DNA of 64,000 nt. It comes from Phormidium sp. FACHB-1136. GTDB taxonomy: Bacteria; Cyanobacteriota; Cyanobacteriia; Phormidesmidales; Phormidesmidaceae. Below the pieces are notes generated by a model. That model was given only the letters and a program-made list of their open reading frames with translations. It searched no databases and was not told the origin of the DNA. A program made the position numbers and the translations under genes. The stretch is from positions 1-64,000 of the forward strand of contig NZ_JACJRS010000021.1 of assembly GCF_014697375.1 (NCBI RefSeq). The letters run 5' to 3'. Positions 1 through 64,000 of the stretch are shown here, piece by piece (the first letter of the stretch is position 1; every line of letters starts with the position of its first letter).

Positions 1-1
1 G

Positions 2-490
2 GAGGGGGTGTCCCTCTACACCGCTGTGGTTTGGTCAGTCAGCCTCAAGCGCCCCATCCGCTTGGCCTATCTGCTCAAGGAGCAAGGCGGGCGACGGAGC
101 TATGTCGTCTTGTTCTCCACGGATATCGACGGTGACCCCCTGGTGATCTATCAAGGCTACGCGGCGCGGTTTCAAATCGAATTTATCTTCCGCGATGCTC
201 GCCAATTCACCGGCTTAGCGGATTGCCAAGCCCGTTCTCCCGAAGCCCTCGATTCCCATGTCAACGCCAGTCTGATGGCCCTTAATTTGGCCAAAGCCGC
301 CCTGATATCCACGCAAGCTAAGGGTGAATCCGCTGAACCGCTCAGTTTCTCTATCGCCTCGTTCAAACGGCAGGCCCTGAATGCCCATCTTCTCGACCTA
401 TTTACAGCCACGTTTGCTCTGGAGCCAACTTTGATTCAATCCCATCCCAACTACCAGACCCTCCTGAACTACGGGGTTATCGCCGCATAG
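2..490 (+). CDS. IS4-type transposase, 3' part (cut by window edge)
   Basis: This is the C-terminal part of a DDE transposase; the frame is open to the left edge, so the start lies outside the window. The protein carries the IS4-family signature Y-x2-R-x3-E-x6-K/R: Tyr, AA, Arg, FQI, Glu, FIFRDA, Arg. The Glu would be the third catalytic acid of the DDE triad. The stop is followed within about 40 bases by the broken 3' end of the next gene, so the right end of the element lies at about 490-530. I could not define its terminal inverted repeat because the left end is missing. The family call is sound at superfamily level, but the exact IS group is not determined. Confidence 0.85.
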   Translation, partial: EGVSLYTAVVWSVSLKRPIRLAYLLKEQGGRRSYVVLFSTDIDGDPLVIYQGYAARFQIEFIFRDARQFTGLADCQARSPEALDSHVNASLMALNLAKAALISTQAKGESAEPLSFSIASFKRQALNAHLLDLFTATFALEPTLIQSHPNYQTLLNYGVIAA

Positions 491-507
491 ACTGGGATCA
501 CAGCCTC

Positions 508-1794
508 CTAAATCTGTCCGGAGTGTTGCACATACTGATCGAGCAGTTGAATAATACTGTTAACTCGATCATTCCATCCCAAAATTAGCGTTTGTTCAGC
601 CCTGGCTGGAGCGGGTTCTGTTAAGGTAATAGCCTGTTCATCAATGGGAGCTTTATCGGCTTGGTTGAGATATGTCGTATCGTCATCTTCGCTAATGACA
701 ATGAGCCGTTCCCCAGCTTGCAACAACCTATCACTGGTTGGATTGAGTTGGATGGAGCCATCACTAGTCTGAATACCAATCACCGACGAGCGATTGTAGG
801 ATAGTAGAGCCTGCCCGTAGGATTTGCCTTGTAGGGTAGGTTCTTCGCGAAAGTAAATTTCGTCGCCGCTAAAGTTCAGCAGATCAATATAAACCGTAGA
901 CAGCCCCGACTGCCGACAGGTTTGCACCACAATGCGAGAAATTAGATCGTTAATCAACAACGGTTCCACATCGGCCTGGGCCACCAAGTTCAAAACATCC
1001 AAGGTCTTTTCAGACTGTACCTGGGCCACTAAATGGTAGGGCTGATCGTGGGAACGGGGAATATTGGCAATCGCCAACAGCGTCGTAATTAAGTGGGTGT
1101 CGTCCTGCCCCTGGGAGGAGTTCAAAATCACAATGGAACGCGCTGTTTGGATGCTCACCATACCCAGATCGGCCATGCTGCTAGGTCTGCCCGTCCGACA
1201 AACAAGCCGCACGCGATCTAATTTTCCTAGGGTTTCTTGCAGAGCCGATTCCATCTCAACCTTATCGTTTTCACTGAGAACCACGACGCAGGTGTCGTGA
1301 CGATTGGCATTGGCCAAGGCTAGTTCTGAAATTAGCGTGAAAATTTGTAACGACCATCCCAAAATGACAATATGATCGGTCTCTAAAACCCTTGATCGTC
1401 CCTTGCGTAAATCCTCTAGCTTGCTATCAATGCCGCTACTCAACAAACCGATCAAGGTACTGACTAGAAAAATGCCGCCAAAGGTGACAAACAGCATTGT
1501 TAGCCGAAAGATCCAGCCCGTATCACCCCCCACCGTCCCCGAATCGAGGGTACGCATTAGCACCCCCCACAGGGATTCGGGCAAATTCAGGCTTTCCCCA
1601 TCCGCAGGCCGCATCCCAGAGGCGGTTACTACAGCGGCCATCAGCGTAATAAACGCCAAGGACACCAAGCCCAAGCCACTCACCAAGGCCACTGTGCCCC
1701 GCGCCATGAAATTATCAAACCAGTAGCGCCATCGGTCAGCTAGGCCATCAGAACGAGGCTTGCGAGTTTTGGGGGAAACAAGAACATTGTGCAT
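508..1794 (-). pseudogene. CASTOR/POLLUX-type ion channel, 3' end removed by IS insertion
   Basis: The protein has N-terminal hydrophobic segments at about residues 30-130, then an RCK/TrkA-N-like nucleotide-binding region (DHIVILGWS), a second Rossmann-like stretch, and a TrkA-C-like part (GDEIYFREEP, LQAGERLIVISEDDD). These are the marks of bacterial relatives of the plant CASTOR/POLLUX channels, which gate cation flow through RCK domains. Family members are usually above 600 residues. This one stops right after the start of the second RCK domain (LILGWNDRVNSII), and its last six residues come from DNA next to the transposase. The frame opens at 1833, but the ATG at 1794 gives a more typical N-terminus. 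The 3' remainder is probably left of the insertion sequence, outside the window. Function is likely lost or altered. Confidence 0.8.
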
Positions 1795-2086
1795 AACGAT
1801 AGCCAAGGAAACGACCTGCCCCGAAATAGGCATCGGCCAGGGACAGGTTTAGTATTCCCTGTTTACTCGTGGCTATCGTCATCTCAGGGCATTCTTAAGG
1901 GATATTTGGAAAGTAGCGCTAGTTAAATAGGTCGTAGGCAAGGGGGCAGGACGTTTGTTGGTAGGAGTAACCTGATTGAGGCATACCTCATTCAGGCAAA
2001 TAGGTTGGGGTCGGCCCGATCTAAATCCCCGGTACGTGTTGGGGTTTTCGCTGCATCCAACCTACCAAGGTCTACAAAGGCCAGTT

Positions 2087-3490
2087 TTACCAATCCTCCG
2101 CCTCGCCACCGACGACGACGTTTTTAATCCGCAGACTAGGGCCACCGCAGCCGACGGGGAGGCCATTTTGCCCGCCCTTGCCGCAGCCGCCGGATTCGTC
2201 CCAGTAGAAGTCATCGCCGATGGCCACAATATCCGCCAGGGTGCGAAACACGTTGCCCGACAGAGTGACATCCCGCACGGGTTCGGCCAGTTCGCCGTTG
2301 CGAATCATCCAGGCTTCTCCAGCGGTGAAGGTGAACATTTCGCCGTTGGTCATCCCCTCCAGCCAGTTGCGGGCATAGACGCCTTCCTGGATGTCGGCAA
2401 ACAGGTCGTTGACGGGGGTGGTGCCGCGTTCAATCCAGGTGTTGGTCATCCGCACCAGGGGGGAGTAGTGGTAGTTGAGGCAGCGGGCGTTTCCGGTGGG
2501 CGTTTCGCCCAGCTTGCCAGCGGTTTCGCGGGAATGCAGCCGCCCCACCAGCACGCCGTCTTGGATCAGTTGGGTGGTGGTGGCGGGGGTACCTTCGTCG
2601 TCATAGAAATAGCTGCCGCGATGGCCTTGGGGGGCAGCGCCGTCGTAGATTTGCAGCGCCTCTGGGCCAAACCGACGGCCCATGCTCATGGCCTCTAGCA
2701 GGTCAGGGTTTTCGTAGGCCATGTCGGCCTCAGAAAGGTGGCCAAAGGCTTCATGGACAAATAGCCCGGTCAAAATTGGGTCAATCACCACTTCGTAGGT
2801 CGATCCCCGCACGGTGGGCAAATCCAGGGCAGCCACGGCTCGGCGGGCGGAGGCCATCACCTGGGGATCCAGCCCTTCTAAATCCTCGTAGGCGCGGCGG
2901 GATCCGGTGGTTTCCCGTCCGGTTTGCACCTGATCCCCATCGCGGGCGGTGGCGGCAAAGCGCATTTCCATGTCCGACCACGCCTGATCAATGTGGCTTC
3001 CCTCGGAAGTAACCAGCAGCACCCGCTGGGTGATATCGCCGTAGCGCACGGAGGTGGTGGCAATGCGGTCGTCGATGCTCTGCAACAGGTCGGCGTAGTG
3101 GCGGCAGAGATCCTTTTTGCGGGCCAGGGGAATGTGGCGAGGATCGGTGCCCGTCATGGGGAGGCGCTGCACCACTTGCACCGGATCCACAGGCGCTAGC
3201 AGGGTTTCGTCTTGGCCGACCATCCGCGCCGCCGATACCGCATCCTCCACCTGGGCCGCGAGTTCGGCTAAATCGTTAAAGCTGGCAAAGCCCCAGCCGC
3301 CCTTGTAGCAGGCCCGCACATGGCCCCCAATGGCTAAGCCCTCGCTGAGGGTTTCGATGGTGCCGCCGCGCAGAAAAATGTCGGTGCCCTCGGATTGCTC
3401 TAGGCGAATGGCCAGGTAATCCACCCGCTTGCCCCATGTAGCGCAGAGTTCGTCTAAACGGGTTTTGGCGTCGTCAATGGAGAAGGCCAT
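2087..3490 (-). CDS. tldD: Metalloprotease TldD
   Basis: This 467-residue protein has the length and sequence of TldD, the subunit of the TldD/TldE zinc protease that carries the active site. It unfolds and cleaves peptides, including modified peptides, in the cytoplasm. The metal-binding motif HEAFGH is at residues 246-251. Conserved glycine-rich stretches of the family (GRLHSRETAGKLGETPTGNA, SGGCGKGGQNG) follow. The ATG at 3490 is the natural start (MAFSIDDA). The usual partner gene tldE/pmbA is not in the window. A long plus-strand open frame over the same DNA (1976-2698) is a GC-driven shadow. Confidence 0.93.
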   Translation of the reverse strand: MAFSIDDAKTRLDELCATWGKRVDYLAIRLEQSEGTDIFLRGGTIETLSEGLAIGGHVRACYKGGWGFASFNDLAELAAQVEDAVSAARMVGQDETLLAPVDPVQVVQRLPMTGTDPRHIPLARKKDLCRHYADLLQSIDDRIATTSVRYGDITQRVLLVTSEGSHIDQAWSDMEMRFAATARDGDQVQTGRETTGSRRAYEDLEGLDPQVMASARRAVAALDLPTVRGSTYEVVIDPILTGLFVHEAFGHLSEADMAYENPDLLEAMSMGRRFGPEALQIYDGAAPQGHRGSYFYDDEGTPATTTQLIQDGVLVGRLHSRETAGKLGETPTGNARCLNYHYSPLVRMTNTWIERGTTPVNDLFADIQEGVYARNWLEGMTNGEMFTFTAGEAWMIRNGELAEPVRDVTLSGNVFRTLADIVAIGDDFYWDESGGCGKGGQNGLPVGCGGPSLRIKNVVVGGEAEDW

Positions 3491-3681
3491 GGCGATTGCA
3501 ACGAGACGGTTTGCCTTACTGTAGCACTGGCCGATCCGGGTTCTGCCGCAGAAAACTTAGCCCCGGCCAGACACCCCTAGCCGATCCTTCGAGGCGAGCA
3601 TCCCTAGGGCGGGGGCGTCAACAGCCGATAAGCTAGAAACGGTTTGTGTTTCTGTTGCTGCCCTTTGTCGAGGTGTTTTTT

Positions 3682-4662
3682 GTGATTGCGTCCCCGAAGG
3701 ACTCCCCACCCCGCCTGCAATTTCGCCATACCCCCCTGCGCTGGATCTATGCCCTCTGGAAGTTCTGGCGACCCCACACGGTCATCGGGACTAGCCTCAG
3801 CGTTCTGGGCCTCGCCGCGATTGTCCTGGCGGGCTTAGATTCCCCAGCCCTGCCGATAAGGGAAGGATTGATGCCCAGTATTGGGGTGGCCCTGGTGGCT
3901 TGCCTGCTGGGTAACCTCTATATTGTCGGCCTCAACCAGCTTGAGGACGTGGCCATTGACCAAATCAACAAGCCCCACCTGCCCCTGGCCTCTGGGGAAT
4001 TTTCCTTGGCCGATGGTCGTTGGATTGTGGCTCTGGCGGGGCTAGGTTCCTTCGGTTTGGCGCTGGTGGGAGGGCCGTGGCTGCTGGCCACGGTGGGCCT
4101 GAGTTTGGTCATTGGCACCGCCTATTCCCTACCGCCCCTGCGGCTGAAGCGGTTTCCCTTTTGGGCCTCCTTTTGCATTTTGGCGGTGCGAGGGGCCGTG
4201 GTGAACCTGGGCCTGTTTCTGCACTTCAGCGAACGCCTGGGGCAACCCCTCACCATTCCGGGTCGCGTGTGGGCTTTGACGGCATTTATTCTGCTGTTTA
4301 GCATCGCCATTGCCCTGTTTAAGGATATCCCCGACATTGAAGGCGACCGTCGCTACGGCATCCGCACCTTCTCCGTTAACCTTGGCCAGCGTCCGGTGTT
4401 TAACCTGGCGAGGGGAATGCTCACCCTCTGCTATGTGGGCATCGTCTTGGTAGCCCCTTGGCTGCATGGGGTCAATCGCCCCCTGCTGATGTCTACCCAC
4501 CTGGTTGCCCTCGCCGCCCTGTGGATTGCCAGCTTTCGCGTGGCCCCCCTCTACCCCAACAGCCCCAGAGCCACCCTCTCCTACCCCAATTTCTACCAGT
4601 TCATTTGGAAGCTCTTCTTCCTGCAATACCTCATATTTCCCCTCGCCTGCTGGTTGGCCTAG
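3682..4662 (+). CDS. Homogentisate phytyltransferase (UbiA family)
   Basis: This integral membrane prenyltransferase joins homogentisate to phytyl diphosphate, the committed step of tocopherol synthesis. It shows both UbiA aspartate-rich motifs, NQLEDVAIDQINKPHLPLA and KDIPDIEGDRRYGIRT, with multiple hydrophobic helices. The sequence between them (LIGTAYSLPPLRLKR-like, AVRGAVVNLGLFLHF) follows cyanobacterial HPT of the Slr1736 type rather than chlorophyll synthase ChlG. The C-terminal FYQFIWKLFFLQYL is also typical. The frame is open from a GTG at 3646; the GTG at 3682 (VIASPKDSPP) gives a length closer to the family, so the start is uncertain. A geranylgeranyl-reductase-like gene follows after 65 bases on the same strand and may share its transcript. 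Confidence 0.85.
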   Translation: MIASPKDSPPRLQFRHTPLRWIYALWKFWRPHTVIGTSLSVLGLAAIVLAGLDSPALPIREGLMPSIGVALVACLLGNLYIVGLNQLEDVAIDQINKPHLPLASGEFSLADGRWIVALAGLGSFGLALVGGPWLLATVGLSLVIGTAYSLPPLRLKRFPFWASFCILAVRGAVVNLGLFLHFSERLGQPLTIPGRVWALTAFILLFSIAIALFKDIPDIEGDRRYGIRTFSVNLGQRPVFNLARGMLTLCYVGIVLVAPWLHGVNRPLLMSTHLVALAALWIASFRVAPLYPNSPRATLSYPNFYQFIWKLFFLQYLIFPLACWLA

Positions 4663-4727
4663 CCTAACTCCTGCTCCTGGCCTCCTGTTTCCTAACCTCT
4701 ATTTCCTAACCCCTGCCTCCTAAATCC

Positions 4728-5861
4728 ATGACCCTCTACGACTGCATCATCGTCGGCGCTGGCCCCGCCGGATCCACCGCCGCCTACCACCTCAGCCGAT
4801 CTGGCCACCGGGTACTGATGGTAGAAGTTGCCACGCTGCCACGCTATAAGCCCTGCGGTGGGGGTGTCTCGCCCCAAATTGGCCAATGGTTTGACTTCGA
4901 CTTTAGCCCCGTCATTTCTGTCAAGGTACGTAAGGGACGCTACACCTTCAACTTTCAGGATCCGGTGGATGTGGAGTTGCCAGAGGAACTGGCCCTATGG
5001 ATGGTGCGGCGTGACCAGTTTGACCATTTCATTGTGCAGCAGGCCCAGCGGCAAGGAGCCACCCTGTGGGACGCCACCAAGGCTAAAGGCATTGAGGCTA
5101 AGGGCGACACCTGGCAAGTAGAAACCAGCCGAGGCCCCGTGGCTGGAAAGTTTTTGATTGCCGCTGATGGAGCCAAGGGGTCGATGGCGAAATGGCTAGG
5201 ATTTACTCAACGCCGCTATCGATTGGCCGCTGCCCTAGAAATTGAACCCCGCCTAACGGTTCCTGATGAGCCCATCATTTATGCCGATCTAGGCGTGATT
5301 CGGCAAGGCTACACCTGGAACTTTCCCAAGGCGGACGGCTACTCGATTGGGGGGGCCGTGCTGAGTCGATCTGGCGACCAGCGACGACAGGATCTACGCC
5401 GTCCCGTCAACGATTATGCCGCCGAGTTTGCCGTGGATGCCAAGACCGTGCAACCCTTCGGCCACCCCATCTTCCTCTGGGATGGGGCTCAACCGCTGCA
5501 CACCCACCGTGCTGTCTTAGCCGGAGAAGCCGCCTGTGTGGTCGATCCCTTCACCGCTGAAGGCATTCGTCCCTCCATCTTTAGCGGGCTCAAAGCCGCC
5601 GAGGCCATTTCCCAAGCCATCCAAGGAGACGACCAAGCCCTGCCCCGCTACAGCGAAGTGATGAATCGTGAATGGGGGGAAGACATGCGCTGGGCCAAAC
5701 GCCTTGCCCAAGTGGTTTACCAAGCCCCAGCCTTAACCTATCGCCTAGGCATAAAACGCCCCTCCAGCACCCTAACCATGACCAAAATATTCGCCGGAGA
5801 AATCCGCTACGCCGATGCCGTCCACCGTGCCATTGGGCGATTGCTAAAGCCTTCTTTTTAA
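4728..5861 (+). CDS. Geranylgeranyl reductase family FAD-dependent oxidoreductase
   Basis: The 377-residue protein has an N-terminal FAD-binding Rossmann motif (IIVGAGPAGSTAA, residues 7-19), the PCGGG motif of the geranylgeranyl reductase superfamily, and the second FAD motif in GEAACVVDPFTAEGIR. It is shorter than canonical ChlP and its N-terminus differs, so I read it as a paralog rather than the main chlorophyll reductase. It lies 65 bases behind homogentisate phytyltransferase on the same strand. A role in saturating an isoprenoid chain for tocopherol or a related quinone is therefore an attractive inference, but not shown. Other reductases or halogenase-like flavoproteins of this superfamily remain possible. 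Confidence 0.8.
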   Translation: MTLYDCIIVGAGPAGSTAAYHLSRSGHRVLMVEVATLPRYKPCGGGVSPQIGQWFDFDFSPVISVKVRKGRYTFNFQDPVDVELPEELALWMVRRDQFDHFIVQQAQRQGATLWDATKAKGIEAKGDTWQVETSRGPVAGKFLIAADGAKGSMAKWLGFTQRRYRLAAALEIEPRLTVPDEPIIYADLGVIRQGYTWNFPKADGYSIGGAVLSRSGDQRRQDLRRPVNDYAAEFAVDAKTVQPFGHPIFLWDGAQPLHTHRAVLAGEAACVVDPFTAEGIRPSIFSGLKAAEAISQAIQGDDQALPRYSEVMNREWGEDMRWAKRLAQVVYQAPALTYRLGIKRPSSTLTMTKIFAGEIRYADAVHRAIGRLLKPSF

Positions 5862-6375
5862 TACCAAATCCGGGCCCTAATCGCCCCGGTGCCCAAAAGT
5901 CAGAAGTCTAGGGTGTATTCGCGGCAATCACCCAATCTGGCGATACTCTGATCGCCTTGGTGAGCCGCAATTCAACCCTAGGAAATTCGGGTTTTTCAAT
6001 GCGGATTTGGCATGAAATATCCAAGCTATGCTTCTCCCTTTTAGCATTCAGTAACAGGGGAAGATTCATCAAGTGTAGAAGCAAGAACCCAGCCGCCGAT
6101 AAAAACATTCCTATCCAAAGTCAGTAAGATTATTTTGTAACTATAGCGGTTCCCGATAGAGTGAGATACACCATTGTTGAGTTCTAGATCCCCCCAGAAC
6201 TTAGCGGTCTAAGGCTCACGCTTTACCCCCCTTGATAAGGGGGGCAGGGGGGATCATCGCAATGTACTTCAATCGAGTGAAATTCGCTATAATATCCTAA
6301 GAAATTCATCATTATTCCGGCTGAACAATATCATAGCTGCGGGGTAGCATCCAGCCATTGCTTACGCCACCACCA
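5862..6375. other. Intergenic region with a MITE-like repeat
   Basis: About 510 bases lie between the convergent reductase and topoisomerase genes. The right part holds a MITE-like inverted-repeat element (6140-6293, listed separately). A 66-residue minus-strand open frame at 5908-6108 has no recognisable features and is probably not a gene. I see no convincing terminator with a T-run for either flanking gene. Confidence 0.6.
6140..6293. mobile_element. MITE-like element with imperfect terminal inverted repeats
   Basis: The left end (actatagcggttcccgatag) and the reverse complement of the right end (attatagcgaatttcactcg) match at about 21 of 32 positions over the terminal 32 bases. The element is about 154 bases long and has no coding capacity. 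Inside it, gatcccccc at 6188 and ggggggatc ending at 6254 form a second, nested inverted pair similar in sequence to the dispersed repeats at 16173 and 52814. Non-autonomous elements starting with TATAGCG are common in cyanobacteria; the family assignment is inference. Confidence 0.55.
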
Positions 6376-8907
6376 CTACTCCTCTTCAGGGGCATTTTCA
6401 GAATTGGCAAGGGGCACCACCTGCGTAACACGAACCAGGGTTTCCTCCTTGTTGGGCTTCACCAATCGGGGGCATTCTCCGGTGCGGCCTAGGCGGGGCA
6501 CGGTGGCGGTGGGGAGAATGGCGATGCGGTCGGTGTTGGAGAAGAGGGTGAGGGTGCTGTGGGCGGGGGCGGGCAGCAGGGTCAGCAACTTGTCGGTTTT
6601 GAGACTGAAGTGGAAGGCTAGACTGCCGAGGTCGCCGCGTTTGGTGCTGCGGAGGTCTTCGACGGGGAGGCGTTTTCCGAAGCCCGCCGCCGAGATCAGC
6701 AGCACCTCGTCGTAGCCAGATTGCACCGTGACGCAGCCCACCAGGCGCTCGTATTTGCCCAGGCGCATTCCTTGGGGGCCTTGGGCGGTGCGGCCCATCA
6801 GGGGCAGGTTTTCGTCGTCGATGGGGAAGCGCAACACTCGACCACCGGAGCTGGCCAGCACCAGGTCATCCCCCAGTTGAGCGAGGCTGACGTAGGCGAG
6901 TTCGTCGTCGTCTTTGACCTTCATGGCGGTGAGGCCGCGTCCGGTGAGGTTGGTGAATTCCTTTAGGGGGGCGCGTTTGATTTTGCCCTTTTGGGTGACG
7001 AGGATGAGGTCGTGTTCCATCAGGTCTTCGCGCAGGACGAACTGGGCCACAATGGCGTCGGCCTCGGCGGGGACGGAATCGGGCAGCAGGTTGACCAGGG
7101 GCACGCCCTTACCCTGGCGGGGCGGCGGCGGAATCTCCCCCACGGCAACCGTGAAGGCGCGGCCATCGCGGGTGAGGGTGAGGACTTCTTGGGTGGTGAG
7201 GGCGGCTTCCACTTGGACGATGGGGTCGTCTTCGGTGGGGTGCAGTTTGGGGTTGGTGTCGGTGTCTAGCCTTGCCTGTCGCCGTTGGTAGGATCGCTGG
7301 GAGTAGCGGCGCACGTAGCCCTTTTGGGTGAATTCCACTACGGCCTCTTCTTCGTCCACCTCGGCGATAATTTCTTCGACTTGTTGGGTTTCTTCGGCCC
7401 GTTCGGCGTCGCTTTGGATGCGGGTGCGGCGGGGGTCGTTGAACTTTTTACGCAGGGATCGAAGTTCTTTTTTCAGGGCTTTCAGCAGTTCCTTGCGGTC
7501 GGCTAGGAGGTTCTGCAATTCGTCCCGGCGCTGGGTGAGTTCTTCAAATTCGGTTTCGAGACCCTGGCGTTCCATGCCGGTGAGCTTGCGTAGGGGCATG
7601 GCCAAAATAGCGTCGGACTGCCGTTCGCTGAGGGTGAACCGTTCCTGGAAGGTCTGCTTGGCGGTGGTGCCGTCGGGGGCGTTGCGGAGGATATCGATGA
7701 TGGCATCGAGGTTGTTTAGGGCGGTGAGTAGGCCTTCGGTGATGTGGCGCTTGGCTTCAGTTTTTTCGAGCTGGTGCTGGTAGTGGCGGGTGAGGGTGGT
7801 TTCCCGGAAGTCTAAAAACGCCTGCATCACCTCGCGCAGGGGCATTTGACGGGGTTGGCCATTGTCTAGGGCCAGCATAATCACGCCGAAGTTGCTTTGC
7901 AGCGGCGTCATTCGGTAGAGGTCTTGCAGCACCTTTTGGGCGGGGGAATCGCGCTTCAGTTCGATCACCACCCGCATTCCGTCGCGGTCGCTTTCGTCCC
8001 GGATATCGGCGATGCCCTCCAGTTTGCCTGCGTTGACAAGTTGGGCAATTTTCTCAATCCATCCGGCCTTGTTCACCTGGTAGGGCAGTTCCGTTACCAC
8101 AATGGCGTTGCGGCGCTGGCGACCCTTGCCAGGGCGGATTTCCTCAAACTGGCAGATGCCGCGAATGGGAATGCTGCCCCGTCCGGTGCGGTAGGCATCG
8201 AGAATGCCCTCGGTGCCGATGATTTCCCCTCCGGTGGGGAAGTCGGGGCCAGGGATGAGGCGAAACAGTTCCTCATCGGTCATCTGGGGCCGATCAATCA
8301 TGGCAATCAGCCCGTCCACCACCTCCCCCAGGTTGTGGGGCGGAATGTTCGTCGCCATACCCACGGCAATGCCAGAACAGCCGTTTAGCAAGAGGTTGGG
8401 CAACTGGGCAGGCAGCACCACCGGCTCCTGCTGGGAGCTATCGAAGTTGTCGATGAAGTCCACCAGGGCTTCGCTGATGTCTCCTAACATGGCCCCATGG
8501 CTAACGGGGGAGAGGCGGGTTTCGGTGTAGCGCATCGCCGCCGGGGGGTCGTTATCCACCGATCCAAAGTTGCCGTGGCCATCCAGCAGGGGGTAGCGGC
8601 TAGAGAAGGTCTGCACCATCCGCACCAGGGCATCGTAGACCGCCTGATCGCCGTGGGGATGGTATTTGCCCAGCACATCTCCCACCACACGGGCGCACTT
8701 GCGGTAGGGTCGGTCGGGGGTTAATCCCAGCTCGTGCATGGCGTAGAGAATGCGGCGATGCACGGGTTTGAGGCCATCCCGCACATCCGGCAAGGCCCGC
8801 CCTACAATCACGCTCATGGCGTATTCCAGGTACGACCGTTGCACCTCGGTGTGGAGCGAGGTGGGCACAATTTGCCCCGAAGCCAGTAGGTTCAGTTGGT
8901 CGGACAT
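6376..8907 (-). CDS. Type IIA DNA topoisomerase subunit A (GyrA/ParC type)
   Basis: This 843-residue breakage-reunion subunit passes one DNA duplex through another with a GyrB/ParE-type ATPase partner. The catalytic tyrosine is Y127 in AAMRYTETR. The winged-helix region (GKYHPHGD), tower and coiled-coil parts are intact, followed by a C-terminal beta-pinwheel of repeated blades (for example KGDLGSLAF). I see no GyrA-box (QRRGGKG-like): the matching place reads [10 protein letters not shown]. This fits a topoisomerase IV-like or second A subunit better than a classical supercoiling gyrase, so I give no symbol. Automatic annotation may still call it gyrA. No B subunit is nearby. Confidence 0.88.
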
Positions 8908-9265
8908 GGGTGGGGGTTCCTGGATGGAAAATTAGGTGAAACTTTAAAGAAGCCGTAGACCCAATGGGCAGATCTCTGGGAAACTCAACCTCTCCCTAGA
9001 CTCGGCTAGGATGGAGATGGGTTGGTTTGGGGGTTAACCCAATTTAGGGTTAACAATGCTGTAACTTAATGGCAAGGGTAGCGGCATGGCAAGCTTTTCG
9101 GCAGGGGTGCTCGATGGTCTGACCGCTTTTTGACGGGATGGTTGCCTTCTGTCTGCCTTGCGTCAAAGGCGATCAAGCCAGCCCCAGTCCATCGCCTCGG
9201 CCACCTTGGGGGCAGCCTTGGGGTTCTGTGGCATAGTAATTCGGTGATACGGGTAAATCAGCACC
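8908..9265. other. Divergent intergenic region with a GTTAACCC palindrome
   Basis: These 358 bases separate the topoisomerase gene from the response-regulator gene and should hold both promoters. The sequence gttaaccc-aattta-gggttaac at 9033-9054 is a perfect 8-base inverted repeat, and its left arm is itself part of the palindrome gggttaaccc. It could be an operator. I see no small gene and no clear -35/-10 pair. Confidence 0.4.
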
Positions 9266-9673
9266 ATGAAAACCGTCCTAATTGTTGAAGATGATGTCGT
9301 TAATGCACGGGTATTCTCCAAGATTTTGACCAAACGCGGCGGTTTAACCGTTAAACACACCGAAGATGTGGAAGAGGTGGTGACGCTGGCCCGCAGTGGC
9401 GAAATCAGCGTCATTTTGATGGATGTGTCCTTGGCCCACAGTCTGTACCAGGGCAAACCGATGGACGGCATCAAAATCACCCAACTGCTGAAGGCCGACC
9501 CTCAAACCGCCCATTTGCCGATTATTCTCGTCACGGCCCACGCCATGGAGGGCGACCGCGAAAATTTCCTCAGCCAAAGCGGAGCCGATGACTACATCTC
9601 CAAACCCGTGATTGACCATCAGCAGTTTGTGGATCAAATCAAAGCTGCCATGGGCGAACCCTTGGATAGCTAA
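9266..9673 (+). CDS. Single-domain response regulator
   Basis: The 135-residue protein is a lone receiver (REC) domain without an output domain. The acidic pocket is E8-D9-D10, the phospho-acceptor is D53 in LMDVSL, the conserved Thr/Ala switch region is VTAHAM, and the conserved lysine is K113 in SKPV. Such CheY/DivK-like proteins relay phosphate or act by protein contact. The insert LAHSLYQGKPMDG after the acceptor is typical of cyanobacterial receivers of this group. No histidine kinase is adjacent, though a large hybrid kinase starts 2.2 kb downstream, so the partner is unknown. Confidence 0.9.
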   Translation: MKTVLIVEDDVVNARVFSKILTKRGGLTVKHTEDVEEVVTLARSGEISVILMDVSLAHSLYQGKPMDGIKITQLLKADPQTAHLPIILVTAHAMEGDRENFLSQSGADDYISKPVIDHQQFVDQIKAAMGEPLDS

Positions 9674-9723
9674 ATGCATTTGTACTATACAGCCATCCTT
9701 TACGCAAGTCACCTGTTAACTCT

Positions 9724-9849
9724 GGTTGGCTGACAAAACTTGCCAGAACCCAGATCCGCCCAAGGGTCAGGAGACCTGACCCCTACATGGCCCTTTGACG
9801 GTAGGGGCACGGCTTCCGCGCCCGGTGCAGAATTGTTTGTCAGCCAACC
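9724..9849. repeat. 126-bp element with perfect 14-bp terminal inverted repeats
   Basis: The ends ggttggctgacaaa (9724-9737) and tttgtcagccaacc (9836-9849) are perfect reverse complements. Inside lies the hairpin gggtcagg-aga-cctgaccc at 9764-9782, a core that recurs at 31809 and 50974. The element ends two bases before the stop codon of the DUF305 gene. It codes for nothing and may act as a transcript end for that gene or be a dispersed non-autonomous element. Confidence 0.6.
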
Positions 9850-9851
9850 CG

Positions 9852-10589
9852 CTATTGGTCGTACCAATCCTTGCGCCACTGCTGCATTTGGTCAATTTCC
9901 GCCTGTTGAGAGGTCAAAATCGCCTCGGCGAGGGTTTGCATTTCGGGACGAGTGCTCTTGGATTGGGCTTCTTGGGCCATCACTAAGGCTCCCTCGTGGT
10001 GGGGAATCATGGCGTCAAGGAAGCGCAGGTCAAATTCATCGTCGGCTCCGCCCAAATCCATATCCATCCGCATCGCTGCCGCCATCTCCTCAGACATCGC
10101 CATATCGTGCTTCATCGCGGCGTGATACATCACGGGCTCTGGGCTGGCATCGGGATACCACGCCTTGCGCCACTGCTGCATTTGGTCGATTTCCTGGGCC
10201 TGGGCAGCGATGATGGCCTCGGCAAGCTGGCGAATTTCGGGCCGCTGAGACTGTTCAAGGGCCGCTTCTGCCATGATCACGGCTCCCTGGTGGTGAATCA
10301 CCATCGCGTCGATGAAGCGGAGGTCATAGGTGGCATCCGCTGGGCCAAGATCCATGGCGTGATCACCGTGGCCAGCCCCAGCAGCGGTTCCGTGGCCCCC
10401 GTGGCTATCGGCGGGCGGCATGGTGCAGAGTTCCCCCTTAGCCCCGGTAGCATCCCTTTCGCAGGGAACCGCCGATGAGGACTCGGATAACGATTCACCC
10501 CTGGGGATGCCGCTGCCACAGGCATAGATCAGAACGCTGAGGGGGATGAGGGTCGCCACGGTAAATCGTTTGCGCTGCCAAAGGGTCAC
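9852..10589 (-). CDS. DUF305 family lipoprotein with two DUF305 repeats
   Basis: The protein has a lipoprotein signal (LIPLSVLIYAC, Cys at about residue 24), then a His/Gly-rich linker (SHGGHG, GHGDH), and two copies of the DUF305 helical domain at about residues 85-150 and 175-245. Each copy shows the family pattern RF(I/L)DAM-x-(I/P)HH-(Q/E)GA and ends with QQAEIDQMQQWR-like sequence. DUF305 proteins are ferritin-like four-helix proteins often found with copper or metal handling genes. The His, Met and Asp content here suggests metal binding outside the membrane. A second secreted His-rich protein lies 63 bases upstream on the same strand, so the two may form an operon. The exact role is unknown. 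Confidence 0.85.
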   Translation of the reverse strand: MTLWQRKRFTVATLIPLSVLIYACGSGIPRGESLSESSSAVPCERDATGAKGELCTMPPADSHGGHGTAAGAGHGDHAMDLGPADATYDLRFIDAMVIHHQGAVIMAEAALEQSQRPEIRQLAEAIIAAQAQEIDQMQQWRKAWYPDASPEPVMYHAAMKHDMAMSEEMAAAMRMDMDLGGADDEFDLRFLDAMIPHHEGALVMAQEAQSKSTRPEMQTLAEAILTSQQAEIDQMQQWRKDWYDQ

Positions 10590-10652
10590 GGTGAATGCTG
10601 CTCCTAGTGAGGGTATGGTGTGCGGGATGGTGTGCGGGTATGGTAATGGGCC

Positions 10653-11399
10653 TTATCTGTCGTCGGTTGGGGCTGGCTGGGGATCTACCGCGCTAGGTGT
10701 CATGCGCCGGAAGGATTGATGGATTTGGCTGAGCAGGTTATCTAGGTCGTGGCTGCGGGCATTGTAGCGACTGACCAAAAGGGCGGTGGCGTTGCCATAG
10801 CCCACCACACTCAGGAAGGCATGGGTGGGTTCCGACTCTGGTAAATCCGTCAGCCATAGCCGTATTGCCGTGGTGCCGTCCATGGTGATGGCGTCGTAGC
10901 GAGCGACCGTGTGGCCCTCGGCCTGGATATCGGCCATCAGAGCGGCAAACACCTGCCCCGGTGCCTCGGTATACCAGGAAATTTCGGTGGTGATGGTGGG
11001 CTCTGCCGGAGACTGGGCCTTCAGCAAGGGCGAGGTCTCGGCGTGGGTGATCGTCCAACCCTGGGGAAAACCCACCGTAAAGTGATTGCCGTGGGCCGCC
11101 GTGACCAATTCCACCGGGCTAGGGGCACTGGGGCGCGGCTGGTTCCAATCATCCAGTTCTGGATTGGCGCTAGGGTCATCCTCCCCGTGTCCATCGGTAC
11201 TGTGTCCATCGGTACTGTGTCCATCCATCGCCATCGCTGGGGTAGCTTGGACAGTCCCCAAAGAAGCCGTCGAAGGCGTGGGGGAGCGTTGGAGTTGTGC
11301 TTCAGCGGGTAGGGCCATCCCTAGGGCCATCGCCAGCCCCACCCAGGCCATTAGCCCGCCCTGGCCTATGGTTCGGCCACTCCGTTCCCTGATCACCAT
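10653..11399 (-). CDS. Secreted protein with DGHST repeats, unknown function
   Basis: The 248-residue protein has a signal peptide (AWVGLAMALGMALPAEA, cleavage near residue 35) followed by a low-complexity metal-binding-like stretch, MDGHSTDGHSTDGHGEDD. The C-terminal 150 residues form a globular domain (HFTVGFPQGWTITHAE ... LLSQIHQSFR) resembling PsbP/DcrB-like folds in general pattern, but I cannot place it firmly. It precedes the DUF305 gene on the same strand. The His-rich stretch is encoded by a short DNA tandem repeat, so copy number may vary between strains. Confidence 0.7.
   Translation of the reverse strand: MVIRERSGRTIGQGGLMAWVGLAMALGMALPAEAQLQRSPTPSTASLGTVQATPAMAMDGHSTDGHSTDGHGEDDPSANPELDDWNQPRPSAPSPVELVTAAHGNHFTVGFPQGWTITHAETSPLLKAQSPAEPTITTEISWYTEAPGQVFAALMADIQAEGHTVARYDAITMDGTTAIRLWLTDLPESEPTHAFLSVVGYGNATALLVSRYNARSHDLDNLLSQIHQSFRRMTPSAVDPQPAPTDDR
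11192..11226. repeat. Short tandem repeat inside the DGHST coding region
   Basis: The 15-base unit gtgtccatcggtact is present twice in a row, followed by a partial third copy (gtgtccatcc). It encodes the repeated residues D-G-H-S-T on the minus strand. It keeps the reading frame, so changes in copy number would only lengthen or shorten the His-rich segment. Confidence 0.7.
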
Positions 11400-11887
11400 G
11401 CCTCACCGTCCTCTCGAAATGTTTGCTATCGCCATGACCTTTAGGCTCACCCTAGGGTTCCAGGGGCACCCTGGTCTGCGGGTTAGGCATCTCCCGCCGC
11501 CAAAGACTCCGCTTAATCTAACAGATGGGGGCGTCTAGGGTGAGGATATTCTGTGACGCTTGATCCAGTTTGAGGATCTAATTTAGGGAATCTAAATTTA
11601 GGGGTGTTTGGCAATCCTAGGAGGGCCACCCTGTGGCGCGGAGGGAAAGTTCGCGGCTGGGTCAGAATCGTGGCTATAATTTCCCCATGCGCGAGTGCCA
11701 AGGGGATGAGGCAGACCACAAGCCCTGATGGTCAGGGAAACTCTTCTCGGCGGCTTACTCTGGCTGTAAAAGGTTGTTCCCGAACATTTTGTAGCGACAT
11801 TTTTTATAACAACTTTATAACGGCATTTTCTATAGCGGTATTCTATGGCGGCTTTGATGGCAGCAGAACACACCACTGGCCCATCCC
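11400..11887. other. Intergenic region upstream of the hybrid kinase gene
   Basis: This 488-base divergent region must hold the promoters of the secreted protein and the hybrid kinase. The last 100 bases are AT-rich and repetitive: tttataac, ctttataacgg, tctatagcgg and tctatggcgg follow each other as imperfect 13-16 base units, some of which could act as -10 boxes. I see no small gene or structured RNA. Confidence 0.4.
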
Positions 11888-14800
11888 ATGTTTCCAGAAC
11901 CCAGCCTGTCTGAGCAACTGGCAGCGGCCCAGGAGCAGATTCGGCATCTCTCTCAACAATTAGCGACCGAGCGCGAGGCGGCGCAGCAGGCCCAGGCCCA
12001 GTGGCAACGGCAGCTTGAGCAACAGCAACACCAGATCGCCCAGCTCTCGGCCCAGGTGGATCAGGCTGAGGTGAGCCAGAAAACGACGGCCATCTCCCTA
12101 GATGATGCCGAAACGCTGTATCGTGCCCTATTCGAGTCCATCGATGAAGGGGTTTGCCTCTTTGAGCGGTTGCCCCTGCGGCCCGATGGTCTGCGCGACT
12201 ATGCCTATGTGGCGATGAACCCAGCCATGCGGTCGATGTTTGGCATTCCGGATCTCAGTGGGCAGTCCGTCCGCGACCATTTTCCAGGGGAGGTAGAGGA
12301 TTGCTACGACCGCTATGATCACGTTCTGGAAACCGGGGAGTCGATACGGTTTGAGCGCGAATTGCCGCTTCAGGACAAGGTGCTGGAGATATTTTTGAGC
12401 CGTGTGGAAGATAGCGCAGGCCATCGGCTGCTGGCGGTGATTCAGGATGTGACCGCCCGCAAGCGCACCGAGCGCAATTTGGACTTTTTGGCGGACTTGG
12501 CCACCGATCTCTCCCGCCTGTCCACCGCCGAAGAAATCATGCGCACCGTCGGGGCCAAGGTGGGCGATTATCTCCAGGCCACCCTCTGTGTGTTCGCCCA
12601 CATTGACGAAGCCGCTGACCAAGCCACGGTGAACTACACCTGGCATAGTGCCGATAAGCCCGATGCCGTTGGGGGGTATCGCCTATCAGACTTCATCACC
12701 GAGGCGTTTCGGCAGGCGGCACGGGCCAGAGAACCGATTGTTATCAACGACACCCAGCAGGATCCTCGGGTGGCTAGGGATCGCTATGTCGCCCTCCAGA
12801 TTCGGGCCTATGTCGCTGTGCCCTTCCATCGCGAGGGCCGTTGGAAATACCTGTTGACCGTGAACGATGCCATACCCCGGACGTGGCGAGAGGACGAAAT
12901 TGCCCTGATTGAAGCAGTGACCAACCGCATCTTCCCCCGCCTAGAACGGGCCGAAGCCGAAGCCGCCGCGAAAGACCTGGCTAACCGTTTGACCTTGGCC
13001 CTGCAATTGGGTTCCTACGGCGTTAGCGAGTGGGATTTTGTCAATCCTCCCGTCTGGGATCAGCAGATCTATCACCTGTATGGCCTGCAAGACCTAGGAC
13101 GACCTGTCACCTACCAAGACTGGCATGATCGCCTGCATCCGGACGATGTTAACCGGGTCGAGGATCAATTATCCCAGGCCCAGACAGGCCGAGAGGTGAT
13201 TGCCGCTGAGTTTCGGATTTGCCGACCGGATGCCACCCTGCGGTGGGTGCAAGCCTTTGCCCAAACCCAGTACGATGCAGAGGGACACCCCGTGCGAATG
13301 GTGAGCATTACCCAAGATATTACTGCGCGGAAAGCAGCGGAAGCGGCCCTACAAGACCTGACCGACCGTCTATCGTTGGCCTTACAAGCTGGATCCATTG
13401 GCACCTGGGATTGGGACTGCGTAAACGAGGTGAACTGGGATGACCAGATGTACGTCCTCTACGGCCTGCAAAATTCGAGGGAACGGGCGATTTACCTCAC
13501 CTGGCTCAACAGCCTCCACCCCGACGACCGTGACCGGGCTGACGCCTTGCTGAAAAAAGCTTTGCGGGGCGAGGCGGTCTATGACATCGAGTTTCGCATT
13601 CTGCGTCCTGACGGAGAACTGCGCTGGATCTATGCCGTGGCCCAAGTGCAGCGCGACAGCCAAGGCAACCCTACTCGGATGGTGGGCATCAACCAAGACA
13701 TTACCGAGCGCAAACAGGCTGAATCAGAACTTCAGTGTTTGGCAAGCCGTTTATCTTTGGCATTGCAGGCGGGGCATATTGGCTTTTGGCTGTGGGATTT
13801 AGACCAAGACCTATTTTGGGATCCCTCCCTCTGCCGTATCTATGGCCTGCCTGAGACGGATCGGATTACCGACTGGCAAACCTGGCGAAACCTCGTCCAC
13901 CCTGAGGATATTGATCCGGTGGAAGCCTTGCTGCAAGCTGCCCTTCAGGGTGCGCCCTACGAGGGAACGGAGTTTCGGATTTATCGCACCGATGGCGCAC
14001 TGCGGTGGATTCAGTCCTCGGCCTATGTGCAGCGAGACGAGCAGGGCCAGCCCGTACACATGATTGGTATTAACCAAGATATTACCGTCCGCAAACAGGC
14101 AGAACTGGCACTGAAGGAGCAGAGTAGCCGCCTCACCTTGGCCCTGAAAGCCGGATCCTACGGCATTTGGGAATGGAATTTGGGTAGCGACCTGATGTGG
14201 GATGACCAAATTTATCAGGACTACGGTTTGCAAGACCTGGGACGGCCTATTACCTACCAAGACTGGCGGGGGGCCGTTCATCCCGATGATCTAAACTGGG
14301 TTGAGGCGCAGTTGGAGGCCGACCTACGGGCCAGCATCCCCTTCAATGCCGAGCTTCGCATTCGTCGCCCCGATGGCGAGGTACGGTGGGTGTTGTCTAC
14401 GGCCAAACTGTACTGCGATGGCCAGGGCCAGCCCCTGCGTATGGTGGGCCTTCACCAAGACATTACCCACCGCAAACAGGCCGAGCAGGATATTCGGGAG
14501 AGTCGAGCCAAGTTTCAGCGCCTTGTGGATGACATTGGGGATCGATTTGTCATCTTTAGCCACACGGGGACGGTGATGACCTACGTCAGTGGTGGGTTGC
14601 AGGCCATCTTTGGTGTGCCACCAGAGGCCGTTTTGGGTAAACCCTGGGCCACCGCCGTCAACTGGTTTCCCGAAACCATAGAACTAGCCCAGGCCGAAGT
14701 TCAAAAGCTCCTCACCGATAGGGTGCCCTCCCAGGAATTTGAGATGGCCTTTACCCGGTCAGATGGGGAGGTTCGCATCATCCATGTCGTGCAGCACCCC

Positions 14801-16129
14801 GTTTGGGATGAAGCGAACCACCTGTTGGCCATTGAGGGGTTAATCGAAGACATTACGGAGCGCAAAGCCACCGAAGTGGCCCTGCGCCGCACCAATGCCG
14901 AACTCGAACGCGCCACCCGCCTCAAGGACGAATTTCTGGCCAACATGAGCCACGAACTCCGCACCCCCCTCAACGCCATCCTGGGCATGACCGAAGGGCT
15001 GCAAGAGGAAATCTTTGGCCCCCTGAATGAACGCCAGCAGCACAGCCTAGCCACCATTGAGCGCAGTGGCAACCACCTGCTCGCGCTGATTAACGACGTT
15101 CTGGATCTCGCCAAAATTGAGGCGGGTCAGATGGAGCTAGACTTCAGTGCCATCAACGTCAGTCTGCTGTGCAGTGCTAGCGTCACCTTTGTGAAGCAGC
15201 AGGCCCACAAAAAACGTCAGCGGATCGAAACCCACATCCCTGAAGGTCTGCCCGACCTCTACGGGGATGACCGTCGCCTCCGTCAAGTGTTGATCAACCT
15301 GCTCACCAATGCCGTCAAATTCACCCCCGAAGGAGGTCAGATTACCCTCACCGCCAGCTATACCACCCTAGCCCCAGACGCGACGACCCAGGCCGGAACC
15401 TGGATTCACCCCCAGGTGCCCCCCAGCGACACCCTAGGCCTGCTGTCCCTGGCGGTTAGCGATACTGGCATTGGCATTAGCCCCGAAGATGCCCAAAAGC
15501 TGTTTCAGCCCTTTACGCAGGTCAATGCCGCCCTCAATCGCCAACACGAAGGCACGGGCCTGGGGCTCTCCCTAGTCAAACGCATTGTGAATGCCCATGG
15601 CGGCGAGGTCACGCTTGCCAGCGAAGTGGGCCATGGCAGTTGCTTTACCGTGCAGATCCCGATCATTCCCATTCCCGGCGAGTCCTCCCTCGGCGCGGAT
15701 TCTACCGCTTCCATTGCCGCCTCTCCCCCAACCGAACCCGCCGAGGCCCCCCTCATCCTGCTGGCCGAAGACAACGAAGCCAGCATCAGCACCACAACCT
15801 CCTACCTAGAGGCCAAGGGCTACCGAATTATTGTGGCTCGCAACGGTCTAGAGTCAGTCACCCTGGCCGCAACGGCCCAGCCCGATGTCATTTTGATGGA
15901 CATTCAAATGCCCCACCTCGACGGCCTAGAAGCCATCCGCCAAATTCGCCAAAATCCGGCCCTGGCCACGGTGCCTATCATCGCCCTCACCGCCCTCGCC
16001 ATGCCCATCGACGAGGAACGCTGCCTCGCCGCCGGGGCCAATCAGTACCTCAGTAAACCCATCCGCCTCAAGCAACTCTTCCAACGGATCACCGCCGCCC
16101 TGGCCCCTGTAACCCCACCATCCTCGTAG
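11888..16129 (+). CDS. Multi-PAS/GAF hybrid histidine kinase with receiver domain
   Basis: The 1413-residue cytoplasmic sensor has no membrane segment. Order: coiled coil (about 5-60), PAS (75-190), GAF (200-355), four tandem PAS_3 domains with PAC tails (about 368-488, 493-613, 618-738, 747-868), another PAS (871-995), HisKA with phospho-acceptor H1022 in NMSHELRTP, HATPase (NLLTNAVKF, DTGIGIS, GTGLGLSL) and a C-terminal receiver with D1338 in LMDIQMPHLDG. It therefore autophosphorylates and passes the phosphate to its own receiver, with a further partner unknown. The four PAS_3 units are close copies (the GLQDLGRPxTYQDW motif in the first and fourth), so they arose by internal duplication. 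The GAF domain lacks a clear bilin-binding cysteine motif. The stimulus cannot be read from sequence. Confidence 0.92.
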   Translation: MFPEPSLSEQLAAAQEQIRHLSQQLATEREAAQQAQAQWQRQLEQQQHQIAQLSAQVDQAEVSQKTTAISLDDAETLYRALFESIDEGVCLFERLPLRPDGLRDYAYVAMNPAMRSMFGIPDLSGQSVRDHFPGEVEDCYDRYDHVLETGESIRFERELPLQDKVLEIFLSRVEDSAGHRLLAVIQDVTARKRTERNLDFLADLATDLSRLSTAEEIMRTVGAKVGDYLQATLCVFAHIDEAADQATVNYTWHSADKPDAVGGYRLSDFITEAFRQAARAREPIVINDTQQDPRVARDRYVALQIRAYVAVPFHREGRWKYLLTVNDAIPRTWREDEIALIEAVTNRIFPRLERAEAEAAAKDLANRLTLALQLGSYGVSEWDFVNPPVWDQQIYHLYGLQDLGRPVTYQDWHDRLHPDDVNRVEDQLSQAQTGREVIAAEFRICRPDATLRWVQAFAQTQYDAEGHPVRMVSITQDITARKAAEAALQDLTDRLSLALQAGSIGTWDWDCVNEVNWDDQMYVLYGLQNSRERAIYLTWLNSLHPDDRDRADALLKKALRGEAVYDIEFRILRPDGELRWIYAVAQVQRDSQGNPTRMVGINQDITERKQAESELQCLASRLSLALQAGHIGFWLWDLDQDLFWDPSLCRIYGLPETDRITDWQTWRNLVHPEDIDPVEALLQAALQGAPYEGTEFRIYRTDGALRWIQSSAYVQRDEQGQPVHMIGINQDITVRKQAELALKEQSSRLTLALKAGSYGIWEWNLGSDLMWDDQIYQDYGLQDLGRPITYQDWRGAVHPDDLNWVEAQLEADLRASIPFNAELRIRRPDGEVRWVLSTAKLYCDGQGQPLRMVGLHQDITHRKQAEQDIRESRAKFQRLVDDIGDRFVIFSHTGTVMTYVSGGLQAIFGVPPEAVLGKPWATAVNWFPETIELAQAEVQKLLTDRVPSQEFEMAFTRSDGEVRIIHVVQHPVWDEANHLLAIEGLIEDITERKATEVALRRTNAELERATRLKDEFLANMSHELRTPLNAILGMTEGLQEEIFGPLNERQQHSLATIERSGNHLLALINDVLDLAKIEAGQMELDFSAINVSLLCSASVTFVKQQAHKKRQRIETHIPEGLPDLYGDDRRLRQVLINLLTNAVKFTPEGGQITLTASYTTLAPDATTQAGTWIHPQVPPSDTLGLLSLAVSDTGIGISPEDAQKLFQPFTQVNAALNRQHEGTGLGLSLVKRIVNAHGGEVTLASEVGHGSCFTVQIPIIPIPGESSLGADSTASIAASPPTEPAEAPLILLAEDNEASISTTTSYLEAKGYRIIVARNGLESVTLAATAQPDVILMDIQMPHLDGLEAIRQIRQNPALATVPIIALTALAMPIDEERCLAAGANQYLSKPIRLKQLFQRITAALAPVTPPSS

Positions 16130-16172
16130 AGAGCGTTTGAAAAGGGATCTGCGGTCATTTGAGGTATCTGCT

Positions 16173-16479
16173 GATCCCCCCTAGCTCCCTTAGTAAGGCT
16201 ACTGTGTACACATAAGTCTTGAAACCCTTGCTGTCAGGGCTTTGCCCTCATCCCCCAACCCCTTCTCCCAGGGCGGGAGAAGGGGAGCCGGAAAGCCCTG
16301 TCTGGCTTCCCCCTCACCCGTTTTTGGGAGAGGGGGACTGAGGGGGTGAGGGCCGAGATGTGTGTACACAGCAGCTTAGTAAGGGGGGAACTGGACTCGA
16401 AGGGAAGGGGATTCTGGACTCAAAGTCCGCCTTTTTTGAGACTCAAAGTCCCCCTTTATAAGGGGGATTTAGGGGGATC
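16173..16479. repeat. Dispersed repeat (gatcccccctag ... ttagggggatc), interrupted
   Basis: The ends gatcccccctag and ttagggggatc form inverted termini. The same repeat occurs uninterrupted at 52814-52909, with shared internal sequence such as gtaaggggggaac and agtcaaagtccccctttt. Here it is split by a 176-base insertion at 16199-16374. It has no coding capacity. Confidence 0.75.
16199..16374. mobile_element. 176-bp MITE-like insertion with 10-bp target duplication
   Basis: Terminal inverted repeats are ctactgtgtacaca on the left and tgtgtacacagcag on the right (13 of 14 matching). The element is flanked on both sides by the direct repeat cttagtaagg (16189-16198 and 16375-16384), a target-site duplication. 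Inside is an inverted-repeat core (16244-16353, gccctcatcccc ... gggggtgagggc) related to the repeat at 34546-34641. With no open reading frame, it must be moved by a transposase in trans. Confidence 0.8.
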
Positions 16480-16537
16480 CTCCAAGGGGTTACCAATAGA
16501 GCCGAGAGGTGTATAAGCCGTAGCCCAACCTGGGAGA

Positions 16538-16555
16538 GAGACGGTAACCCGTCTC
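16538..16555. terminator. Hairpin downstream of the Nif11-like gene
   Basis: The sequence gagacgg-taac-ccgtctc forms a perfect 7-base stem with a 4-base loop. It lies 37-54 bases beyond the stop of the minus-strand Nif11-like gene, so it could end that transcript, but there is no T-run. Confidence 0.3.
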
Positions 16556-16591
16556 CAGATCCTCTCTCTCAACCGAGGATGAAACCCTAGA

Positions 16592-16801
16592 CTAAATGCC
16601 CGGAATTTCGGAGAGTTCACAGTCCAGTTCTTCCACAGAGAACCGGGTGGAAGACTGCCATTCTTCTAGGGTAAATTCATAGCCATGTTGCTGGGCGAGT
16701 TGGACAAATTCCTCTGGCGTGGCGGAGACACTGAGACGATCTTTGAGGGCAGGATTGGCTTGGGCATCGCGAAAAAGCCGGACAACGTGAGCCTGGGACA
16801 T
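16592..16801 (-). CDS. Nif11-like small protein
   Basis: The 69-residue protein matches the Nif11 leader-type domain: an N-terminal helix (HVVRLFRDAQANPALKDRL), then SVSATPEEFVQLAQQHGYEFTLEEW, and an acidic tail (EELDCELSEIPGI). Nif11-type domains are known both as leaders of ribosomally made peptides and as stand-alone small proteins. Here the tail has a single Cys and ends in PGI rather than a clear Gly-Gly cut site with a core peptide, and no maturation enzyme is nearby, so a RiPP precursor role is doubtful. An AGAGG ribosome site lies about 8 bases before the ATG. It is divergent from the pseudokinase gene. Confidence 0.75.
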   Translation of the reverse strand: MSQAHVVRLFRDAQANPALKDRLSVSATPEEFVQLAQQHGYEFTLEEWQSSTRFSVEELDCELSEIPGI

Positions 16802-16883
16802 GGTGATTTCCTCTGAAAACCCTTGCAGGCATCATAGGAATAGCAGGACAGGAAGCCGAAAAAATCGAACAAAGTTTTAATAA

Positions 16884-19220
16884 ATGGCTGAGAGCGGCCC
16901 TTGGGTGGCTGTCTATGATGGAAAAGCCCTAGGGATTCGGTGGATTGTGCTGAACCATTCGCTGACACAGTATGTTCTCCGCCGCTACCTGCTGCGGTAT
17001 CCCGGTCCGCTGCGGGTGGCGCGTTATCGGCGGCTGGCCCAGTGGCCATGGCTGCAACCCGTGTTAGAGCAGATTAAGCCGGAGGTGTTACCCCCAGAAC
17101 TGCTGGAGGAGGTTCCTATCCTGGAGCCTGTAGATTCTGGGCTGCTGTCCCCACCGGGAGTGGTGCCCTGGCCCATTCACTATCCCCAATATCGCTGTGA
17201 GGTGGGGGCACCGCTCAACTGTGCCTTGGCTCAGCGGGCGGTGGAGGCAGACCCTAGGGCGACCGTGTGCCCTCGTTGTGGCTTTATGACCACGCTACCC
17301 CTCGGCAGAGTGGTGCAGGGGGAACAGGGCCACTATCGCGTGGGGCCCTGTGTGGGCCAACGGGGCATTGGCCGTAGCTACCAAGCCACCCTGCTAGGGG
17401 CAGAAACCCCGATGACCTTGCGGGAATACCTGCTACCGGAGCGCTACTTTAACCCGCGAGATCAGCAGCAGCGACGGGATATGTTTTTGAACCAGGTGGG
17501 GGTGAACCTGGCCGATGGCCGCAGCCAAGATTTGCGGGTGATTGCCCCCATCGAAGCCCTCGCCCCCCTGGGAGAGACCAGAGCCTACCTGATCCTCCCC
17601 GTAGAGGATCAGGCCATGGATCTGAACCATCTGCTGACGGTGCGGCCTCCCTTTACGGGGGCAGAGGTGCATCGGGTGTTGCGGCAGGTCTTGCAAACTT
17701 TGACTGGGCTGCACCAGCAGCGCTATGCCCTGTCTCCGGGGCGGCTGCAAACGGGGATTGTCCACGGCAATATCCAACTTTCTAGTCTGCTGTGGGTGGA
17801 GCAAGGCGGCGAAGAGTTTGTGTATTTGACGGATTTTGCCCTCTGGGAGGACGCCATCGACCCGCTGGTGATTGAGGCTCCCCACCCCACCCCCCAGGAG
17901 GATTTGCGGGCCTTGGGGCAGGTGGCCTTTCAACTGCTGACGGGGGGGCTTAACGAGGTCAACGGCCAGCGCCTCAACCCCAAACGCGAGGCCCACTGGC
18001 CAGCGGTGCATCCGCCCCTGAAGTCCTTCATCCGGCAACTGCTGGGCATCGAAGCGCCCTTTCCCCAGGCCCAAGCTGCCTACCAAGCCCTGCTACACCT
18101 GCCGCCGGAACCCGTGGTCAGCCAGTTGGCCCCGCCCAGCGTGGTCGATCGTCGTCGTCGTTCTCGCTGGAAAACGGCCCTGGTGACCCTGCTGGGGTTA
18201 GGGGGCGTGGGTCTGGCAGGCTATCTGCTGTGGCAAGGGCTAAGGCCCAAACCGCTAGAGGCCCAAGCGACGCCCCCCACCTGCTGCTTTGAGGCCGTGG
18301 GCTCTGTACCGGAGGGCAATTTTGTCTATACGGCCCTGGCGGGGGATGTGTGGGAAACCTTGCTGCAATGGCAACCCCAGGATGGCCTCACCCTGCCCTG
18401 GGCAGAGCAGTTGGCCCAGGATCAGCCCGGTCTAAACCTCATCTATCGCCCCACCCCTTCCATTGCCGCCGCCCTAGAGGTGGTGCAGACCCGGCAAGCC
18501 GCCTTTGCCGTGGTGCCGATCTTTGAACCCTTGCCGCCCGACTTAGCCGCCCAACCCATCGCCTACGATGGCCTTGCGGTGGTGGTGGCCTTTAGCTACC
18601 AGGGTCGTAGCCAGGGGCTTCCCGACCAACTCGGTGGCACCCTTACCCTCATCCAGGTGCAGGATCTCTACCAGGGTAAAACCCAATTCTGGGGCCAAAT
18701 TCAGTCCGGCCTCAACCTACCGCTGGCCCTCTACGTCAACCCTAGCCCCACCACCCTAGCGGCCCTGGATCAGTTCATTTTTCCTGAGGATGCCCCCAAT
18801 ACCCCCAGCAGCGCGGCCCCTGTGGGGCTACCTCCCCTTCCCATGCTGCGCCGGATGATTAACGATTTTGAAACCGCTGGGGTGGGCAGCCTTGGTATCA
18901 CGCCCCTCAGTTCCATTGGGGGCCAATGTTCGGTCTATCCCCTCGCCCTGGGTTCCTCCCGACGACAGGCAGTACAGCCCCTCCGCAATGCCTCCGGTCA
19001 GCCTATCCACCCGGATGTAGATCTCTGCCGCACCAAGGGCGTTTACACCCTAGATCCCAGGATTCTGAGCCAGTCGGACTATCCCCTGGCCTACCCCCTA
19101 GCGGTGGTCTATCGTCGCGATAATCGCCTGCCCCCCATTGGCCCCAAATTTGCCGAACTCATGCTCACCGAAGAGGGCCAAACCTACCTGCGCCAGGTTC
19201 ACCTCAGCCCGGTGCCCTAG
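16884..19220 (+). CDS. Pseudokinase fused to a periplasmic-binding-like domain
   Basis: The 778-residue protein starts with an unassigned region, then a CPRCG motif (129-133), a degenerate Ser/Thr kinase domain (about 150-405), a membrane segment (about 429-450, TALVTLLGLGGVGLAGYLL) and a C-terminal periplasmic-binding-protein-like domain of the phosphate-binding type (about 475-778). Catalytic residues are missing: the HRD place reads HGN (294-296), DFG reads DFA (317-319), and the VAIK lysine region reads TLREYLL. It is therefore probably a non-catalytic kinase fold that may bind ATP or a partner while the external domain senses a ligand. Such fusions are known in cyanobacteria. Ligand and partner are unknown. 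Confidence 0.8.
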   Translation: MAESGPWVAVYDGKALGIRWIVLNHSLTQYVLRRYLLRYPGPLRVARYRRLAQWPWLQPVLEQIKPEVLPPELLEEVPILEPVDSGLLSPPGVVPWPIHYPQYRCEVGAPLNCALAQRAVEADPRATVCPRCGFMTTLPLGRVVQGEQGHYRVGPCVGQRGIGRSYQATLLGAETPMTLREYLLPERYFNPRDQQQRRDMFLNQVGVNLADGRSQDLRVIAPIEALAPLGETRAYLILPVEDQAMDLNHLLTVRPPFTGAEVHRVLRQVLQTLTGLHQQRYALSPGRLQTGIVHGNIQLSSLLWVEQGGEEFVYLTDFALWEDAIDPLVIEAPHPTPQEDLRALGQVAFQLLTGGLNEVNGQRLNPKREAHWPAVHPPLKSFIRQLLGIEAPFPQAQAAYQALLHLPPEPVVSQLAPPSVVDRRRRSRWKTALVTLLGLGGVGLAGYLLWQGLRPKPLEAQATPPTCCFEAVGSVPEGNFVYTALAGDVWETLLQWQPQDGLTLPWAEQLAQDQPGLNLIYRPTPSIAAALEVVQTRQAAFAVVPIFEPLPPDLAAQPIAYDGLAVVVAFSYQGRSQGLPDQLGGTLTLIQVQDLYQGKTQFWGQIQSGLNLPLALYVNPSPTTLAALDQFIFPEDAPNTPSSAAPVGLPPLPMLRRMINDFETAGVGSLGITPLSSIGGQCSVYPLALGSSRRQAVQPLRNASGQPIHPDVDLCRTKGVYTLDPRILSQSDYPLAYPLAVVYRRDNRLPPIGPKFAELMLTEEGQTYLRQVHLSPVP

Positions 19221-19281
19221 CTACCCGCCCCTCTCCCGACACCTGGGCGAGAAGACCTTGCCCCTACCCTGTCTCCAATGC

Positions 19282-20055
19282 CTAGATGGGGTTGGCCTGG
19301 GGTCGGTCGGCCACCATGGCTTCCAGCCGTGCTTGTAGGTCGGCTGTGATCTGTTGGGCTTCGGTTTTCAGGGCTTCGGGGGCGGTGCGGCCCTGGAGGT
19401 AGTCCCTCACGGCCAGCGGATCGCCGATGTGGATCTGCACCGGACAGCGCCAGGGGGGATAGGGATCGCCATAGTGGATATCCACGGGCAGAATTTGAAC
19501 ATTGAGGTCGGCTTGGGCGGCTTCGGCTTGTACCGCAAGGCGAGCCAAACCGGGCTTGAGGGGATGAATGCGATCCTCGCGGCGAATGCCTCCTTCGGGA
19601 TAGATCACCAGCATTTCTTGGTTGAGTAACAACTCGATGCCGTGGCGCAGACTGGCCACCGTGGGGCGGCGCACATTCACCGGAAAGCCCCCCAAACGTC
19701 GGATAAACCAGCCCTGAAGCCCCTTCACTTCGTCATCGGTGACCATGTAGCGCAGATCTCGCCCTGTGCCGGGACGCCCCGCCGCCAGGGGCAACACAAT
19801 GGAATCCCAGCGGGCGCGATGGGTGGGGGCCAAAATGACTGGGCCGTGGGTGGGGAGTTTCTCCTGTCCTGTAATCGCGATGGGGCCAAAGTAACTGGGC
19901 AGCACGAGATACTGCCCCAGCCAGTAGACGATGGGGGTCAACCAGGGCGAACAGCGGGACTGGGGCGCAGGAACAGCGGGCCGCGAACTGGATTCACGCG
20001 AACTGGATGCAGACAATTCCGAAGACGACATAGGGCGGAGCACCGAGAAAGCCAT
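19282..20055 (-). CDS. 1-acylglycerol-3-phosphate acyltransferase-like protein (PlsC family)
   Basis: The protein carries the acyltransferase motifs HxxxxD (H-RARW-D, in APTHRARWDS), GGFPVNVRR, and YPEGGIRRED, in the order and spacing of the PlsC/LPLAT family. These enzymes add an acyl chain to lysophosphatidate or a related acceptor at the membrane. The first 40 residues are Ser/Pro-rich and may be an over-long N-terminus; starts within this stretch are possible. The substrate is not predictable, and cyanobacteria carry several paralogs. Confidence 0.85.
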   Translation of the reverse strand: MAFSVLRPMSSSELSASSSRESSSRPAVPAPQSRCSPWLTPIVYWLGQYLVLPSYFGPIAITGQEKLPTHGPVILAPTHRARWDSIVLPLAAGRPGTGRDLRYMVTDDEVKGLQGWFIRRLGGFPVNVRRPTVASLRHGIELLLNQEMLVIYPEGGIRREDRIHPLKPGLARLAVQAEAAQADLNVQILPVDIHYGDPYPPWRCPVQIHIGDPLAVRDYLQGRTAPEALKTEAQQITADLQARLEAMVADRPQANPI

Positions 20056-20432
20056 GGGTGAAGGGGAGGAGATTGGAAGATAGACCTCGTAGCTCTACCC
20101 TAACCCCTCAGCATTGAGAAGAACCGTGAAACCAGGACAGTTTGGGGGGCGCATACCGAGAGTGACACCTACACCCAACCCGCATTAGACAACTCCGTTT
20201 CCCCATCCGTCAAACCCTAGGGGCAAAGTTTCCTCGCCCGCTTGAACCGAGGGCACACAAGACGGATTTAGGATAATTCCGTATTTTTGCTGAGATTGTT
20301 TCATGAAACGTCTGGGAACTCTTGGAGGAAGAGCTTCTACCCGTTGATGCTAACGAGCTACTGGCTGGTCTGTTGAGCCTGTTTGGGTGGATGTTTCCTT
20401 AGACCGCAGTCCCTCTCCCTGAGACAAACCCC
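20056..20432. other. Intergenic region upstream of the two-gene membrane unit
   Basis: This 377-base divergent region lies between the acyltransferase and the 282-aa gene. A short frame ending at 20402 (ELLPVDANELLAGLLSLFGW) looks protein-like but has no good start after the stop at 20304, so it could be a gene remnant. No clear promoter or hairpin is seen. Confidence 0.35.
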
Positions 20433-21281
20433 ATGCTGAATCACAACGCCAAGAAGCAAGCCATTCAACGTCTGCAAGTTGCTCAGAAACAGTACGAAGC
20501 CTTGGTCGGTGACGTGATGAAACAGGCTCAAGCGCTGTTTGAGTTGCGCCAATCCACGGCTGAATCGGTAATTCAAGCCTGTGAGGACTACATCAATACC
20601 CTCGCGAACTCTCCCAGAGAATTTGACAAGTCGGTTACGGCATTCAAGGTGAGCTACCAAGAATTTACAAACCTGAGCCATCAAATCGAGGTTGAAGCCA
20701 AGCAACAAGCGGCGGTGCGTCAGTCCACCGTTGGGGCTGGGGTAGTCGCTGGAGCTGGGGTAGCGGCCCTCGGCCCATCTGCGGCCATGGTCATTGCTAC
20801 CACCTTTGGTACGGCCTCCACCGGAACAGCGATCTCTGCACTCTCTGGGGCAGCGGCGACCAATGCAGCACTGGCTTGGTTAGGGGGCGGTGCGCTGGCA
20901 GCAGGCGGTAGTGGCATGGTGGGTGGTCAGGCGCTACTTGCTTTGGCGGGGCCAGTGGGCTGGACAATTGGCGGTATCGCTGTGGCCGGGGGTGCCCTGT
21001 GGGCCAATGGCCAAAATGAAAAAGCGGCCCGACAGGCAACTCAATATACCCATGAATTGGAACTAGAAATCGGTAAGCTGAGAGTAGCGAAAGTAGAAGT
21101 CGATAGCCTGAAGAATCTCACAGAAAAACATGCTGACGGAGTGTTAGCACAGTTAGCGCTGCTAGAGGATGGTGCCCCCGCTGATTATCGCCAGTTTTCT
21201 ACTGACCAAAAACAAGCCTTAGCCGCATTGAACAATCATATTCAGTCGCTTGGCAAGCTCTTGAATCAAACAATTGCTTAG
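20433..21281 (+). CDS. Gly/Ala-rich membrane protein, first of an unknown pair
   Basis: I do not recognise this 282-residue protein. It has a helical, coiled-coil-like N-terminus (1-95), a central Gly/Ala-rich hydrophobic region (about 96-190) with small-residue zippers such as GAGVVAGAGVAALG and GPVGWTIGGIAVAGGALW, and a charged helical C-terminus (200-282). That arrangement suits insertion of a helical hairpin in a membrane. The next gene starts 12 bases downstream and also has a Gly/Ala-rich hydrophobic part, so the two are very likely co-expressed. Base composition is somewhat more AT-rich than the neighbours. A pore-forming or phage-defence effector role is speculation. Confidence 0.7.
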   Translation: MLNHNAKKQAIQRLQVAQKQYEALVGDVMKQAQALFELRQSTAESVIQACEDYINTLANSPREFDKSVTAFKVSYQEFTNLSHQIEVEAKQQAAVRQSTVGAGVVAGAGVAALGPSAAMVIATTFGTASTGTAISALSGAAATNAALAWLGGGALAAGGSGMVGGQALLALAGPVGWTIGGIAVAGGALWANGQNEKAARQATQYTHELELEIGKLRVAKVEVDSLKNLTEKHADGVLAQLALLEDGAPADYRQFSTDQKQALAALNNHIQSLGKLLNQTIA

Positions 21282-21293
21282 GATCTGGCAAAA

Positions 21294-22739
21294 ATGAAAG
21301 AGAATCACCATCAGACGACCCAGATTATTGGTAGTGTTGTTGCGGCCACGAATCAACAACGACTTGATGAGCTTCAGACAGCTTTAGGTACCCAGGGTAA
21401 AGCCCTTGTCGATGCCCTGGAGCAAATCCAAACCGTTCGAGAGTTCGTCGGTAGCCCGGAACATATCTTGGGAAATCCGTCCACCAAACATGGCGAGATT
21501 GCTGAGCAGGTAGAAGTAGGAATTCGGAACGCTAGAGATTTGATCAATCAGCGGCCCCCTATTGCCACGTTTGAGGGAATCAGTCGCATTGATCCAGCGG
21601 ACTATTCAATAGATGGCGTCCAGGTTCAATCTAAATTTATCAACGGGGTTACAAACGGCTTAGATCATGTTCTAGAGCACATGGATAAGTATGAAAACTT
21701 TGGGCGAGATGGCTCCTACTATCACATTCCCAAGGATCAATATGAGGTGATTCAAAAGGTTCTGAATGGTGAATCGGTCGATGGTCTCGCTCCAAGAACT
21801 GTTCGCGCTATTCAAGATCGTGTTCATGAAATTGAGCAAACGACTGGAAAATCCTTTAATACTGTTATTCAGCCCGGTGTATCGTCCTATGATGAAGTGC
21901 AGCAGGGAGAGATCCATAAAACCCTAGATCACCATGAAAACGACATCCGCAACCGTGATACTGAGCAGCAAAAGGTGATTGAGTTAGATCATCAAGCCAG
22001 CCTCAACGAGATGGCCCAAGTAGCACTCAAGGGGGCAGCAATTGGGGCGATTCTTAAGGTAACATTCAAGCTAGTTGAGAAAGTTACAAAAGAGAAGAAA
22101 AACCCGTTCAAGGGAGATTTTACTGCTGACGACTGGCAGGATATTGGCGTTTCTGCGGCCCAAGGCGGATCGACAGGAGCCGTATCGGGGTCTGCAATCT
22201 ACGCGCTGACAAATTTTGCTAATCTGTCAGCACCTCTTGCTGGGGCAGTGGTCAGTGCTGGCTATTCTGTAGCCAGTCTTGCTCAGCGGTATACTACGGG
22301 AGAAATCGGCTTCGATGAGTTCCTTTCCCTGGGTCAAATTGCCTGTGCTGAGTCTGCCATGGTCGCCGCTGGTGCCGCCCTTGGGCAGGCGCTTATTCCC
22401 ATCCCGATCATGGGGGCTATAATTGGCACCATTGCCAGCCGTATGGTAGTTGGTTATGGGAAGAAGTATCTAACGGGCAAGGCGAAGGAGCTAGAAAAAT
22501 GGCTGGAAGGCGACTATCAACGCTGGATGGCTCGAATTGATCACACCTATCGCACGTTGGTTGCTGAAATCTTGGCCAAGGTTGGCAAATTAAGCGATCT
22601 GATGGATGCGGCCTTTGACACCTCTAAAAATATGGCGCTTAGGCTGGAAGCCAGTATCGATTTGGCCAGAGCCTTTGAGGTGCCCGAGGAGCAAATTATT
22701 CACGACCTGGATGAACTGGATGCCTTCATTCTGGCCTAG
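21294..22739 (+). CDS. Large membrane-associated protein, second of an unknown pair
   Basis: I cannot name this 481-residue protein. Residues 1-95 are helical. A soluble domain follows at about 95-175 (DPADYSIDGVQVQSKFINGV, YHIPKDQYEVIQKVLNGE). A charged helical linker comes next, then a Gly/Ala-rich hydrophobic region at about 240-390 (ALKGAAIGAILKV, GSTGAVSGSAIYAL, IMGAIIGTIASRMVVGYG), and a helical tail. The hydrophobic part resembles the preceding gene product in style, not sequence. It starts 12 bases after that gene and ends before the convergent tadA. The plan suggests a membrane-targeted complex with its partner. Confidence 0.7.
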   Translation: MKENHHQTTQIIGSVVAATNQQRLDELQTALGTQGKALVDALEQIQTVREFVGSPEHILGNPSTKHGEIAEQVEVGIRNARDLINQRPPIATFEGISRIDPADYSIDGVQVQSKFINGVTNGLDHVLEHMDKYENFGRDGSYYHIPKDQYEVIQKVLNGESVDGLAPRTVRAIQDRVHEIEQTTGKSFNTVIQPGVSSYDEVQQGEIHKTLDHHENDIRNRDTEQQKVIELDHQASLNEMAQVALKGAAIGAILKVTFKLVEKVTKEKKNPFKGDFTADDWQDIGVSAAQGGSTGAVSGSAIYALTNFANLSAPLAGAVVSAGYSVASLAQRYTTGEIGFDEFLSLGQIACAESAMVAAGAALGQALIPIPIMGAIIGTIASRMVVGYGKKYLTGKAKELEKWLEGDYQRWMARIDHTYRTLVAEILAKVGKLSDLMDAAFDTSKNMALRLEASIDLARAFEVPEEQIIHDLDELDAFILA

Positions 22740-22794
22740 CTTTCCTACTAATTAAGCCTTTGGGGCACTCCAAAGCAAACCACCAGAGCACTGT

Positions 22795-23310
22795 TTACTC
22801 ACTCGATGAGCCGATGGTGTTTTGGCGACGCTGGGCAAACCACTGCTGGAGGTGCTGTTGGCAGGGTTCCGCCAAAATTCCGGCGAGGACGGGTAGCTTA
22901 TGGTTCGAGCAGGGGCCATCGGGTAGATTGATCTGGGAACGCACCGCTCCGGCCTTGGGGTCATCGGCCCCATAAACCAGGAGCCCCAGGCGGCTGAGGA
23001 TAATCGCCCCGGCACACATCGGACAAGGTTCTAGGGTGACGTAGAGGGTGCATTGATTGAGGTGCCAGTTACCCAACCGTTGACTCGCCTGCCGCAGGGC
23101 CAAGATTTCCGCATGGGCGGTGGGGTCGCGATCTTGCTCTCGACGGTTGCAGGCGGCGGCGAGAAGCTGGTTATCGGGGCCAACCACCACCGCTCCCACG
23201 GGCACATCTCCAGCCTGGGCGGCTATGTCGGCCTGGGCTAGAGCCTGCTGCATCCAGTGGTGATGGCGCACATAGGACGGGTCGGATAGGGGCGATGGAT
23301 CAGGGTACAT
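22795..23310 (-). CDS. tadA: tRNA-specific adenosine deaminase TadA
   Basis: The enzyme deaminates adenosine 34 of tRNA-Arg(ACG) to inosine so that one tRNA reads three codons. The zinc site is complete: H66 in TAHAEIL with the proton-shuttling E68, and C96 and C99 in PCPMCAG. Length (171) and the C-terminal part fit TadA rather than a guanine or cytosine deaminase. It is convergent with the 481-aa gene. Confidence 0.92.
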   Translation of the reverse strand: MYPDPSPLSDPSYVRHHHWMQQALAQADIAAQAGDVPVGAVVVGPDNQLLAAACNRREQDRDPTAHAEILALRQASQRLGNWHLNQCTLYVTLEPCPMCAGAIILSRLGLLVYGADDPKAGAVRSQINLPDGPCSNHKLPVLAGILAEPCQQHLQQWFAQRRQNTIGSSSE

Positions 23311-23369
23311 CTGGTGTAAAGCTTCGTTAAGCTGTAGGGATGGCGTTTCTTTAAGTTTGTCGATTGACG

Positions 23370-23864
23370 ATGACCTCCCCCCGTCTTGACTCCACCCCCG
23401 TTTCCCAGCCCACCGCCCCCACCTGGAGAATTAACCTTCTCTACGATGGCGAATGTCCTCTGTGTGTATGGGAAGTCAATGCACTGAAGCAAAAAGACAG
23501 GGGCCGAGGGCTGGTCAAGTTTACCGACATTGCCGAAGACACCTACTCTGCCGCCGATAATGGCGGAGTGGATTACGCAACGGCCATGGGGCGCATCCAT
23601 GCCGTGCTGGCCGATGGCACCGTGATTAAGAACGTAGAGGTTTTTCGCCAGGTCTACCAAGTACTTGGGGCAGGCTGGATCTATGCTCCCACAGGTTGGC
23701 CCATCATCGGGCCGTTGGTGGATTGGGTCTATGGGGTATGGTCACAGTGGCGGCTGGCCATCACTGGACGCCCCAGCCTAGAGACCCTGCTGGCGGAACG
23801 GGAAGTTCGTCAAGCGTTGGGCTGCGGGGATCGTTGCCGAATCGATGAGGGACACTCTGGTTGA
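23370..23864 (+). CDS. DCC-family thiol-disulfide oxidoreductase (DUF393)
   Basis: The protein starts with a short Pro/Ser/Thr-rich segment and then the family mark YDGECPLCVWEV, a thioredoxin-like CxxC site. DUF393/DCC proteins are predicted thiol oxidoreductases of unknown substrate. The frame opens at a TTG (23364), but the ATG two codons later is the likelier start. The tail with Cys pairs (LGCGDRC) is a small extra. It is divergent from tadA with about 60 bases between. Confidence 0.88.
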   Translation: MTSPRLDSTPVSQPTAPTWRINLLYDGECPLCVWEVNALKQKDRGRGLVKFTDIAEDTYSAADNGGVDYATAMGRIHAVLADGTVIKNVEVFRQVYQVLGAGWIYAPTGWPIIGPLVDWVYGVWSQWRLAITGRPSLETLLAEREVRQALGCGDRCRIDEGHSG

Positions 23865-23909
23865 GTCACCCGCTGGGGGGCCACAGCCAATGGACGAAAG
23901 TAGGTCATC

Positions 23910-23915
23910 TATAAT
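23910..23915 (+). promoter_or_regulatory. -10 box (TATAAT) of the HEAT-repeat gene
   Basis: A perfect TATAAT lies 30 bases before the ATG at 23946, in an AT-rich stretch. No good -35 box stands at 17 bases, so this is a partial promoter call. Confidence 0.4.
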
Positions 23916-23945
23916 GTAAACAGATGTAACTTTTCTGAGATTCCT

Positions 23946-24614
23946 ATGGCATCCGTGGATTTAGACCAAATCGCCGCCAAGCTGCAAAGCCAAGATTCTA
24001 AAGACCGGATGATTGCCTTGGCCTCGTTGCGGGATGTTCCGGCGGCTCAGGCGGCTCCGCTGATTCGGCAGGTGTTGAACGACGACAATATGCAAATTCG
24101 ATCCATGGCGGTGTTTGCCCTTGGCCTCAAACCCGACGAGCAAGCCTTTGAGAGTTTGATCCACCTGCTCACCTCCGACCCCGACTATGGCATTCGGGCC
24201 GACGCCGCCGGAGCCCTAGGCTATTTGGAAGACCCCCGTGCCTTTGAAACCCTAGTGCGGGCCTTCTATGAGGATACGGATTGGCTGGTACGGTTTAGCG
24301 CCGCCGTGTCCCTGGGCAATTTGAAAGACCCCCGTGCCCACGATGTCTTGATGCAGGCGCTCCAGAGCGATCAGGTGGTGATGCAGCAAGCCGCCATTGC
24401 CGCCGTGGGCGAAATTGGCGACGTGGAAGCTGTCGATGAAATCCTCAAATTTGCCCAGTCCGACGACTGGCTGGTGCGCCAACGACTGGCTGAAGCCCTC
24501 GGCCACTTGCCCAGCCCCAAAACTGAAGCCGCCCTGCGCTATCTGGAAAAAGACGCCCATTTTCAGGTTTCCGAAGCCGCCCGCATTTCCTTGACCCGCT
24601 TGCAACACGCTTAA
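23946..24614 (+). CDS. HEAT-repeat protein
   Basis: The 222-residue protein is built of six or so HEAT/PBS-lyase-like repeats of about 31 residues, each with the pattern D-x-x-(V/I)-R-x-x-A-A-x-A-LG (for example YGIRADAAGALGYL and WLVRFSAAVSLGNL). Cyanobacterial proteins of this type include phycobilisome-related NblB and bilin lyase subunits, but also general scaffolds. No lyase partner or phycobiliprotein gene lies nearby, so only a binding or scaffold role can be stated. Confidence 0.85.
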   Translation: MASVDLDQIAAKLQSQDSKDRMIALASLRDVPAAQAAPLIRQVLNDDNMQIRSMAVFALGLKPDEQAFESLIHLLTSDPDYGIRADAAGALGYLEDPRAFETLVRAFYEDTDWLVRFSAAVSLGNLKDPRAHDVLMQALQSDQVVMQQAAIAAVGEIGDVEAVDEILKFAQSDDWLVRQRLAEALGHLPSPKTEAALRYLEKDAHFQVSEAARISLTRLQHA

Positions 24615-24721
24615 CCTGGCCAACGGCGTGGGCTACAGGGGCAGGGCGCATGGTTAGGCGATCCCCTTCCGTAGGAAAATAGCACTACCTAATCCTTCGG
24701 CCCTAAACGCGAGGCTTTGCC

Positions 24722-25882
24722 ATGGTCACTGCACCCTCTATTCCTTCCCCCACCGTTCGCGATACCCACCGTTCCACCCTGGCTCCGCTGGTGGTGCCAG
24801 ATCGCCTGCTGCTGGGGCCGGGGCCGTCGAACGCGCATCCCCAGGTGATTGCGGCCATGAATCATCAGCCCCTCGGCCATTTAGATCCCGATTACCTCGC
24901 GATGATGGACGAGGTGCAGGAACTGCTGCGCTACACCTGGCAGACTGATCATGAACTCACCTACGCCATTGCCGGAACCGGATCAGCGGCGATGGAAGCC
25001 ACCCTCGCCAACGCCATTGAGCCGGGGGATCGGGTGCTGGTGGCGGTGAAGGGCTACTTTGGCCATCGCCTGGTGAACATGGCCCAGCGCTACGGGGCCG
25101 AGGTGGTCACCATCCAAAAGCCCTGGGGTGAAGCCTTCACCCTAGAGGAAATTACCGCCGCCCTGAAGACCCACCAGCCCGCTGTGATGGCCATCGTCCA
25201 CGCCGAAACCTCCACCGGGGTACGTCAGCCCTTGGAAGGAGTGGGGGCGGCCTGCCGAGAGCAGGGCTGTCTGCTGGTGGTGGATACCGTCACCAGTTTG
25301 GGCGGTGTGCCGATTTTCCTCGACGATTGGCAGGTGGATTTAGCCTATAGCTGTAGCCAAAAGGGGCTGAGCTGCGCCCCCGGTATCTCTCCCTTCACCA
25401 TGGGGCCACGGGCGGTGGAAAAGCTGGAACGCCGCGCCAAACCCGTGGCCAACTGGTATTTGGATGCGGCCCTGCTGCGGCAGTATTGGGGCAGCGCTAG
25501 GGTCTACCACCATACGGCTCCTATCAACCTCACCTACGCCCTGCGGGAAGCCCTGCGCCTCTTAGCGGAGGAAGGGCTAGAGGCCCGCTGGCAGCGGCAC
25601 CAATCCACGGCGGAATATCTCTGGGCGGGGCTGGCGGAGTTGGGTCTGTCTTGCCATGTGCCCCAGGAATTTCGCTTGCCCACCCTCACCACCGTGCGCG
25701 TGCCCGATGGCGTGGATGCTAAGGCGGTGGGGCGGCAACTGCTGACCGAGCACAACATTGAAGTCGGCGGTGGCCTGGGTGAACTGGCGGGCCGGGTGTG
25801 GCGCATTGGCTTGATGGGCCACAACAGCGATCCTCAGCACGTCGATACCCTACTTCAGGCCCTGAAGACCGTCCTGGACTAA
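24722..25882 (+). CDS. Alanine/serine-glyoxylate aminotransferase family protein
   Basis: This PLP-dependent class V aminotransferase moves the amino group of alanine or serine to glyoxylate, part of photorespiratory salvage. It opens with the family mark LLLGPGPSN, has the glycine-rich PLP region (GTGSAAMEATLAN), the aspartate in VVDTVTSLGG, and the Schiff-base lysine K214 in SCSQKGLSC. Length (386) is normal. Substrate preference cannot be read exactly; older annotations of this family as a hydrogenase small subunit are misleading. Confidence 0.9.
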   Translation: MVTAPSIPSPTVRDTHRSTLAPLVVPDRLLLGPGPSNAHPQVIAAMNHQPLGHLDPDYLAMMDEVQELLRYTWQTDHELTYAIAGTGSAAMEATLANAIEPGDRVLVAVKGYFGHRLVNMAQRYGAEVVTIQKPWGEAFTLEEITAALKTHQPAVMAIVHAETSTGVRQPLEGVGAACREQGCLLVVDTVTSLGGVPIFLDDWQVDLAYSCSQKGLSCAPGISPFTMGPRAVEKLERRAKPVANWYLDAALLRQYWGSARVYHHTAPINLTYALREALRLLAEEGLEARWQRHQSTAEYLWAGLAELGLSCHVPQEFRLPTLTTVRVPDGVDAKAVGRQLLTEHNIEVGGGLGELAGRVWRIGLMGHNSDPQHVDTLLQALKTVLD

Positions 25883-25953
25883 GGAGAATTGGCCTCCGTG
25901 TCCGGCCTAGGCTCAACGGATTTGGATCTATCCTAAGGATAGGGGCATGACAG

Positions 25954-27930
25954 GTGGGCAAGGCCAGCCTCAGGGTTGGGGTCAGCCCTCGGTCAGTAGT
26001 TGGACACGGAGTAACAAGATTTAGGGTGAATAATCGTAGCCATAATAGGGATCCTGTGGGATCTCAGGCCTTCCCTCAGGATTGGCCCCCTTCCCTGCTA
26101 GATACCTTACAAACCCCCATCTGGCTCTACGATTTAGAGACCCTCGATTTGCTGTGGGCCAACTCGCCCGCCCTCACCTGGATGGGGCTGAAGGCCGTGG
26201 ATGAGGCATCGGACTGGATGCAGACCCATGAATCAGGCTGGGGGCATCTGTTGCGGTGTTATCGTCAAGCCCTCACCGCAGGATCACCACCACCCACAAG
26301 TTGCCCCATCGCGGTTGCCGTGAATGGCCCGCCGCTGCAATGTCTAGGGTCTGTTCTAGCCTTGGCCGATGGACGCCGGGGGCTATGCATCGAAGGTCAC
26401 GCCCTCGATCTCGATGGTGGCAACCAGCAGGCGATTCTGCGGGCCATCCCCGATTTGATCGTGCGGATGACGAAGGACGGCCACTGTCTCTACCTCGGCA
26501 AGAGCGACGAAGTATTGCTGTGGCAAGATCTATGCCCCGACCAACGCGCCTCGATCTACGATTTGCTGCCCCACGCCCTAGCGGAGAAGCGCCTTCACTA
26601 CACCCGCCAAGCCCTAGAAACCGGACTCCGCCAGATCTACCGCCAGGACATTGAGGTGCAGGGCAGTCTGCGCCACGAGGAGGTACGGGTCGTGCCCATG
26701 GGCGAAACGGAGGTACTGATTATGGTGCGCGACATCACCTCCATGGTGGTGGCCGAGCAAAAACTGGTGAACCAGGCCGAACTCTTTCGCCAGCAGGCCC
26801 AACGGGATCGGGTATTAGCCCAAGTAACGCGGCGCATTTCCCAGTCCCTCGATCTACAAGAGGTGCTCGAAACGGCGGTGGAAGAACTACGCCAGATGAT
26901 GCAGACCCAGCGGGTGATGGTCTACCAATTTGAGGGTGTAGATGGCCGTGGGCGAGTCGTTGCTGAGGCTGTGTCGGATGCGGCCCTGTCGTTACGTCAG
27001 ACTCAGATCGAAGACCGCTGTTTTTCAATCAACCATACCGCTATACAAGCCTATATCAAGGGGCGCATTCATCGGGTGATAGATGTCAACAATTCTGCCC
27101 TCTCGCAGTGCTATGTCAACATGCTGACCCAGCTTGAGGTGCGGGCCAACCTGGTGCTGCCCATTTTGCAGGGGGATTACCTCTGGGGTTTGCTGGCTTG
27201 TCAGCAGTGTGATGGCCCCCGCCCATGGAGCGACCTCGAGGTGGATACCCTGGCCCAGTTGGCGAATCAGTTGGCCATTGCCATCCAAAAGTCGGAGCTG
27301 TATGAGCAGGTGCAGCGGGCCAATCAGGAACTTAAGCACCTCGCCACCCACGACAAACTCACCGGGCTGGCCAACCGTCGCTACTTTGACGACTACCTCG
27401 ACCAGGAATGGCGACGCCTAACCCGCGAAAAAGCTCCCCTCAGCCTCATTTTGCTGGATATCGACTATTTCAAGCCCTATAACGACACCTACGGCCACCT
27501 AGCGGGAGATGCTTGTCTAGAACAGGTGGCGGCGGCCATTCGTCGATCTATTAAGCGCCCTGCCGACCTAGCCGCTCGCTACGGCGGTGAGGAATTTGCC
27601 ATCATTCTGCCCAATACCAACCTGGCAGGATCCATCCATACGGCAGAATTCGTTCGCCAGGAAATTGCCTCCGCCCATCTGCCCCACGGCAGTATCCCCA
27701 ATCACCCCTATGTGACCGTCAGCCTAGGTATTGCCTCGGCTCAGCCCACCCAAACCCAGGCCCCACACACCCTGATTGACCAGGCCGATCAAGCCCTCTA
27801 TCAGGCCAAGCAACAGGGCCGAGATCGCTACATCGTGGCCGCAGACTCAGCGGAAACCAGACTGATGACCTGCGACCTGGGCCACCTACCGATTCCCATA
27901 GCGTCCCCAACTGAGGAAGGCGGACACTAG
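25954..27930 (+). CDS. Diguanylate cyclase with cyanobacteriochrome-like GAF domain
   Basis: The 658-residue protein has PAS-like N-terminal regions, a GAF domain (about 285-460) and a C-terminal GGDEF domain. The active site is GGEEF (544-548), and an inhibitory RxxD (RPAD) stands five residues before it, so it should make cyclic di-GMP with product inhibition. The GAF domain shows cyanobacteriochrome marks: D-R-C-F with C356, a Cys-Tyr at C386 in SQCYVNML where the bilin-linking Cys usually sits, and VRANLVLPILQGDYLWGLLACQQC. A light-regulated cyclase is a fair inference. The start is a GTG; an internal GTG at 26026 is possible. Its last 45 bases overlap the convergent gene. Confidence 0.85.
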   Translation: MGKASLRVGVSPRSVVGHGVTRFRVNNRSHNRDPVGSQAFPQDWPPSLLDTLQTPIWLYDLETLDLLWANSPALTWMGLKAVDEASDWMQTHESGWGHLLRCYRQALTAGSPPPTSCPIAVAVNGPPLQCLGSVLALADGRRGLCIEGHALDLDGGNQQAILRAIPDLIVRMTKDGHCLYLGKSDEVLLWQDLCPDQRASIYDLLPHALAEKRLHYTRQALETGLRQIYRQDIEVQGSLRHEEVRVVPMGETEVLIMVRDITSMVVAEQKLVNQAELFRQQAQRDRVLAQVTRRISQSLDLQEVLETAVEELRQMMQTQRVMVYQFEGVDGRGRVVAEAVSDAALSLRQTQIEDRCFSINHTAIQAYIKGRIHRVIDVNNSALSQCYVNMLTQLEVRANLVLPILQGDYLWGLLACQQCDGPRPWSDLEVDTLAQLANQLAIAIQKSELYEQVQRANQELKHLATHDKLTGLANRRYFDDYLDQEWRRLTREKAPLSLILLDIDYFKPYNDTYGHLAGDACLEQVAAAIRRSIKRPADLAARYGGEEFAIILPNTNLAGSIHTAEFVRQEIASAHLPHGSIPNHPYVTVSLGIASAQPTQTQAPHTLIDQADQALYQAKQQGRDRYIVAADSAETRLMTCDLGHLPIPIASPTEEGGH

Positions 27931-28188
27931 GTACAGCACAATCATGGAGCCAACCACGGAGGGTAGAATCGGTACCCCCATAAAGGCCCAGGTGAGCCAG
28001 GGGAAGTTGAGGTTGTACTGGGTGAGCAGGTTATTGACTACCCATTCCCCCAAAAACACCCCAGTTAAGCCAATGATGACTAACCCCACTGCCTTACCGG
28101 GCACCCGACGGGGCACCAAAAAATTCGCCAAGGTGGCACAAACAGCGGCAATCAAAACTTGAACCAGTAAACGGGTGAGCGCATCCAT
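27886..28188 (-). CDS. GlsB/YeaQ/YmgE family small membrane protein
   Basis: The 100-residue protein has about three hydrophobic helices with the Gly-rich turns of the transglycosylase-associated-protein (YeaQ/YmgE) family, here more divergent (PGKAVGLVIIGLTGVFLGEW). Function of the family is unknown; links to stress are reported for some members. Its 3' end overlaps the end of the GGDEF gene on the other strand. Confidence 0.75.
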   Translation of the reverse strand: MDALTRLLVQVLIAAVCATLANFLVPRRVPGKAVGLVIIGLTGVFLGEWVVNNLLTQYNLNFPWLTWAFMGVPILPSVVGSMIVLYLVSAFLSWGRYGNR

Positions 28189-28305
28189 AGCAAAACGACC
28201 CTATACATCAGACGAAATCGTAGCTCCCCTCTTCAGTATCGTACCCGCATCGGCCAGAATTCCTATCGTCTGGGCAGGGTTACCTTCCATCCCTGGGACA
28301 CGCGC

Positions 28306-29118
28306 CTACTGCCCTAGTTCCACCGAGCGCTGATGAGCCGCCCGCACCGCTTCAATCAACGCCGACCGTAGACCCGCCGCCTCTAGTTGGGCAATGCCAG
28401 CAATGGTGGTGCCTCCCGGACTGGTGACGCGATCCTTGAGCACACCAGGGTGTATCTGGCTGTGTTGTAATAGCTCGGCGGTGCCCTTCAAGGTTTGGAT
28501 GGCCAACTGCATGGCGGTGGCCCTCGGTAAGCCCACAGCGACGCCCCCATCGGCTAGGGCTTCTACCATCAGCGCCACATACCCTGGCCCGGAACCCGAC
28601 AGGGCGGTGACGGCATCCATGAGGGATTCCGGTACTTCCACGACTTCGCCGACGCTGGCAAAAATCGTCTTGGCCCACTGCACCTGATCCGGGGTAGCGC
28701 TGGTTCCAGGGGCAATGGCCGTCACCCCTGCGCCCACGGTGGCCGGAGTATTCGGCATGGCCCGCACCATGGCCCAACCGGGGAAGGCTTGTTCTAGGCG
28801 AACCAGGGGAATCCCCGCCAAGATAGACAATCCCAGGGGTGAAGCGGCCTGGGGGGCACGGGCGGACAGATCCTCGGCCACGGTGGTTAACATTTGGGGC
28901 TTAATCGCCAGCAGAATCGTGTCCGACTGGGCCACCACTGCGGCATTATCCGTCGTGGTGCTGACCCCATAGGTCTGTTCTAAAAACTCGCGGCGGGCGG
29001 GCTGAGGATCGCTCACGATAATCTGCGACGCCTCAAAAATACCCTGATCGATCAAGCGAGACAGAAGGGCTTCCCCCATCACGCCGCCGCCAATTACCCC
29101 TAAGGTTTTCTCTGCCAT
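28306..29118 (-). CDS. proC: Pyrroline-5-carboxylate reductase
   Basis: The enzyme makes the last step of proline synthesis, reducing pyrroline-5-carboxylate with NAD(P)H. The N-terminal Rossmann motif is GVIGGGVMGEALL, and the C-terminal family signature includes the SGSGPGYVALMVEALADGG region. The ATG at 29118 gives the usual 270 residues; upstream starts at 29136 and 29190 are less likely. It is the last gene of the pipX-pipY-sepF-proC series on this strand. Confidence 0.94.
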   Translation of the reverse strand: MAEKTLGVIGGGVMGEALLSRLIDQGIFEASQIIVSDPQPARREFLEQTYGVSTTTDNAAVVAQSDTILLAIKPQMLTTVAEDLSARAPQAASPLGLSILAGIPLVRLEQAFPGWAMVRAMPNTPATVGAGVTAIAPGTSATPDQVQWAKTIFASVGEVVEVPESLMDAVTALSGSGPGYVALMVEALADGGVAVGLPRATAMQLAIQTLKGTAELLQHSQIHPGVLKDRVTSPGGTTIAGIAQLEAAGLRSALIEAVRAAHQRSVELGQ

Positions 29119-29227
29119 GGTGTTTACCGCTGCCATCCATCCACTAGGTTCACCATACACCAAGTTAAAATGGCCGCTAAACAGCCCCACAGGCTCAGCC
29201 CCGTAGGCTCAGCACCAATACGCAACA

Positions 29228-29264
29228 AGTCTGGGCCGATCCTAAATGAAGATCGGCCCAGACT
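29228..29264. terminator. Strong hairpin between sepF and proC
   Basis: A perfect 14-base stem (agtctgggccgatc / gatcggcccagact) with a 9-base loop lies 110 bases after the sepF stop and ahead of proC. It has no T-run, so it could be an attenuating or processing structure rather than a simple terminator. Confidence 0.5.
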
Positions 29265-29373
29265 ACGAGAGCAGTCACGCTGGTGGATAGCCTAAGTTTG
29301 AGCACCCATGTCATGGGCAAAGCCAGGGCAAGCAGATCTAACCGCCTGGGTCGATCTGGATGCCACGGCAAGC

Positions 29374-29970
29374 TTAGGCCATGCGAGCCATTTGCTCGCC
29401 CCAGGCGGGGGCGGGGGGCATCTGTCCGGCCATGGGCATCGATTGAGGCTGACCCACGAAGGTTTCTTCTTCGTACTCGGTGGGGGTGCTCACCTGCACG
29501 CAGTTGGGGGTGAACAGGAAAATGCTTTCGCCAATGCGCTCTTGGTGACCATCAATGGCGTAGGTGCCGCCCGCCACAAAATCTACGGCGCGTTGGGCTT
29601 GGTCGGGATCCATAATGGTGAGGTTTAACACCACCGACTTGCGTTCCCGTAGCGCCTGGATGGCCTGGGGCATTTCCTCGAAGGTGCGGGGCTCCATCAC
29701 CACCACTTCAGAGGTGCCGTTCATCGCACCGGGCATACCAATTACATTGCTGGCCATGGGGGTCATTCCTGTATCAGAGGTCATTGGACGCTCGCGCAGG
29801 CGACGGCTGCGGCGAGGCTCTTCGGGCATGGGCTGAACCGGGGGCTGAGGATTTTCTTCCTGATACAGGTTTTGGTACTCCTCACCATCCATTTCTTCGT
29901 ACTCGTACTCATAATCTGCTGGGTCGTTGAGGCCAACGAAATCCCGCAGTTTAGCGAAGACATTGCTCAC
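29374..29970 (-). CDS. sepF: Cell division protein SepF
   Basis: SepF (also called Cdv2 in cyanobacteria) binds FtsZ and tethers the ring to the membrane. The protein has an N-terminal amphipathic start ([16 protein letters not shown]), an acidic and Pro-rich linker, and the SepF core domain (about 88-165) with [31 protein letters not shown] and [10 protein letters not shown]. The Met/Pro-rich tail is low complexity. Gene order with pipX, pipY and proC supports the call. Confidence 0.95.
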
Positions 29971-30590
29971 AACTTACACTCCACGATGACTATCACTCTC
30001 TTAGGCTGGGGCACACCCGATGAGTTGATCACGGGGCTGCACACCCTTTGGTTATCCGATGGCCATGATAGCGCCTATTATCAATTTGCCAACGATTTTT
30101 TCAAAAACTTAGATAAATCGATGGACGGTAGGGTTTTCCCCTTTCAGACTGTCGTTTTTGACAGTCTGACCCGACGATTCCTACCTTGGGTGCAACCCCT
30201 TCCAGCTCGGCAGCACAGCCATACTAGGAGTGACGGCTTGAGCCAAGAACGACGCTTGAAAGGGATCGCCGATGGGCAATCACGAGGCACCTGATGGGAC
30301 GGATGCGAAAGGCGCACAGACCTTGTAAATATCCTGCGTGCAGAATATTGAGCCACAGTATACACGAATTTTTTAAAACGGATAGGGGCTTTACATTTAG
30401 TTAAAAATTTCCCTAATTTAGCGCCCCAGAATCACCCCTTTGAGGGCGCTAAATCCCGTTCCAAAAACGACTGAACCCCTTGATTTACAAAGCTTACGAC
30501 ATCTGCCAGAGGGTTTCAAGGGGCCACACCCTTCTCGACGAAACGGGCCTTGAGAACAGGGGGAAATGGAGCCTAGCGGCGGGGCGGGGG
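29971..30590. other. 620-bp intergenic gap between sepF and pipY with hairpins
   Basis: It holds two perfect inverted repeats: tcagactgtc-gttttt-gacagtctga (30144-30169) and atttagcgccc ... gggcgctaaat (30416-30454). A plus-strand open frame from an ATG at 29986 to 30294 (starting MTITLLGWGTPDELITGL) looks partly protein-like but has no visible family or ribosome site, so I do not call it a gene. The 30301-30420 part is AT-rich and should hold the sepF promoter. Confidence 0.45.
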
Positions 30591-31277
30591 CTAGGGAGTA
30601 GGGCGGGGGCCAAACAGGGTGGTGCCGAGGCGGATTAGGGTCGTTCCAGCGGCCAAGGCCAGGGGATAGTCGCCGGACATGCCCATGGAAAGCTGATGAA
30701 TCTTGAGGTTTGAAAAGTTGGATTGGTTGATGCGATCTGCCAGTTGCTTGGCATCCTCAAAAATCTGCTGAATCTCAGCGGGGCGAGAATTTTGAGGCGG
30801 AATCGCCATCAACCCACAGAGATCCAGATGGGTGAGCTGATTGAGGGTGGGCAGGGCGGCTTCGAGTTCGGCCAGGTCAAACCCTGCCTTGGGCGGGTCG
30901 GGCACCATTTTGACCTGAAGGCAGCTGTGGGGGCGTTTGCCCAGTTCCGCCGCCACCTGGTTCAGTCGCTCCGCCAGTTTCAGGCTATCGACGGAATGGA
31001 TCCATTGAAAATGTTCCACCGCCTTTCGGGCCTTGTTGGTTTGCAGATGGCCGATCAAATGCCAGGTGATATCGGGACAGTCCTGAAGTTCCGTCTGTTT
31101 AGCGATGGCTTCCTGGACCCGGCTTTCGCCAAAATGGCGCACCCCCGCCGCGTAGGCAATGCGAATCACCTCGGTGGGGAGGAGTTTGGTCACCGCCACT
31201 AGGGTTACCGTGGAGGGCAACGTGGCTTGCAGTTCCAAAATCCGCGTGGTGATTTGCTGGGCTGAGGCCATCGCCAT
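30591..31277 (-). CDS. pipY: PLP homeostasis protein PipY (YggS family)
   Basis: This pyridoxal-phosphate-binding protein of the YggS/PROSC family keeps vitamin B6 and amino-acid pools in balance. It has the PLP lysine in LVAVTKLLP, the HFGESRVQEA motif, WHLIGHLQTNK and the C-terminal SMGMSGDYPLALAAG phosphate-binding loop. In cyanobacteria the gene lies behind pipX and is co-expressed with it, as here with a 13-base gap. Confidence 0.95.
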   Translation of the reverse strand: MAMASAQQITTRILELQATLPSTVTLVAVTKLLPTEVIRIAYAAGVRHFGESRVQEAIAKQTELQDCPDITWHLIGHLQTNKARKAVEHFQWIHSVDSLKLAERLNQVAAELGKRPHSCLQVKMVPDPPKAGFDLAELEAALPTLNQLTHLDLCGLMAIPPQNSRPAEIQQIFEDAKQLADRINQSNFSNLKIHQLSMGMSGDYPLALAAGTTLIRLGTTLFGPRPTP

Positions 31278-31290
31278 AACTCAATCGCCA

Positions 31291-31563
31291 TCATTGAAAG
31301 GTTTGCTTGTAGGTGACCTGAAGCTGGTTGTAGTCGGCCTGCTGTCCGGCTCGACGGAGCAACCGCATTCGATTTTCCAGCATTTGACGGGCATTGCTCC
31401 GGCCTAGGGGCTGGAAGACGATCCCTTCAGTGGCGGAATTGGTGACCAGGAAGAACAAGCGCTGGGCATAGAGCGTGGCAAACAACTCCTGCCCCTCTTC
31501 GACCATGCAGACCCTGAAGAGCAGGCCGAAGTTGGGATGATTGAGATAGGTTTCTGTGCTCAT
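31291..31563 (-). CDS. pipX: PII-interacting protein X
   Basis: PipX binds the nitrogen regulator NtcA as coactivator, or PII (GlnB) when 2-oxoglutarate is low, linking carbon/nitrogen balance to transcription. The 90-residue length and the sequence ETYLNHPNFGLLFRVC, FATLYAQRLFFLV and LGRSNARQMLENRMR are diagnostic. The fold is a Tudor-like domain followed by two helices. pipY follows directly. Confidence 0.96.
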   Translation of the reverse strand: MSTETYLNHPNFGLLFRVCMVEEGQELFATLYAQRLFFLVTNSATEGIVFQPLGRSNARQMLENRMRLLRRAGQQADYNQLQVTYKQTFQ

Positions 31564-31808
31564 TCAAGTTAGGAACGACGATGAAGGTCTCTACAGGGAA
31601 AAGCCAAGATGAACAGTCAAAATGGCAACACCCATTTTAAAACCTGTTCGGCATTCTAGAACTTTTAGGTCTTAATCCCTACTTAATTTGCGCCATTCCT
31701 GATAGTCGCCCCCCATTTTCCCTGGCTAGGGCGGATACAAAATCTGGGATGATGCCCCTCCGTTGGTGGGTCAGGGAGACCTTGCCCCTACAGGTTTCGC
31801 GAGGGTAG

Positions 31809-31827
31809 GGGTGAGGTCTCCTCACCC
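31809..31827. repeat. Dispersed hairpin gggtgagg-tct-cctcaccc
   Basis: A perfect 8-base stem with a 3-base loop, two bases beyond the stop codon of the TrpE/PabB-like gene. It is a variant of the hairpins at 9764 and 50974 in which a paired C-G is changed to G-C on both arms. A similar decayed stretch (ggtcagggagaccttgccccta) lies just to the left. Confidence 0.55.
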
Positions 31828-31829
31828 GC

Positions 31830-33353
31830 TCACGCCCGGTCATCGGCCAGGGTGATCCCCAAGGCCAAAAGCTGGGCCTTCGCCTTTTGCAGCGATTCGC
31901 GCCACTCCCGGTCGGGCTGGCTGTCGGCCACAATGCCCGCCCCTACCTGGCCCCACACCGTCGCGGGCTCCCCCGGATTCCCACCCTGACCCTTGCTATG
32001 GCCGTAGAGCAGCGTGCGAATCAGAATGTTCAAATCCAGATAGCCGCGCCGATCCAGATAGCCGCAGGAACCATAGAACAGACTGCGACGGACAGGCTCC
32101 AGGGCTTCGATGATTTCCATACAACGCACCTTGGGGCATCCGGTGATGGTGCCTCCTGGAAAGGCGGCTTGAATCAAATCCACCGCCGTTTTGTCCGGCA
32201 ACAACTGCCCCACCACATTGCTCACCAGGTGCATCACATGGCTGTAGTACTCCACCGTCAGCAGTTCATCCACCTGCACCGTGCCCCACTGGCAGACGCG
32301 CCCTAGATCGTTGCGCTCCAAATCCACCAGCATGATGTGTTCCGCCCGTTCCTTGGGGTTGCTGAGCAGGGTTTCGGCATAGGCGGCATCTTCGGCGGCG
32401 GTGTGCCCTCGCGGACGGGTGCCCGCAATGGGGCGCGTTTGGGCCTGATTTCCCCGCACCTGAATCAACCGCTCTGGGGAGCAGCTAATCACATCGCCCC
32501 AGGGGGTATGCCAGTAGCAGGCAAAGGGGGAGGGGTTGATGCGGTGCAACTGCCGATAGAGATCCCAGCTTGGGGCGGTGGTTTGGGTAGAAAACCGCAG
32601 GGAGAGATTCACTTGAAACACATCCCCCGCCTGGATATGCTGCTTGGCTTTGACCACGGCAGCTTGGTACTCCTCAGCCGTCATGCCTAGGGTAAGGGGG
32701 GATTTTGGATCCTGGGATCGCTGGGGATCGTTGCTTTGGGACGGGTCGGAATTTCGTAAATCTAGGGAATCCTGGCCTACAAGATCCCCTACTTTGCCAA
32801 CAAGACGGCCTAAGTCAGATTCGTCAGTGGCCGCTAACCAGAGCCGTTGTTCTGCATGATCCAATACTGCAAACGTGGCAGGTTCGTACCACAACGCCAC
32901 AGGAAAAGGGAGGGGATCAAGATTCTGGCTTGGCAATCGCTCAATTTCCCAGGCTAAATCGTAGCCCAGCCAGCCTAGCCAGCCCCCGGTAAACGGCAGC
33001 GTTTGCTCGGCTCGGCGGGCCTCATCACCGATCAGGTTTAGCGCTGATCTCCCCTGCAACCGTTGCGCGAGCATTGGCAGGATTTCACCCAAATCCGGTG
33101 TCCATAGTTGGGGTTGTCCATCCAAAAACCGAGGCGGGCCAGCGCAAATTGAGTAGCGACTGTGGGCCTGGTGGGGTTGGGCCAATTCTGGCAATGGGTA
33201 CGGACTTTCAAGCAGCACCGCCAAAGTCTCTAGACTGGGGGGCTGATCGAGTAGAGAACCGTAGAGGGCTTGGAAAATCTCGGTGCCTGTGCGCTGGTTG
33301 AGGGGCAGGGAGCGCAGGTGCCAGGGTTGGGGTTGGGGAGTGGGAGGGGTCAA
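31830..33353 (-). CDS. Anthranilate/aminodeoxychorismate synthase component I (TrpE/PabB family)
   Basis: The enzyme takes chorismate and ammonia to anthranilate or aminodeoxychorismate. The chorismate-binding domain is complete: GDVFQVNLSLRF, CSPERLI, PIAGTRPRG, DLERNDLGRVC, FPGGTITGCPKVRCMEII and GAGIVADSQPDREW. The N-terminal domain has an LLES motif and SRYSICAGPPR, as in TrpE-like proteins. The two activities are hard to tell apart from sequence, and no glutaminase gene is adjacent, so I give no symbol. It lies upstream-to-downstream behind ecfT on the minus strand, separated by a heptamer repeat. Confidence 0.87.
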   Translation of the reverse strand: MTPPTPQPQPWHLRSLPLNQRTGTEIFQALYGSLLDQPPSLETLAVLLESPYPLPELAQPHQAHSRYSICAGPPRFLDGQPQLWTPDLGEILPMLAQRLQGRSALNLIGDEARRAEQTLPFTGGWLGWLGYDLAWEIERLPSQNLDPLPFPVALWYEPATFAVLDHAEQRLWLAATDESDLGRLVGKVGDLVGQDSLDLRNSDPSQSNDPQRSQDPKSPLTLGMTAEEYQAAVVKAKQHIQAGDVFQVNLSLRFSTQTTAPSWDLYRQLHRINPSPFACYWHTPWGDVISCSPERLIQVRGNQAQTRPIAGTRPRGHTAAEDAAYAETLLSNPKERAEHIMLVDLERNDLGRVCQWGTVQVDELLTVEYYSHVMHLVSNVVGQLLPDKTAVDLIQAAFPGGTITGCPKVRCMEIIEALEPVRRSLFYGSCGYLDRRGYLDLNILIRTLLYGHSKGQGGNPGEPATVWGQVGAGIVADSQPDREWRESLQKAKAQLLALGITLADDRA

Positions 33354-33373
33354 GGCCGTTGGGAATGGGGAAT

Positions 33374-33415
33374 CGGGAGTCGGGAGTCGGGAGTCGGGAG
33401 TCGGGAGTCGGGAGT
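33374..33415. repeat. Heptanucleotide tandem repeat (cgggagt) x6
   Basis: Six perfect copies of the 7-base unit cgggagt, with degenerate copies before it (gggaatg, gggaatc). Short tandem heptamers of this kind (STRR) are typical of filamentous cyanobacteria. It lies in the 111-base gap between ecfT and the TrpE/PabB-like gene and close to the latter's start, so copy number could alter promoter spacing. Confidence 0.9.
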
Positions 33416-33464
33416 CGAGGAATTGGGCGCTGGTAGGGGCGAGGTGCCCTCGCCCAGATCTGAA

Positions 33465-34469
33465 TTAAAGGGTATTTTGCCCCCAGGATAGGCGCAGCCA
33501 CCAGAGGACGACCAGCAGACCTAGGGCGAACCAATCCCAGCGGCGCAAAATCAACTGATACCAGCGGACTTGGTGTTGGTTGGGGCTAGTGAAGCCACGG
33601 ACTTCCATGGCGGCGGCGATTTGTTCGGCTCGCAGCAGCAGGTTTTCGAGCAACCGTTCCACCACCGCCAGCCACACCTGGGCCGAGCCGCGTACCCCCA
33701 GTTTTTGCCAGTTAATCGCCCGTGTCTGTACAGATCGCACCAGGTTTTGCACTTCTTCTAATACCAGGGGAATGAACCGCAGGGAGAGCGTTACTGTTAG
33801 GGCAATTTCCGTCACCGGAACCCGAAACCAGCGCAGGGGCTTCATCAGGGCTTCTAGGGCCAAGGTGATTTCTTCGGGGGCGGTGGTCAGCAGATATAGG
33901 TTGGTGCCGTAGATCAGCGTAAATAATAGAGTACCCACCCGAATGCCCAAATCCAGGGATCGCCGGGTGACGGTAATCGGCCCCCACTGAAATACCACAA
34001 AGCGGTAGGCCGTGGGCTGGGGCAAGGGAGGAGCGGAGACTTCGGGATTAGGCTGATCCCCAGACGGGGATTCCCCCTGATTGTCAGGTTCTACGGCTGA
34101 TTGATCCCCCGATTCAGTCCCGGATTGCGTTTCCGATACGGCTGGGTTGAGCACTTCTGCCGGGGGCATTCGGTCGGGCTGGCTCACCTCCAGGCCATCG
34201 GGCATCACAAAGGTGAGTAGCATCACCGCTAAACTCAACAAGGCTAGCCAGCCCAACTGTTGCCGCCACACCCGGTAGGGAATGCGGGCGGAGATCGTCA
34301 GCACCAGCAGCAACCCCACCAGGGCAAAGCGCCACTGGGCATTGGCCAAAATGGGCGTTACCAAAATGCTCATCAGCCACACCATCTTGACCCTCGGATC
34401 CAGCCGATGCAGCCAAGTGACGGGCTGTTCTAAATAAAGACCAATGGGCAGGGAGCGAAGCAGATCCAT
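33465..34469 (-). CDS. EcfT/CbiQ-type transporter transmembrane protein
   Basis: The 334-residue protein has the T-component architecture: hydrophobic N-terminal helices with LHRLDPRVKMVWL, a poorly conserved acidic and Pro-rich loop (about 125-165), and C-terminal cytoplasmic helices with the coupling motif region (SLRFIPLVLEEVQNLVRSVQ and AMEVRGF). In ECF transporters it couples ATPase subunits to a vitamin- or metal-binding S component. No ATPase or S gene is adjacent, as is common in cyanobacteria, so the substrate is unknown. Confidence 0.88.
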   Translation of the reverse strand: MDLLRSLPIGLYLEQPVTWLHRLDPRVKMVWLMSILVTPILANAQWRFALVGLLLVLTISARIPYRVWRQQLGWLALLSLAVMLLTFVMPDGLEVSQPDRMPPAEVLNPAVSETQSGTESGDQSAVEPDNQGESPSGDQPNPEVSAPPLPQPTAYRFVVFQWGPITVTRRSLDLGIRVGTLLFTLIYGTNLYLLTTAPEEITLALEALMKPLRWFRVPVTEIALTVTLSLRFIPLVLEEVQNLVRSVQTRAINWQKLGVRGSAQVWLAVVERLLENLLLRAEQIAAAMEVRGFTSPNQHQVRWYQLILRRWDWFALGLLVVLWWLRLSWGQNTL

Positions 34470-34545
34470 AGGGCCGTTGCCAAGATGAGAGCAGGAAAAT
34501 TGACGAAATCAACAGGAAATTAAGGGGTTAGAGGCCAAGTCCTCG

Positions 34546-34641
34546 GCCCTCACCCCCAGCCCCTCTCCCAGGAGGGAGAGGGGGGCCGGAAGTTTTTCAA
34601 AGTCCCTCTCCCATTTTGGGAGAGGGATTTAGGGTGAGGGC
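34546..34641. repeat. 96-bp inverted-repeat element forming the ccs1 3' end
   Basis: Its termini gccctcaccc and gggtgagggc are perfect 10-base inverted repeats; inside are ctctcccag ... gggagagg-type palindromes. It is related to the core of the element at 16244-16353. The right half codes for the last 14 residues and stop of Ccs1 on the minus strand, so the repeat has been exapted as coding sequence. Confidence 0.75.
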
Positions 34642-36012
34642 TTCCGGGTCGTTTAGGGTGAGGGTCTTTGGGGCAGGGAGGGTTTCTAGGAGGGTGAGTA
34701 GTTCGCGCTCAAAGGCGACCTGGGCACGGTTGGTGCGGCCCCCCACGTAGAGAATGCCGTCCTGAACCAAGGCCCAGACTTGGGAGTGAGAGACGTAGCT
34801 CATCATCACCCCCAGCATCAACAGCCCAAAGCCTGCATAGACGAGGGGAATGCCGGGATCGGCTTTGATTTGCAGTCCGGTGCTGCCGATCACATCCACC
34901 AGACGCAGGGTGACGCCGTTGACGGTGGTGGCCATGCCAGATCGCAGGGTGGCGGTGAGTTGGCCGTCGTTGTCGTAGATGAGCGCGGTTCCCTGGAGGT
35001 CACGGGCGAGGAGGGTAACGCCTGTACTGAGGTCGGGGCTGGTGGGCACCCATGTTCCCCAAAAGCGGGGGCCGTTGGTATCGAGAAGCTGCATGGGCAG
35101 TTGTAGGACGGGGCTTTGGTTAAGCTGAATTTGCACCGCCGCAATGCCCCAATCGGCCTGGTAGAGGGTGACGCCTCGGTAGCGCAGGGGTTCGTTGACG
35201 TGGATGGTTTTGCGGTCTAGCTCCGTCCCCGCCGCATCCACCACCGAGAGGTCGGAATAAAACTGGTCGATGTTGCCGTCGGGGGTGTAATCAATCCAAA
35301 AGCGATTCACCCGTACCGCCCAATCCGTCGGGATTTGCGCCCTGGCCCATGGCCCCGCATCAAAAATGTTTTGAATCCGAAAGGTGTCGCCGCTGGGCAC
35401 AATTTCCTGGGCAAAAAATCCGGTCATCGCGCCCAGGATCGCCCCCAGCAAAATCAAAATCATGCTGGCATGGACGATAATCGGCCCAATGCGCCCGACG
35501 ATGCCCTTGCGTCCGTAGAGGGAGTCGCCTTCCTGAAACACTCGGTAGTGGCGTTTCCCCAAACTCGTCGCCAGGATGGCCAAATCCGCATCGGTGAGGC
35601 TGGTGCTGAGGGCCAGCTTTTGGAACTGGCGGGGCTGGGTGTAGTACTTCCAGCCTTGGGCCGCTCCTAGGGCAGGCAGTTGGCGGGTGAAGGTGCAGGC
35701 GGTGAGGCTGGCCCCAAACACGATCAGCAACGCCAAAAACCACCAGGTGCGATAGACATGGTCGAGGCCAAGGGGCAAAATCACCTTCCAACTGAGGAAG
35801 CCGAAGAGCGCCGGATCCTCTGGATAGTTGGTTTGGTAAAACTCTAGGGTTTGGCCCTGCTCTAGCACCGTGCCCGCAATGCTAAACAGGGCAATGGTCA
35901 GCAACAGCACAATCGCCAAGCGCAGATCCGCCAGCAGGGGCAGCAAGTCCTGCTTGAAATAGTGCCGCAACCCATGCCACAGCCCGGTCGGGGAAGCCTC
36001 AGAAGATGTCAT
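34597..36012 (-). CDS. ccs1: Cytochrome c biogenesis protein Ccs1 (ResB)
   Basis: Ccs1 (CcsB/ResB/Ycf44) works with CcsA in System II haem delivery to apocytochromes c on the lumenal side of the membrane. The protein has membrane segments near residues 30-50, 85-105, 175-200 and 405-425, with a large lumenal domain between the last two. Motifs [32 protein letters not shown] and [18 protein letters not shown] fit. The last 14 residues ([14 protein letters not shown]) come from a dispersed repeat. Its start codon lies at the very edge of an accessory region that separates it from ccdA, so its original promoter or operon link has been changed. Confidence 0.93.
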
Positions 36013-36051
36013 ACCGTCACGAATATATCTATAGACAACCTACCGCAATTC

Positions 36052-36254
36052 CAAACCGCTTGGCTGAAGCGCGTCAACGAGACATTAGCCGAGATCGACT
36101 CCAAGTACGATGCCTTGCGGCGCAAGTCCGGTATCAACTCGCCCCCACCGACGACCACCGACGAGAACTAGCCCTGGCCCTGGCCCAACTTGAGGAGTAT
36201 CAGCAGGTGTTGGATCGGGACTTGGCTGACAACGTTCCGCCATTTGACGGTTGA
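36052..36254 (+). pseudogene. Truncated copy 1 of the membrane/coiled-coil gene
   Basis: From about 36052 the sequence matches the C-terminal third of copies 2 and 3 (NRLAEARQRD ... ALAQLEEYQQVLDRDLADN), ending in the same PPFDG. The membrane part and most of the coiled coil are missing. A frame is open from an ATG at 36006, which overlaps the start codon of ccs1, but its first 16 residues are unrelated. It is best read as a remnant left by duplication and deletion at the island border. Confidence 0.75.
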
Positions 36255-36305
36255 GTGAGCCTTGGTCTTGGCCTAAAATCGGGCCACACAACACCTCACG
36301 TTAGA

Positions 36306-36803
36306 ATGGGACTATTCACCCGCCCCGTTTGGCTGAATTTTCTTTCCCTGCTGCCTGCCACCACCCTGGCGGTGCTGACCCTCGCCATTGCCTTTCTACG
36401 GTTCTACGATGTCCAAGATTTCCCCCTCCTCGGATTCATCGACCAACCCCGCCTTTGGAGCAACCGATTCACCGTGGCGGCCCTCTTGGCTACACTGGCT
36501 AATTTCGGCGTTGAGTGGAACCGTCGAAATCGAGAAACAAACCGCTTGGCTGAAGCAAGACAGCGAGAGGCTGAAGCAAGACAGCGAGAAGCTGAGACAA
36601 GAGAACGTGAGGCTGAAGCGCGTCAACGAGACCTTAGCCGAGATCGATGCCAAGTACGATGCCTTGCGGCGCAAGTCCGCTACCAACTCGACCCCACCGA
36701 CGACCACCGACGAGAATTAGCCCTGGCCTTGGCCCAGCTTGAGGAGTATCAGCAGGTGTTGGATCGGGACTTGGCTGACAACGTTCCGCCATTCGACGGT
36801 TGA
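36306..36803 (+). CDS. Two-helix membrane protein with coiled coil, copy 2
   Basis: The 165-residue product starts at MGLFTRPVWLN. It has two hydrophobic segments (about 9-32, FLSLLPATTLAVLTLAIAF, and 46-64, FTVAALLATLANFGVEW), then an Arg/Glu-rich helix built of four imperfect heptads (EAEARQR) and a C-terminal part RCQVRCLAAQVRYQLDPTDD ... LAQLEEYQQVL. A GTG directly after the previous stop (36255) opens the frame earlier, but that sequence is the spacer of the repeat. I do not know its function. Small proteins of this plan are known as hypothetical proteins in filamentous cyanobacteria. Confidence 0.65.
   Translation: MGLFTRPVWLNFLSLLPATTLAVLTLAIAFLRFYDVQDFPLLGFIDQPRLWSNRFTVAALLATLANFGVEWNRRNRETNRLAEARQREAEARQREAETREREAEARQRDLSRDRCQVRCLAAQVRYQLDPTDDHRRELALALAQLEEYQQVLDRDLADNVPPFDG
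36549..36632 (+). repeat. Four 21-bp heptad-coding units in copy 2
   Basis: Four imperfect units of the type gctgaagcaagacagcgaga follow one another (36549, 36570, 36591, 36612). Each codes for one heptad (A-E-A-R-Q-R-E) of the coiled coil. Copy 3 has a different unit make-up at the same place, so the tract appears to change by slippage or unequal exchange in steps that keep both frame and heptad phase. Confidence 0.75.
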
Positions 36804-36853
36804 GTGAGCCTTGGACTGGGCCTAAAATCGGGCCACAAAACCCCTCCGTTAGA

Positions 36854-37330
36854 ATGGGACTATTCACTCGCCCCGTTTGGCTGAATTTTCTTTCCCTGCT
36901 GCCTGCTACCACCCTGGCGGTGCTAACCCTCGCCATTGCTTTTCTACGGTTCTACGATGTCCAAGATTTCCCCCTCCTCGGATTCATCGCCCAACCCCGT
37001 CTCTGGAGCAACCGATTCACCGTGGCGGCCCTCTTGGCTACACTGGCTAATTTCGGCGTTGAGTGGAACCGTCGAAATCGAGAAACAAACCGCTTGGCTG
37101 AAGCAAGAGAACGCGAGGCTCGACGAGATCGCGAAGCAGCGGAAAGAGAGGCTGAAGCGCGTGAACGAGAAACTCGACGAGATCGATGCCAAATACGATG
37201 CCTTGCGGCACAAATCCGGCATCAACTCGACCCCACCAACGACCACCGACAAGCATTAGCCCTGGCCCTGGCGCAGCTTGAGGAGTATCAGCAGGTGTTG
37301 GATCGGGATTCAGCGCAGGATTCAATCTAA
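36854..37330 (+). CDS. Two-helix membrane protein with coiled coil, copy 3
   Basis: The 158-residue product is nearly identical to copy 2 in the membrane part (one Asp to Ala change at FI-D/A-QPRL). It has a rewritten coiled coil (EAREREARRDREAAEREAEA) and a different last few residues (DRDSAQDSI in place of DLADNVPPFDG). It is the last of the three tandem copies and lies 141 bases before the broken helicase-HNH gene on the same strand. Co-transcription with that gene is possible. Confidence 0.65.
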   Translation: MGLFTRPVWLNFLSLLPATTLAVLTLAIAFLRFYDVQDFPLLGFIAQPRLWSNRFTVAALLATLANFGVEWNRRNRETNRLAEAREREARRDREAAEREAEARERETRRDRCQIRCLAAQIRHQLDPTNDHRQALALALAQLEEYQQVLDRDSAQDSI

Positions 37331-37471
37331 TTGGTTAGAAAGAGAAGACATCCTTAATTTTCGTAACTCTACTTAGCTTCCACCAGAGAGTTTGTTAGAA
37401 CAGTAGAGGCTTTGGCCTTGCAACCGCCGTAGCTCCGTGCGGCTATCTCTCAACTCTCTAGGAGTACACCA

Positions 37472-40072
37472 ATGGGATACGTATCGCTCAATTTGGACGA
37501 GTTGAGAGAACAACGAGCTAACTACCCCCTCAGGCACCCTTTTCAGCACCAGATTGAATCCTTTGCAGCGTTGAATAAAACCTTCCGCTCTAATTCAGGC
37601 AAGACAGGTAGCGGGATTCTAGCCTTGCCCACCGGAGCTGGAAAAACCTTTACATCTGTAAAGTGGCTGATAGATCATGTTATTCCAAACAACATCAGAA
37701 TTCTCTGACTTGCTCCTTCCTTCTACCTGCTCGATCAAGCTTTCACAGAATTATATAACAACGCGCATGAGATTAGCTCTTCTAGGCAATATCTGAATAT
37801 CAGGCGTGTTTCTAGTAATTCTCACCATGCCCCAGCGTCATCCATCGAGTTGACTGATGACGTTATCATTATGAGCATCCCAACTGCCATTAGCAATTTG
37901 AACACTAATGCTCTAGATGGCTTTGGAAAAATTTGTAAAACAGCTCTCCGAGAATATGTAGAGCACTATCAAGATTCGGAATTCTTCGTAGTGATCGACG
38001 AGGCTCATCACTCTCCTGCCTATGGCTGTCGAAATTTATTGATTGGCAACTCAGAGTCTAAGCCTGGATTACGTACACTGCTGCCAAAGTCGCAGTTTCT
38101 AGGACTAACAGCCACTCCCACACATAATGACAGGGCTATTCGAGGTTGGCTATGGGATATTTTCAAAGATAAAGTCATTTATGAGGCTGAAAAAGCTACT
38201 CTAATTGCTCAGGGTATTTTAGCAAGACCTAACTATATAGAAGTCCCTACTGGGAAGAAGGTAGAAGTCGATGATAAGCTATTCTATAGCCTAACTAGGC
38301 AACATAAGGATCTGCCAGAGTCAATTATTGAAATTCTGGCTAGGGATAAGGATCGGAATAACCTAATTGTTAATGCCTATGTGAAGAACAAAGAGAAGTA
38401 TGGCAAAACCATCATTTTTGCCGACCGATGGTTTCAGTGTGTGTATTTAAAGGAAAAGCTGCTAGAGAAAGGCATTCAAGCAGATGCCATTTATTCCCAC
38501 ATTGGTGCTGATCCTGGTTCGGAAACAGGCTCTAATCAGCGCGATGCCAATAAGAACCAGAAAATTCTAGAACGCTTCAAGACTGGAAAGGATGAGTACG
38601 GCAATGACGCTCCATTAGATGTGCTAATCAACGTCAGAATGCTGACGGAAGGGGCAGATGTTCCTTCCGTGCGGACGGTCTTCTTAACGCGACAAACCAC
38701 AAGTTCGATCTTGATGACCCAAATGATAGGTCGAGCCTTACGCGGTGAAAAGGCTGGTGGCGGAAGTGAAGCCAATATTGTACTGTTCTTCGATGAATGG
38801 GAACGCTTAATCGATTGGGCGGTTCCAGACGGTGGTGATACTGTCGATAACAAGCCTTCGGTCAAGGGCTACTTTCCCCTCGAATATATTTCTATCTGTT
38901 TGGTAGAGGAACTCGCAAGGCATATCAAAAATCCTGATATTCCTCTTCCCCCATTTTCGGCCATCTTTCCTGTAGGTTGGTATCAGACGGATGTAGTCTA
39001 TGCCAATACAGACGGGCAAACAGACTCTATGGAGAGTTTCGTTGAGTTTGTCATGGCCTATGAGCACAACAAAGATAAGTTTGATGACTTTATTGAGTTT
39101 ATCTCTAATAACAAAAATCTTGATGATGAGTGGGCGAGAGAAGATCTATCAGAAAGTTGGTGCCAATCTCAAATAGAACCATGGGCTGCGCAATATTTTG
39201 ATTTAGAAGCAGACAACTTTGGCAATAAACTTTATGCCGATCTAGCCCGTCTTGTACGCCACGTTGCCCAAACTGAAGAAAAACCTTCCTATTACTCCTT
39301 TGCGGATCGATGGCGGTATAATCTAGACAATCTAGCAGAAGCCTGGACTGACTTAAGTTTCAAGACTTTAAAAGAAGAACTGAAAAAGGAATTCTCCAGT
39401 CCTGGATCGCTATGGAAGACGTTTTATAAAACCTTTAGTCGATTTGAAACAGCGGCCAGTGCGGCGATCATGAGAATCCTAGATAAAGAGACAGGTTCAC
39501 CGCCACCGACGACGCCACCGACGACGCCACCGCCACAGTCAACAAGTTTTACTCCAGAACAAAAAGCGCAAATTGTTCAAAGGGATGGCTATCGATGTCT
39601 TTGCTGCGGCATTGATGACCGAAGAGTAAGACTACAGGTTGATCACATTACGCCTCGCATGTTTGGTGGGCCGACTGTCATTGAAAATGGACAGTTGCTA
39701 TGCCAACCCTGTAATAGTACGAAATATGTGGGAACGCATGAAATAAACTTTAGGCAGACTCAATCCCCTCTGGAAAAATCTAAGGATAGAATTGAGTTGC
39801 AAAATTTACTTAGCAAGCCCAATAACGACAACAATCCTATTCGTAGCCTAACCAGGGTCATCAATATTTTCTACCACTGTCGAGCAGTGAAAGCTATTGA
39901 TTGTGATTTTACTAATCGAAGAAGCCCTCACTACTACGTGTGGACAATTCATCTCCATAAAGGAAACGATCCCGACTGGCTCTTATCCTGCAAAAATGAC
40001 CTGATAGCTGGCATCCACCAAAAGCTTGGCTGTGCTTATCTTCAAGATATTCAGATCTGTGTATCCGAATAA
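37472..40072 (+). pseudogene. DEAH helicase-HNH nuclease gene with one in-frame stop
   Basis: One frame of 866 codons is interrupted by a single TGA at codon 79 (37706-37708), where the context IRIL-stop-LAPSFYLLDQAF asks for Trp (TGG). Otherwise it is complete: Walker A PTGAGKT (K58), DEAH at about 176-179, LTATPTH, a C-terminal helicase domain with GADVPSVRTVFLTR and QMIGRALRGE, a Pro/Thr linker, and an HNH domain at about 700-765 (C-x2-C, VDHITP, CQPCNSTK). The helicase resembles the motor part of restriction-type enzymes. The DNA is strikingly AT-rich (one line counted at 38% GC) against GC-rich neighbours, which marks foreign origin. An ATG at 37850 could still give a protein without Walker A, so activity is probably lost. 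Confidence 0.85.
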
Positions 40073-40084
40073 TTTAGAACTTGT

Positions 40085-40333
40085 ATGACTCAACAAGATA
40101 AGCTTCTAGCCAAGATTCTGCGGGGAACTTCGGATGCCAATATCCCTTTTGATTCACTGTGTCAGCTTTTACAAACTTTAGGATTTGATGAGCGTATCCG
40201 AGGAAGTCATCACATTTTTTCAAAAGATGACATCGAGGAAATCCTCAACCTTCAGCCAAAGCAGGGAAAAGCGAAAGCTTATCAGGTTAAGCAAGTGAGA
40301 AACCTCATTTTGAAATATAGGTTAGGTAATTAG
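40085..40333 (+). CDS. hicA: HicA-type toxin
   Basis: The 82-residue protein matches HicA mRNA interferases: a small dsRBD-like fold with the catalytic histidine motif GSHHIF, followed by QVKQVRNLILKYRL. Such toxins cut mRNA and are held in check by HicB. Toxin-first order with the antitoxin starting one base after the stop is typical. It begins 12 bases after the helicase-HNH gene, so it may be transcribed with it. Confidence 0.88.
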   Translation: MTQQDKLLAKILRGTSDANIPFDSLCQLLQTLGFDERIRGSHHIFSKDDIEEILNLQPKQGKAKAYQVKQVRNLILKYRLGN

Positions 40334-40334
40334 C

Positions 40335-40547
40335 ATGGCCATTAAGTACGAACTCATTATCTACTGGAGTGAAGAGGATCAGTCCTGCATTGTGGAGGTT
40401 CCTGAATTACCCGGTTGTGCGGCAGATGGGGAAACCTATCAAGCAGCGGTGGCCAATGCCGAGGTTGTCATTCAAGAATGGATTGAAACCGCTCAAGCAT
40501 TAGGTCGTCCCATTCCTACGCCCAAAGGCCGTCTTCTGTTTGCCTAA
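40335..40547 (+). CDS. hicB: HicB-type antitoxin
   Basis: The 70-residue protein has the degraded RNase H-like HicB fold: IIYWSEEDQSCIVEVPELPGC, then ADGETYQAAVANAEVVIQEWIETA and the closing GRPIPTPKGRL. It neutralises HicA. There is no additional DNA-binding domain, so autoregulation would need another factor or the complex. It is the last gene before the ccdA side of the island. Confidence 0.92.
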   Translation: MAIKYELIIYWSEEDQSCIVEVPELPGCAADGETYQAAVANAEVVIQEWIETAQALGRPIPTPKGRLLFA

Positions 40548-40639
40548 CCCATAGGATACATTCGCGTCTTAAACCATTTTGGCTAATTTTAAGAGCAATC
40601 CCTTGGCCGCAATGCGCTGTCTATCCATCGCAAATCCAA

Positions 40640-41416
40640 TTACACCAAGCTCGACGGGACTAGGCGATTTAAAAGAGAAAACACCCCAAACACCAGCAAC
40701 ACTACACCGCTGGCGGGGGTAATCCAGCTTGACCACTGGCGTAGGGAGAGCAGGCGCTTGAGGGTGGAGGTGAAGGTGCCCGCCAGCACCAGGGGCGTTA
40801 CGTAGCCCACGGCATAGGCCAACAGAAAGGCACTGCCTAGGAGGGGGTTTTGGGTGGCGGAAATCCAGGCCAACAGCGTTGCTAAAACTGGGGTGCTGCA
40901 CGGGGATGCCACAATACCGAAGGTCAACCCCAGGGCGTAGGCTTTCAGCCAGGGGGGCAGGTTCCACTGGCTGGCATCGAGATTGCCCAGGCTGGGTAGG
41001 GCGAGGGGTAACACTCCCAGCAAATTCAGCCCCATCACAATGGCAACGGCGCTGACCACCAGCGGCAGACCAATGGCCACCTGACCATAGACATAGCCAA
41101 ACAGCCCCGCCACTAGACCCAAAACCGCCAGGGTGGTCGCCAGCCCCAGGGCAAAACCGAGGGAACGCAGAACGGATTCCTGGCGGGTGTCGCTGTCGTA
41201 GCCGCCCATGTAGCCCACCATAATCGGCAGCATGGACAGCAAACAGGGGGACAAACTGGTGAGTAACCCCGCCATCGCCACCACGGTCAAACTCATGGGG
41301 GAAACGTGGGTGAGTTGGGCATTCACCAACTGGTTGGCCCACTGGCTGAGGTCGTATAGATAAAGCTGGAGGCTCTCGAACATTCCGGGGGCAGGCACAA
41401 AAACAGCGATCCCCAT
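40640..41416 (-). CDS. ccdA: Cytochrome c biogenesis protein CcdA
   Basis: CcdA carries reducing equivalents across the thylakoid or plasma membrane to keep haem-binding cysteines of apocytochrome c reduced. The six-helix protein has the two conserved cysteines in SLSPCLLSMLP and ASPCSTPVLATLL, each in the helix-breaking Pro-Cys setting. The start at 41416 is 9 bases after the stop of the upstream coiled-coil gene, so they may be co-transcribed; a second ATG at 41383 (MFESLQLYL) is possible. ccs1, often its neighbour, lies 4.6 kb away beyond the accessory genes. Confidence 0.93.
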   Translation of the reverse strand: MGIAVFVPAPGMFESLQLYLYDLSQWANQLVNAQLTHVSPMSLTVVAMAGLLTSLSPCLLSMLPIMVGYMGGYDSDTRQESVLRSLGFALGLATTLAVLGLVAGLFGYVYGQVAIGLPLVVSAVAIVMGLNLLGVLPLALPSLGNLDASQWNLPPWLKAYALGLTFGIVASPCSTPVLATLLAWISATQNPLLGSAFLLAYAVGYVTPLVLAGTFTSTLKRLLSLRQWSSWITPASGVVLLVFGVFSLLNRLVPSSLV

Positions 41417-41425
41417 TGTAGCGAT

Positions 41426-43285
41426 TTAGCTCAGGTTGCCCCAATCCTCATCCCTGAAGTCGGTGGATTCACCCTCGGCGGTGGAGGAATCGGGTTGGTT
41501 CAGGAGGTTGTTGAGTTCGCCCAAATCCACTCCGGCCTTCTGGGCTAGGGTTTCGAGGTTGAAGATGTCCTCGTCGTCCAGGTTGCCTAGGGCCAGATCG
41601 TCATCGGACAGGGCCGATAGATCGAGGTCGTCCAGGTTGAAGGCAGAATCGATGTCTGCGGTGGAATTATCCCCCTCCGTGGATGTTTCTGGCCAAGGGT
41701 TGTCTGGGGGATCCACCACGGCTGAGTCTTCAAAGGTCAAGTTATCCAATCCTGAGTCCTCAAATCCTGAATCCTCAAATCCTGAATCCTCAAATCCTGA
41801 ATCCTCAAACGCCAAGTCCTCCGAACCGTCGTCGTCTAAATCCAAGGGAACCTCGCCAAAAGGATCTTCACCGAAGGGATCCTCCCCGATGCTGTCTGGA
41901 TCCGCATCATTCTGGTCAAACCTGCCATCGTCAGCAGAGTCCATGCTGGAATCGGCCCAGGCGACATCCCCAGCTAGGTCAGCACCCGGTTCTCCTAGGG
42001 TAGGGCCAGCGTCATCGACGAAAGCCGTGGCGGCTGGATCGGCCCCCAAGTCTGGGAAGGGGGCCGTATCAAAGCCTTCCTCCCCTAGGGCTTCTGCCTC
42101 AACGGCAGTGTCCACAAAGGGATCCATCGTGGCCATGAGTCCGTCTTGAAAATCCTGGGCACGTTGGTCGAAATCCATCTGAACCTGGGTCAGCTTTTCC
42201 GCCAGTTGCAGGTCGTATTCGGCCCGCAGTTCGGTTTCAAGCTGCTGGCGTAGGGAGTCCTCATCATCTGGGGTGTTGGCATCTCCCTCATCTCCCCCGT
42301 CCTGGGCCATCTGGAGCCTAGCTTCGTAGTCTTCGGTAAGGGCTTGGATCCGTTCGGTCAGATCATCTTGGTGACGGGCGACCGCCTCCGCCAGCCGTCG
42401 ATCATACTCGGCCTGAAATCGGGCTTCAAGATCGGCATTGGCAGGCAGATCGAGGGACGGGGGCTCATCGGCGGGCTGAGCGGCCTGGGCCATTTGTAGG
42501 CGGGCGGCAAATTCCTGCTCTAGCTGGGCGATGCGTTGGGACATTTCATCCTGGTATTGCTCAATGCGCTCGGCTAAGCGACGGTCGTAGGCGGTGCGCA
42601 GTTCAGCCTCCAGGGTGGCGAGGCGATCTTGCATCTGGGTTTCATCCACCAGGCCAGCCCCCTGTCCATTGACCTCGGCTTGGGCCACCAAACCCTGTTC
42701 CTGAAGGGCATCGGCAAGGCGGGCGTCGGCTTCGTCCTGGTAGTGGGCGATGGCGTCGGCAAGGCGTTGGTCATAGTCCCGCTGCTGGGCGTCGCGCTCG
42801 GTGGCAAGGGTCTCCCGCAGGTGTTGCTCGTAGGCTTGCTGAATTTTGCGAGAATTTTCCTTCAGGCGGGCTTCGTATTGTTGCCGCAACTGGGCCTCAT
42901 ACTCGCTGACAGGGGCCGTGGCCCAAGCCTCGGCGGGCAGGTTAGGATCCTGGGAATCCAGGCCAGATCCTCCAGGGCTACCGGGCACTAGGTTCTGGCG
43001 GGCTTCGTATTCCGCCTCAAGCTGCTGGCGTTGGGCCTCGTACTGACGCTGATAGCGTTCGATCTTGTCCGCCAGTTGGGCCTCGTAGTCCTGCTGAAGT
43101 TGGGCCGTGGCGGTGCGTAGGCGTTCCTCATGATCCCGCTGCAAGATCGGCTCTCGATCCTGGCTCGTTTTGAGGGCCGCCGCCAGTGCATTAATCCGGC
43201 TTTGGCGGAGGTAAAACCCAACAGTGATGCCGACCAGCAAGCTGATCAGCAGCCCAATAATCATGCCTTGCATTGCTTGCGGCAT
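41426..43285 (-). CDS. Membrane-anchored acidic coiled-coil protein
   Basis: The 619-residue protein has one N-terminal membrane helix (about 8-26, IIGLLISLLVGITVGFYL), a long coiled coil (30-365) made of a recurring motif of the type YDxRLAExIxxYQDE, and an acidic tail rich in Asp, Glu and Ser with tandem FEDSG and EDPFGE units. I do not recognise a family. The layout suggests a membrane-tethered scaffold. It lies directly upstream of ccdA on the same strand. Confidence 0.75.
   Translation of the reverse strand: MPQAMQGMIIGLLISLLVGITVGFYLRQSRINALAAALKTSQDREPILQRDHEERLRTATAQLQQDYEAQLADKIERYQRQYEAQRQQLEAEYEARQNLVPGSPGGSGLDSQDPNLPAEAWATAPVSEYEAQLRQQYEARLKENSRKIQQAYEQHLRETLATERDAQQRDYDQRLADAIAHYQDEADARLADALQEQGLVAQAEVNGQGAGLVDETQMQDRLATLEAELRTAYDRRLAERIEQYQDEMSQRIAQLEQEFAARLQMAQAAQPADEPPSLDLPANADLEARFQAEYDRRLAEAVARHQDDLTERIQALTEDYEARLQMAQDGGDEGDANTPDDEDSLRQQLETELRAEYDLQLAEKLTQVQMDFDQRAQDFQDGLMATMDPFVDTAVEAEALGEEGFDTAPFPDLGADPAATAFVDDAGPTLGEPGADLAGDVAWADSSMDSADDGRFDQNDADPDSIGEDPFGEDPFGEVPLDLDDDGSEDLAFEDSGFEDSGFEDSGFEDSGLDNLTFEDSAVVDPPDNPWPETSTEGDNSTADIDSAFNLDDLDLSALSDDDLALGNLDDEDIFNLETLAQKAGVDLGELNNLLNQPDSSTAEGESTDFRDEDWGNLS
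41755..41812. repeat. 15-bp tandem repeat coding for FEDSG units
   Basis: About four copies of the unit aatcctgaatcctca (first copy with gag in place of gaa) stand in tandem. On the minus strand they code for repeated F-E-D-S-G. Copy number changes would keep the frame. Confidence 0.8.
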
Positions 43286-43390
43286 TGCGCCTCTCCCAAT
43301 TCAACCAAGCCCAGGCCCAGCCCACCTGAGCCTGCCTGGGAAACACTAGAGCCTAGAGAGCGTTTGTCGGCACCCCTAAACTTGACGATA

Positions 43391-44215
43391 ATGATATACG
43401 CTGCGCCCCATTTGCGCGATTCAATCTTCTCGGAACTCTCATCGGCCCTACCCCCCATGCGCGATACCACCCTCAACGCCATTGCCGTCGTCATCTTTGG
43501 CATGACCATGGCCAGCCTACTTGGCCCCCTCGTCCACCTGTCCCCGGCCCTAGTGGCAGGGGTAGCGGCAACCGGGCTGGGGGTGTTCACCCTCGATCAA
43601 CTCAACCTCCAAGGGCGTATCGGCAACCTGATCACCGATGGGCTGGCCTGGTTTTCCCCAGTGCATCGGCAGCGGGTGACGTACCACGAAGCCGGACACC
43701 TGCTAACGGCAATTCTGCTGGATATTCCCGTCCAAGGCTACACCCTCACCACCTGGGGGGCGTGGCGGCAAGGGCTACCGGGGCAGGGCGGCATCATCTT
43801 TGGGTTTGGGGATAACTTCAACGATAGGCTACCCAATGCCCTGACGCCCCAATGGCTCGACCGCTACAGCCAGGTGTGGATGGCGGGTCTAGCGGCGGAA
43901 CAAATGGTCTACGGCGATGCCCTGGGTGGCGATGGCGATGTGCAAGCGTTGCGGCAGCTTTGGCGCGGGTTGGGTAAATCCGACCTAGAGGCCACCGTGA
44001 AACAGCGCTGGGCCACCCTCCAAGCCAAAACCCTGCTCGAAAAACACCGAGACGCCTTGGATGCCCTTGTCAACGCCATGGCCAAACGGGCCTCGGTAGA
44101 CACCTGTCGCGAGTTGGTGCGGCGCACCTGTGCTGAGTTTTTAGCTGAGTTTGACGACGGCTTGGTTGGCCATCAGGGTATCCCCGGTCAAAATGTCTTC
44201 GACGGTGATGCGTAA
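43391..44215 (+). CDS. M41 (FtsH-like) peptidase without AAA domain
   Basis: The protein has two or so hydrophobic N-terminal segments and then an FtsH-type zinc peptidase motif, HEAGH, in VTYHEAGHLLTAILL, followed by WMAGLAAEQMVYGDALGGDGD, which fits the third zinc ligand region. There is no AAA ATPase domain, so it cannot unfold substrates as FtsH does. Such stand-alone relatives occur in cyanobacteria and plastids. The frame is open from 43130, but starts at 43391 or 43457 (MRDTTLNAIAVV) fit better. Its 3' end overlaps the convergent Hsp70-like gene by 75 bases. Confidence 0.8.
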   Translation: MIYAAPHLRDSIFSELSSALPPMRDTTLNAIAVVIFGMTMASLLGPLVHLSPALVAGVAATGLGVFTLDQLNLQGRIGNLITDGLAWFSPVHRQRVTYHEAGHLLTAILLDIPVQGYTLTTWGAWRQGLPGQGGIIFGFGDNFNDRLPNALTPQWLDRYSQVWMAGLAAEQMVYGDALGGDGDVQALRQLWRGLGKSDLEATVKQRWATLQAKTLLEKHRDALDALVNAMAKRASVDTCRELVRRTCAEFLAEFDDGLVGHQGIPGQNVFDGDA

Positions 44216-45733
44216 TAGGCGATTGGCATCGACGGAAAACAGGACGCGCACACGGTCGCTGCCGGGAAAACCGGGGGGATTGAGTTGGGCGATGGTGCGG
44301 GCACCGTCCTTATCGTTGAGGGGCTGGACGGTGCGGCTGGACTCACTGAGTTGGCGGGTCACCAGGCGACCGTTTTCAAAATAGACCTCGGTTTGGGTGG
44401 CGGCTTCCCCCAGTTCGCCGATGATTAGCTCGATGCTGGGCTGTTTTTCCACCGAAGCTCCCAACGTCAGCTCGACGGACTGAGCCATGGGGTAGGGTTG
44501 GCCCTGGGGAATAATCGGATGCCAGCCGTGGGCGTTGTTGCGCCGATCCCAGTAGCGGATGCCGTAGCTGTGGTAGAGAAAGTCGGACACTTCCAGCCCC
44601 AGCCCCACTTGCAGGGCACCCTGGGCCACAGCCTCGAAGGGGCGGTCGGCTTTGATTTTTTCGGCGGGGAAGCGCTGCTGCACCCAGGTTTGGACAGCGG
44701 GGATTTGGGCCGTCCCCCCCACCAACAGCACCGCTTCAATGTCCTCTGGGGCCACCCCCTGACGACGAGCCTGCTGAAGCACCTGGTTGAGGCTGGCCTC
44801 TAGTCGGTCGAGAAACTGGTGTTGGCTGAGAATATGGTCGAATTGCTCACGGTTCAGGCTGAGGTCGTAGGTGTCGAAAGTCCCGTCGTCGAAGTAGGCT
44901 TCCTGGGCGGTGGGCGTGTCGGAAAGGCGAATCTTCAGGCGTTCCGCTAGCCGTTGGGTCAGGGCGGTGATCGGTAAGTTTTGGGTGACGTGAAAGTGAT
45001 CCACCAGCCAGTTGTCAATATCTGCCCCACCGAGGTTTTCCCCCGCCTTGGCCAACACCCGCGCCGTTTGGGGGCGTTGGGCGCTGTTCTGGTCGGGTTT
45101 CTTGCGGCCCCACTTCAGCATGAACCCCATGGGAGCCTGTTCCACCGGGGTAGCCAACTGCACCAGCGACCAATCCAACGTGCCGCCGCCGAAGTCCATC
45201 ACCAGCAGGGTTTTCTCTTGGCTGAGGCCATAGCCGAGGGCGGCGGCGGTGGGTTCGTCGATCATGCGCACTTGGCCAAAATCTAGCCGTTCCGCCAGTT
45301 CCCCCAGCCACAGACGGTAGGCTTCAAAGCTGTCTACGGGCACGGTGAACACCAGGCTGTCGCTATCTCCGGTCTGTTCCTTGGCCCGGTTGAGCACGGC
45401 CTCTAGAAACCATTGCCCCACCTGGTCAAAGGTAACGATTTGGCCCTCGATTTCTGGCAAAAAACCTCGCCAAGGCACCCCAATGCCGCGCTTCACATTA
45501 CGGAAAAAACGCGGATCGGTACTCATATCCAGCCCCCGATCCCGCACCGCCTGCCCCACCACTAGGCCGTCAGCCCCCAGCCGTTCTACGTAGGCCAAAC
45601 TGGGCACCAGGGGCGGGTCGTTGCCCAGGGTCATGCTCAGACCGGGTAGGGAGAGGGTTTCTGGCTGCTGGAGGGCTTCATTCCAGCGGCTGACCACGGT
45701 ATTGCTGGTTCCAAAATCAATGGCAAGGGTCAT
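44141..45733 (-). CDS. Hsp70-family protein
   Basis: The 530-residue protein has the actin-like ATPase domain of Hsp70: phosphate-1 loop IDFGTSNTVV, DEPTAAALGYG, MDFGGGTLDWSLV (phosphate 2) and VLLVGGTAQIPAVQ (adenosine motif). The substrate-binding part is short and degenerate compared with DnaK, as in YegD-like and other divergent Hsp70s. No DnaJ or GrpE gene is adjacent. Its role is unknown. The exchanger gene lies 18 bases upstream on the same strand. Confidence 0.88.
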   Translation of the reverse strand: MTLAIDFGTSNTVVSRWNEALQQPETLSLPGLSMTLGNDPPLVPSLAYVERLGADGLVVGQAVRDRGLDMSTDPRFFRNVKRGIGVPWRGFLPEIEGQIVTFDQVGQWFLEAVLNRAKEQTGDSDSLVFTVPVDSFEAYRLWLGELAERLDFGQVRMIDEPTAAALGYGLSQEKTLLVMDFGGGTLDWSLVQLATPVEQAPMGFMLKWGRKKPDQNSAQRPQTARVLAKAGENLGGADIDNWLVDHFHVTQNLPITALTQRLAERLKIRLSDTPTAQEAYFDDGTFDTYDLSLNREQFDHILSQHQFLDRLEASLNQVLQQARRQGVAPEDIEAVLLVGGTAQIPAVQTWVQQRFPAEKIKADRPFEAVAQGALQVGLGLEVSDFLYHSYGIRYWDRRNNAHGWHPIIPQGQPYPMAQSVELTLGASVEKQPSIELIIGELGEAATQTEVYFENGRLVTRQLSESSRTVQPLNDKDGARTIAQLNPPGFPGSDRVRVLFSVDANRLLRITVEDILTGDTLMANQAVVKLS

Positions 45734-45751
45734 CGTGCAGGCAGACAGGGG

Positions 45752-46846
45752 TTAGGGTTGGTCAGAGGAGGGTTTCTTGGGCCAGGTGCGCAGCAGCACG
45801 GTGGCCAGGGTGATGACCGTAATGGGAATCACAAACAGCAGCATGATTTGGCTGAACAGTCCCAGGTGAGCGTGATCTGCCGCCCGTAGGATCAGGTAGG
45901 CGGCATAGGCGACGTAGTAGCTGCTAAAGAGCACCCCTTCCCAGCGGGAAATGACGTTACCTGTGGCAAAAATGGGAATACAGGCCATGGCTACCGCCAC
46001 CATGACGGGCAGGTCAAAATGGAGGACAGCATCGGGAATGGCCACCCCACCGCTTGAGACGAGGGAGGTGACTCCCAACACCACCAGAATGTTAAAGATG
46101 TTGCTACCCACTACGTTGCCTACGGCAATGTCGCGCTCTCCCCGCATGGTCGCCACCACCGAGGTCGCGAGTTCGGGAAGGGACGTGCCCGCCGCCACGA
46201 TGGTGAGGCCGATCACCAACTGGCTGACCCCAAACGCCGTGGCAATGGATACGGCTCCGTTGATGAACAGGCGCGACCCCAGCACCAGGGTCGCGAGGCC
46301 CAGCGCCATCCAGCCGAGGTTAATCAGCCACCCCAGCCGAGGCTGTTCCTTGAGGCCGTATTCCTGGTCGTACTCGGCCTGCACCTCAGCATTGCTTTCT
46401 TTGCGACTGAGGTAAACCAAAAACAGCGTATAAACAACGCCACCAACGAGTAGGATGATACCGTCAGAAGATTGCAGTTGATGATCGAGGGAAAAGAGAA
46501 GCAGGAGGCCCGAAACCCCAATCATAATCGGCACATCCAGACGGATCAGCTGCTGCGCCACCACCAGCGGAGCCACAAGGGATGACAGGCCCAAAATCAC
46601 CAAAACATTGAAGATATTGCTGCCGATCACGTTACCCAGGGCGATGTCTCCCTGTCCCGCTAGGCTGGATTGAATGCTGACTGCCATTTCCGGAGCACTG
46701 GTGCCATAGGCTACCACCGTTAGGCCGATGATGAGCGGGGAAATACCGACCAAGGCGGCTAGGCGGGACGCCCCCTTCACAAGAGCCTCAGCGCCTACGA
46801 GCAACAGCCCGCCCCCAACAATAAGCAACAGAATAGCAACGATCAT
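45752..46846 (-). CDS. Calcium/sodium antiporter (YrbG type)
   Basis: The 364-residue membrane protein has two homologous halves, each with an alpha repeat: GLTVVAYGTSAPEMAVS ... GNVIGSNIFNVLV in the first and GLTIVAAGTSLPELATS ... GNVVGSNIFNILV in the second. This is the Na+/Ca2+ exchanger superfamily, with the acidic residues of the ion site present (PEM, PEL). About ten hydrophobic helices are visible. It precedes the Hsp70-like gene on the same strand. Confidence 0.93.
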   Translation of the reverse strand: MIVAILLLIVGGGLLLVGAEALVKGASRLAALVGISPLIIGLTVVAYGTSAPEMAVSIQSSLAGQGDIALGNVIGSNIFNVLVILGLSSLVAPLVVAQQLIRLDVPIMIGVSGLLLLFSLDHQLQSSDGIILLVGGVVYTLFLVYLSRKESNAEVQAEYDQEYGLKEQPRLGWLINLGWMALGLATLVLGSRLFINGAVSIATAFGVSQLVIGLTIVAAGTSLPELATSVVATMRGERDIAVGNVVGSNIFNILVVLGVTSLVSSGGVAIPDAVLHFDLPVMVAVAMACIPIFATGNVISRWEGVLFSSYYVAYAAYLILRAADHAHLGLFSQIMLLFVIPITVITLATVLLRTWPKKPSSDQP

Positions 46847-46981
46847 GGATGCAGTCTCACTTGGTCAACAGGTAACCGAGAAGGGGAATGGGTCATTGGG
46901 ACGCACCATACCGCCTAGGATACCCCTAGGCTAGGATGATCCCCTGGCACGCTGAATGTTGCCTTCGACCTAACCTCTAGT

Positions 46982-47599
46982 ATGTCTGATTTTGGAACTA
47001 CCGTTGTTGGGCCTGACCCCTTAGCCCCTTGGCGCAGTCCCCTAGGGAGAGCCCTGCATCGCAACCGCAGCCAGCCCCACAGCCGTTACGTGCAACTGGC
47101 CACCCTAGCCGATGGTCGCCCTAGCAACCGCACGGTAGTGTTTCGCGGCTTCTACGATGGCAGCAATACTCTGATGTTTGTCACCGATACCCGCAGTGCC
47201 AAGGTGGCGGATCTCAGCCCAGGAGCCTGGGGAGAACTGTGCTGGTATTTTACCCAAACCCGCGAGCAGTTTCGCCTTGCGGGGGCCATCACCCTCGTCA
47301 CCGCCGACACTGTCCATTGGGGCCTGATCCAAGCCCGTCAACACCGCTGGGAAGCCCTTTCTGCCGCCAGTCGCCAGTCCTTTTATTGGCCTCCCCCCGG
47401 TGATCTCCGGGCCGAGGATACCGCCTTTGCAATCCCCGCCGAGGCCGTAGCTGTGTCTACCCCACCCCCCACCTTTGGCCTGGTTCTACTCCAGCCCGAC
47501 TGGGTCGATCACTTGGAACTGCGGGGGAATCCACAAACGCGCACCCAGTATCAACGACAGTCCGATGGTGGGTGGCAGGTGATGGCGGTGAATCCCTAA
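46982..47599 (+). CDS. Pyridoxamine-phosphate-oxidase-like FMN protein
   Basis: The 205-residue protein follows the cyanobacterial Alr4036-type PPOX family: YVQLATLADGRPSNRTVVFRG, FVTDTRSAKVADL, WYFTQTREQFRLAG and a C-terminal LQPDWVDHLELRG. It should bind FMN in a split beta-barrel. True PdxH activity is doubtful; the natural substrate is unknown. The ATG at 46982 is well placed. Confidence 0.85.
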   Translation: MSDFGTTVVGPDPLAPWRSPLGRALHRNRSQPHSRYVQLATLADGRPSNRTVVFRGFYDGSNTLMFVTDTRSAKVADLSPGAWGELCWYFTQTREQFRLAGAITLVTADTVHWGLIQARQHRWEALSAASRQSFYWPPPGDLRAEDTAFAIPAEAVAVSTPPPTFGLVLLQPDWVDHLELRGNPQTRTQYQRQSDGGWQVMAVNP

Positions 47600-47659
47600 G
47601 CAGGGGTCAGGCACCTTGACGGGTGGCCTGCGCATTCAAATCGGTTATTTCAAGTTCGG

Positions 47660-48601
<942 letters not shown>

Positions 48602-48704
48602 CTATGGAGGCGCGGAGGACGGTGAATGGAGAGACCAGTAAGCAGCACAGCCCCTCTCAGGCAGTTTAGCCTGTTCTTAGGTAGGGTAAACGCCTTGGAT
48701 GAGG

Positions 48705-49016
48705 TTAGGCGCGAGCTGGATCAAGGGGGTTAATCCGGCCACTGCCACGGTAAGCGGTGAAGGTGGCTTTATTCTGGGGCGGGGTAGGCCGATCCGAATT
48801 GGGATTAATCCGGCCACTGCCGCGAAAACTAATCTTGTAGTTCAGGGTTCGCTGCCGCAGGCGACCACTACCCCGGTCATCTTCCTGGGCAGACAGGGTA
48901 GGGGCCATGTCCTGCCCCGCCAGGGTCGGGAATTCAGGGATCCAAGACACCCCCAGGGTCAAAGCCGTAACACTAGCCAAGCCAATCCGAACGGGCCAAG
49001 GGGAGAAAGAGTTCAT
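48705..49016 (-). CDS. Small secreted protein with three RGSGR motifs
   Basis: The 103-residue protein starts with a signal peptide (IGLASVTALTLGVSWIPEFPTLAG). The mature part is short and basic with three RGSGR motifs (DRGSGRLRQR, FRGSGRINPN, YRGSGRINPLD). The DNA behind the second and third motifs is a direct repeat (taatccggccactgccrcgg type). Function unknown. Confidence 0.65.
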   Translation of the reverse strand: MNSFSPWPVRIGLASVTALTLGVSWIPEFPTLAGQDMAPTLSAQEDDRGSGRLRQRTLNYKISFRGSGRINPNSDRPTPPQNKATFTAYRGSGRINPLDPARA

Positions 49017-49281
49017 AGCAATTGATTTCTTAGCGCTTCTAGTCCTAGTTACGAGCAGAAGTCACCCCGGTCAGGACAACTCTTGATCCGTGAATTCGCT
49101 GAAATTGCGGTCTGGGGCTGAAGCGAACCGTGTCGCTGAATAACGGCCCTTATTTCGCCGTATGGGGGAGTGATTGCGCCCCTAATCCCACCCCAGGGGG
49201 GAAATGTCAGGAAAAAAGGCGGTAGAAATAGCCAGAACGATCTACCCTAAGTGGAATATTGGTTTATCTACTGCTGTGGCC

Positions 49282-50454
49282 ATGCCCTCGCTTGCCCTTG
49301 CCAGCCGTGTAACGCGCGTTACCCCCTCCATGACCCTCGCCATTGCGGCTAAGGCAAAGGCCATGAAAGCCGATGGCTTGCCGGTGTGCAGTTTTAGCGC
49401 CGGGGAACCCGACTTTGACACCCCCGACCACATCAAAGCCGCCGCCAAGGCCGCCCTCGACCAAGGCAAAACCCGCTACGGCCCCGCCGCCGGAGAGCCC
49501 GCCCTGCGTCAGGCCATTGCCAATAAGCTGCAACGGGACAACAATCTCTGCTACGGCCCAGAAAATGTCATCGTCACCAATGGCGGCAAGCACTCTCTCT
49601 ACGGGCTGATCATGGCCCTGATTGAGGAGGGCGACGAGGTGATTATTCCCGCCCCCTACTGGGTCAGCTATCCCGAAATGGTGCAGTTGGCGGGCGGCAC
49701 TCCGGTGATCGTCCCCACCACCGCCGAGCAAAACTACCGCATCACCCCCGATCAACTGCGGCAGGCCATCACCCCAAAAACCAAGCTGTTTGTCCTCAAC
49801 TCGCCCTCCAACCCCACGGGGATGGTGTATTCTCCTGCCGAAATTGCCGCCCTCGCTGACGTGGTGGTGGAAGCGGATATTTGGGTGGTGTCGGACGAAA
49901 TCTACGAAAAAATTCTCTACAACGGAGCCACCCACCTCAGTATTGGGGCCGTTTCCGCCGCCGCCTTTGAGCGCACGATTATTAGTAATGGCTTTGCCAA
50001 GGGCTATTCCATGACCGGATGGCGGCTGGGCTACTTGGCGGGGCCAGAACCCCTGATCCAGGCCGTCAGCACCATCCAAAGCCACAGCACCTCCAACGTC
50101 TGCACCTTTGCCCAGTATGGGGCCATCGCCGCCCTAGAAGGCCCTCAGGACTGCATCGAGATGATGGGCAAGGCCTTTGCCGAACGTCGCCAGGTGATTA
50201 TCGAGCGCTGCCGCCAAATTCCAGGGTTAAGCTGTGGCGAACCGGAAGGAGCCTTCTATCTCTATATTGATATCCAGTCCCTCGGCATTCCTTCCCTAGC
50301 GTTCTGTACCCGCCTGATTGACGAAAAATACGTCGCCGCCATTCCCGGCATTGCCTTTGGGGCCGAGGGCACCATCCGCCTCTCCTACGCCACCGACATG
50401 GACACCATCCTAGAAGGTATGGATCGTCTCGCCCAGTTCGTGGGTGGGTTATAA
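49282..50454 (+). CDS. aspC: Aspartate aminotransferase (class I)
   Basis: This PLP enzyme exchanges amino groups between aspartate and 2-oxoglutarate; cyanobacterial and bacterial members of this subgroup may also act on prephenate. Motifs are complete: [10 protein letters not shown], the NSPSNPTG asparagine region, SDEIYEK, and the Schiff-base lysine K240 in [13 protein letters not shown]. The frame opens at 49204, but the ATG at 49282 ([10 protein letters not shown]) gives the normal length of 390 residues. Confidence 0.9.
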
Positions 50455-50544
50455 AGGCTAGTTCTCGTCGGTGGGATTGAGTTAATACCGGACTTGCACC
50501 GCAAGGCATCGTATTTGGTATCTATTGGCCACTGTCAAAAGGGA

Positions 50545-50856
50545 TTACGCGCCATCGTTGGCCTCGGTATTGAACCAGAGATCGGCATCGAGTTCCACCA
50601 GATCCAGCAGCGCTTCGTGTAGGGTGGCAGCGCGACCTTCAATGGCGAGGTCAAACCAGCCGTCCTCTTGGCCATTGGCCCCTAGCAGTGCGCCAAGAAT
50701 GTTCACTTTGAGGCCATAGCGATTAATCAAATTAGAAATAACCGGATCGGGGTGACGATCTTTGGGAATGCGAACCTTAACCTGAATTTGTACCAGGCTC
50801 TCTGGGGCCTGAAGCTGTAGGGCATTGAGACTATAGTCTGGAGAAACTAACGCCAT
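50545..50856 (-). CDS. NIL-domain protein linked to the sulfate transporter
   Basis: The 103-residue protein has an NIL ferredoxin/ACT-like fold (VQIQVKVRIPKDRHPDPVIS, YGLKVNILGALLGANGQEDG, WFDLAIEG). In ABC transporters this domain often senses the transported compound. The start at 50856 is supported by a strong AAGGAGG ribosome site. It lies downstream of cysW on the same strand, so an accessory or regulatory role in sulfate uptake is a fair inference. Confidence 0.88.
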   Translation of the reverse strand: MALVSPDYSLNALQLQAPESLVQIQVKVRIPKDRHPDPVISNLINRYGLKVNILGALLGANGQEDGWFDLAIEGRAATLHEALLDLVELDADLWFNTEANDGA

Positions 50857-50973
50857 GGTTGGCCTCCTTAAACAGGTAGGGAAAAACTTTTCAAACTCTA
50901 GATCCTGTCTGACAGACAAGAGATGCTGAACCAGGTGCGGCAACCGCCCCTCTACAGCATTAGGGTAATGTAG

Positions 50974-50992
50974 GGGTCAGGTCTCCTGACCC
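50974..50992. repeat. Dispersed hairpin gggtcagg-tct-cctgaccc
   Basis: A perfect 8-base stem with a 3-base loop lying 66-84 bases behind the cysW stop, between it and the NIL-domain gene. It is the reverse orientation of the hairpin at 9764. It may lower read-through into the NIL gene or simply be a dispersed repeat. Confidence 0.55.
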
Positions 50993-51057
50993 TTTAGTGA
51001 ATCTGAATTCTGTCAAGTTTGGTCAGTCAATCAGTCCTAAACCTATTCCTAAACGCA

Positions 51058-51936
51058 TTAATGAGCTTTGTACTGTACTCCGGCATAACGTTCCAACAAA
51101 AATTTCAGCACTAGGGTGACAACAGCCAACCCAGCCAAGAGCAACGCAGCGGTATAGGCAGCCTGTGAATTGTATTGAATGTGAGCTTCTTCAATGAACA
51201 AAGGCAGGGTTTGGGTTTTGCCTGCAATGTTGCCAGACACCACCGCCACGGCCCCAAATTCGCCCATAGCCCTCGCATTACAGAGGATCAAGCCATACAG
51301 AAGACTCCACTTAATGGAGGGTAGGGTGACCCGCCAAAAGGTTTGCCAGGGTGTTGCCCCTAGGGTAGCAGCGGCCTCTTCTTGCTCGGTGCCAGCCTCT
51401 TCGAGGGCGGGGAGAATTTCGCGGGCAATAAAAGGCATGGTGACAAAGATGGTCGCCATCACAATGCCAGGAAGAGCAAAGATAACCTTGATACCCTGAG
51501 CATACAGTATTGGCCCAAACCATCCCCGGTTGCCAAACAACAGTACCAGCATCAGACCTGCAACGACCGGAGAAATAGAGAAGGGCAAATCAATAATGCT
51601 AATCAGTAGGGCGCGTCCTGGAAAGTTTTTATTAGCCAGGGAGATGGCCGCACAAAGCCCAAAAATCGTGTTGAGCGGTACGGTAATGGCGGTTGTAATG
51701 ATGGTGAGCCTCACCGCATTTAGGAAGTGCTGGCTGGTAAAGGTATCTACTAAACTCGGCCATCCCCCTTTAAGGGCTTGGATAAATACGTTGAGGGCTG
51801 GGATTAAGAGGACGAGGGCTAAGTAGCCAAACACGAAGGCAATGAGCCATCCCTTGGCCCACGGGAACCCATCTCTAGAAGGTTTAGATCGAGCTTGAGT
51901 TTCCGTTAGTTGAAGATTTAGAGAATCGTTAGTCAT
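51058..51936 (-). CDS. cysW: Sulfate ABC transporter permease CysW
   Basis: One of two membrane subunits of the sulfate/thiosulfate importer. It has six hydrophobic helices and the permease coupling loop EEAAATLGATPWQTFWRVTLP (EAA motif), plus GEFGAVAVVSGNI typical of CysW. It overlaps the end of cysT by 8 bases, so translation is coupled. Confidence 0.94.
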   Translation of the reverse strand: MTNDSLNLQLTETQARSKPSRDGFPWAKGWLIAFVFGYLALVLLIPALNVFIQALKGGWPSLVDTFTSQHFLNAVRLTIITTAITVPLNTIFGLCAAISLANKNFPGRALLISIIDLPFSISPVVAGLMLVLLFGNRGWFGPILYAQGIKVIFALPGIVMATIFVTMPFIAREILPALEEAGTEQEEAAATLGATPWQTFWRVTLPSIKWSLLYGLILCNARAMGEFGAVAVVSGNIAGKTQTLPLFIEEAHIQYNSQAAYTAALLLAGLAVVTLVLKFLLERYAGVQYKAH

Positions 51937-52774
51937 AGAATCGTCGGCCTCGCGCTTGAATTAAATTAATCACCAACAAAATCCCCAGGGAAATCAACAG
52001 CAGTACAGAACCAATGACCGTTGCCCCGGCATAGTCAAACTGTTCTAGGCGTTGAATAATCAACACGGGTGCAATCAGGTCTTGAAAGGGAATATTTCCG
52101 GCAATAATCACCACCGATCCGTATTCCCCTACTGCCCGCGAAAAGCCCATCGCTACCCCGGTGAGAATAGCGGGCATCAGCGGCGGCAAAATCACGCGCC
52201 AAAAGGTTTGCCACGGCGAGGCCCCCATCGACCAAGCAGCTTCTTCGGCCTCGGCTTCCAAATCTTGCAGGACGGGCTGCACCGTGCGCACCACAAAAGG
52301 CAACGAAATGAAGATCATCGCCACCAGCACCCCCAATCGGGTGAAGGAAACCTTGATGCCAAAGGGTTCGAGGAAGCCGCCAATCCAGCCGTTGGTGCTG
52401 TAGATGGTGGAGAGGGTGAGACCTGCCACCGCTGTGGGTAGGGCAAAGGGGAGGTCAATGATGGCGTCTAAAAATCGCTGACCGGGAAACTCGTAGCGCA
52501 CCAGCACCCAGGCGATAATCAACCCCGCTACGCCGTTGATCAGCCCCGCCACTAGGGCGGTGACAAAGGTGACGCGATAGGTTGAGAGGGCCACGGGATC
52601 GGTGGCAATGCGCCAGATCTCCGCTGGGTTGAGGGTTAGGGCTTGGAGCAATAGGGCCGCCATCGGCAAAAACAGCAGCAGTGTCAGATACAGCCAGGTG
52701 ATGCGCCAGGGCCAAGAGGCATGGCGAAACTGGTGCCAAAGGTTGGATGGAGATAGTGGCGGGGAGGGAGTCAT
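51929..52774 (-). CDS. cysT: Sulfate ABC transporter permease CysT
   Basis: The second membrane subunit (CysT/CysU). It has six hydrophobic helices, the EAA loop AEEAAWSMGASPWQTFWRVILP, DLPFALPTAVAGLTL and GEYGSVVIIAGNIPFQDL. It lies between sbpA and cysW on the minus strand. A dispersed repeat fills most of the gap to sbpA. Confidence 0.94.
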   Translation of the reverse strand: MTPSPPLSPSNLWHQFRHASWPWRITWLYLTLLLFLPMAALLLQALTLNPAEIWRIATDPVALSTYRVTFVTALVAGLINGVAGLIIAWVLVRYEFPGQRFLDAIIDLPFALPTAVAGLTLSTIYSTNGWIGGFLEPFGIKVSFTRLGVLVAMIFISLPFVVRTVQPVLQDLEAEAEEAAWSMGASPWQTFWRVILPPLMPAILTGVAMGFSRAVGEYGSVVIIAGNIPFQDLIAPVLIIQRLEQFDYAGATVIGSVLLLISLGILLVINLIQARGRRFYD

Positions 52775-52813
52775 GGGTTGTAAAAAGCGATGTGGATAGG
52801 CCAGGTAGTGGGA

Positions 52814-52909
52814 GATCCCCCCTAGCCCCCCTTGGTAAGGGGGGAACCGGAGTCAAAGTCTCCCGTTTGGAGTCAAAGTCCCCCTTTTTAAGGAGGATTT
52901 AGGGGGATC
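52814..52909. repeat. Dispersed repeat gatcccccctag ... ttagggggatc (intact copy)
   Basis: A 96-base copy of the repeat that is interrupted at 16173-16479. It has the same inverted ends and internal agtcaaagtc direct repeats. It lies between sbpA and cysT, where its stem could affect the relative amounts of the two messages. Confidence 0.8.
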
Positions 52910-52949
52910 CCCCAATCTGTACGTGCGAAAGTCAGGCTACAGCGCCTCT

Positions 52950-54047
52950 CTACTGGCCGACTTTGGCTTGAATTTGGTCAAAAATGGCCCCATCGGCGAA
53001 GAATTTCTGATCAATGGCGTCCCAGCCACCGAGGTCGGCGATGGTAAACAGGGTGGTAACTTTGGGAAATTGGTCGGCAAACTTTTCGCTCACCGTCGGA
53101 TCCACGGGCCGAAAGCCCACCTTGGCAAATTCCTCCTGGGCCGTTGGCGTAAACAGAAACTCCACAAAGGCTTCGGCCACCTCACGGGTGCCGTGTTTGT
53201 CCACATTGGCATCCACTACGGCAACGGGATTGTCGATGGAAATGTTCACATCAGGGACGATGTAGGGCAAAATTTCGCCCTTTTGGGCCGCTAGCAGCAC
53301 CTCGTTTTCGTAGTTAATCAGCACATCGCCCTGGCCACGGGTGAAAAATACATCGGTGGACTCCCGTGCATCCTTGGGTAGCACGGGCACGTTTTGGTAA
53401 ATGCGGCTAACAAAGTCTAGGGCGGCAGCGTCATCGCTCCCCGTTTGCGTCTTAAACCCCCAGGCTCCCAGGAAATTCCACTTGGCCCCACCCGATGTTT
53501 TGGGATTAGCCGTTACCACAGCCACGTCGTTGCGGGCGAGATCGTCCCAGCCCTGGATGTTTTTGGGGTTGCCCTCGCGGGTGACGAGCACTGCCACCGA
53601 CTTATGCACAATGGCGTTGTTCGGGGCTTCGTTCTCCCAACCGGGTTCAATCAGGCCACCCGCCTCCAGCTTTTTGGTATCCCCCGCTAGGGCCAGGGCT
53701 ACCACATCAGCCTCTAGGCCATCCAGCACGGCGCGGGTTTGGGAACCCGACCCGCCATAGCTTTGGTTGAACGTGACTTCCTGCCCGGTTTGGGCTTTCC
53801 ATTGCTCGGCAAACTTCGGAATGATTTGCTCGTAGGCCGCCTGGGTGACAGCGTAGGACACCAGCGTAAGTTCTACTTTTTCCCCCGTGGTGGAGGTTGC
53901 AGAGGTTCCCGTGTCAGAAGCGGCATTGGGGGAACTGGGCGCACCGCAAGCCGCAATCACACCCGCCATCCCCAACCCAGCGGCAAACAACACAACCGAA
54001 CGGCGCGACAGAACACGACCCCCAAGGGGGAAAGACGGCTTAGTCAT
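52950..54047 (-). CDS. sbpA: Sulfate-binding protein SbpA
   Basis: The periplasmic binding protein of the sulfate importer. The start at 54047 is followed by a Tat-like N-terminus (RRSVVLFAAGLGMAGVIAAC), with a lipobox-like Cys, and a Thr/Ser linker. Family motifs are present: FNQSYGGSGSQTRAVLDGL, ADVVALALAGD, VLVTREGNPKNI, NPKTSGGAKWNFLGAWGF and VLINYENE. The frame opens upstream at 54287, but that part is promoter DNA. It is the first gene of sbpA-cysT-cysW. Confidence 0.93.
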   Translation of the reverse strand: MTKPSFPLGGRVLSRRSVVLFAAGLGMAGVIAACGAPSSPNAASDTGTSATSTTGEKVELTLVSYAVTQAAYEQIIPKFAEQWKAQTGQEVTFNQSYGGSGSQTRAVLDGLEADVVALALAGDTKKLEAGGLIEPGWENEAPNNAIVHKSVAVLVTREGNPKNIQGWDDLARNDVAVVTANPKTSGGAKWNFLGAWGFKTQTGSDDAAALDFVSRIYQNVPVLPKDARESTDVFFTRGQGDVLINYENEVLLAAQKGEILPYIVPDVNISIDNPVAVVDANVDKHGTREVAEAFVEFLFTPTAQEEFAKVGFRPVDPTVSEKFADQFPKVTTLFTIADLGGWDAIDQKFFADGAIFDQIQAKVGQ

Positions 54048-54066
54048 GATCACTCTCCAAAAACTA

Positions 54067-54088
54067 CGGTATCTCGATGGGATTACCG
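54067..54088. promoter_or_regulatory. Possible LysR-type operator before sbpA
   Basis: The sequence cggta-N12-taccg lies 20-41 bases before the sbpA ATG, in the 240-base region shared with the divergent cysA. LysR-type sulfur regulators bind such interrupted palindromes. The match is short and may be chance. Confidence 0.25.
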
Positions 54089-54288
54089 AGGATTTCCTTG
54101 GAGAGACTGTAGCACAACCTGACTGAATTTGTATCTCAAAACATTTGAAATTCAAGCCAGAATTTTTCTGAATTGACATGGACGTGGTTTTGAAACTACG
54201 CTGAGTTAGCCCCGTCGAGCTAGAGCCGCCTGGATCGGTTAGAAATCTCGCACGGGGTAGGCTCTTTTCTAGGTTTTGAGGCCGCACT

Positions 54289-55317
54289 ATGGGTATTCAG
54301 GTTGAGCAAGTGTCCAAGCGATTTGGGGATTTCCAAGCCCTCCATCCGGTGAGCTTGGAGGTGAAGAGTGGTTCTTTGGTGGCGCTGCTGGGGCCATCGG
54401 GGTCAGGCAAATCTACTCTGTTGCGGGTGATTGCGGGGCTAGAGCAGCCGGATACAGGCCGCATCTACCTCTCGGCCCAGGACGCCACCCACAAAACCGT
54501 GCAGGATCGCAATGTGGGCTTTGTGTTTCAGCACTATGCGCTGTTCAAACACCTGACCGTGCGGCGCAACATTGCCTTTGCCCTAGAGTTGCAAAAGTGG
54601 CCCAAGGAACGGATCAAACATCGGGTCAATACCCTGCTGGAACTGGTGCAGCTCACGGGCTTTGGGGATCGCTATCCGGCCCAGCTATCCGGGGGGCAAC
54701 GGCAGCGGGTGGCCCTAGCCAGGGCCTTGGCCATCGAACCCCAGGTGTTGTTGCTGGATGAACCCTTTGGGGCGCTAGATGCCAAGGTGCGCAAGGATCT
54801 GCGGGACTGGCTGCGGCGTCTGCACAATGAGGTTCACGTCACTACGGTTTTCGTCACCCACGACCAGGAGGAGGCGATGGAAATTGCCGACGACATTGTG
54901 GTGATGAACCATGGGCGGGTTGAACAGGTGGGTTCTCCGGCGGAGGTCTACGAAAACCCCGCCACCCCCTTTGTGATGAGCTTCGTTGGGGCCGTCAACG
55001 TGCTCTCCCCCGACCCCACATGGAAGGCGCTGCACCACGATGTGCCCAGCCACGGCGAGGTATTTTTGCGCCCCCACGATATCGAGATTTTTGCCACGCC
55101 CCAAAGCGGTAGTCTGGGGGCCACGGTAAACCACATCATTCATCTGGGCTGGACGCTGCGGGTCGAACTCACCCTAGACAACGGCCACCCCCTCACCGCC
55201 CACATCAACCGCGAACAATACCACCAGCTCGATCTTCAGCCTGGGCAGGCCGTTTACCTCCAGGCTAAGCAGGTGCGCAGTTTCGAGCCGTCCACCAGCT
55301 ATGGGCGCGTGGCTTAA
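54289..55317 (+). CDS. cysA: Sulfate ABC transporter ATP-binding protein CysA
   Basis: The ATPase subunit of the sulfate importer: Walker [10 protein letters not shown], signature [16 protein letters not shown], Walker [12 protein letters not shown] and the switch His in [17 protein letters not shown]. The C-terminal 100 residues form a TOBE-like regulatory domain. It is transcribed away from sbpA-cysT-cysW, and the four genes give a complete transporter. Confidence 0.94.
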
Positions 55318-55553
55318 GGTGGTAGTCTATCTCGAAGTTCCCTTTCTGGATCTAATCCCTTGCTTAGTGGCATCCCTTCCCCTGCCGCTGGAAAAGGCTA
55401 ATTCTGTCATTGTGCTACTCCTTTGGGGAGGGCAGGTGGTCGCACCCCTAGCCGTCTATCGTCCTGGTTGAGGATATGTTAATGACGCCCCCTCATTTGG
55501 TGAGTTAGCTTATTCGATGAAGTCGGTGTTTCGGTCATTCAATAAATAGCTGG

Positions 55554-55775
55554 TCAAATCGGTGGCTTATCCATATTGGCTGGGCCAACGGTGAAACACA
55601 CCGTCATCGGGCTTTCCACCCGCTGGGAAGCCTGCCGAATTTCCATCCCCACCACATGGCCGTCGTCGTCGTAGTCGAGGATGAGGTTGGGCGAAAGACG
55701 GGCCGTTTCGTCAATGTCGCCGCTGCTGAAGGCAATTTGCAAAATGTCGCGTTCTGGATCGTAGGTAATCTTCAT
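55554..55775 (-). CDS. DUF2283 family small protein
   Basis: The 73-residue protein matches DUF2283: MKITYDPERDILQIAFSS, then LILDYDDDGHVVGMEIRQAS. These small proteins occur widely in cyanobacteria and often near toxin-antitoxin-like genes, but their role is unknown. It is followed upstream by another small gene on the same strand. Confidence 0.85.
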   Translation of the reverse strand: MKITYDPERDILQIAFSSGDIDETARLSPNLILDYDDDGHVVGMEIRQASQRVESPMTVCFTVGPANMDKPPI

Positions 55776-55857
55776 GGGGAGATTGGCCCGCTAGGTGTGA
55801 CAGCGATTGAATCACCGCCCTTCATCATACGGCCTTTCCTTGGCAAATCATCTTGCC

Positions 55858-56076
55858 CTAGGCTGGGGGGTTAGCCTGGGGATCACGCTCTTCGCTGGGG
55901 CCGCGCACCGGGGGCAGCGTTTCCACCAGCCCCATCTCGAAGGCAATATCGGGGAGATCTCCGGCGATGTATTTCCCTGGCTCAAACATCCGCCCTGGGG
56001 TAAAGCACATCTGCCGCAGTTCTACCACCTCCGTCTGGGCAAACATGGCCCGCGACATCCGCCGTTCAATACCCAT
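55858..56076 (-). CDS. Small protein of unknown function
   Basis: The 72-residue protein starts MGIERRMSRAMFAQTEVV at an ATG at 56076; the open frame extends upstream to 56199 but without a better start. It ends in a Pro/Glu-rich tail. It lies about 80 bases upstream of the DUF2283 gene on the same strand. No family recognised. Confidence 0.55.
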   Translation of the reverse strand: MGIERRMSRAMFAQTEVVELRQMCFTPGRMFEPGKYIAGDLPDIAFEMGLVETLPPVRGPSEERDPQANPPA

Positions 56077-56271
56077 GGTTGATTCCTCGTGCGCTGTCTT
56101 CAGATTAGCGCCAGATGAGTCGCCCTTTCCCCGGTGGGCGATTTCCCTTTGTCCGGCCAGGGGCGTTCTCGACCGATAAGATGTTGCTAAAATAGGCATC
56201 CTAACCGGGCCACTGAGTGGTGGGCTAGGTTAGACTAAACCGCTGCATCCGTTCTCCCAACGAGACACCCT

Positions 56272-56523
56272 ATGAACCCCGCCGTTGCGTTTACACTCAT
56301 TTTATTGTCGCTCATGATGGGGGCTGGCGTGGTCAGTGCGTCCTGGGGGTTTACCCTGGGGCGTCAAGCCCTGACCGGGATTCGCCAGCCCGATGCGCGA
56401 CCCACCAGTGGCACCCCCGTCAGCCGGGAGGGGAATACCAACAGCCCCGGTGAAGTGGTCTTTGCCAAGGAGGCTGACATTTTGGAGCAGGTGAAGGCCC
56501 GGATTAATGGTGGCGTTCAGTAA
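56272..56523 (+). CDS. Small single-pass membrane protein
   Basis: The 83-residue protein has one N-terminal hydrophobic helix (FTLILLSLMMGAGVVSASWGFTLG) and a polar tail with Pro/Ser/Thr and a final charged helix (KEADILEQVKARINGG). It looks like one of the small conserved membrane proteins of cyanobacteria. The CNNM/CorC-type gene starts 51 bases downstream. Confidence 0.65.
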   Translation: MNPAVAFTLILLSLMMGAGVVSASWGFTLGRQALTGIRQPDARPTSGTPVSREGNTNSPGEVVFAKEADILEQVKARINGGVQ

Positions 56524-56574
56524 GCCAGCGGGCGATGCCCCCTATGGCGGGGTACCCTGGGGCGCTGTCACCCT

Positions 56575-57978
56575 ATGCACCTTTCCCTCCTACGCTTCAA
56601 CCTGGTGATTCCCGACACCTTGCCCATGGCCGCTGTGCTGTCTCGACTGATGGCGGTACTACTGCTGATTGGCATCAATGCCTTTTTTGTCGCCGCTGAG
56701 TTTTCGATTGTATCGGTGCGGCGATCTCGCATTAGCCAACTGGTGGCCCAAGGAGATGTGCAGGCCAAAACCGTGCAGCAGCTTCAGCGCAGTTTGGGTC
56801 GCTTGCTCTCCACCACCCAGCTTGGTATCACCCTCTCCAGTTTGGCCCTAGGCTGGATTGGCGAAGGCACCATGGCGGTAATTGTGGCCTACGGCTTGGC
56901 CCAAACGCCCCTGAGCCCAGGACAAGGGGAAGCTCTGGCCCACACCCTTGCGATTCCCATTGCTTTCTTTGGGGTCGCCTACTTGCAAATTGTGCTGGGG
57001 GAACTCTGCCCAAAATCCGTGGCAATGCTCTATCCAGAGCAACTGGCAAGATTTTTAGGGCCACCTAGCCTCACCATTGCCCGCCTGTTTAATCCCTTCA
57101 TTTGGATTTTGAACCAATCGACCCGGCGCTTGCTGCGGCTGGTGCGAATTGAGTATAGCGACCAGTTTGGCTATAGTCGCCTGACGCCGGAGGAGTTGCA
57201 GTTGATCATCCGCACCACCACCGAAACCCCCGGCCTGGAAGCGGAAGAGCGGGAATTGTTGAATAACGTGTTTGAATTTCGGGATGTGACCGCCGGGGAA
57301 ATTATGATCCCCCGCACCCAAATTCACGCCCTGCCCCTATCGGCCTGCTTTGGCGATCTCCTAGAGGCCATGGCCACCACAGAACACGCCCGCTACCCGG
57401 TCATGGGCGATTCTCTCGACGACATCCAGGGCATGGTGGATCTGAAGCACTTGCTCCAGCCCCTCGCCCAGCAGACCATCACCCCCGACACCCCCCTCCA
57501 GCCCTGGATCAAGCCCGCTCGGTTTGTGCCGGAATACACCCCCCTCCACGAAATTTTGGCCACCATGCAGCGCACTGGACAGGAACTGGTGATGGTGGTA
57601 GATGAGTTTGGCGGCACCGCTGGATTGCTCACCCTGCGGGATTTGACCACGGAGATTATCGGCGATGTGCATCCCCCGGAGGAGGGCGAGGATGCCCTGG
57701 TGCAGCGCCTTGATGATCAGTCCTACCGGGTGAAGGCCCAGGCCGATCTCTATGATGTCAATCAGCTTCTGGGGCTAGAGTTGCCCTACAGCGACGATTA
57801 CCAAACCCTAGGCGGCTTTTTAATCTATCAAATGCAGAAAATTCCTCGCGAAGGGGAAAGCCTAGTCTACGCAGGGCGGGAATGGCGCATCCTCTCCACC
57901 CAAGGGCCAAGGCTAGAGGAGATCCTTGTGCGCAGCCTCGATTCGATCCTCTCCCCCACCGCCGATCCGGTGGAGTGA
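56575..57978 (+). CDS. Hemolysin/CorC-CNNM family membrane protein
   Basis: The 467-residue protein has an N-terminal CNNM membrane domain (about 15-210, with ALGWIGEG and GELCPKSVAML), a CBS pair (about 230-350, with DVTAGEIMIPRTQIHAL and DEFGGTAGLLTLRDL) and a C-terminal CorC/HlyC domain. Relatives act in Mg2+ or Co2+ export; the 'hemolysin' name is historical. An inner ATG at residue 18 is an alternative start. Confidence 0.9.
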   Translation: MHLSLLRFNLVIPDTLPMAAVLSRLMAVLLLIGINAFFVAAEFSIVSVRRSRISQLVAQGDVQAKTVQQLQRSLGRLLSTTQLGITLSSLALGWIGEGTMAVIVAYGLAQTPLSPGQGEALAHTLAIPIAFFGVAYLQIVLGELCPKSVAMLYPEQLARFLGPPSLTIARLFNPFIWILNQSTRRLLRLVRIEYSDQFGYSRLTPEELQLIIRTTTETPGLEAEERELLNNVFEFRDVTAGEIMIPRTQIHALPLSACFGDLLEAMATTEHARYPVMGDSLDDIQGMVDLKHLLQPLAQQTITPDTPLQPWIKPARFVPEYTPLHEILATMQRTGQELVMVVDEFGGTAGLLTLRDLTTEIIGDVHPPEEGEDALVQRLDDQSYRVKAQADLYDVNQLLGLELPYSDDYQTLGGFLIYQMQKIPREGESLVYAGREWRILSTQGPRLEEILVRSLDSILSPTADPVE

Positions 57979-58344
57979 CTTGCCCCAGGATCCAGCCCAT
58001 AAACTGACACATCATCGTCCCCGTTAGTTACCCCATTCCCTAGGCTAGGGGCAACCAGGGCCGAGGTAGGGGTAGGCACGGGCTATGTTCGGTGATTTAT
58101 CCGATCACCTAAGGGCTACTCCATAGCACTTCCTCTATCCAGAGTATTTTCGGATTTCGTTATCAATCTTCACGAGTTGAAGCATTGTGATAGTATCTGG
58201 ATGATTTCGCCCCGGCCCACCCAACTCCATCCTCCCACACGATTCCATCCTCCGTATCCCCTCCGCCCACGGTGGCGCTGGGTTTCTGGTTCCCTGGCCC
58301 CACGGTCTAGGACGGCTCAACCAAACCTAACCCCTGCCCTAGCT
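57979..58344. other. Intergenic region before the Gfo/Idh/MocA gene
   Basis: These 366 bases include an open frame continuing the oxidoreductase upstream to 58177, but the sequence there is Pro/Arg-rich and not family-like. A -10-like tagtat stands near 58190. No small gene or clear hairpin. Confidence 0.4.
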
Positions 58345-59433
58345 ATGACTTTACCCCGCAATCTACCGGATCCGATTCGTGTTGGTGTTATTGGTGTGGG
58401 CAACATGGGCCAACACCATACCCGCGTGCTCAGCCGTTTTAAGGATGTCGAACTGGTTGGTATTTCCGATGTGAATGTGGAGCGGGGGCTGGATACCGCT
58501 GGCAAGTATCGGGTGCGTTTTTTTGAGGACTACCACGATCTCATTCAGCATGTGGATGCGGTGTGTGTGGCGGTGCCCACCCGGCTGCACCACACGGTCG
58601 GGATGGCCTGTCTCCAGGCGGGGGTGCATGTGCTGATTGAAAAGCCCATTGCCGCCAGCATTGCCGAGGCTGAATCCCTGGTCAACGCTGCCGCCGAAAC
58701 CAACTGCATTTTGCAGGTGGGCCACATCGAGCGTTTCAACCCCGCCTTCCAAGAACTCCATAAAGTTCTCAAAACCGAGTCCCTGCTGGCCCTAGAAGCC
58801 CGTCGTATGAGCCCCTATGCCCAGCGGGCCAACGATGTCTCGGTGGTGCTGGATCTGATGATCCACGACATCGACCTGTTGCTGGAACTGGCCAACTCTG
58901 AGGTCTCAACCCTCACCGCCAGCGGGGGACGTGTGGCCCATTCTGACTATCTAGACTATGTCACCGCCACCCTGGGCTTTAGCAACGGCATTGTAGCCAC
59001 CCTCATCGCCAGCAAGGTGACCCATCGCAAGATTCGCACCATCATGGCCCACTGCAAAAACTCCCTCACCGAGGCGGATTTCCTCAACAACGAGATTTTG
59101 ATCCATCGCCAAACCACCGCCGATTGCTCCAGCGACTACGGGCAGGTGCTCTACCGTCAGGATGGCCTGATTGAAAAGGTCTACACCAGCAACATTGAAC
59201 CCCTCCACGCCGAGTTAGAACATTTCATCAACTGCGTGCGCGGCGGCGAACAGCCCTCTGTCGGTGGCGAACAGGCGCTCAAAGCCCTGCGCTTGGCCAG
59301 CATGATTGAGCAAATGGCCCTGGATGGTAAGCCCTGGCAGTCCATGAACGGCGCTACCGTCAACAATCCAGTGATGAATGGCGTTGTTGTGAATAGCGCA
59401 ACGGCGGAGGTCGAAGTGGGCGTTTCGGCCTAG
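58345..59433 (+). CDS. Gfo/Idh/MocA family oxidoreductase
   Basis: The 362-residue NAD(P)-dependent enzyme has a Rossmann N-terminus (VGVIGVGNMGQHH), the EKPIA motif with the catalytic-region lysine, and a C-terminal alpha/beta domain with DLMIHDIDLLLEL (family HD motif). Many members oxidise sugar or UDP-sugar hydroxyls, so a cell-surface sugar role is possible. The start at 58345 (MTLPRNLPDP) is preferred. The stop overlaps that of the convergent transpeptidase by 4 bases. Confidence 0.88.
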   Translation: MTLPRNLPDPIRVGVIGVGNMGQHHTRVLSRFKDVELVGISDVNVERGLDTAGKYRVRFFEDYHDLIQHVDAVCVAVPTRLHHTVGMACLQAGVHVLIEKPIAASIAEAESLVNAAAETNCILQVGHIERFNPAFQELHKVLKTESLLALEARRMSPYAQRANDVSVVLDLMIHDIDLLLELANSEVSTLTASGGRVAHSDYLDYVTATLGFSNGIVATLIASKVTHRKIRTIMAHCKNSLTEADFLNNEILIHRQTTADCSSDYGQVLYRQDGLIEKVYTSNIEPLHAELEHFINCVRGGEQPSVGGEQALKALRLASMIEQMALDGKPWQSMNGATVNNPVMNGVVVNSATAEVEVGVSA

Positions 59434-60008
59434 GGTTTCACAATCACAGGTGTACCCAATTGAATATGGCTGTAGAGGGATTGGATATCCTTTTCTAGCA
59501 TTCGCACACAGCCATGGGAGACCGCTTCGCCGATCAGGTTTTCCTGGTTGGTGCCGTGGATGCCGATGTGGTATTCGCCCTCGACCCAAAAGCCAATCCA
59601 GCGGGAACCGAGGGGATTGCTTGGCCCAGGCCCAACGGGTTCCTGGGTGATGGGGTGCCGCCACACAGGGTTGACGCGCATATCGCGCACCGCAAACTCG
59701 CCCATGGGGGTTTGCCAATCGTCTTGACCCACCGCCACCGAAGCTTGCAGAATCACCTGATCGTTTTGGTAAAGCCGAATTTCGCGGGCTTGCAACGATA
59801 TTTCAATCCGAGTGTTGGCCGTCAGCAGCCCCTCTGGAGCCTGGAGCAGGGGCGGCATCAAACGATGGATCCGCATGGGTTGAAAGGCGGCATCGGGATG
59901 CCAGCCGTTGGGGTAGTAATAATCGCGCCATGCCCCCGCCGCCAGCAGCCCAGCGGCTCCATAGCAGACCAAGATGCTACACCGACGTACCGGAGATGGC
60001 TTTTCCAT
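59430..60008 (-). CDS. L,D-transpeptidase (YkuD domain)
   Basis: The enzyme cross-links peptidoglycan or attaches proteins to it outside the inner membrane. It has an N-terminal membrane anchor or signal ([18 protein letters not shown]) and the YkuD active site [21 protein letters not shown] with H165 and the nucleophile C167. Length (192) is normal for a one-domain form. Confidence 0.92.
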
Positions 60009-60080
60009 CGAGCCCTAAACCCATACCCGTACCTGTGTCTAGGATACCCCGATCCCTCAGCGAAGGAATCGGCAGCTTGC

Positions 60081-60086
60081 TATGAT
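60081..60086 (+). promoter_or_regulatory. Extended -10 box (tgc-tatgat) of lipA
   Basis: tatgat with an upstream tgc (extended -10) lies 31 bases before the GTG start of lipA. No strong -35 box is seen, which is usual for extended -10 promoters. Confidence 0.4.
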
Positions 60087-60116
60087 GAATGTCCGAGTAC
60101 GCGTAGGGTTAAGACT

Positions 60117-60986
60117 GTGGCGGTAAAACCAGACTGGTTACGGGTAAAGGCTCCCCAATGGGAGCGGGTGGGGGCCGTGAAGGCGATTCTGCAAGACCTC
60201 GGCCTCAATACCGTATGCGAAGAGGCCTCCTGCCCCAACATTGGCGAGTGCTTTCAGGCGGGAACGGCCACGTTTTTGATGATGGGGCCAGCCTGCACCC
60301 GCGCCTGCCCCTACTGCGACATTGACTTTGAAAAGAAGCCCCAGGCGTTGGATCCGACGGAGCCGCTGCGGCTGGCGGAATCGGTGCGGCGGATGGGCCT
60401 CAGCCATGTGGTGATTACCTCCGTGAACCGGGACGATTTGGCCGATGGCGGGGCCAGTCAGTTTGTGGCCTGCATTGAGGCGGTGCGGCGAGAGTCGCCC
60501 AAGACCACCATTGAGGTGCTGATCCCTGACCTGTGCGGCAACTGGAACGCCCTGGACACCCTTCTGGCCGCAAAGCCCGAAGTCCTAAACCACAACACCG
60601 AAACCGTGCCCCGCCTCTATCGTCGGGTCCGGCCCCAGGGCGACTACCAGCGGTCTTTAGAACTGCTGCGCCGCACCCGTGAACTAGCCCCCTCGGTGTA
60701 TACCAAATCCGGCCTGATGGCGGGCCTAGGGGAAACCGACGCCGAAGTGCAGCAGGTGATGGACGACCTGCGGGCGGTGGATTGCGACATTCTTACCCTG
60801 GGTCAATATCTGCAACCTAGCCCCAAGCACCTGCCCGTGGTGGAGTTCGTTACCCCCGACCAGTTCAATACCTGGCGCGACGTGGGTGAAGCCAAGGGCT
60901 TTTTGCAGGTGGTGTCCTCTCCCCTCACCCGCAGTTCCTACCACGCTGGGGAAGTGCAGCGGCTAATGGCCCAATATCCTCGCTAA
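60117..60986 (+). CDS. lipA: Lipoyl synthase
   Basis: This radical-SAM enzyme inserts two sulfur atoms into octanoyl groups on lipoyl domains. Both iron-sulfur clusters are visible: the auxiliary cluster C34-x4-C39-x5-C45 and the radical-SAM cluster C60-x3-C64-x2-C67 (CTRACPYC). The C-terminal serine that ligates the auxiliary cluster lies in [11 protein letters not shown]. The GTG at 60117 gives 289 residues, the normal length; the longer frame from 59514 is an overlap with the transpeptidase gene. Confidence 0.95.
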
Positions 60987-61069
60987 CGCCTCACTCAATT
61001 CTCACGAAACTGAAGTTCCGTTGATAACGCTTTAGGACAAAAGGACTCTAGGACAAAAGGAGATAACCC

Positions 61070-61606
61070 ATGGGGACTTATCTATCGCAGCGGTCAGGAT
61101 GGCTGAACCGATTGGCGTTGGTGTTGATAGCGGGCTGTTTCGTCGGGTTTGCCGGGGTTAGCCCAGTGCAGGCCAATCCAGGTCAGCCCCGCCCCGCCCG
61201 CCTCACCTTGGCCCAAGCGGAGACTTCGATTCCCGATTCCCTGCTGACCTTGGTGAATGCCGAACGCCAGCGAGCTGGAGTTGCCCCCCTGCGCCTGAAT
61301 GACAAACTGGCCACCGCCGCCCAGCGCCACGCCGAAGATATGGCCGCAACCCGCAACCTTAGCCATCAGGGTTCCGATGGGTCTACGATGCGTTCGCGCA
61401 TTGATGCCACAGGCTACGGCTGGATGGCCATTGGCGAAAACGTGGCCATGGGCCAAACCAGCCCCGAAGCGGTGATGCGATCCTGGATGAACAGTGCGGG
61501 GCACCGTCGCAATATCCTCAATCCCAACTTTCAGGAGCTTGGGGTGGGCTATGCCGAGGGTGGCGGACGCCCCTACTGGGTGCAGGTGTTTGCCAAACCT
61601 CGCTAG
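61070..61606 (+). CDS. Secreted CAP-domain protein
   Basis: The 178-residue protein has a signal peptide (LALVLIAGCFVGFAGVSPVQA) and a CAP/SCP domain (about 55-178) with NAERQRAGVAPL, HAEDMAATRNLSHQGSDGS, GENVAMG and SWMNSAGHRRNILNPNF. Bacterial CAP proteins are extracytoplasmic and of unknown or varied function. It lies on the same strand 83 bases behind lipA. Confidence 0.92.
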   Translation: MGTYLSQRSGWLNRLALVLIAGCFVGFAGVSPVQANPGQPRPARLTLAQAETSIPDSLLTLVNAERQRAGVAPLRLNDKLATAAQRHAEDMAATRNLSHQGSDGSTMRSRIDATGYGWMAIGENVAMGQTSPEAVMRSWMNSAGHRRNILNPNFQELGVGYAEGGGRPYWVQVFAKPR

Positions 61607-61840
61607 GCACCAGATCCATGGGAGGACAAGAAATTCGGGGAATGGAAGGATGTTGCTACCCCGCCACGCCTAGAAAATCTCAGGCAAAAGGGTCAAAAAG
61701 TGGTCCTTGATACAACTAACCCCTAGGAATTTACCAATTCTTAAGGAACGCAGGTGAGACGTTGTTCCCCTGAGTTTTTTTGTGGTTTTGTCGTTTGTTG
61801 TTCCATCTGCTCCCGTTCCATCCCTGAGAGATGCCCCGCC

Positions 61841-63040
61841 ATGATTGATCGCCGTCGTCCTTTGCCCTTGTCCCGTCGCCAAGTGGTGCGTGGTCTGTTG
61901 GCCACCTCGGCCTTTGGCCTCACCGCTAAGTTTGGTACCAGTTGCGCCCAGCCTCCCACTACTGGAGAAGCCGGAGCCACCGGAGAAGGCAGTGCCCCCA
62001 TTGAGGAACTGGTGGTGGGGTTTATCTACGTTGGCCCCAAGGATGACTTTGGCTATAACCAAGCCCACGCCGAGGGGGCAGCGGCGATGGCGGCGAACGT
62101 GCCCGGTATTCGCTTGGTGGAAGAGGCCAGCGTCCCTGAAACCACCGCCGTGGCCGAGGCCATGCGCAGCATGATCGAAATTGACGGGGCCAAGGTGCTG
62201 TTCCCCACCTCCTTCGGCTACTTCGATCCCCACATTCTGGCCCTAGCGCAGGAGTTCCCCGACGTGCAGTTCTTCCATGCCGGAGGGCTGTACCAGGATG
62301 GCGTCCACCCCAATAACGTGGGGAGCTACTTCGGCTATATCGACGAAGCCCAGTACGTCGCGGGCGTGGTGGCAGGGCATATGTCCAAATCGGGTCGCCT
62401 CGGCTTTGTGGCGGCGAAGCCCATTCCCCAGGTGCTCCGCAACATCAACAGCTTTACCCTGGGGGCGCGTTCCGTGAACCCAGAGGCCACCACCCAGGTG
62501 ATCTTTACGGGGGACTGGGCGTCTCCGGTGAAGGAGGCCGAAGCCACCAACAGCATGGCCGACCAGGGCATTGACGTGATCACCTGCCACGTAGACAGCC
62601 CCAAGGTGGTGATTGAAACCGCCGAACGTCGGGGCATTTTCTCCTCCGGCTACCATGCCAACCAAGGCCCCCTGGCTCCCAAGGGCTACCTCACCGGGGC
62701 CGAGTGGGATTGGTCGAGTATTTACACCTCTCTGGGGCAGCAGTTCATGGAGGGCAAAACCCTGATGGCTGGGGATATTCCCCACATTCTGCGGGGTGGC
62801 CTAGCGGACAATTTCTGTAAGCTCTCCCCCTACGGCGAAGCCGTGACCGCCGAAGCCCAAACGGCTGGTGATGCCGCCATGGCTGGAGTGAAAAGTGGCG
62901 ATTTGATCATCTATAACGGCCCCCTCAACACCAACGACGGTAAGGAAATTCTGCCCGCCGACAAGGGCTTCTCCATTGAGGACATCGAGCTCGAAAAGAT
63001 GGACTACCTGATCGAAGGCGTCAACGGTTCCGTCAGCTAG
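61841..63040 (+). CDS. BMP family ABC transporter substrate-binding protein
   Basis: The 399-residue protein has a Tat- or lipoprotein-like start (SRRQVVRGLLATSAFGLT ... GTSC) and the BMP/PnrA domain: GFIYVGPKDDFGYNQAHAEG, VPETTAVAEAMRSMI and HVDSPKVVIETAERRGIFSSGYH. Known members bind purine nucleosides or related compounds. The start at 61841 is preferred over 61754. The permease gene follows 17 bases downstream. Confidence 0.9.
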   Translation: MIDRRRPLPLSRRQVVRGLLATSAFGLTAKFGTSCAQPPTTGEAGATGEGSAPIEELVVGFIYVGPKDDFGYNQAHAEGAAAMAANVPGIRLVEEASVPETTAVAEAMRSMIEIDGAKVLFPTSFGYFDPHILALAQEFPDVQFFHAGGLYQDGVHPNNVGSYFGYIDEAQYVAGVVAGHMSKSGRLGFVAAKPIPQVLRNINSFTLGARSVNPEATTQVIFTGDWASPVKEAEATNSMADQGIDVITCHVDSPKVVIETAERRGIFSSGYHANQGPLAPKGYLTGAEWDWSSIYTSLGQQFMEGKTLMAGDIPHILRGGLADNFCKLSPYGEAVTAEAQTAGDAAMAGVKSGDLIIYNGPLNTNDGKEILPADKGFSIEDIELEKMDYLIEGVNGSVS

Positions 63041-63057
63041 GCGAGGCATCTAAACCT

Positions 63058-64000
63058 ATGATTTCTACCCAACCCTGGCGGCGTTCCCTCGAAGCCGTCG
63101 TCATTCCAGCGGCAGCGGTGCTGGTGGCGCTGATGATCTTTGGGATCTTCTGCGCCCTGGCCGGAGCCAACCCCTTTCAGGTGTACGGATCTATCTTTCG
63201 AGCGGCCTTTGGCAGTTGGAGTGCTTGGCAGAATACCCTGCTGCGGGCCTCGCCGTTGATGTTGACGGCCCTCTGTACCGCCCTGCCCGCCCGCTTGGGC
63301 CTGGTGGTGATTGGCAATGAGGGAGCCTTGGTAATGGGTGCCCTCGCCGCAACCCTGACTGGGTTGTGGCTGGGTACAGCTATGCCGGGATTTCTGGTAC
63401 TAGTAATCATGGCCCTGGCGGCGATTTTGGCTGGGGGGCTGTGGATTATGGCCGTCGGTGCCCTGCGGCACTATCGCGGCGTCAACGAAACTATCAGCAG
63501 TTTGTTGATGAACTACATCGCCATCGCCCTCCTCAACCACCTAGTCCAGGGGCCGATGCGGGATCCTAGTTTTGTCTCCAAGCCCTCCAGCTTCGAGATT
63601 GTTCAGACGGCTTGGCTGGGCAACCTACCCACCACCCGCATTCACTATGGTCTGATCTATGGCGTCATTGCCTGCATCCTGGCTTACGTGCTGATGCAGC
63701 GCACTACCTTTGGCTTTGCCGCCCGCACCGCCGGAGGCAATGTCCGCGCTGCCCGCATGGCCGGGTTGCCCGTGGGCAAGCTCACCTTGGCCATCTGCTT
63801 TTTGGGTGGTTCCTGCGCCGGATTGGCGGGCATGGTAGAAATTGCGGCGGTGCAGCGGCGGCTGAACGAGTCCATCGTCTCCAACTACGGCTATGCCGGG
63901 ATTTTGGTGGCCTTTGTGTCGCGCCATAATCCCCTGGCGATGGTGCTGGTGTCGGTGCTGCTGGGGGGTATTTTGGCCAGCGGTGGCATTTTGCAGCGCT
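63058..64000 (+). CDS. ABC transporter permease of the BMP system (cut by window edge)
   Basis: An ATG at 63058 opens a frame that stays open to the window end (314 codons). It starts MISTQPWRRSLEAVVIPAAA and is strongly hydrophobic with about seven helices. The conserved parts ALPARLGLVVIGNEGALVMG and NETISSLLMNYIAIALLNHL match permeases of the nucleoside/BMP (BPD_transp_2) type. It lies 17 bases after the binding-protein gene and should be in one operon with it. The rest of the transporter lies beyond the window. Confidence 0.88.
   Translation, partial: MISTQPWRRSLEAVVIPAAAVLVALMIFGIFCALAGANPFQVYGSIFRAAFGSWSAWQNTLLRASPLMLTALCTALPARLGLVVIGNEGALVMGALAATLTGLWLGTAMPGFLVLVIMALAAILAGGLWIMAVGALRHYRGVNETISSLLMNYIAIALLNHLVQGPMRDPSFVSKPSSFEIVQTAWLGNLPTTRIHYGLIYGVIACILAYVLMQRTTFGFAARTAGGNVRAARMAGLPVGKLTLAICFLGGSCAGLAGMVEIAAVQRRLNESIVSNYGYAGILVAFVSRHNPLAMVLVSVLLGGILASGGILQR

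Follow-up and report, generated by a model that had tools for sequence, protein, structure and literature searches.

SauUSI, a type IV restriction enzyme, recognises modified DNA, translocates with ATP and cuts; it carries a PLD nuclease at its N-terminus and an SRA-fold domain at its C-terminus, as described in the consulted part of PMC7913695. We compared with this and other known systems a helicase-HNH gene of the window, that is, the whole 64,000-nucleotide stretch of DNA analysed here. When a profile of the helicase-HNH family was matched against solved structures, SauUSI (7clg) was the best match (2.1e-29, positions 22-478), while the window protein alone matched SauUSI at 8.9e-6 only. 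In both, a single polypeptide holds an SF2 DExH translocase together with a nuclease, but the helicase-HNH family carries HNH after the motor and not an N-terminal PLD. Pfam matched neither a PLD/HKD nor an SRA domain in the helicase-HNH proteins at E <= 0.01, a search which a diverged recognition domain could escape. Since PLD is absent and SRA unmatched, the family is not a SauUSI member; by analogy, it may work like SauUSI.

Next among the solved structures matched by the profile came RadD, a DNA repair helicase (PDB 6jde, 2.6e-20). The likeness lies in the helicase, whereas the HNH and C-terminal parts fall outside the match, and the RadD NCBIfam match to the window protein is weak (9.9e-8, far below cut-off). 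PbeA, an HKD nuclease-SF2 helicase which acts with PbeBCD according to the excerpts of PMC10853773 used here, resembles the family in its helicase core but has an HKD nuclease, which the helicase-HNH family does not. PADLOC models of PbeA matched the helicase core of four intact relatives (best 1e-17 to 1.1e-27); however, the match is not specific, because the same models match an ordinary HsdR (3.8e-21), and the PADLOC-type matches listed covered the helicase core or the HNH part, never the whole protein. HsdR and type III Res subunits share the ResIII and Helicase_C domains with the family, but the window unit is without a methyltransferase or specificity gene and its nuclease is HNH. ZRANB3 likewise joins a motor and an HNH domain in a single chain, in the order motor, HNH, and its HNH domain matches family-profile positions 718-757 (1.3e-6). 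It is, unlike the helicase-HNH family, a eukaryotic replication-stress protein (PMC5481773, in the section available). The helicase-HNH family is not named in the consulted parts of PMC12839542, PMC7159879, PMC10853773 and PMC7913695, from which its absence from print is not implied.

Organization of the helicase-HNH gene

The features of the locus are collected in Table 1. The frame of the gene contains exactly one internal stop, a TGA, and after codon 79 it remains open for 787 codons up to a TAA. The start and Walker A lie 5′ of this stop, and the DEAH box, a TATP motif, a QMIGRALRG motif and the HNH domain lie 3′ of it. An earlier note on this DNA had reported one in-frame TGA at codon 79 with helicase and HNH motifs on both sides, and every coordinate that we checked was right; the position that it gave for the stop, between Walker A (residues 53-59) and the DEAH box, agrees with ours. 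We take the conserved motif around codon 79 to be helicase motif Ia. The Pfam ResIII domain was matched weakly 5′ of the stop (1.5e-4, 22.1 bits, slightly below the 22.5 cut-off) and at 22.9 bits 3′ of it. Past the HNH domain the long form of the protein has about 100 residues without Pfam match, and the shorter homologues without this extension are about 740-765 aa long. Read through the stop, the translation is 79% identical over residues 1-863 to the product of its closest relative, an unbroken gene in another genome of the same genus (G014). AlphaFold models of the read-through protein and three relatives had a mean pLDDT of 46.7, too low for a fold search.

Table 1. Features of the helicase-HNH locus and its surroundings, in window positions
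Feature	Positions	Strand	Basis or remark
Insert between ccs1/ResB and ccdA	36013..40639	.	GC windows and congeners; Pfam matches of flanking genes
Three tandem units (one truncated) of about 549 bp, with ORF	36006..37330	+	Without Pfam match
Leader common to window, G014 and C5 remnant; probable left end of mobile unit	37345..37471	+	
Helicase-HNH gene, 866 codons, broken by a single in-frame TGA	37472..40072	+	Frame; intact 79% relative in G014
Walker A, PTGAGKT	37628..37648	+	P53, T54, G55, G57, K58 and T59 invariant in relatives' alignment
In-frame TGA, codon 79, in conserved (I/V)(L/I)W(I/L/V)A motif	37706..37708	+	TGG in 24/24 covering stretches
DEAH box, residues 176-179	37997..38008	+	Frame and relatives' alignment
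Helicase_C, second RecA-like domain	38369..38743	+	Pfam PF00271, 8.3e-10
HNH nuclease domain	39596..39724	+	Pfam PF01844, 1.8e-10
C-terminal extension past HNH	39760..40069	+	Without Pfam match; missing from shorter homologues
HicA toxin gene, open frame	40085..40333	+	Pfam PF07927, 8.2e-6, 26.3 bits, slightly below 27-bit cut-off
HicB antitoxin gene, open frame	40335..40547	+	Pfam PF15919, 1.4e-8

Relatives and the tryptophan codon

The family is patchy in the class: with E <= 1e-50 and at most two candidates scored per genome, matches were found in 28 of 388 class genomes, and ten of these were helicase-only (frames of 534-547 aa) and were left out of the codon-79 and neighbour counts. We examined 26 relative stretches, from 21 same-class genomes, three genome records and two Deinococcus plasmids. 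Codon 79 is covered in 24 of them and is TGG in every one, including all six close relatives, in agreement with a TGA in place of Trp. The six are not six independent samples, as the copies of two of these genomes (G180 and G155) are 92.5% identical. None of the 24 is split at codon 79, and this removes the counter-hypothesis, raised in the earlier note, that the homologs are always split at this place.

Some relatives are damaged in other ways, and where codon 79 is covered none of the four concerned (G092, G283, G278 and G228) is broken at it. A TAA on contig C299 of G092 was considered as an internal stop and rejected, being the gene's own end. The relative in G283, a 74% complete draft, is interrupted by a stop within garbled sequence, and further on its frame is broken a second time. 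In G278 the gene is in two pieces at contig ends (L078/L079), and in G228 (L080) the C-terminal half only is present, at a contig end. The breaks in G278 and G228 fall at almost the same position of the gene, near contig ends, and insertion elements are possible there; at one break of G278 an IS1-type-like transposase sequence was noticed by eye.

A single-protein query found no relative in viral contigs. With an alignment query, at least 366 of 600 viral stretches held a relative; the best 80 match the helicase core only, none past query residue 489, and they were not used. Matches were present in 563 phage records, with none covering 80% of the query among the best 20 of the 563, and in 68 plasmids, two of which cover 80% of the query, both of them Deinococcus records. 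Going by gene content and the plasmid matches, the host of the window is probably a cyanobacterium.

The insert and its mobility

The unit lies between a ccs1/ResB gene (34597-36012) and a ccdA gene (40640-41416), both assigned by Pfam. In 500-base windows over the range 33000-44000, GC is 0.40-0.48 in 37250-40749 as against 0.55-0.63 outside, with 0.53 at the left edge of the low-GC stretch. A ccdA match was obtained in 23 of 26 same-genus genomes, and ccs1 adjoins ccdA in 21 of those 23. In the window genome the two genes are 4.6 kb apart and the gap holds the helicase-HNH gene and HicAB. G014, whose CcdA is 96% identical to that of the window, has no ccs1 within 3.2 kb beyond ccdA, and its helicase-HicAB unit lies at 4.135 Mb and its ccdA at 3.906 Mb of the same contig.

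Besides the window copy, our search of the same genome, with all 19 candidates scored, found only a decayed fragment, on contig C5, in which segments of residues 1-24 and 20-67 survive, and four other matches which were weak and partial (E >= 9.9e-5). One dead fragment is thus present in the genome together with the copy that carries the stop. The leader common to three sites, the different location in G014 and the decayed C5 copy together indicate that the unit moves.

Some further observations concern these regions. The C5 remnant (L029 6833-7282) lies downstream of a purH-like gene, carries a TGA at the Trp codon of residue 65 and is cut off beside an IS66-like transposase, both neighbours being recognised by eye. 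We considered whether UGA could be read as Trp, since codon 79 and C5 residue 65 are both TGA, and rejected this as the main reading, because truncation has already disabled the C5 copy and the tRNA search, with 150 of 200 candidates scored, gave none that reads UGA. In the tandem units left of the leader, the first is the truncated one, and long stretches are 94-96% alike. The ORF in them appears membrane- or coiled-coil-like by eye, and a second open frame on the same DNA appears coiled-coil-like; in G014 only the end of the ORF remains beside the helicase gene.

HicAB and neighbouring genes

HicA begins 12 bases past the helicase stop and is followed by HicB, exactly as the earlier note had it, and the homologues in G014 are 84% (HicA) and 91% (HicB) identical to those of the window. 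The note had further likened the locus to a restriction-like or defence cassette with HicAB. The domain make-up is indeed restriction-like, but the pairing with HicAB proved narrow: of 28 stretches, which include short ones, two have HicAB of the window type beside the helicase, and both are of one genus.

For the neighbour survey we scanned 30 chosen neighbourhood proteins. Close to long-form copies we found MazEF (G180), a Gp49-like toxin with an HTH gene, and PIN toxins (G155), RelB-like and TumE genes (G328) and a PIN gene (G032), and in G014 a PemK/MazF gene lies 0.9 kb beyond HicB. The presence of toxin-antitoxin genes near several long-form copies is suggestive only. No toxin-antitoxin match was obtained for the two neighbours tested in each of G057 and G234 or among the tested neighbours in G052, and the annotation of both Deinococcus plasmids contains no toxin-antitoxin gene. 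Restriction genes were also met: in G052 there are HsdR and HsdM-like methylase genes, of which the first starts about 2.3 kb from the helicase, and in G152 (L082 3243-4976) a related helicase is preceded, 58 bases upstream, by a GmrSD gene for type IV restriction.

Age of the stop

We compared the branches leading to the window copy and to the G014 copy, with a more distant outgroup of five copies, of which two share 92.5% identity. Residues that are otherwise invariant are changed at 10 of 318 positions in the window copy and at 11 of 320 in the intact G014 copy. The outgroup-polarised ratio of nonsynonymous to synonymous changes is 70:102 on the window branch and 76:96 on the G014 branch (Fisher p 0.59), and the pairwise dN/dS of the two copies is 0.088. 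The upper 95% limit of the odds ratio corresponds to at most about 3% of the window branch without selection, and at this bound 2.7 further nonsense changes would be expected where 0 were observed (P(0) 0.07); the bound is rough, because synonymous sites are near saturation (dS 1.56 versus G014) and polarisation was by parsimony. As the constraint on the remainder of the gene is unrelaxed, the stop must be young, and a prolonged death of the gene is unlikely because such constraint would have vanished. The proposal that the inactivation is very recent is thus supported, both by the similar ratios on the two branches and by the bound of about 3%.

Explanation of the stop

We consider it likely that the window copy is a recent loss by nonsense mutation, i.e. 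a pseudogene. In the course of events that we propose, the mobile unit, comprising the leader, the helicase-HNH gene and HicAB, would have come between ccs1 and ccdA, and later a single substitution in the helicase would have changed the conserved Trp codon to TGA. Translation would then end after 78 residues, just past Walker A, and for this reason no ATPase would form, while the remainder of 787 codons would be without a good restart site near its beginning. HicAB, being open, may explain the retention of the unit, and we infer that it serves as an addiction module. It is to be expected that restriction and defence genes are commonly lost through point mutations.

The codon may instead not be a stop at all and the gene may be intact, the TGA being an error of sequencing or assembly. 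The assembly is a draft of 260 contigs with a contamination estimate of 3%, and the rest of the gene looks constrained, as it would in an intact gene. Against this, the change is a substitution and not an indel, and no other gene of the window was found split by TGA. For this control we scanned the window for same-frame neighbour pairs, both with coding-like composition, and found seven, none of them split by TGA; the control is weak, since the helicase-HNH gene is itself absent from the list, its frame having an atypical coding composition for the 64-kb window. On this evidence we regard an error as rather unlikely. One of the seven pairs, at 20403-22739, reads as two consecutive same-frame ORFs with membrane-like segments by eye, and no Pfam match was obtained for these ORFs.

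It is highly improbable that the UGA is functionally read through, recoded or RNA-edited to give some full-length enzyme. Basal read-through of UGA is general, and constraint is present on both sides of the stop. However, since TGA occurs in 0 of 24 covering relatives, it is not a conserved recoding site. In the draft genome, with 150 of 200 candidates scored, we obtained 43 tRNA-family matches and 42 called tRNA genes; the only Trp anticodon among the 42 is CCA, and none is UCA. The called set is incomplete, as tRNA-Leu UAA is missing, and a UGA-suppressor tRNA in the genome is unlikely. No tRNA-Sec was above cut-off among 150 of 1033 candidates scored, and the six sub-threshold places coincide with called tRNA genes for Ser (four), Gly and Tyr. 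For SelB, nine matches were all below cut-off, the best with 173.5 versus 242.25 bits (14 of 14 candidates scored); in control genomes SelB was above cut-off in 2 of 14. The RNA stem at the stop is weak as well (-4 kcal/mol, 33 bases). The suggestion of a read-through site, made in the earlier note, therefore finds no support, there being no UCA anticodon among the 42 tRNAs and no SelB match that reached the cut-off.

The part after the stop might alternatively be a separate functional protein, an HNH nuclease with half a motor. Its frame is open and has been under constraint in the past, but the next 420 bases hold no good restart: of five in-frame start codons there, four are without a Shine-Dalgarno-like motif and the fifth, at 37991 (codon 174), has a bare GGA only as such a motif. 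As no relative is split at codon 79 either, we give this possibility very little credence. Least credible of all is a phase-variable or reversible switch with the stop as one state of an on/off system, as the earlier note had also envisaged: restriction genes are often phase variable, but a plain substitution is involved here, neither a repeat tract nor a tandem array was found near the stop, no inverted repeat pair is positioned to flip it, and the search for short repeats in the gene gave a single run, GTGTGTGT at 38437. Thus, with no support for a switch, recoding or restart, plain loss of the gene is favoured.

Role of the family and significance of the locus

Judged only by its domains and neighbours, the intact protein is rather probably a one-polypeptide, ATP-driven enzyme of restriction type, in which an SF2 translocase would track along foreign DNA for cutting by the HNH domain. 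Alternatively, the intact protein would be a helicase-nuclease of DNA repair and not a defence enzyme, for which speak the rank of RadD as second among the solved-structure matches of the profile, its weak NCBIfam match, and the match of the ZRANB3 HNH domain. The patchy presence of the family in the class, the mobile context with low GC and an empty site in congeners, and the type I restriction-modification or GmrSD genes near some relatives all argue against a repair role, which we hold to be improbable; this judgement concerns the role of the family and is not to be summed with those on the rival explanations of the stop. The unit is mobile and probably defensive, and the pseudogene is ordinary in kind. 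A broader picture, which we offer tentatively and regard as doubtful, is that the family would be a stand-alone defence enzyme, with SF2 translocase, HNH and a C-terminal domain of its own, which would move from site to site and which interchangeable toxin-antitoxin modules would keep in place, and that the window copy would be one just lost with its HicAB remaining.

The loss is caught early: a nearly undamaged gene can be compared here with an intact sister gene and with the empty site. The stop itself is ordinary, and the interest lies in the intact family. If its members do act in DNA restriction, SauUSI-like one-protein restriction would gain a version with HNH, and the changes of toxin-antitoxin genes from copy to copy would allow the idea that such a module keeps a defence gene to be tested.
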